From a virus: a stretch of 20,160 bases of DNA. The translations under genes and the position numbers were made by a program. Below, in pieces: positions 1 to 20,160 of this stretch. Position 1 is the stretch's first letter. The number at the start of each line of letters is the position of its first letter. The notes under the pieces were generated by a model. The model was not told where the DNA came from. It made no database searches and worked only from the letters and a program-made list of their open reading frames with translations. The stretch is taken from IMG/VR virus record IMGVR_UViG_3300022214_000024, positions 1-20,160 of that record; one strand, given 5' to 3'.

Positions 1-2665
1 CCTGCGCGTAGGCTTCCAGCGACTTGCTTTGCTCAATAGCAAGATCAACCGCCTTCATCACGTTTTCAATTTCGCGGTTATATTCTTCCGGCGTTAGGAA
101 GCTCTTTGCCGCATCCAGATAGTTTTGGCTAACGCCGACAAGCTGGCCAATCGCTTCCTCATTGCCGGCGATAGCTGCTTGGCTGATTTCCTCAAACTTG
201 CTGCGGGCGGCGGTATAGATTTCTTCCGCCGTCATCAACTGCTGTGCCAGCGTATCGCGGAACGCTTGCAGATTGGCCGTCATGGCCTGAAACTTCTCAA
301 TCGTCGCGCCGATAGCAGCGGCCTCGCGGTTATAGGCATCGGCCAGCGCATTGCGGGCGGTGCTGATCTGTTCCAGCACTTTTAGGATTTCCTCAGTGCC
401 AAGACCTGCAATTTTCTCAACAATAATCTTGCTGCTTTCGCTCAATCCCTCAAATGCGCCTTTGCCCACCGCGCTCTTGATGGCGGCTGCAATGGCCTCC
501 TCTGCGCTTGCAAACTTCTGCGCGCCCTGTGATCGGAAATCACCGCCGCTTTCGTTGAAATAAAACTGCTCGCCGCTAATGCCGATGCTTCCAAATCCTC
601 CACCGCCACGAACATTTCCGCCAAGACCAGCGGCAATAGTGCCTAATTGCTCACTAAATGCCTGCCCCAAAAGAAGGCCAAAGTCCGCGCTGTCTTTGCC
701 GCGAGACGCGAAAACATTGCCCGGCCCGGTGCCGCTCAACGTCACATCAGCATAAGGATTGCGGTGAAATAGGCCGCCTATTAACATCCCATGAAGTGAG
801 CCAATTATAGAACCAATTGCCGCGCCGGCAGGCCCACCAACAGCCCCACCGACTGTTCCGTAAACAGTTGAACCAATAGCAGCCCCGCGCTTTTCCGATC
901 TATTGCTGCCAAGGGCGTTGCCAATTTCTAGGCCAACTTTAAGGCTGGCACCCAATTGGCCCATGCTTGTGCCGATTTGAGACAGCACGCCATCAATGCT
1001 TGCACCGATGGAGTCAAACATAGCACCCATCGTCTTGCTAAATTCTGGAAAGTCACGCTCAAACAGGTTGCCAAGGCGATCAATGGTCTGTCCCATCTTG
1101 CCGCCGAAAACATCAGCCACGCCGCCGATAACATCACTAAAGGTTTTCAGACTCTTTCGGGTGTATTCCTCGGCTTGCCTTGCGGCCTCTGCGCGTGCGT
1201 TGCTGCCAATGTCAGCCATTTCTTGCAGGCGCTTGCCAGCGTCCTTGAAAACGCTATCATCAAACCTGAACGACTTTTCCAGCGCCGTGATGGCTTGGCC
1301 GGTTTCGATAGCGATATACTCGCCAAGCGTTTTGCCAGCCTTCTGCGCCGCCGCTTTCAATGTGCGTTCGTCAAGGATCGTATCTGCACCGCCCTGCATA
1401 CGCTGCTTTGCGGCGTCAATGATGTTGGCGCTCAGTGTGTCGCCAGCCGCGCGAAAGCCATCTTTGGCTTCGCCAAAAGCCTGCTTGATCTGGCCGGTGA
1501 ACGCTTTGCCAGCCGCATTGGCAGCGCCGCTGTATTTGTTTTCCAGTTCGGGAATATCAACAATCGTTTTGATCGTTTCCATGCCCAGCTTGCGAAGCAG
1601 CGTGTTCGTTGATGCGATAAACCCATTCAGGAAAACTTCAATCGCGCGGCTTACGTTGTTCACCGCCCTAATGGTCAGATCGCCCAAAACAGCCGGCAGA
1701 TTCTTGAACACTTCAACAATGCCACGGAAGCCGCCGACAAACGCCGCATAGATGCCCGCCGCGACATCGCTGCCCAATTCCGCCACAAAGCGGAAAGTGG
1801 CAAAAAAGCCTTTCTTGAACATGTCGAAAGCTTTGTCCAAATTCAAAGCGTCCGAAATGGTCTTGCCCAGTCCCTTGAACACATCACCCATTGTGATGGC
1901 AGCCGGGCCGACTTCCTTTTCCAGTTCCTTCAATTCCTTTTTGGTCAAGCCAAGGCTGCGCTGGAACTTCTCCAGTTCGCCGGTCTTGCCGACTTGCGCT
2001 TGAAAGTCCTTGAACGCCACGAACGCCGTGCCAGCCGCAGCGGCAAACGCCAAGAACGCCGGATTCAGCGCAACGGCAGCCACCACGCGGCCCGTCATTC
2101 CTGCAATCTCTATAGCCAATCCGCGCACGCTAAGGCCGGCTTGGCCCATGATGCCGGCAATCTGCGTGCCTTGCTGGGCGAAAACAATCAGCGGATTTTG
2201 GCCGCTGACCAAACTTACCCCAACATCCTGCAACTGAAATGCAAGGTTCTGCGCGTGATGCCCGGCCAGCTTGCTGCTGTTGCCAATGTTGCCGATGTGC
2301 GGCGTAGTAGTCATGGCCGCGCGTTCGGCCTTAAGCAGTTCCGCGCCCATGCTGCGGATTTCGCGCGCTAGTTCCGCCGTAGGTGCGGCGGCAGCGGCCA
2401 CCTTAATTTCCAGCGCCTTGATTTGCAGCGATGACTTGCCAACCGTCTCTAGCTCACGGTTAAGCGAATCCAGATAGCGCACCGCATCAAGCGTCGGCTT
2501 GTGGGCCGATTGCATGGCCTCGGTCATGCGATGCTGGCTGGCAATCATCGCATCAACAGCGCGGCCAGTATTTCCAGCGGCAGACGCAAGCCCTTCAAGA
2601 TCGCGTTCGGCGGTCTTGGCGCTTGTGCTGTCTACTGCGATCCGAAGCCTTGCAAGTTCGGCCAT
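1..2665 (-). CDS. Tail tape measure protein, N-terminal 888 residues (C-terminus outside window)
   Basis: Sets tail length and sits inside the tail tube. The frame opens at an ATG at 2665-2663 (MAELARLRIAVDS) and stays open to base 1, so the C-terminus is missing. The N-terminal part matches the tail length tape measure (TMP_2) pattern: a helical start, then around residues 120-150 a segment reading LAFQLQDVGVSLVSGQNPLI and FAQQGTQIAGIMG. This is followed by a hydrophobic stretch rich in Ala/Val/Phe, then long charged helices. A Gly/Ala-rich hydrophobic block (GGAVGGPAGAAIGSIIGSLH, near residue 630) is a candidate membrane segment, as tape measures often carry. It is the longest gene here and lies directly after the tail assembly chaperone frames, the canonical position. 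The start region GGGGCTTGCTTAATGGCCG lacks a clear Shine-Dalgarno and almost repeats that of the portal gene. Confidence 0.9.
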   Translation of the reverse strand, partial: MAELARLRIAVDSTSAKTAERDLEGLASAAGNTGRAVDAMIASQHRMTEAMQSAHKPTLDAVRYLDSLNRELETVGKSSLQIKALEIKVAAAAAPTAELAREIRSMGAELLKAERAAMTTTPHIGNIGNSSKLAGHHAQNLAFQLQDVGVSLVSGQNPLIVFAQQGTQIAGIMGQAGLSVRGLAIEIAGMTGRVVAAVALNPAFLAFAAAAGTAFVAFKDFQAQVGKTGELEKFQRSLGLTKKELKELEKEVGPAAITMGDVFKGLGKTISDALNLDKAFDMFKKGFFATFRFVAELGSDVAAGIYAAFVGGFRGIVEVFKNLPAVLGDLTIRAVNNVSRAIEVFLNGFIASTNTLLRKLGMETIKTIVDIPELENKYSGAANAAGKAFTGQIKQAFGEAKDGFRAAGDTLSANIIDAAKQRMQGGADTILDERTLKAAAQKAGKTLGEYIAIETGQAITALEKSFRFDDSVFKDAGKRLQEMADIGSNARAEAARQAEEYTRKSLKTFSDVIGGVADVFGGKMGQTIDRLGNLFERDFPEFSKTMGAMFDSIGASIDGVLSQIGTSMGQLGASLKVGLEIGNALGSNRSEKRGAAIGSTVYGTVGGAVGGPAGAAIGSIIGSLHGMLIGGLFHRNPYADVTLSGTGPGNVFASRGKDSADFGLLLGQAFSEQLGTIAAGLGGNVRGGGGFGSIGISGEQFYFNESGGDFRSQGAQKFASAEEAIAAAIKSAVGKGAFEGLSESSKIIVEKIAGLGTEEILKVLEQISTARNALADAYNREAAAIGATIEKFQAMTANLQAFRDTLAQQLMTAEEIYTAARSKFEEISQAAIAGNEEAIGQLVGVSQNYLDAAKSFLTPEEYNREIENVMKAVDLAIEQSKSLEAYAQ

Positions 2666-2709
2666 TAAGCAAGCCCCATTCTGTTCATGCTATCTATGCC
2701 ACAGCGCGG

Positions 2710-3180
2710 CTATTTTTGCAAAGCGCCCTTACCATCGTTCACTTTGTCAGCCCAGGACGACATCGCCTTGCTGATTTTGTCGCGCCGATCTGCGGTCATG
2801 CGTTCCGGTGACATATAGAACGGCGGGCAAGATGCCTGACTGGCCTTTGACAGCGCCGAAGCGTAATCATGCGATAGGCGGCGGATCGTGCCGGCCTCCC
2901 ACGCTGATAGGCTGATGCCGCGATTGGTCTGCCAAGCGGCTATCTCCAATTCACTGATTGCCACCGGGCTACTCATGGCAAGCGGCTGGGCTGGGCCAAT
3001 CTCGAACAGGATTTCTAGCAAATAAGCGCCAGCGGTGATGGGCGGCAGATCGCCGCCCACCGTGTCACGCCTTGGCCGCTTTTCTTTTTCGGGGATGGTG
3101 TTTAGCCAAGCGATTTGCTTGACGTAAATCGACAGCGTTTCAATCGTTTCCGTGAAAGAAGTTTGCGCGATTAGCGACAA
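2710..3180 (-). CDS. Tail assembly chaperone, downstream (T-like) frame, probably made by frameshift
   Basis: In lambda-like phages a minority of ribosomes shift frame at the end of G to make the extended GT protein, which loads the tape measure. Here a frame open from 3225 to 2710 overlaps the end of the upstream chaperone gene (stop at 3140-3142) by 86 nt. Its protein has the look of T-type proteins: PPITAGAYLLEILFEIGPA, then ELEIAAWQTNRGISLSAWEA, then RRLSHDYASAL. The only start near the overlap is a TTG at 3180, with AGGAG just 1 nt away, too close for normal initiation. I therefore prefer a frameshift product. The T frame is +1 (equivalently -2) relative to the upstream frame, not the -1 of lambda. 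The given start is the first possible codon, not a claimed initiation site. It ends 44 nt before the tape measure start. Confidence 0.7.
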   Translation of the reverse strand: MSLIAQTSFTETIETLSIYVKQIAWLNTIPEKEKRPRRDTVGGDLPPITAGAYLLEILFEIGPAQPLAMSSPVAISELEIAAWQTNRGISLSAWEAGTIRRLSHDYASALSKASQASCPPFYMSPERMTADRRDKISKAMSSWADKVNDGKGALQK

Positions 3181-3544
3181 ACTCCTGTGCCTGTTCCCGA
3201 ATCCACGGCCAATCGGTGTAAACTGTCACCGCATTAGCCTTTTCGCACTTGAGCGCCTTGCCATCCAAATCAAAGCCCGTCCACTTGATGGTCATCTTGG
3301 CCAGATCGTCAATCATCTCAGCCGCCAGCTTTTCGGCATCTAGATCGGCAGTTGCCCGCTTACCCTTGGCAAGACGGTTCAAGGCCATTTGCTGCTTTGC
3401 CATCTGGATTTTGCGATAAGCGGCGCTGTCCTGGCCCAGAAGCGTGATGGTCATGCCATCAAGCGGTTCTTCGGTCTGCGGATGCACCAGTTGCAGCGTA
3501 GCGCCTTCGTCGGCCTTCACGGCCTTAAGCGTGTTCAAATCCAT
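3140..3544 (-). CDS. Tail assembly chaperone (G-like), 134 aa
   Basis: Small acidic/basic helical protein (MDLNTLKAVKADEGATLQLV) lying between the tail tube gene and the tape measure gene, where siphoviruses encode the chaperone that keeps the tape measure soluble during tail assembly. Assignment rests mainly on position, on length, and on the long open overlap with the T-like frame. The N-terminal third resembles a beta-rich start (GATLQLVHPQTEEPLDGMTI), followed by long Lys/Ala-rich helices from about residue 40. The start ATG at 3544-3542 has AAAGGG about 5 nt upstream. The gene ends ANFFHGND and stops at 3140. The last codons contain TTC TTT CAC at 3160-3152, a place where a tRNA-Phe could slip +1 into the T frame. 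Confidence 0.72.
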   Translation of the reverse strand: MDLNTLKAVKADEGATLQLVHPQTEEPLDGMTITLLGQDSAAYRKIQMAKQQMALNRLAKGKRATADLDAEKLAAEMIDDLAKMTIKWTGFDLDGKALKCEKANAVTVYTDWPWIREQAQEFVANRANFFHGND

Positions 3545-3563
3545 GGTTGCCCTTTCATGTCAG

Positions 3564-3626
3564 CCCGAAAGTGCCAGCGGCAGGCGGCGGGCGATCCGCT
3601 TTTCGGGTGCTACCCTAGCCGCTGGC
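3564..3626 (-). promoter_or_regulatory. Interleaved inverted repeats between tail tube and chaperone genes
   Basis: Two perfect inverted repeats interlock in the 93-nt gap. CCCGAAA (3564-3570) matches TTTCGGG (3601-3607), and GCCAGCGGC (3573-3581) matches GCCGCTGGC (3618-3626). The second can be lengthened by 3 bp past one bulged A at 3617. Because one arm of each lies inside the other, both can form together only as a pseudoknot, or they alternate. There is no U-run after them in the transcribed direction and they end just before the chaperone Shine-Dalgarno, so a plain intrinsic terminator is unlikely. Confidence 0.5.
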
Positions 3627-3637
3627 GTTCGGTAATG

Positions 3638-4099
3638 TTACGGGGCGGCGACCTTGATAACCTTGTTATCAATTTCAAGCGTCACTTCGGCCATCGTGAT
3701 GGCGTCGGCGTTGCCCACGTTCACCTTGTAGCTCATCACCTGGGCGGTGAAATACTGGATTTCGCCGTTCACCAACAACACCTTGACGGCGACCTGCGCG
3801 TCGGTGCCGGCAGCCGCTTCGGCAGCGTCCTGCAAGATCGTCTGGCCAGCATCGTCATCCGACACGGCCATCGTCAAAGCTACGGAGCCGTAGTTAAGCG
3901 AACCACGGCGCTTGGCAACAATGCCGGTCGCCAGCGGGGTGTGAGTGGCAAGCGCGGCTTCTGCACCGAAGGCGGGCAGTTCTGCAAGCTCGCCGCAGGC
4001 AATCCAAGTCAGCGCGGCAAAGCCGGCAGAGTTATAGGTTGCCGGCGATGCGTTGGCGACCGAAACGATAGTGCCAACAGAAGAAACAACGTCAGACAT
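3638..4099 (-). CDS. Major tail (tail tube) protein, 153 aa
   Basis: Likely the protein that polymerises into the tail tube. It begins MSDVVSSVGTIVSVANASPA and is dominated by short alternating hydrophobic strands rich in Ala, Val, Thr and Gly, as expected for the tube beta-sandwich. Recognisable stretches include TYNSAGFAALTWIACGELAE, the RRGSLNYGSVALTMAVSDDD segment, and a C-terminal EIQYFTAQVMSYKVNVGNAD strand pair. About 150 residues is normal for short tube proteins without an Ig-like C-terminal domain. It sits between the HK97 gp10-like gene and the chaperone, the standard order. It is separated from both by small gaps, and structured DNA follows it, fitting a gene made in much higher amount than its neighbours. 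Confidence 0.85.
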   Translation of the reverse strand: MSDVVSSVGTIVSVANASPATYNSAGFAALTWIACGELAELPAFGAEAALATHTPLATGIVAKRRGSLNYGSVALTMAVSDDDAGQTILQDAAEAAAGTDAQVAVKVLLVNGEIQYFTAQVMSYKVNVGNADAITMAEVTLEIDNKVIKVAAP

Positions 4100-4110
4100 A
4101 ATTCGACCTC

Positions 4111-4566
4111 CTACAGTCGCAGCGCGCGGCTGATTTCGTTAATGCTAATCCGCACCATACCACTTGGAGCCTGCTTTGAAAAGCCACCAACTGTGTTTGG
4201 CCCTGGGCGGTATAGGCCAAATTCTAGCGAAGCGATGTAGGGAAGATTGTTGCTAATATAAAAGACGTTGCCGGGTGCCTGAAACGCCGCCGCCTCTGCG
4301 TTTGCTTTTGCAAATTCGGATGCCCGGCTTTTGTTGGGGGCCACTGCATTGCTGCCAGTGTCACCGCTAAATTCAATAGTATGACTAACGGGCTGCCCGA
4401 TGCTGGCCTGCCAGTTTGCCCGCGCCCGGCCAGTGTCAACCGGCGTTTTCAAGACAATGGCATAAGCCAGATCAAGGCAGATTTTGCTAATCTGTGCATT
4501 AGCCGCTTCGCCTGCCTTTTCGGCAAACTTGCTTAGATCAAGCGCAAAGTCGCTGCCCGCGCTCAT
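4111..4566 (-). CDS. HK97 gp10-like tail completion protein, 151 aa
   Basis: A neck or tail-completion protein of the HK97 gp10 / lambda Z type that helps join or finish the tail. Family marks visible: TPVDTGRARANW near residues 41-52 (the PVDTGxxRxxW signature), YISNNLPYIASLEFG near residues 103-117 (the N-x-x-Y-x-x-x-x-E-x-G signature), and APSGMVRISI near the end, where the family usually has a P-x-G-hydrophobic turn. The start ATG at 4566 overlaps the upstream stop by 4 nt (ATGA), so the two are probably translationally coupled. Length is normal for the family. Confidence 0.88.
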   Translation of the reverse strand: MSAGSDFALDLSKFAEKAGEAANAQISKICLDLAYAIVLKTPVDTGRARANWQASIGQPVSHTIEFSGDTGSNAVAPNKSRASEFAKANAEAAAFQAPGNVFYISNNLPYIASLEFGLYRPGPNTVGGFSKQAPSGMVRISINEISRALRL

Positions 4567-4958
4567 GCGAATGCCCGATATTCAATTGACAGCGGCACAG
4601 CGTATCGGTCGCCATCCATCAGCGCCGGCCCCATGCTGGCCCGCAAAATCGTCACGGTAATGCCGGATCGCGTCAATTGCAGGCCACGCGGGAACAACGC
4701 CAGCACAGCATCAGCGGCCACCCTTGGCGGCCCTTTGGTCGCACCCTTGGGTGCCATCACGCTCACTTGATAGATGCCGCTATATTCGTCGCTGGATGCG
4801 TTGGAAATGCCCACGGCCATAGTGGCAGCCGGTAGGAATGATTCTGCCAGATAGACACCAGTAGGAGGCGTAAATGGCGAGTTTTCCCATTGCACCTGAT
4901 AGCCCGCCAGCGTGTTAAGGCGGGCGCTTAGGGCGGCGCTGATCGTGGCTTGACTCAT
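4563..4958 (-). CDS. Tail terminator-like protein (DUF4128-like), 131 aa
   Basis: Probably caps the tail tube to stop growth and forms the joining face with the head (lambda U role). The sequence shows the pattern of DUF4128/tail terminator proteins: an N-terminal helix LSARLNTLAGYQVQWEN that includes the inhibitory-looking PFTPPTGVYLAESFLPA loop, then a strand YSGIYQVSVMAPKGATKGPP, a helix AADAVLALFPRG, and a last strand RYAVPLSIEYRAF. It overlaps both the gene before (4 nt) and the gene after (4 nt) by ATGA-type junctions. Assignment is by pattern and position; no catalytic residues are expected. Confidence 0.8.
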   Translation of the reverse strand: MSQATISAALSARLNTLAGYQVQWENSPFTPPTGVYLAESFLPAATMAVGISNASSDEYSGIYQVSVMAPKGATKGPPRVAADAVLALFPRGLQLTRSGITVTILRASMGPALMDGDRYAVPLSIEYRAFA

Positions 4959-5146
4959 TGCACCGTCACCGTTTCGCCGTCTGCATAATCAAGCGCGATC
5001 TGCGTTCCATCAGCCTTGCGGATTAGGACAGTCGTGATCTCATCGCCTTCTGCAATGATAGCTTCCACGGTGCCGCGCTCCCATTGCACCGGGAACCAAA
5101 TGTCGCCGCCGACTTGCAGCATCTCGCCATCATCATGATCAATCAT
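4955..5146 (-). CDS. Small hypothetical protein in head-tail joining cluster, 63 aa
   Basis: I do not recognise a named family. The protein is acidic and beta-rich (MIDHDDGEMLQVGGDIWFPV, then a Lys/Asp-rich C-terminal strand set ending ETVTVQ). The chosen ATG at 5146-5144 forms TGATG with the upstream stop and has GAGG 8 nt upstream. A TTG 21 nt earlier (5167) would give a 70-residue version overlapping the upstream gene by 22 nt, and is less likely. Position between the head closure and tail terminator genes suggests a minor structural or assembly role, which is inference only. Confidence 0.65.
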   Translation of the reverse strand: MIDHDDGEMLQVGGDIWFPVQWERGTVEAIIAEGDEITTVLIRKADGTQIALDYADGETVTVQ

Positions 5147-5499
5147 CAGTTTGCCCTCAACTGACAAATGTAAATCACATCAGCGCCGGCCTTGCGGATC
5201 GGCCTCACGTCCATAACGCGGTATGTTCTACCGTCAACGGTTGCGGTGCAATTGACTTCCGGTCGCGGCGTGATCTTTTCCAGCGTCAAGCGAATGTCAC
5301 CAGATTGCACGGTTGTTTGGTCAAGTTCGCTTTTTCGGTATTGGCCAGGATAGCCCTTGCCGGTCACAGTCGTTGCAGCCGTTGGCGTCTGTGCTGCGCC
5401 GGTCACAGGATCAAAGGCCGGTGTGCCGGGAAACGCAATGCTAACCGTCTCGCCCTCGCGGGCAAGCAAAAGCGCGGCGCGTTCTGCAATGCCCGTCAA
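5146..5499 (-). CDS. Head closure / neck protein-like, 117 aa
   Basis: Likely a head-tail joining ring protein. It begins with a helix (MTGIAERAALLLAREGETVS) and continues with a small beta-barrel: a long Thr-rich loop (TGAAQTPTAATTVTGKGYPG), then DIRLTLEKITPRPEVNCTAT and GRTYRVMDVRPIRKAGADVI, ending in a strand YICQLRAN. A helix-plus-barrel protein of 110-120 residues ending in such strands, placed after a DnaT-like connector and before gp10 and terminator genes, matches head-closure proteins of siphoviruses. The start overlaps the upstream stop by 4 nt (ATGA). Confidence 0.6.
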   Translation of the reverse strand: MTGIAERAALLLAREGETVSIAFPGTPAFDPVTGAAQTPTAATTVTGKGYPGQYRKSELDQTTVQSGDIRLTLEKITPRPEVNCTATVDGRTYRVMDVRPIRKAGADVIYICQLRAN

Positions 5500-6008
5500 G
5501 TGCGGATCACCGTCACAGAGGCAAACGCGCCGCCACTGCTTGAATTGGTGTAGGGTGACAGGATGCGCGCAATCTCTGTGAATTGCGTTCCGCGCGGCCC
5601 AAACTCGCTATATTCGATTTCGATCACGTCCACTCTTTCGCGGGTGATCGTGCGGCCAGTGTCGGGAATCAGATCGGTGTTAGTCGTCGCCTTAAGCGCC
5701 ATTTCAATCGTGGCGCGAACCACAGCAGATGGCACCGTGTCGCTATCGACAAGGAACATCTCCACCCAAACGTCATAACGCGGCCAAGCCAAAGCCTGCG
5801 CTTCGGTGTTCCGAAAGCCCTTCCATGCGCTGCGATAGGTGGCTTCTAGAAAGTCAGTGGCGCGGATTAGCGACTGCTCCTTGACCTGATTTGTCAAAGC
5901 TGTCCAGCCCGTAATGCCGCGATCCGCAACATAGGCATCAGCCGCCGCCACGCTGGCAAAGCTGTTAGCGTTTGCAAGGCCGGCTCCGGTTTCGACAACA
6001 AACGCCAT
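5496..6008 (-). CDS. DnaT-like head-tail connector protein, 170 aa
   Basis: Commonly annotated as a 'DnaT-like ssDNA-binding protein', but its fixed place in head clusters argues for an adaptor at the portal. Visible family pattern: VETGAGLANANSFASVAAAD, then AYVADRGITGWTAL, then QSLIRATDFLEATYRSAWKG, then AQALAWPRYDVWV (the 'LAWPR' signature), then a second helical half with AVVRATIEMALKA and a C-terminal region IEIEYSEFGPRG and ARILSPY. The start ATG at 6008 lies 3 nt after the previous stop, with AAGGGAAG upstream. The C-terminus overlaps the next gene by 4 nt. DNA-binding activity is not shown by the sequence. Confidence 0.8.
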   Translation of the reverse strand: MAFVVETGAGLANANSFASVAAADAYVADRGITGWTALTNQVKEQSLIRATDFLEATYRSAWKGFRNTEAQALAWPRYDVWVEMFLVDSDTVPSAVVRATIEMALKATTNTDLIPDTGRTITRERVDVIEIEYSEFGPRGTQFTEIARILSPYTNSSSGGAFASVTVIRT

Positions 6009-6011
6009 CTT

Positions 6012-6221
6012 TTAGCTTCCCTTGCGCGGCCTGCCCCGCTTGATCGGGGATGGTGCCAGTGCTGGCGTGATCGGCTCTGCCTTAGCTTCTAGCACAGGCT
6101 CCGGTTGTTTCACAACAGCGCCGGGCGGCTTGTAGCGGGCATCTAAAATCTTGTAACCGCCAGCGCGCAATTCAGCCTTGCGGGCTGCGCTCACCGGGTG
6201 CGGTTCGTATGCAATCTTCAT
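6012..6221 (-). CDS. Small Pro/Lys-rich hypothetical head protein, 69 aa
   Basis: A short basic protein: MKIAYEPHPVSAARKAELRA, then GYKILDARYKPPG, a Pro/Glu/Ala-rich linker, and a C-terminal KRGRPRKGS. The last part resembles an AT-hook core (RGRP), which binds the DNA minor groove in other proteins; with only one copy this may be chance. The first half looks like a small globular element that asks which residue register to use (residues 10-30), and the rest is probably disordered. It is placed between the capsid gene and the connector, with GAGGGG a few nt before the ATG. Function unknown; a minor head or DNA-contacting role is inference. Confidence 0.65.
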   Translation of the reverse strand: MKIAYEPHPVSAARKAELRAGGYKILDARYKPPGAVVKQPEPVLEAKAEPITPALAPSPIKRGRPRKGS

Positions 6222-6241
6222 TCATCGCCCCTCAAAGGTTT

Positions 6242-6267
6242 GGGGCTGGCCACTTCCTGCCAGCCCC
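6242..6267 (-). terminator. GGGGCTGGC hairpin after the major capsid gene
   Basis: A perfect 9-bp inverted repeat, GGGGCTGGC (6242-6250) and GCCAGCCCC (6259-6267), with an 8-nt loop, begins 13 nt past the capsid stop. No U-run follows it on the transcribed strand, so it may act as a weak or factor-dependent terminator, or protect the 3' end of the capsid mRNA. The same arms recur at 19614-19636. Confidence 0.45.
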
Positions 6268-6280
6268 ATTCCCTCACGTC

Positions 6281-7252
6281 TTACGACATGTCGCCGATGG
6301 CGATAACGCCAGCGGTGTTCTTGATGTCGGTAGCAACCTTGTCCCAGTTGGAACCGGTCGCCAGTTCGGCATCAGTCGGCGACTTGCCGCCGTTGGCTTC
6401 GTCCCAAGCATAGCCCTTAAGGCCAAGGCCGAAGCTGTAATCGACCTGCATCGTCGTTTCGATGCGGGTCTGGCCGTTGCTGGTGTCGATGTTGCTGATG
6501 ACATCGCCACCGTCGAACACGGTCGCAGCGCCAGACACCAGGCCCAGCACCTTATCCTTGCCCGGCGAACCGGCCACGGACAGGGCAGGCGCATCGGTCA
6601 CGATCACGGCCTTGCCCAGAATGTCCACCACCTGAACGCCCTGCGCATAGAACAGGCGCGCGGTGTTGGTCAGGTTCTGGTCAACCAGCTTGTGCAGCAT
6701 GGAGCCGGTCATCACGTTGGCCAGGATGTCCATCGAACGATCACCAAACTTGGCATGTGCGCCGTTGATGACGTTGTAAGTCACAATGGCATTGGTGCCA
6801 GCCGACACGTCATTCGTGGCAGTCGCCTGATTTTCAATTGCAGCCACAAGCGCCGCAACGGCGGTGTTAAGCTGGTCACGAAGCAGGGCTTCGGCAAAGT
6901 TGCGGCTGGCCACTTCGATGCCTTCAGCGGTCGGCTTCTGGAGCCAAGTCAACTGCGACGGTTCAAAGCGGATCGGGCCGAAACCACCGGCAACCTTCAC
7001 CGACACATGCTTAAGCTGGGTCAGATCGGTCGGGCTGGCCGATGCCTGCGAAGCATAGCGATCAACGCGGCGCTGGGCCGAGTGGATGGCGGCGAAGAAC
7101 GATTCCTGCAAGAAATCGCCGTCGAAACCGGCAGTGGTCAGACGGATGGTGCCGTTGGAAGCGGCGTTGAATTTGTCAACCATCTGGCCCAGCGTTTCGA
7201 TGGTCGCTGGCATCACATACTGGTTGAAAACCTGCATCTGCGAAAGAGACAT
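6281..7252 (-). CDS. Major capsid protein, 323 aa
   Basis: Shell-forming protein of the HK97 fold; the sequence resembles the Gp13-like major capsid family. Recognisable stretches: MSLSQMQVFNQYVMPATIET at the start, LTTAGFDGDFLQESFFAAIH and SAQRRVDRYA near residues 38-65, GGFGPIRFEPSQLTWLQKPT near residues 88-107, ANVMTGSMLHKLVDQNL in the middle, and a C-terminal domain with VVDILGKAVIVTDAPALSVA and DYSFGLGLKGYAWDEANGG. The length is right for the family and there is no obvious cleaved N-terminal delta domain, which agrees with the separate scaffold gene just upstream. The start ATG at 7252 is preceded by AAGGA. It is followed by a strong hairpin. Confidence 0.9.
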   Translation of the reverse strand: MSLSQMQVFNQYVMPATIETLGQMVDKFNAASNGTIRLTTAGFDGDFLQESFFAAIHSAQRRVDRYASQASASPTDLTQLKHVSVKVAGGFGPIRFEPSQLTWLQKPTAEGIEVASRNFAEALLRDQLNTAVAALVAAIENQATATNDVSAGTNAIVTYNVINGAHAKFGDRSMDILANVMTGSMLHKLVDQNLTNTARLFYAQGVQVVDILGKAVIVTDAPALSVAGSPGKDKVLGLVSGAATVFDGGDVISNIDTSNGQTRIETTMQVDYSFGLGLKGYAWDEANGGKSPTDAELATGSNWDKVATDIKNTAGVIAIGDMS

Positions 7253-7266
7253 GACGTAATCCTTAG

Positions 7267-7875
7267 TTAGCCATTATTGGCAAGTTCGGGGAATCGGGAA
7301 GCGATGGCGTTGACTCTTTGTGTCTTGTCACCGCCAAGGTTTCCCTTGGGCTGGATATTGTTGCCGCCCGAATTGCCCCCAGATGCACCGCCACCAGCAT
7401 TTGCGGGCGCTGCAACAAAGTGCTTGCCCTCGTCGGTGGCTGCCCATTCCATAACGGCATCGGACAGCGGCTTATCCCCAAGAATGGCTTTGTATTGCCC
7501 GCCTTCGTCGGCCAGTTTGGCATTTGCACGAAGCATCGCCTTCACTGCCGGCATTAGTTCGGGCCTTACGTTGGCCTTTAGCAAGGCATCAGACAAACCA
7601 TTATCAATCAGATAGCTTTGCAAGGTGGTGTCTTTGGTCTGCAACGTCTTTTGCAGTCCTTCGATTGTCTTGCCGCTTTCCTTTTCGACTTTGGTTAGCT
7701 TGGCGAAAAGTTCCTCATTGGCGCTTTGCAAGGCTGCAAATTCATTCGGATCAATGTCAGCGCCCCGCGCCTTCGCTTTGACCGTCTTTAATTCGCCCAG
7801 CAGTTCCCGGTTTTTCGCACTCAGTGCGTCTACCGCCGCTTTCAGTTCTTCAATCTCGCTATTGCCTTCGCTCAT
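7267..7875 (-). CDS. Scaffold protein, 202 aa
   Basis: Capsid assembly scaffold. The chosen start is MSEGNSEIEELKAAVDALSA (ATG 7875-7873, with GAGGA 8 nt before); an upstream in-frame ATG at 7935 would add 20 residues of unlikely sequence. Residues 3-85 form a charged heptad-like coiled coil (ELKAAVDALSAKNRELLGEL and LQSANEELFAKLTKVEKESG). A second helical part with LIDNGLSDALLKANVRPELM and AVKAMLRANAKL matches Gp20/GP-type phage scaffold proteins. A Gly/Asn-rich linker (GGGASGGNSGGNN) leads to a short C-terminal motif with RVNAIASRFPELANNG, the likely capsid contact. It ends 14 nt before the capsid gene. Confidence 0.87.
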   Translation of the reverse strand: MSEGNSEIEELKAAVDALSAKNRELLGELKTVKAKARGADIDPNEFAALQSANEELFAKLTKVEKESGKTIEGLQKTLQTKDTTLQSYLIDNGLSDALLKANVRPELMPAVKAMLRANAKLADEGGQYKAILGDKPLSDAVMEWAATDEGKHFVAAPANAGGGASGGNSGGNNIQPKGNLGGDKTQRVNAIASRFPELANNG

Positions 7876-7919
7876 TCTTGGCGTCCTCTGGACAGATGGC
7901 CACTGGCCGTTAACTCCAA

Positions 7920-7973
7920 CATGGGCGCAACCCATGCTGTAAGCGCCGATACTTTAACAAACTATGATGTCAA
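7920..7973 (-). promoter_or_regulatory. Candidate promoter and palindrome upstream of the scaffold-capsid genes
   Basis: In the 113-nt gap before the scaffold gene, the minus strand carries a consensus -35 TTGACA (7973-7968), a 16-nt spacer and TATCGG (7951-7946) as a weak -10. Just downstream lies a perfect hairpin CATGGG-TTGCG-CCCATG (7936-7920). A local promoter would raise capsid and scaffold output, and the palindrome could be an operator or a 5' mRNA stem. The -10 matches consensus at only three positions, so this is tentative. Confidence 0.4.
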
Positions 7974-7988
7974 TAACAAGGTGGCGGA

Positions 7989-9014
7989 TTAGCCGTATTT
8001 CTCACGCAATTCCCGCAGCGTTAGCGGAACGCCCTGCGCGTTTAGCAAGTCCTGCAAAGTGATCTTGCCATCACGCCAAAGCTGCGCGCGGCCCTTGCCT
8101 AGCATCTCATCGGCGAACTCAACGGGCTTGCCTTTCAGCCAATCGCCAAAAGTCAGATCGGCGGCAACTTGCCCATCCATGCTGGCGCGAGTGGATGCCG
8201 GCACTTCATCAATGTCTAGGCCAAGTTCGCGGAATGTTTTGGTGATCGGGATAATGGTGGATCGGCAAGCCCAATGCGCGGGCGGCGGCCCTTGCCATTC
8301 GATGTTGTGGCCCTGCGGCTTATAGCCGGGCAGCGTCCAAACAAGGCCGGATCGTGCAATGCAAATGTCGCTAGTGCGGCTGTCTAGGGTGCTGATCCAC
8401 TGCACCGCCTTGATCACGTTGGTGTTGGCCTCAAACGTGGCAAGCCGGGCATCATTGGCCACCGTCTGCACCGCCGTTCGGGTGACCGCCATAACGTCAC
8501 GTCGGCCACGCGGAAACGCTTCTGGCCCGCGCATTCCATTGCCAACAATTGATCGGGCAATCTGTTCATTGGTGTCGCCCAGCACCACGCCGGTCTTAAC
8601 GGCCCGCTCGATGTCAAAGGCGATTTGATCACGGATGCGGCGGAACCATTGGCCTGTCGTTGCGCCTTGCACCAGGCTTGTGCTGGCGATCCGGTCGATC
8701 ACAGAAGCGCCAGGCAACACGGCATCAATGGAAATGGTGGCAAACGCCTGCCGGGCAAACGCCGCCTCTAGCGCCGCTAAGTCACCTAGATTCGGTTGCG
8801 TGATCTTCACCAGCTTTTGCAAGTCAGCAATGGCGCGATCCAGCCGCTTGCCCTGAAAGCTGGTTAGAGGCTTGCCGCTCTTGATCCGCTTTTCAATCTC
8901 GCGTGACACCTCAAGCAACTGGCGATTTAGCCGCGCCTGTTCACCAGCCGCCAGCCGGTTAAGGATTAGCTGGCGGATCGTGTAAAGATCAGCCAAGCGG
9001 TCGGCGGCGTTCAT
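7989..9014 (-). CDS. Minor head protein, Mu F / SPP1 gp7-like, 341 aa
   Basis: A portal-associated minor head protein used in head assembly or DNA delivery. The first 60 residues are a charged helix (RLNRQLLEVSREIEKRIKSG). The C-terminal half holds the Mu F-like signature: RDVMAVTRTAVQTVANDAR (residues 172-190), then VQWISTLDSRTSDIC (204-218) and PPPAHWACRSTIIP (243-256), with the paired Cys and His residues that define the family. Last comes a helical tail DLTFGDWLKGKPVEFADEML. The start ATG overlaps the collagen-like gene stop by 4 nt (ATGA). A 113-nt gap with a candidate promoter follows it. Confidence 0.88.
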   Translation of the reverse strand: MNAADRLADLYTIRQLILNRLAAGEQARLNRQLLEVSREIEKRIKSGKPLTSFQGKRLDRAIADLQKLVKITQPNLGDLAALEAAFARQAFATISIDAVLPGASVIDRIASTSLVQGATTGQWFRRIRDQIAFDIERAVKTGVVLGDTNEQIARSIVGNGMRGPEAFPRGRRDVMAVTRTAVQTVANDARLATFEANTNVIKAVQWISTLDSRTSDICIARSGLVWTLPGYKPQGHNIEWQGPPPAHWACRSTIIPITKTFRELGLDIDEVPASTRASMDGQVAADLTFGDWLKGKPVEFADEMLGKGRAQLWRDGKITLQDLLNAQGVPLTLRELREKYG

Positions 9015-10045
9015 GGTGCCACCCGATGAACGGTCAAGATGACAGATGGAGTGGCAGGGCGCACCGGATCAATGCGCGCCGGTATCGCGCCAAGCGTCAC
9101 GTTTGCGCTACTCGCAGACCACATCAGCCGAAAATATTCGCCGGCACTGACACGGTAAAACAGATTCCATGCCGCAACCGCTGCACCATTAACGTTGCCA
9201 TGCCTTGCCGGCACCGTAATGTCAGTGCAGCTATCAGGTTCCGCTGTGCCGTTACGCATCAGCCAAATGCTAACGTCATGCTCTTGGCTTTGCGTGTTGA
9301 CCAACTGGGCGCTGAATTGGATGTTGTAAATGCCAGGCTGTGAAAACGTCACCTTCACATCATCGGTGATCGTAATGCGAACGCCTTCAACGACATTCTC
9401 GAATCGCATCGGCGCGGCGGTGTTGGGAACTTCGGTTTGCGTTGTGCTACTATAAGCCGACAGATAAGCCGGCAACTCTCGACCACCGCCGCCTATGATT
9501 CGCTTTGCAACCTTGGGCAGTTCAATCTCGAACTCGCGGCCATCGTCTAGCGTGATCCAGAATGATCCTTCGTCACGCTGTTCCACCAGCGCAATGCCAA
9601 TTCCCTGACTGCCAGTAGCGCCAACAGGGCCAGCAGGGCCAGGCCGACCATCAGCACCATCACGGCCATCAGCGCCGTCATTACCACTGCGGCCATCAGT
9701 TCCACGCAATCCCGCGCGGTTTGCTTCCATCCAGATAGAGACGGCAAGTTCGATCTCCTGTTCTGTTGGCGGGCGGCCTTGCGGGCCTTGCGGGCCAATG
9801 TCACCTTGCGGCCCTTGCGGCCCTTCCGCGCCCGGCTGGCCATCGGCGGGCTGTGTGATGTTAGCCGACAGCCAAGCCGTAGCGGCATCGCGGATCGCCT
9901 CATCAGTCGGCGGCGGGCCAGGCTCACCATTCTCACCGGCTGGGCCTTGCGGCCCTGCGATCAATTCAAAGCTGCCCAGATCATTGACGCGCCGATTCAG
10001 CGCGGCAACAGCCTCGACCAAACTTGCGATGATCTCCGGTTCCAT
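9011..10045 (-). CDS. Collagen-like head-cluster protein with C-terminal beta-domain, 344 aa
   Basis: Likely a trimeric fibre or decoration protein. Layout: a helical N-terminus (1-30); a Gly-X-Y block (31-45, GPQGPAGENGEPGPP); a helix (PPTDEAIRDAATAWLSAN, 45-62); a second block (69-91); a related helix (PPTEQEIELAVSIWMEAN, 92-109); a third block (114-148); a short linker with SFWITLDDGREFEIEL; and a C-terminal beta-rich domain from about 190 to 344 that looks like a C1q/TNF-type jelly roll (FSQPGIYNIQFSAQLVNTQS). The two helices are repeats of each other. Its start forms TAATG with the portal stop and its end overlaps the minor head gene, so it is made with portal-complex proteins. I infer a head-surface or vertex location, but a tail-fibre function cannot be excluded. 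Confidence 0.8.
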   Translation of the reverse strand: MEPEIIASLVEAVAALNRRVNDLGSFELIAGPQGPAGENGEPGPPPTDEAIRDAATAWLSANITQPADGQPGAEGPQGPQGDIGPQGPQGRPPTEQEIELAVSIWMEANRAGLRGTDGRSGNDGADGRDGADGRPGPAGPVGATGSQGIGIALVEQRDEGSFWITLDDGREFEIELPKVAKRIIGGGGRELPAYLSAYSSTTQTEVPNTAAPMRFENVVEGVRITITDDVKVTFSQPGIYNIQFSAQLVNTQSQEHDVSIWLMRNGTAEPDSCTDITVPARHGNVNGAAVAAWNLFYRVSAGEYFRLMWSASSANVTLGAIPARIDPVRPATPSVILTVHRVAP

Positions 10046-11541
10046 TACAGCCCAAGCCGCGCCCTGATTGCCGCCAATGTCCCGCTTTCAATCGGCGGTG
10101 CATCATCTTCATCATCGTCGTTCGCCATGCTTGGCCCGGCATCATCAAGCTGGGCCTGATAAGCGTCGAACGTCATGGCGTCCGAAACAATCTCGCCCTT
10201 CTGCATGTTCTGGAACAGCACAGACAGCGGCATTGCGCCGGTCTGATAGGCCATCACTAGCTGTTGCAACATTTGTGGTGACATGGTGCTGTTGACGTAT
10301 TCGGTGTTTAGATCATAGCGCGCCGTTTCGGGCGCGCCCACCCAAGCCGCCATGATGTTAAGCGCCTTTGACAGCGCATCAGATGCCGCGCGGGCAATGC
10401 TGGCCAGCGTTGACCGTTCGCCGCTAGTGCGAAGTTCAAGCGTCTGGAACGCCTCACCGCTGCGCTTGTCATCAGCCAAGAAACGCGCGCCCAGGCTGGC
10501 CATGCGCGTTTCCTTGTCCTTCATGGCCTCGCGGATTGTTGACAAGCCTTGGCCGGTAAACTCAAGGAACGATGCCTTGGCAGACGGATCGGGAAACACC
10601 CAAGCGGTCTTACTGCCAAGATTAAGCGTCTGACCTTCGTCAAGCTGGACGCCAGCAACGTAGGGCGTCGGCAAGCCGGTGAAGTGCAAGCCATGCTCAT
10701 AGTCGGCGCTGTTGCGATAGTGCGCGATGTTGGCGTCGATCAGGTCAAGCAGCGGCGGCTTTTGCACGTCCGTGCTAGAGCTATTCGCGCCCAGCACAAT
10801 GAACGGAATCCGCCGCATCGGCTGGCCACGCATAAGTGGATAGGTTTCGGAAACCGTCTCGCCCTGCTGGGTCATCAGGCGAACGCGATAACCTTGCTCT
10901 GTCAGGTCAAGCACCCGATAACGCGTCACCTCTTGCGTGGTGAAGTCATCTTCCGGCACGTCATGCGTTTCTTGCAGCACGACCATCGTCAAGATTTTGA
11001 CACCGCCGACATTCGCCGTGCGCCAGTTGAGGATCGTTTCGGCTTTATACAGCCGCATGAATGGGCGGATGTTAAGCGCCTCTGCGGCGGCCACAGAAAG
11101 GTTTGTCGGCACATCGGCGGGATAATCCACCATGATGCCAACACGGCCCACGGCGGTCTGTTCTTCGACCACCTGTTCGCTAAACTCGCGCAAGTTGTCA
11201 CCGGACAGCGTGATGTCATTGGTGAAGCGATCAATCGCGGGCGGCAATTCCATCTGCGGATTCTTGGCGAAGATGAGGCCGGTCAATGCGTCCACTGTGC
11301 GCCCGCTGGCATTGAAGAACGCCGCACGTTCAGCATAAGTGCGATATTCGGATTCCGACTGCCCGCTAAGGCGCGGCAAATAAATCTCTTGCGTAAAAAC
11401 CGGATCGTAAAGGCTGCCTTGGAACCGCTGCCCTTGGCGGCCATTTTGCAGCACGGAATCGCGGCCTGCGATCACGTCACGGCAACGCCGCCAGCGCCAC
11501 CGATAAGCGTCATATTGTTTGTGCGTGTTATTGACGGCCAT
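10045..11541 (-). CDS. Portal protein (DUF4055-like), 498 aa
   Basis: Dodecameric portal through which DNA is packaged and to which the tail attaches. The chosen start is MAVNNTHKQYDAYRWRWRRC (ATG 11541-11539); an in-frame ATG at 11583 would add 14 residues. Portal pattern: GSLYDPVFTQEIYLPRLSGQ, a stem segment LREFSEQVVEEQTAVGRVGI with MVDYPAD, a wing with FMRLYKAETILNWRTANVGG, then IPFIVLGANSSSTDVQKPPL with DLIDANIAHYRNSADYEHGL, typical of DUF4055 portals. A long clip/crown helix region contains SFLEFTGQGLSTIREAMKDK. The C-terminus has an acidic tail NDDDEDDAPP. Length is normal. Its start shares a near-identical 19-nt context with the tape measure gene. Confidence 0.9.
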   Translation of the reverse strand: MAVNNTHKQYDAYRWRWRRCRDVIAGRDSVLQNGRQGQRFQGSLYDPVFTQEIYLPRLSGQSESEYRTYAERAAFFNASGRTVDALTGLIFAKNPQMELPPAIDRFTNDITLSGDNLREFSEQVVEEQTAVGRVGIMVDYPADVPTNLSVAAAEALNIRPFMRLYKAETILNWRTANVGGVKILTMVVLQETHDVPEDDFTTQEVTRYRVLDLTEQGYRVRLMTQQGETVSETYPLMRGQPMRRIPFIVLGANSSSTDVQKPPLLDLIDANIAHYRNSADYEHGLHFTGLPTPYVAGVQLDEGQTLNLGSKTAWVFPDPSAKASFLEFTGQGLSTIREAMKDKETRMASLGARFLADDKRSGEAFQTLELRTSGERSTLASIARAASDALSKALNIMAAWVGAPETARYDLNTEYVNSTMSPQMLQQLVMAYQTGAMPLSVLFQNMQKGEIVSDAMTFDAYQAQLDDAGPSMANDDDEDDAPPIESGTLAAIRARLGL

Positions 11542-11607
11542 TAGGCAAGCCCCGGTGATACATTGCGCCCGCCACATTAGCACAAGGTGCGCCGCGCGGC
11601 AAAGGCA

Positions 11608-12858
11608 TCAAGCGCCCATGATCTGCGCGAAGCGAACTGGCCCGCGTGATATGCCATATTTGTAGAATATGAAATAGCCTAGAGCATCATTTAAGTGATC
11701 AAGCCCGTTTGCCTTGTCCGGTTCGCCGTTCTTATCATAGGCTTGCTGTTCTAGCGCCTCAGTCAACGATGGGCAGCGATCTGGATTGACTAAAAGGCGG
11801 CGCTTGCCTTGGTTATGTATCATCTGACTAAGCGCCAGCACGCGATCCTTGACGGGCGGGTTAGACGCATGGGCCAGCACCGTGAAGCCAGCGTTCCGCA
11901 GCAGCACGATGTCCGACAGGCTGGCGTTGATCGACTTGCGCGATCCGCCGCTGGCGTCGGGATAGATGTTGATCGCGTGGCCCTTGTAGCGGCTCTTGAT
12001 CGTGTCGATCATGGCTGGCGTGTCACGGATGCCGGTTAGCTCATCAAGAGCCATTGGATTGCCGTTACGCATCACGCCGATGACGGCGCTCATGTTGCCG
12101 ACGTTGAAGTCCATGCCGATGTGCAGCGGCTCAGAAACGCGGATCGTCTCAAACGTGCCGTTTTCCTGCCGGTCAAACTCTGAATATACGCTGCCGCTGA
12201 CAAGGTTGACGAAGTCGCCGTCCAGATATGCGGAAAGCTGCGCCGATGAATAGGCGGCCCGCAACTGTTCGACATAGCCGGCAGGCAAATATGGATTTGA
12301 GTTAGTCGGCGCTTTTATCAATTCATAGCCGGGCTTCGGATCGCGGCCCCAAGTTTTGTAGACGAAGCGAAACCCTTCCGGCGTTGACACTGCGGCAAGC
12401 GTGTTGCGGCTGCCGTCTGGTTTGATCTGGCGGCACCGGGCAAGCATCTTGTCCCAAACGTCCTTTGCGTGTGCCTCTCTCAGCGTGTCGATTTCGTCGA
12501 TCACGCCGTCCGCAAGCTCAAAGCCAACCAGCCTTTCAGGGGAATCAGCCGACCGAAAGATGATCTGCGACTTATTTTGCAAAGTAATTGTGTTATCGCT
12601 CTTGTTCAATTCAAAGCCGATCTTCCACCTTTCCAAGATATTGGAAAAGCGCGGCCATGCAATCAGGCGGATTAGATCGAAGGTTGGCTCGACAAAGCCA
12701 AATGATAAGCCTGGATATTGGATCGCCTTAAGCGCCAAACGCACTACGCCAGCCTCAGACTTGCCCGCACCAAAGCCCGCCACCATCGCCGGGTGACGGG
12801 CATCGCTAAACACAAACGCCTCTTGTGGCTCTGTTAGCTTAATCTTTATTTGTCGCAC
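11608..12858 (-). CDS. Terminase large subunit, 416 aa
   Basis: ATP-driven packaging motor and headful or cos nuclease. From the GTG at 12858 the protein reads VRQIKIKLTEPQEAFVFSDA. ATPase: Walker A GFGAGKS (28-34) and Walker B GVIDEID (118-124, with Asp121 and Glu122); the coupling motif is probably AAVSTPEG (155-162). Nuclease: Asp250 in HIGMDFNVG, Asp301 in INIYPDASG, and a C-terminal GLDHLNDALGY (386-394), giving the RNase H-fold acidic set. The GTG start overlaps the small subunit by 20 nt; in-frame ATGs at 12894 and 12912 would add 12 or 18 residues and overlap more, without a Shine-Dalgarno. The protein is short for large terminases but complete. Confidence 0.93.
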   Translation of the reverse strand: MRQIKIKLTEPQEAFVFSDARHPAMVAGFGAGKSEAGVVRLALKAIQYPGLSFGFVEPTFDLIRLIAWPRFSNILERWKIGFELNKSDNTITLQNKSQIIFRSADSPERLVGFELADGVIDEIDTLREAHAKDVWDKMLARCRQIKPDGSRNTLAAVSTPEGFRFVYKTWGRDPKPGYELIKAPTNSNPYLPAGYVEQLRAAYSSAQLSAYLDGDFVNLVSGSVYSEFDRQENGTFETIRVSEPLHIGMDFNVGNMSAVIGVMRNGNPMALDELTGIRDTPAMIDTIKSRYKGHAINIYPDASGGSRKSINASLSDIVLLRNAGFTVLAHASNPPVKDRVLALSQMIHNQGKRRLLVNPDRCPSLTEALEQQAYDKNGEPDKANGLDHLNDALGYFIFYKYGISRGPVRFAQIMGA

Positions 12859-13213
12859 TGGCCCGCTCAACGATAAACTTAAATGCGGTGCCATCGCTTG
12901 ACATGTGGTCAATCGCTTGCGTTTCCCGCCAGCCTGCTTGCGTCTTAAGGTAGAAGATCGCCGCCGTCATGTTGCCTTCGCGCGCTTGCTGAATCAGCCC
13001 TTGCGCCACTGCGCCAATGGCCTTGGCCTTGCCCCTTTTATACCGCTCAGAAATGTCGGGGTCACGTTCCACCATCGCCGCAAACGTGTTGCGGGCAATG
13101 CCGAAATAATCCGCGATTTGCTCTTGTGACAGATAGGCAGCCAGCGCCTCAACCTGGGCGCGCTGTTCGTCGTTCAATGTTTTGGCCGGGCGTCCAGCTT
13201 TTCCGTTAGCCAT
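12839..13213 (-). CDS. Terminase small subunit, 124 aa
   Basis: DNA-recognition subunit of the packaging motor. The start ATG at 13213-13211 (MANGKAGRPAKTLNDEQRAQ) has GAGG 6 nt before and overlaps the Mom-like gene stop by 8 nt. A helix-turn-helix lies at about 28-50 (LSQEQIADYFGIARNTFAAM), followed by ERDPDISERYKRGKAKAIGA and a long helical oligomerisation region AQGLIQQAREGNMTAAIFYL, then KTQAGWRETQ, the pattern of phage small terminases. The first in-frame ATG at 13318 lies deep inside the upstream gene and is not used. It is placed directly before the large subunit. Confidence 0.88.
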   Translation of the reverse strand: MANGKAGRPAKTLNDEQRAQVEALAAYLSQEQIADYFGIARNTFAAMVERDPDISERYKRGKAKAIGAVAQGLIQQAREGNMTAAIFYLKTQAGWRETQAIDHMSSDGTAFKFIVERASATNKD

Positions 13214-13892
13214 TGGTCGCCTCATTTGTTGGAGCGTGCGGGTCAGTGCCGCCCTGCCGCTGTTCCGACTGGTCGTCGGCCATCGCCTGCTTCGCACGCT
13301 TGGGATATGGTTTTGCAAGTGGCATTATACGTGATCGGGTTTCTTCGTCCAGTGGCATTAGGTAGCGGTGTTTGCCGGCCAAAGCGACTTTGACAGCGCC
13401 AAGAGGAACAGCCATTTTCGGAGCGCCAAAGTTGTGACCAGTATATGCCCGCTTATTCAGGCGCTTACCATCTAGCCGCCATTCATAATTTGCCGCGCTT
13501 TGTCCTGAATAAATCCAGTTGCAGGCTTGATAGATTCCCCCGTGATGCCCTTCTGCTGGATCAGAAAATGAAACGACCAAACGTAGGCCCGGCGACTGCT
13601 GCTTAAGAAAGCGCAATGCCAAAGCCATCATGCGAGATACTGGCGCGTCATGCTTGTTAAGCGCAACTCTCACTAGTTCGCAGCACTCTTGCATTGCAAG
13701 GCCATAGGGTGCGCCGAGGCTTTTGTTCATGCCCCAAGCGTAAAGCAAAACACCCACAAACTTGCCGCGCTCCCAGACACCAACCCTAACCAACTTTCCC
13801 ACCGGAACGCTTTTGCTATAATGCCAATTCTCACAGGCATATTTAGCAGCCGTATGGGTTGCCCAATCAATGCGAAGATCAGCCTTGGCCAT
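13206..13892 (-). CDS. Mom-like DNA adenine hypermodification protein, 228 aa
   Basis: Resembles phage Mu Mom, which converts adenine in the phage DNA to a carbamoylmethyl-type derivative and so blocks many restriction enzymes; Mom has a GNAT-like fold. Visible matches: ENWHYSKSVPVGKLVRVGVW (21-40), FVGVLLYAWG, ECCELVRVALNKHDAPVSRM (69-88), then SPGLRLVVSFSDPAEGHHGG (100-119) and IYQACNWIYSG (120-130). The SFSDPAEGHHGGIYQA core is the family hallmark. The last 60 residues (from about 170) are basic, then low-complexity. The start ATG 13892 overlaps the ParB-like gene stop by 14 nt; an earlier in-frame ATG at 13949 would lie inside that gene. It is cotranscribed with the terminases. Substrate and modified sequence cannot be told from sequence. 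Confidence 0.85.
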   Translation of the reverse strand: MAKADLRIDWATHTAAKYACENWHYSKSVPVGKLVRVGVWERGKFVGVLLYAWGMNKSLGAPYGLAMQECCELVRVALNKHDAPVSRMMALALRFLKQQSPGLRLVVSFSDPAEGHHGGIYQACNWIYSGQSAANYEWRLDGKRLNKRAYTGHNFGAPKMAVPLGAVKVALAGKHRYLMPLDEETRSRIMPLAKPYPKRAKQAMADDQSEQRQGGTDPHAPTNEATNG

Positions 13893-14409
13893 GTTCACGC
13901 AAATCAAAATCTTGGCCGCAGTGCGGGCAGTTGACCATCTTGGGTGCAAGTTCGTCTAGCTTGCCCTGATCATCTTCTGTGCCAGGCGCAAAATCTGGTT
14001 CATCAAACAACGCAGCCATTTCGCCAACGTCAAAGCCGGTCAACGTCAAATCAAATTTGAGTGCATCAATTCCTTGCATCTCAATTTTAAGTGCGTCCAT
14101 ATCCCAGCCCGCATTCAGCGCCAGCTTGTTATCAGCGATCACATAGGCGCGCTTTTGCGCTTCGCTCCAACCTTCTGCCACCATGCAAGGGACTTCGGCT
14201 AGGCCCAGCTTTTGCGCTGCCATAACGCGACCATGCCCGGCAATGATTCCACCATCAGGCTCAATCAAGACAGGCTGTGTCCATCCCCATTCTTTGATGC
14301 TGGCGGCGATTTGCGCCACCTGTGCATCGCTATGGGTTCGGCTGTTGCGGGCATATGGTATCAGCGATGCAACTTGCCTGCGTTCGACCTTATCTGCTGG
14401 CCAATTCAT
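13879..14409 (-). CDS. ParB/Srx-fold protein with C-terminal CPHC knuckle, 176 aa
   Basis: ParB-type N-terminal domain: KVERRQVASLIPYARNSRTH (7-26), QIAASIKEWGWTQPVLIEPD (33-52), then GGIIAGHGRVMAAQKLGLAE (53-72), where GHGR (58-61) is the nucleotide-binding box 2 of ParB/Srx-fold proteins. Next come WSEAQKRAYVIADNKLALNA (81-100) and an acidic helical part. The tail KMVNCPHCGQDFDL (157-170) has a CPHC pair that looks like half a zinc site. Such proteins often stand beside phage DNA methyltransferases; true ParB partition is not implied. The ATG at 14409 with AAAGGGGGCGAA upstream is preferred over 14457. The C-terminus overlaps the Mom-like start by 14 nt. Confidence 0.82.
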   Translation of the reverse strand: MNWPADKVERRQVASLIPYARNSRTHSDAQVAQIAASIKEWGWTQPVLIEPDGGIIAGHGRVMAAQKLGLAEVPCMVAEGWSEAQKRAYVIADNKLALNAGWDMDALKIEMQGIDALKFDLTLTGFDVGEMAALFDEPDFAPGTEDDQGKLDELAPKMVNCPHCGQDFDLREHGQG

Positions 14410-14458
14410 TTCGCCCCCTTTGGCTTTGGCTTCAGTCTGATTTTTCACAGATGGCATA

Positions 14459-14467
14459 CCCCCCCCC
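14459..14467 (-). repeat. Nine-G homopolymer tract
   Basis: Nine consecutive G on the transcribed strand fall between the stop of the DUF3310 gene and an upstream in-frame ATG of the ParB-like gene (14457). Long G tracts slip in replication and are also error-prone in sequencing. The tract could serve as an unusually strong Shine-Dalgarno for the 14457 start or alter coupling. Confidence 0.6.
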
Positions 14468-14682
14468 TATTTCTCAAGCTCACTGATGAGCCGTTCGATA
14501 TACCACTTCGCCTTGCTCAAGTCTGTAGCGCCACCCTTCTCACGCCAGCGCCAAAGATATTTGATCGCGTTGGCTGTGCAGATGGCCTCAATGCCGTAAA
14601 GGTTCGCCGTAGCAGCCGCCAGAGCGTCTATGCATTCAACATCGCCTTGGCGGTAGTGGTTTGGGTTTATGTGATCGGTCAT
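14467..14682 (-). CDS. DUF3310 protein, 71 aa
   Basis: Member of the small phage DUF3310 family, sometimes called SaV-like nucleotide kinase, although the enzymatic role is not firmly established. Match: HINPNHYRQGDVECIDALAA (4-23), then GIEAICTANAIKYLWRWREK (30-49) and TDLSKAKWYIERLISELE (53-70), the family signature of NxxHY, ECID and KYLWRW..K. The start ATG at 14682 has GAGGTG a few nt before. It is first in the packaging part of the transcript, right after the AGGGGCC repeat block. Family members are common beside phage replication genes. Confidence 0.88.
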   Translation of the reverse strand: MTDHINPNHYRQGDVECIDALAAATANLYGIEAICTANAIKYLWRWREKGGATDLSKAKWYIERLISELEK

Positions 14683-14711
14683 TGCTCACCTCATTTGATG
14701 CCGCACCGCTT

Positions 14712-14827
14712 GGCCCCTCTGCCCCTATTCCTTAAGGAATATAGGGGCAGGGAGGGGCCGGAAAAGCGGCTTTTTGCCCCCTTGGCCCCTATTTCCCCAG
14801 GGGCCGGTTTAGGGGCCATTAGGGGCC
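14712..14827 (-). repeat. AGGGGCC/GGCCCCT repeat and hairpin block
   Basis: Six copies of the 7-mer: GGCCCCT at 14712 and 14784, AGGGGCC at 14753, 14799, 14811 and 14821. The first pair brackets a long stem: GCCCC-TATTCC / GGAATA-TA-GGGGC centred on TTAA (14733-14734), interrupted only by 2-nt bulges. Copies 14784 and 14799 form a second 7-bp hairpin. The last two copies lie in the last codons of the primase-helicase gene and just past its stop. The gap 14683-14808 holds no gene. Confidence 0.65.
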
Positions 14828-16845
14828 ATGTCTGACTGCTTGGCCAGGTTCAATTGGCCGGCATGATTTTCCGAAATGATGCGATAGCCTTCGCTGTGCC
14901 GCTCCATGATTCCGGCGTGAATGAGTATCGCTGTGAGGCTGTCAGACCGACTCGGATCAATGCGATTCCGCAATGTGCGCTCTGCCTTGCCGGGCGAATT
15001 TTTTTCCAGATATGCCAGCCATGCGCTGCGGCTGATGTAGGGGCAGCCGTCTGGATTTTCCGCGCCGCTGTTCCACCATGCTGCCGTAAACGCCGTAAAC
15101 GCCTTATTCTCTGGCCCCTGCTTTTCTGGCACCGCTGGCGCTTCCGCAGCCGCCAAGATTGCGCTTGTCACCTGTTCGCCATCCTCATCAAACCAGCCGG
15201 CAATCGGCACTGATTGCAGCGTCACATAAACCGGCTTGGCTTCCTCGGCGTCTTTGGATTTGCGCTGCACAATCTGCATCGGCCCCTCATTTTTGCCAGG
15301 GACAACGCTAATCTCAATTTCCAGCGCGCCCTTCCATGCTGATGAACCTCGCGCCCGGTGCTGGGCTTCGTCACTCACGCCAGTGTGGTGGACTAAGCAA
15401 ACGCTGCAATTGAACTCGCGCATCAGACCGGCGCAAGCATCGATCATCGTCTTGGCATCCTGTGCGCTGTTTTCATCACCGGCTAGAAAGCGGTGCAATG
15501 TATCTACATTAATTAGGCTGGGCGGGCTGGGCAGCGCGCGAATGGCCTCAACGGCTTTCTGATAGCCTTCCGGTGTGTTTAGATCACAGCCGGCTTTTGA
15601 CACCCACATATCCAGCTTGCCGGCGTTGTTGTGCTGTTTCCATGCGGCAACGCGGGAACGCAAGCCATGATGCCCCTCACCTGCCAAATACACCACAGGG
15701 CCAGGCTTGACCTTGTGGCCATGCCATTCGGTTAGCCCGGCTGCGATGTGGAGGCTCCAATCTAGCACCACAAACGTCTTGCCGCCGCCCGATGGGCCAT
15801 GAACCATGATCAAGGCTTGCTCTTGCAGCCAATGCTTGACTAGCCAGCGGATCGGCGCGGGTTCCGTGCAGAATGTGTCAGCCGGCACCAGCCAGCCGCT
15901 ATCAACTGCAGGGCTTAACAGGGCCATTAGATCATGGCCGCCCGCCTTAAAATCGTTGGCATCCATGCCTTCAATCGGCACCCGCACCACCCGGACGCCA
16001 TACTTAGCAGCGGCTTGATCGGCATATTTAAAGCCAATTCCGCCTTTGTCATGATCTGCAACGACCACGATGTCAGCCAAGCTGCCGCGCTTTTCCCGCA
16101 ACGCCTTTGCCACGGCTGGGAGATTGCTGGCGCTGTAAGCAATCGCGCAAGCCTGGCCCGTTTCCTCTGTGATCGTGGCTGCGGTGGCGAAGCCCTCGGC
16201 TATGTAGATAGTGCCGCCGTTGTCATCGCCCACGATCCATTGCGCCTCAGTGGCGCGACCGCTGGCGTGGTAGAGTTTGCCGCCATCGCCGTCGATATAT
16301 TGCAGACTGACAAGGTGGCCGGCTGGGTCATACATAGGCAAGGCAAGCCGCCCGTCACCTGTCACCCGCGCGCCGTTGGGGCTGACACCTTTTCGCACCA
16401 GATACGGATGCCAATCAGGCGCACCGGCAAGGCTTGACCAAATGGTTTCCGCCACGTCTGCAACGGATTCCTGTATCTTGGCCTTGGCAGCATCGCGCGC
16501 CTTGACGGCTTCGGCCAGCCGTTTGGCCTCTGCCATGCGCTCTGGTATCGTCAATTCGCGGCCAATGTCTGCGCGGAATGGGTTATCTATGGCCGCCCGC
16601 CAGCACCCAAACCGCCCAGCCGGAACGCCATCTGGGAACACGCAATACCAGCCCGATGTGTCATGGCCCGGCTTGCCTTTGGTGTAGCTGTCAAAGCGAT
16701 GCAGTTTGCCATCAATTTTAATGTTAGCCGGTGGCCTGATGCCCGCCTGTTCCATCGCGGCGGCAAGCTGCACCTCTGGCGGGTCAAACTGCGGTTGCGC
16801 TGGTGGCGTCCACGGGCCATCTAGGATTTTGGTTAGGTCAGCCAT
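14809..16845 (-). CDS. Toprim primase fused to RepA-like helicase, 678 aa
   Basis: Replication protein that likely primes and unwinds phage DNA. N-terminal domain (1-110): GKLHRFDSYTKGKPGHDTSG and WYCVFPDGVPAGRFGCWRA, a primase-type zinc-free N-terminus. Toprim domain (about 205-310): TIYIAEGFATAATI with the catalytic Glu (217), and IVVVADHDKGG with the DxD-like ADHD (263-266). RepA/AAA_25 helicase (about 330-560): Walker A GPSGGGKT (350-357), Walker B LINVDTL (444-450), then VCLVHHTGVSDEAQHRARGS, a sensor-like part, and ALEIEISVV. The C-terminal 100 residues are helical, possibly a winged helix, and end MAPNGP inside the AGGGGCC repeats. AAAGGG lies before the ATG; it begins 1 nt into the methyltransferase stop. 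Confidence 0.9.
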   Translation of the reverse strand: MADLTKILDGPWTPPAQPQFDPPEVQLAAAMEQAGIRPPANIKIDGKLHRFDSYTKGKPGHDTSGWYCVFPDGVPAGRFGCWRAAIDNPFRADIGRELTIPERMAEAKRLAEAVKARDAAKAKIQESVADVAETIWSSLAGAPDWHPYLVRKGVSPNGARVTGDGRLALPMYDPAGHLVSLQYIDGDGGKLYHASGRATEAQWIVGDDNGGTIYIAEGFATAATITEETGQACAIAYSASNLPAVAKALREKRGSLADIVVVADHDKGGIGFKYADQAAAKYGVRVVRVPIEGMDANDFKAGGHDLMALLSPAVDSGWLVPADTFCTEPAPIRWLVKHWLQEQALIMVHGPSGGGKTFVVLDWSLHIAAGLTEWHGHKVKPGPVVYLAGEGHHGLRSRVAAWKQHNNAGKLDMWVSKAGCDLNTPEGYQKAVEAIRALPSPPSLINVDTLHRFLAGDENSAQDAKTMIDACAGLMREFNCSVCLVHHTGVSDEAQHRARGSSAWKGALEIEISVVPGKNEGPMQIVQRKSKDAEEAKPVYVTLQSVPIAGWFDEDGEQVTSAILAAAEAPAVPEKQGPENKAFTAFTAAWWNSGAENPDGCPYISRSAWLAYLEKNSPGKAERTLRNRIDPSRSDSLTAILIHAGIMERHSEGYRIISENHAGQLNLAKQSDMAPNGP

Positions 16846-17582
16846 TAGCCCGCCCTTTCAATGAACATATCGCCTTGACGTTGTGCCTGCTCAATGCGGC
16901 GGCAGGCAATGTCGAAATACTTGGGTTCGCGCTCAATGCCGATGAACTTGCGGCCCATCTGAACGGCAGCAACGCCAGTGGTGCCGCTGCCCATGAAGGG
17001 ATCAAGGATGGTTTGGGCATCCATAGTAAAGTCGCCTATTATTTCAGCCATTAAACGGCGGGGCTTTTCTGTAGGGTGTGTGCCTTCACGTTCAGAATTG
17101 TTGGTGCAATGTGTATACACACCACGCTTGCCTCCTGCATTCCACCGCGCATAGCTATCACCGGCCCATGCACAAACAAAGTTTTCAGCGCCTTGCGCCG
17201 GCCCCTGTCCATTTAGTTGTGGCGTGGCGTCAGGCTTCACCCAAACGCAAGCGCGCTTATATTTCATCGTGCTGTGATTAATCTCATCTGCCCACAGCCA
17301 AACTCCTTCAGGAGTGCAAAATGCGATAAACCAACCATTGGACAAAGCTGCGCCAAGGCGAACCACATCTGATCGAATGCTATCAATTGAATCAAAATCT
17401 AATGGCTTTAAGTCGGGGCCACGGTCAGCACGAATCCGCCTTGCAAGTTCATTTTTCATTTTATGAATAAATGCTTCGTATGGTGGATCACAAATAATGT
17501 GATCAACCGCATCAAGCTGGGTCATAATTTCAAGGCAATCGCCTAGATAAAGCGTTGCCGCGCCTATCGTCTCAATTCGCAT
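16845..17582 (-). CDS. Beta-class DNA methyltransferase (N6-adenine or N4-cytosine), 245 aa
   Basis: Transfers a methyl group from S-adenosylmethionine to an exocyclic amine in DNA. The catalytic motif DPPY (32-35) comes before the SAM-binding DPFMGSGTTG (194-203), the order of beta-class enzymes. Other matches: TEKPRRLMAEII (about 178-189) and the last segment GRKFIGIEREPKYFDIACRR. The target recognition region lies between (about 40-140) and is not informative. The start is MRIETIGAAT at 17582 with GGGTGG upstream; the GTG at 17591 would add three residues. No restriction enzyme is seen nearby, so this looks like a solitary protective or regulatory methylase. The start codon lies inside an 8-bp hairpin and overlaps the regulator stop by 11 nt. 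Confidence 0.92.
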   Translation of the reverse strand: MRIETIGAATLYLGDCLEIMTQLDAVDHIICDPPYEAFIHKMKNELARRIRADRGPDLKPLDFDSIDSIRSDVVRLGAALSNGWFIAFCTPEGVWLWADEINHSTMKYKRACVWVKPDATPQLNGQGPAQGAENFVCAWAGDSYARWNAGGKRGVYTHCTNNSEREGTHPTEKPRRLMAEIIGDFTMDAQTILDPFMGSGTTGVAAVQMGRKFIGIEREPKYFDIACRRIEQAQRQGDMFIERAG

Positions 17583-17588
17583 TGAGAC
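17569..17588 (-). promoter_or_regulatory. Start-codon hairpin of the methyltransferase
   Basis: The 20-nt minus-strand sequence GTCTCAATGCGAATTGAGAC is a perfect 8-bp inverted repeat with a GCGA loop, a GNRA-type tetraloop. The methyltransferase ATG (17582-17580) straddles stem and loop, and the stop codon of the regulator gene (17574-17572) is in the 3' arm. As RNA it would hide the start; as DNA it could be a binding site for a dimeric protein. Confidence 0.65.
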
Positions 17589-17751
17589 CACCCATCAAAT
17601 AATCTGCCAACCGCTGCACCGTTTGATAGCGCGGATTGGTGCTGTTGCCGTTGCGGATGTCACTAATGGCATCTTTTGACAGGCCGGTTGCCTTTGCCAC
17701 TACATCAATGCGCCGATCCTTTAGCGCCTCGCGCACTTTTTCAAGCGTCAT
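17572..17751 (-). CDS. Cro/XRE-like helix-turn-helix regulator, 59 aa
   Basis: Small DNA-binding regulator. The likely start is MTLEKVREALKDRRIDVVAK (ATG 17751-17749, GGAG 9 nt before). A HTH at about 15-37 reads VVAKATGLSKDAISDIRNGN, followed by NPRYQTVQRLADYL, as in small phage Cro-like proteins. A longer version from 17790 (MKMRRRAVTEKKR) exists, but the predicted transcription start near 17784 falls after that codon, favouring the short form. It stands alone at the divergent boundary beside a strong dyad, and is first in the long minus-strand transcript, so autorepression and control of the recombination operon are plausible. Confidence 0.75.
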   Translation of the reverse strand: MTLEKVREALKDRRIDVVAKATGLSKDAISDIRNGNSTNPRYQTVQRLADYLMGGLNAN

Positions 17752-17790
17752 GCGTTTTTTCTCCGTCACGGCCCGTCGCCGCATTTTCAT

Positions 17791-17821
17791 GCTTTACATC
17801 CGCATTGGATGGCTGTAAAGC
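17791..17821. promoter_or_regulatory. Divergent promoter/operator dyad
   Basis: GCTTTACA (17791-17798) and TGTAAAGC (17814-17821) form a perfect 8-bp inverted repeat with 15 nt between, and ATCC/GGAT are repeated inside. Each strand thus carries TTTACA, 17 nt, TAAAGC, a -35 and a weak -10 at correct spacing, giving two face-to-face promoters in one symmetrical element, probably an operator of the adjacent HTH protein. Confidence 0.55.
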
Positions 17822-17830
17822 CCTCAATCA

Positions 17831-17859
17831 CACCGCGACCGGATCAGCCGACTGCGGTG
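17831..17859 (+). promoter_or_regulatory. Second inverted repeat in the leader of the recombination operon
   Basis: CACCGC (17831-17836) pairs with GCGGTG (17854-17859) across 17 nt. It lies just downstream of the predicted plus-strand start site and before the GGAG Shine-Dalgarno of the ATPase gene. A leader stem or half-operators are possible; support is weak because the arms are short. Confidence 0.3.
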
Positions 17860-17872
17860 CTGGAGAAAGACA

Positions 17873-18553
17873 ATGGCTATCAACCTAAAGAGGACAGGCG
17901 GCCTATCTGCCAATGGTGTTAAAATGTGCGTATATGGCCAGGCAGGCGCTGGCAAAACCAGCCTGATTTCGACTTTGCCCAATGTCGTGGCAATCAGTGC
18001 GGAAGGCGGATTGCTTTCGATTGCGGGTGCAGACGTGCCTTATATCGAAGTGAAAAGTTTGGCCGATCTGCACGATGCTTATGCGTGGCTGACCAGCAGC
18101 GAGGAAGCCAAGGCGTTCCAATCAGTGGCTATCGACAGCCTGTCAGAAGTTGCTGAAGTGGTGCTGAACGCTGAACTCAAAGCCAACAAAGATGGCCGCG
18201 CGGCATACGGTGAACTTAGCACAAAGATGAATGAGCTAATCCGTGCCTTCCGTGATCTGCCGGGCAAACATGTTTATATGTCTGCCAAGCTGGAAAAATC
18301 ACAGGATGAGATGGGCCGCATTCTTTACAATGCCTCCATGCCGGGTAAGTCACTGACACAGGGTTTGCCTTATTTCTTCGATCTCGTCATGGCCTTGCGT
18401 GTCGAACGCGATGCCGATGGCAACGCTCACCGTGCGCTGCTTACCGACAGTGACGGGCTTTGGCAGGCTAAAGACCGTTCCGGCAAGCTGGCCCAGTGGG
18501 AAGCGCCAGACCTTGGCGCGATCATTGCCAAGATTGGGAGTGCGTCATGCTAA
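17873..18553 (+). CDS. Sak4-like RecA-fold ATPase, 226 aa
   Basis: Probable phage recombinase of the Sak4/AAA_24 type, which works with ssDNA-binding protein in annealing. Walker A GQAGAGKT (22-29), Walker B region SVAIDSLSEV (84-93, Asp88), then GELSTKMNELIRAFRDLPG and VYMSAKLEKSQDE with LYNASMPGKSLTQGLPYFFD, as in phage AAA_24 proteins. The start ATG at 17873 has GGAG 7 nt upstream. First gene of the plus-strand operon; its last codons overlap a small membrane gene by 7 nt (ATGCTAA). The genes that follow (DUF669, exonuclease) support a role in recombination. Confidence 0.85.
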   Translation: MAINLKRTGGLSANGVKMCVYGQAGAGKTSLISTLPNVVAISAEGGLLSIAGADVPYIEVKSLADLHDAYAWLTSSEEAKAFQSVAIDSLSEVAEVVLNAELKANKDGRAAYGELSTKMNELIRAFRDLPGKHVYMSAKLEKSQDEMGRILYNASMPGKSLTQGLPYFFDLVMALRVERDADGNAHRALLTDSDGLWQAKDRSGKLAQWEAPDLGAIIAKIGSASC

Positions 18554-18714
18554 TCGCCCTCGCCATCGCACAAGCGATATTCGCCATCGGCGCTCTGCCG
18601 GTGATCAATGGCAACATTCGTGATCGGCACGTCAGTGCAGCATGGGGCAGCATATTTGCCTGCTTGCTGTTTAGCGTGACCGCTTACGTCCTTGCAATGG
18701 AGGCTATGCAGTGA
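18547..18714 (+). CDS. Small two-helix membrane protein, 55 aa
   Basis: Starts at ATG 18547 (MLIALAIAQAIFAIGALPVI), with GGGAG 6 nt before, and overlaps the ATPase stop. Two likely membrane helices: residues 1-20 and about 30-52 (AAWGSIFACLLFSVTAYVLA), with a short polar loop NGNIRDRHVS between. No family recognised. Its stop overlaps the next gene's GTG start by 3 nt, so it is a real member of the operon. It may be a membrane anchor, a holin-like peptide or a superinfection protein; none of these is shown. Confidence 0.7.
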   Translation: MLIALAIAQAIFAIGALPVINGNIRDRHVSAAWGSIFACLLFSVTAYVLAMEAMQ

Positions 18715-19091
18715 CCGTGCCAATCTATCAGCAATGGCTAAACGCCAAGGCAGTTGAGGAAGCCGCCATCAAGACGCGCCGCGATCTGGAAGATGCGATG
18801 GCGTTCGAATTGGCTTTGCCGGCCAATCTTGACGGCGCCAGCAATTATGACCGCGATGGCTATGCGGTGAAGGTTGTTGGCCGCATCAATCGCAAGATTG
18901 ATTCCGACAAGCTGCAATCGCTGGCGGCAGAGCATGGCCTAGCCGATCATCTGCCCAGCCTTTTCCGGTGGAAGCCGGAAATCAACGCGACGGCATGGAA
19001 AGCTGCCGCTGCAACTATCACCCAGCCATTGCTTGACGCCATCACGTCAACGCCTGGCCGCCCTAGCTTCACCATCACACGAAAGGATTAA
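18711..19091 (+). CDS. DUF7173-like phage protein, 126 aa
   Basis: Conserved phage protein of unknown job, usually found with recombination or replication genes. The start is the GTG at 18711 with GGAGG 7 nt before, overlapping the previous stop. The N-terminal half is a charged helix (AKAVEEAAIKTRRDLEDAMA); then comes DRDGYAVKVVGRINRKIDSD, followed by KLQSLAAEHGLADHLPSLFR and WKPEINATAWKAAA, the family pattern, and a C-terminal strand TPGRPSFTITRKD. It may interact with the DUF669 or ATPase protein, by position only. Confidence 0.72.
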   Translation: MTVPIYQQWLNAKAVEEAAIKTRRDLEDAMAFELALPANLDGASNYDRDGYAVKVVGRINRKIDSDKLQSLAAEHGLADHLPSLFRWKPEINATAWKAAAATITQPLLDAITSTPGRPSFTITRKD

Positions 19092-19095
19092 GACA

Positions 19096-19602
19096 ATGGC
19101 TAACCTCGGAGAAAGCTTTAACGCTGATGAACTGCCCACCGGCAGCACTGGCGAATATGAACTGCTGCCGGAAGGGCTTTATTCGGCCATGATCGCCAAG
19201 GCAGAAGTTGGACAGACCAAATCCGGCACCGGCACGAAGATTGATTTGCGCCTCGACATCACCGGGCCGACACATCAGGGCCGGGTGATTTTTGCGGCGA
19301 TCAACATCCGCAACCAATCGGCCAAGGCAGAGGAAATTGGCCGGCAACAGCTTGGCGAGATCATGCGCGCCATCGGCCTGCCACGCCTTGAAGATAGCGA
19401 CCAGCTTGTTGGTGGTCAGTTGCAGATCAAGGTGAAGGTGCGCCAGCCTTCGCCGGATGATGTGGCGCGCGGCTATAGCCAAGCCCGCAACGATGTGGGC
19501 GGTTATCGCGCTCTTGCCGGCGGTGGGCTTCCTGCGCCGTCTGCTTCCAAGGCTGCCGCCGCACCGGCTGCATCTAGCGCAAAACCGCCCTGGGCAAAGT
19601 AA
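19096..19602 (+). CDS. DUF669 ssDNA-binding-like protein, 168 aa
   Basis: Probable phage single-strand binding protein of the DUF669 family. The start ATG at 19096 (MANLGESFNADELPTGSTGE) has AAGGA 8 nt before. An OB-fold-like core is suggested by PEGLYSAMIAKAEVGQTKSG, GTKIDLRLDITGPTHQGRVI and FAAINIRNQSAKAEEIGRQQ, with LGEIMRAIGLPRLEDSDQLV. The last 35 residues are Ala/Pro/Ser-rich and disordered, ending KPPWAK, similar in spirit to SSB tails but basic. The product is likely abundant, and a GGGGCTGG hairpin follows it. Its neighbours are the Sak4-like ATPase and the exonuclease. Confidence 0.83.
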   Translation: MANLGESFNADELPTGSTGEYELLPEGLYSAMIAKAEVGQTKSGTGTKIDLRLDITGPTHQGRVIFAAINIRNQSAKAEEIGRQQLGEIMRAIGLPRLEDSDQLVGGQLQIKVKVRQPSPDDVARGYSQARNDVGGYRALAGGGLPAPSASKAAAAPAASSAKPPWAK

Positions 19603-19613
19603 CAACAAAAAAT

Positions 19614-19636
19614 GGGGCTGGCTCATCACCAGCCCC
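19614..19636 (+). terminator. GGGGCTGG hairpin after the DUF669 gene
   Basis: GGGGCTGG (19614-19621) and CCAGCCCC (19629-19636) form a perfect 8-bp stem with a 7-nt loop, 11 nt past the stop. The plus strand has no U-run after it; the opposite strand does (six T in a row), so it might terminate minus-strand transcription entering from the right or just cap the upstream mRNA. Stem arms match those at 6242-6267. Confidence 0.4.
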
Positions 19637-19661
19637 AAGTTGTCACGGGAGGAGACACAAC

Positions 19662-20160
19662 ATGGCAAAGCTGCCGGAAGTCATTATAGCCGATCAAAGT
19701 GCCGTTGCAAGCATGATAGATGCTCACCACGCTGCCAAGCGTGAACGGCCACGCCAGCACCTTGGCGCAAGCCTGCTTGGCCACCATTGTGATCGGTGGT
19801 TGTGGCTATCGTTTCGCTGGGCTGTCATTGAGCAATTCGAAGGCCGCATCCTGCGCTTGTTCCGCCGTGGCCATAGCGAGGAAGCGACGATTATCGCCGA
19901 TCTGGAAGCCATTGGCATTACCGTGCATGGCCAGCAAAACCGCGTCGATTTTGGCGCGCATGTTAGCGGCAGCATTGACGGAATAGGTGTTGGCATTCCC
20001 GAAGCCCCTAAGACGGAGCATTTGCTTGAGTTTAAGACGCACGGCAAAAAGTCGTTCGACGATCTGGTGGCCAAAGGCGTTCGCGCCTCCAAGTGGCAGC
20101 ATTTCGTTCAGATGCAAGTTTACATGGCCGGGCTGGATTTGACGCGCGCGCTTTATGTGT
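19662..20160 (+). CDS. PD-(D/E)XK exonuclease, N-terminal 166 residues (cut by window edge)
   Basis: Likely the 5'-3' exonuclease partner of the annealing system. The start ATG at 19662 has GGGAGGAG 7 nt upstream. Pattern: HLGASLLGHHCDRWLWLSFR (33-52, the usual 'SxLGxxCxRxLW' start), RRGHSEEATII (68-78), GSIDG (103-107) with catalytic Asp106, EFKTHGKKSF (123-132) with the E-x-K pair Glu123/Lys125, and WQHFVQMQVYMAGL (145-158) with the family Gln. All expected active-site residues are present. The frame is open to the last base, so the gene continues outside the window. Confidence 0.86.
   Translation, partial: MAKLPEVIIADQSAVASMIDAHHAAKRERPRQHLGASLLGHHCDRWLWLSFRWAVIEQFEGRILRLFRRGHSEEATIIADLEAIGITVHGQQNRVDFGAHVSGSIDGIGVGIPEAPKTEHLLEFKTHGKKSFDDLVAKGVRASKWQHFVQMQVYMAGLDLTRALYV

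Follow-up and report, generated by a model that had tools for sequence, protein, structure and literature searches.

We favor, with fair confidence, a reading in which positions 17791-17821 of the analyzed phage DNA (a stretch of 20,160 nucleotides, hereafter the window) are the shared core of two superimposed divergent promoters and the operator of a small helix-turn-helix (HTH) protein, with negative feedback and a 5' hairpin leader on one transcript. The two promoters would lie almost wholly on top of each other in this core. The rightward promoter would drive the operon of Sak4, DUF669, and a Cas4-type exonuclease, and the leftward promoter the genes of the HTH protein, a DNA methyltransferase, a primase-helicase, and others further on. 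Only one polymerase at a time would be able to use the overlapping promoters. The small Cro-like HTH protein, itself a product of the leftward transcript, may bind the arms of an inverted repeat (dyad) as its operator and repress both promoters, limiting its own synthesis; this would amount to negative feedback rather than a lysogeny switch. A conserved hairpin would mark the start of the rightward mRNA. The observations behind this reading are the dyad and its conservation, predicted promoters that overlap in locus after locus, and sense-strand covariation in the hairpin, from which we infer the start sites, HTH binding, repression, competition, and hairpin function.

The dyad is located in the 121-nt intergenic region, with the Cro-like HTH gene on one side and the recombination operon headed by Sak4 on the other (Table 1). 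Its arms are GCTTTACA (17791-17798) and TGTAAAGC (17814-17821), and across it both strands read TTTACA, 17 nt, TAAAGC. The initial annotation had given these coordinates and this arrangement exactly. It had also proposed that the dyad be sought elsewhere, and a search of the whole IMG/VR virus record, 20,160 bases long, returned a single match when two mismatches at most were allowed. For the annotated pattern, which was picked after the fact, the chance expectation with up to three mismatches allowed is 0.03 occurrences per window. With spacers of 3-20 nt, the window contained 20 perfect 8-bp inverted repeats, compared to a mean of 6.6 in five mononucleotide shuffles. When the 121-nt intergenic region was shuffled 3000 times, 67 of the shuffles contained at least one perfect 8-bp dyad. 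Because such dyads are common in the window, rarity was dropped as proof of function. Taken alone, the dyad is only mildly unusual, and its reality therefore rests on conservation among relatives. The spacer of the window's dyad also holds an inner inverted repeat, CATCC-GCATT-GGATG (17797-17811), which sits within variable spacer and was rejected as a general feature.

Table 1. Positions of the promoter, operator, leader, and coding features around the dyad (window coordinates).
Feature	Position	Strand	Details
Dyad GCTTTACA-N15-TGTAAAGC	17791..17821	.	Probable operator and core common to two divergent promoters
Predicted rightward promoter	17793..17821	+	TTTACA 17793-17798, 17-nt spacer, TAAAGC 17816-17821; putative start about 17828
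Predicted leftward promoter	17791..17819	-	TTTACA 17819-17814, 17-nt spacer, TAAAGC 17796-17791; putative start about 17784
5' leader hairpin of the predicted Sak4 mRNA	17831..17859	+	Outer stem and 3-bp inner stem separated by a 3x3 internal loop; loop of 5-6 nt
GGAG, ribosome site of Sak4	17862..17865	+	Read from sequence
Gene for a Sak4-like ssDNA annealing protein, which opens the rightward recombination operon	17873..18553	+	AAA_24 7e-28; phrog_124 6.6e-54
GGAG, ribosome site of the short HTH form	17761..17764	-	Read from sequence
Cro/C1-type HTH protein, short form, 59 aa	17572..17751	-	HTH_3 2.7e-07; likely regulator of both promoters

Conservation was examined at the loci of the best 80 of 488 Sak4 relatives. 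Among these 80, 21 loci encoded a Sak4 at least 95% identical to that of the window, and CTTTACA-N15-TGTAAAG was present in all 19 of them that had 110 nt of upstream DNA. The other 59 of the best 80 encoded a Sak4 76-82% identical; 57 had upstream DNA, of which 22 carried exact CTTTACA-N15-TGTAAAG and 35 carried TTTAC...GTAAA. This last search pattern fixes ten arm positions of the dyad, so conservation among loci picked by the dyad is partly circular, and the count on such loci was replaced by one on loci picked by Sak4 identity. In 16 distinct sequences chosen in the latter manner, including the window, every arm column was invariant (8/8 and 8/8); outside the arms, 5/15 spacer columns and 6/28 columns on the HTH side were invariant. 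In the 22 dyad-type representatives, the spacer was low in information at most positions, and the arm positions left free by the pattern (outer C/G, inner A/T) were kept in 19, 21, 21, and 20 of 22. The gap between the arms was 15 nt in 22/23 dyad-type representatives and 16 nt in L072. Among 80 HTH relatives, 14 had the dyad upstream, with a gap of 15 nt in 14/14. An IMG/VR scan with CTTTACA-N(9-21)-TGTAAAG gave a gap of 15 in 10 of the 80 loci listed, which were mostly background; four dyads among those 80 loci lay near an HTH relative, all with a gap of 15 nt. A scan of genome contigs yielded only six MAG loci. Searches of 15 whole records with up to two mismatches gave a single dyad in 14 of them; the 15th is a dyad-less record that is not of the dyad type. 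Judged from sequence comparison, the conservation of the arms indicates that the dyad is functional.

Promoters were scored with a sigma70 matrix on both strands of 70 representatives (88% identity limit). Twelve, with the HTH start 422-1021 nt from Sak4, were set aside by inspection and 58 were kept; of the latter, the 14 drawn from the HTH search showed a distance of 117-132 nt. The best plus- and minus-strand promoters overlapped by at least 20 bp in 58/70 representatives overall, and in 53/58 kept representatives compared to 356/1160 shuffles (31%). The overlap was below 20 bp in L044, L052, L075, L355, and L372. The claim that the promoters of two divergent operons overlap is thus borne out as a prediction. 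The term "face-to-face" had to be given up, as the promoters are divergent: the transcripts would run apart from predicted starts 44 bp from each other. The -35 element of each predicted promoter overlaps the -10 element of the other by four bases, so that two polymerases should be unable to occupy the site together. The predicted start separation was 44 bp in 21/23 dyad-type representatives (null 56/2320) and 36-39 bp in 31/35 non-dyad representatives (null 149/2320). The shared-promoter reading of the dyad region is largely supported by these results.

The dyad-type promoters themselves scored modestly (mean 6.3 versus 4.8 and 4.3 in shuffles). Scores above 95% of shuffles were reached by 2/22 rightward and 1/22 leftward promoters, the weaker-strand score exceeded the null 95% level in 0/23, and the window's site was not listed by a stricter promoter scan. 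TAAAGC matches TATAAT at 3/6 positions, with A at position 2 and no T at position 6, so the dyad promoters lack the pair of bases that defines a sigma70 -10 element (A and T at positions 2 and 6); a -35-like hexamer about 17 nt upstream, TTTACA, is present on both strands. Position 6 was T in 0/22 dyad-type matches per strand, and in 30/35 (right) and 35/35 (left) of the non-dyad representatives. This consistent lack of T would suit a dyad that serves only as operator, whether of the HTH protein or of some host factor, with an accidental likeness to promoters and transcription starting elsewhere, as would the spacing fixed at 15 nt and the stricter keeping of the arms than promoter hexamers require. 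We consider this alternative unlikely, because the best matches of both strands in dyad-type loci still land on the dyad and overlap in 21/22. Furthermore, more distant dyad-less relatives carry stronger sigma70-like promoters on both strands in the same place, at the same distance from the hairpin, and these overlap too. For example, TTGACA-18-TAGAGT is paired with TTGCAA-18-TACGAT in L050, which has no dyad, and TTGACA-17-TAGATT with TTGACT-17-TATGAT in Idiomarinaceae phage 1N2-2 (L167). Alteromonas phage PB15 likewise shows the layout without a dyad.

The candidate regulator is a member of Pfam HTH_3 (31 bits, curated cut-off 23). The short form of the protein, favored in the initial annotation, agreed with its own GGAG site, with relatives that start at the matching codon, and with L007, which has no long frame. 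A transcription start at about 17784 would omit the ATG at 17790, which also supports the short form. The AlphaFold model showed four helices with a mean pLDDT of 86.6, and in a PDB fold search with this model XRE-type proteins ranked highest, with no match reaching E 0.001. The fold matches included 8rc5 and 8qe9, in which Sak4/Sak annealing proteins are complexed with the XRE-type Stl of SaPI2. TAL-effector matches were discarded as repeat artefacts, no single stretch having passed. In some dyad-type records, a second HTH_3 match was observed several kb from the dyad, at G001:10011-10142, G002:17676-17807, G003:19833-19964, and G006:13736-13867.

The symmetrical arms are likely the operator of this small HTH protein. 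The half-sites are 21 bp apart from centre to centre, equal to two DNA turns and far for one dimer of a 59-residue protein, and hence binding may take two dimers or a tetramer. HTH proteins beside the dyad were 37-51% identical to that of the window (11 compared). The helix 3 residue after T-[ILV], read by eye, was small or aliphatic in 22/22 dyad-type proteins and R/K/Y/W in 22/23 non-dyad proteins, with L324 as the exception; further dyad-less HTH proteins also have A at this position, and the pairing of recognition helix and dyad is suggestive but follows clades, with exceptions. Less probable still than the pure operator is that the arms are kept for RNA polymerase alone and that the HTH protein binds elsewhere or controls other genes. 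Relatives do pair HTH proteins of unlike families with similar TTG...CAA promoter pairs, suggesting that the promoter layout outlives the regulator. Recognition-helix residues also differ among dyad-type HTH proteins beside constant arms, and one dyad-type representative has the 16-nt spacer. However, every arm position is held in dyad-type loci, even those of little use to the polymerase, T at -7 is absent there, and the dyad type goes with the HTH type at the helix 3 residue, the noted exceptions aside. That the inverted repeat arose by chance, or is an RNA hairpin or terminator with no regulatory role, is highly improbable: perfect 8-bp dyads abound in the window and the dyad as RNA has folding energies of -11.7 and -11.5 kcal/mol, but the 19/19 near relatives among the best 80 of 488 keep it while the spacer and the HTH gene change, no terminator is listed there, and the dyad lies outside the predicted transcripts.

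In the favored reading of overlapping promoters under HTH control, the rightward transcript would carry the hairpin leader. The end of the -10 element was 6-9 nt ahead of the hairpin stem in 56/58 representatives (L168 and L169 differ), so the Sak4 message should start at or beside the stem. For the hairpin work, 10/70 representatives were excluded at the outset. The leader template fitted better than all 40 shuffles in 51/58 kept representatives; it was matched or beaten by 1-2 shuffles in 5/58 and by more in 2/58. Among the 12 set-aside representatives, 4 beat all 40 shuffles, 2 were matched or beaten by 1-2, and 6 by more. Covariation was examined in alignment A3, which holds 35 sequences (34 of 50 listed hairpins and the window) selected among those fitting the template, with four hairpins extended by one base at each end and some rows out of register. 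In A3, 66 two-sided changes kept the pairing, compared to 24.9 (sd 3.7) in shuffled and at most 29 in slid alignments, and RNAalifold recovered 6 of the hairpin's pairs. In the 28/35 rows that were in register, with the outermost pair excluded, G-U occurred 11 times compared to a single A-C, as would be expected of the sense RNA. The hairpin of the window, which the initial annotation does not mention, had a folding energy of -15.1 kcal/mol (z -3.0).

An Rfam search of 16500-19200 gave three matches at E up to 5, none of them on the hairpin. A covariance model of the hairpin, run over 49 loci rather than whole genomes, recovered the known sites. Its extra matches were weak in L030 (E 0.056) and misplaced in L170 (E 0.73), and it found nothing in the Seurat, Me-ZS1, RHph_Y55, and Mcat23 loci. 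In the Sak4 loci L044, L045, and L052, the leader hairpin was kept although the divergent gene encodes an unlike protein (MITDEYREQ...) and the promoters form no clear overlapping pair. Most simply, the hairpin would shield the 5' end of the mRNA from decay or serve as a protein-binding leader. ompA and papA are examples of 5'-terminal mRNA stem-loops. As in these, a stem starting at the 5' end of the message is predicted in the phage leader; unlike in these, the internal loop and inner stem of the phage hairpin are conserved features in themselves. Work on stem-loops of the ompA/papA type appears among the references in PMC3997798.

Downstream of Sak4 lie genes for DUF7173, DUF669, and a Cas4-type exonuclease. 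Leftward, the HTH gene is followed in the ORF list by a DNA methyltransferase, a primase-helicase, and more genes on the same strand. The methyltransferase (window 16845-17582) was 99% identical in L086 and about 43% identical in L110, L111, L112, L114, L115, and L116, and in several of these six the contig's Sak4 was 96% identical. HTH alleles were exchanged as well as the methyltransferase. No Sak4 is annotated in Roseobacter phage CRP-406, whose helicase is placed near two relatives in a paper. Life style was examined in 17 records, namely 4 complete named phages and 13 IMG/VR records that are possibly fragments. Integrase (PF00589) and S24 repressor (PF00717) were found in 0/17 records, and some HTH_3 match in 12/17. 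The lack of both lysogeny proteins in these 17 records makes a lysogeny switch unlikely. Lambda-type Cro/CI regions have a small Cro/C1-type protein between divergent operons and three operators. The phage locus resembles them in having such a protein between divergent operons, and differs in the lack of an S24-type repressor and integrase in the 17 records and in a single dyad, one in each of 14 records and none in the 15th, instead of several operators. On these grounds, a lambda-like switch was not borne out.

Overlapping divergent promoters are known already. We found no account of this promoter module or leader in the open-licence literature. As described in PMC4207663, the overlapping divergent promoters Pc and Pr of pLS20 serve as a switch with RcoLS20; polymerase can bind only one of the two, and the regulator sites overlap the core. 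The predicted core promoters of the divergent phage operons likewise overlap beside a regulator gene, a prediction that holds for 53/58 representatives. pLS20 also has a tetramer, DNA looping, two operators, promoters of unlike strength, and mapped starts, whereas the phage locus has one dyad per record, two equal predicted promoters, and starts that are predicted only. According to PMC12825309 and PMC10268837, bidirectional promoters in E. coli and Salmonella share a -10 and start transcription at points 7-25 bp from each other, most often 18 bp, and the basal activity of five tested promoters was too low for polymerase competition. Symmetry would permit divergent starts from one short stretch in both cases, but the predicted phage starts, 44 or 36-39 bp apart, fall outside the range of 7-25 bp, and -35 lies on -10.

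A wider joint reading is offered tentatively: the locus may be a conserved start cassette, combined with a new class of cis-acting leader RNA and feedback from Sak4 to the HTH protein. The promoters would be locked in one of two registers, with starts 44 or about 38 bp apart, and repressor types would be swapped around them. The first stem of the leader RNA would begin at the start site, and the RNA would protect the message or be bound by a phage protein. The Sak4 product would feed back on the HTH protein, which is conceivable because of the solved Sak4 complex with the XRE-type Stl of SaPI2; by analogy, this complex is a possible hint that Sak4 acts on its own repressor.

With these comparisons, a guess from a single sequence becomes a testable family, in which the same layout is found with different regulators across many relatives. 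The relatives allow the promoter overlap, the operator, and the leader RNA to be studied apart, and a candidate structured RNA without an Rfam match is gained. The locus may serve as a guide to annotating the early control regions of Sak4-bearing phages that lack lysogeny genes, and it would provide a minimal system for testing whether polymerase exclusion at overlapping promoters matters during infection.
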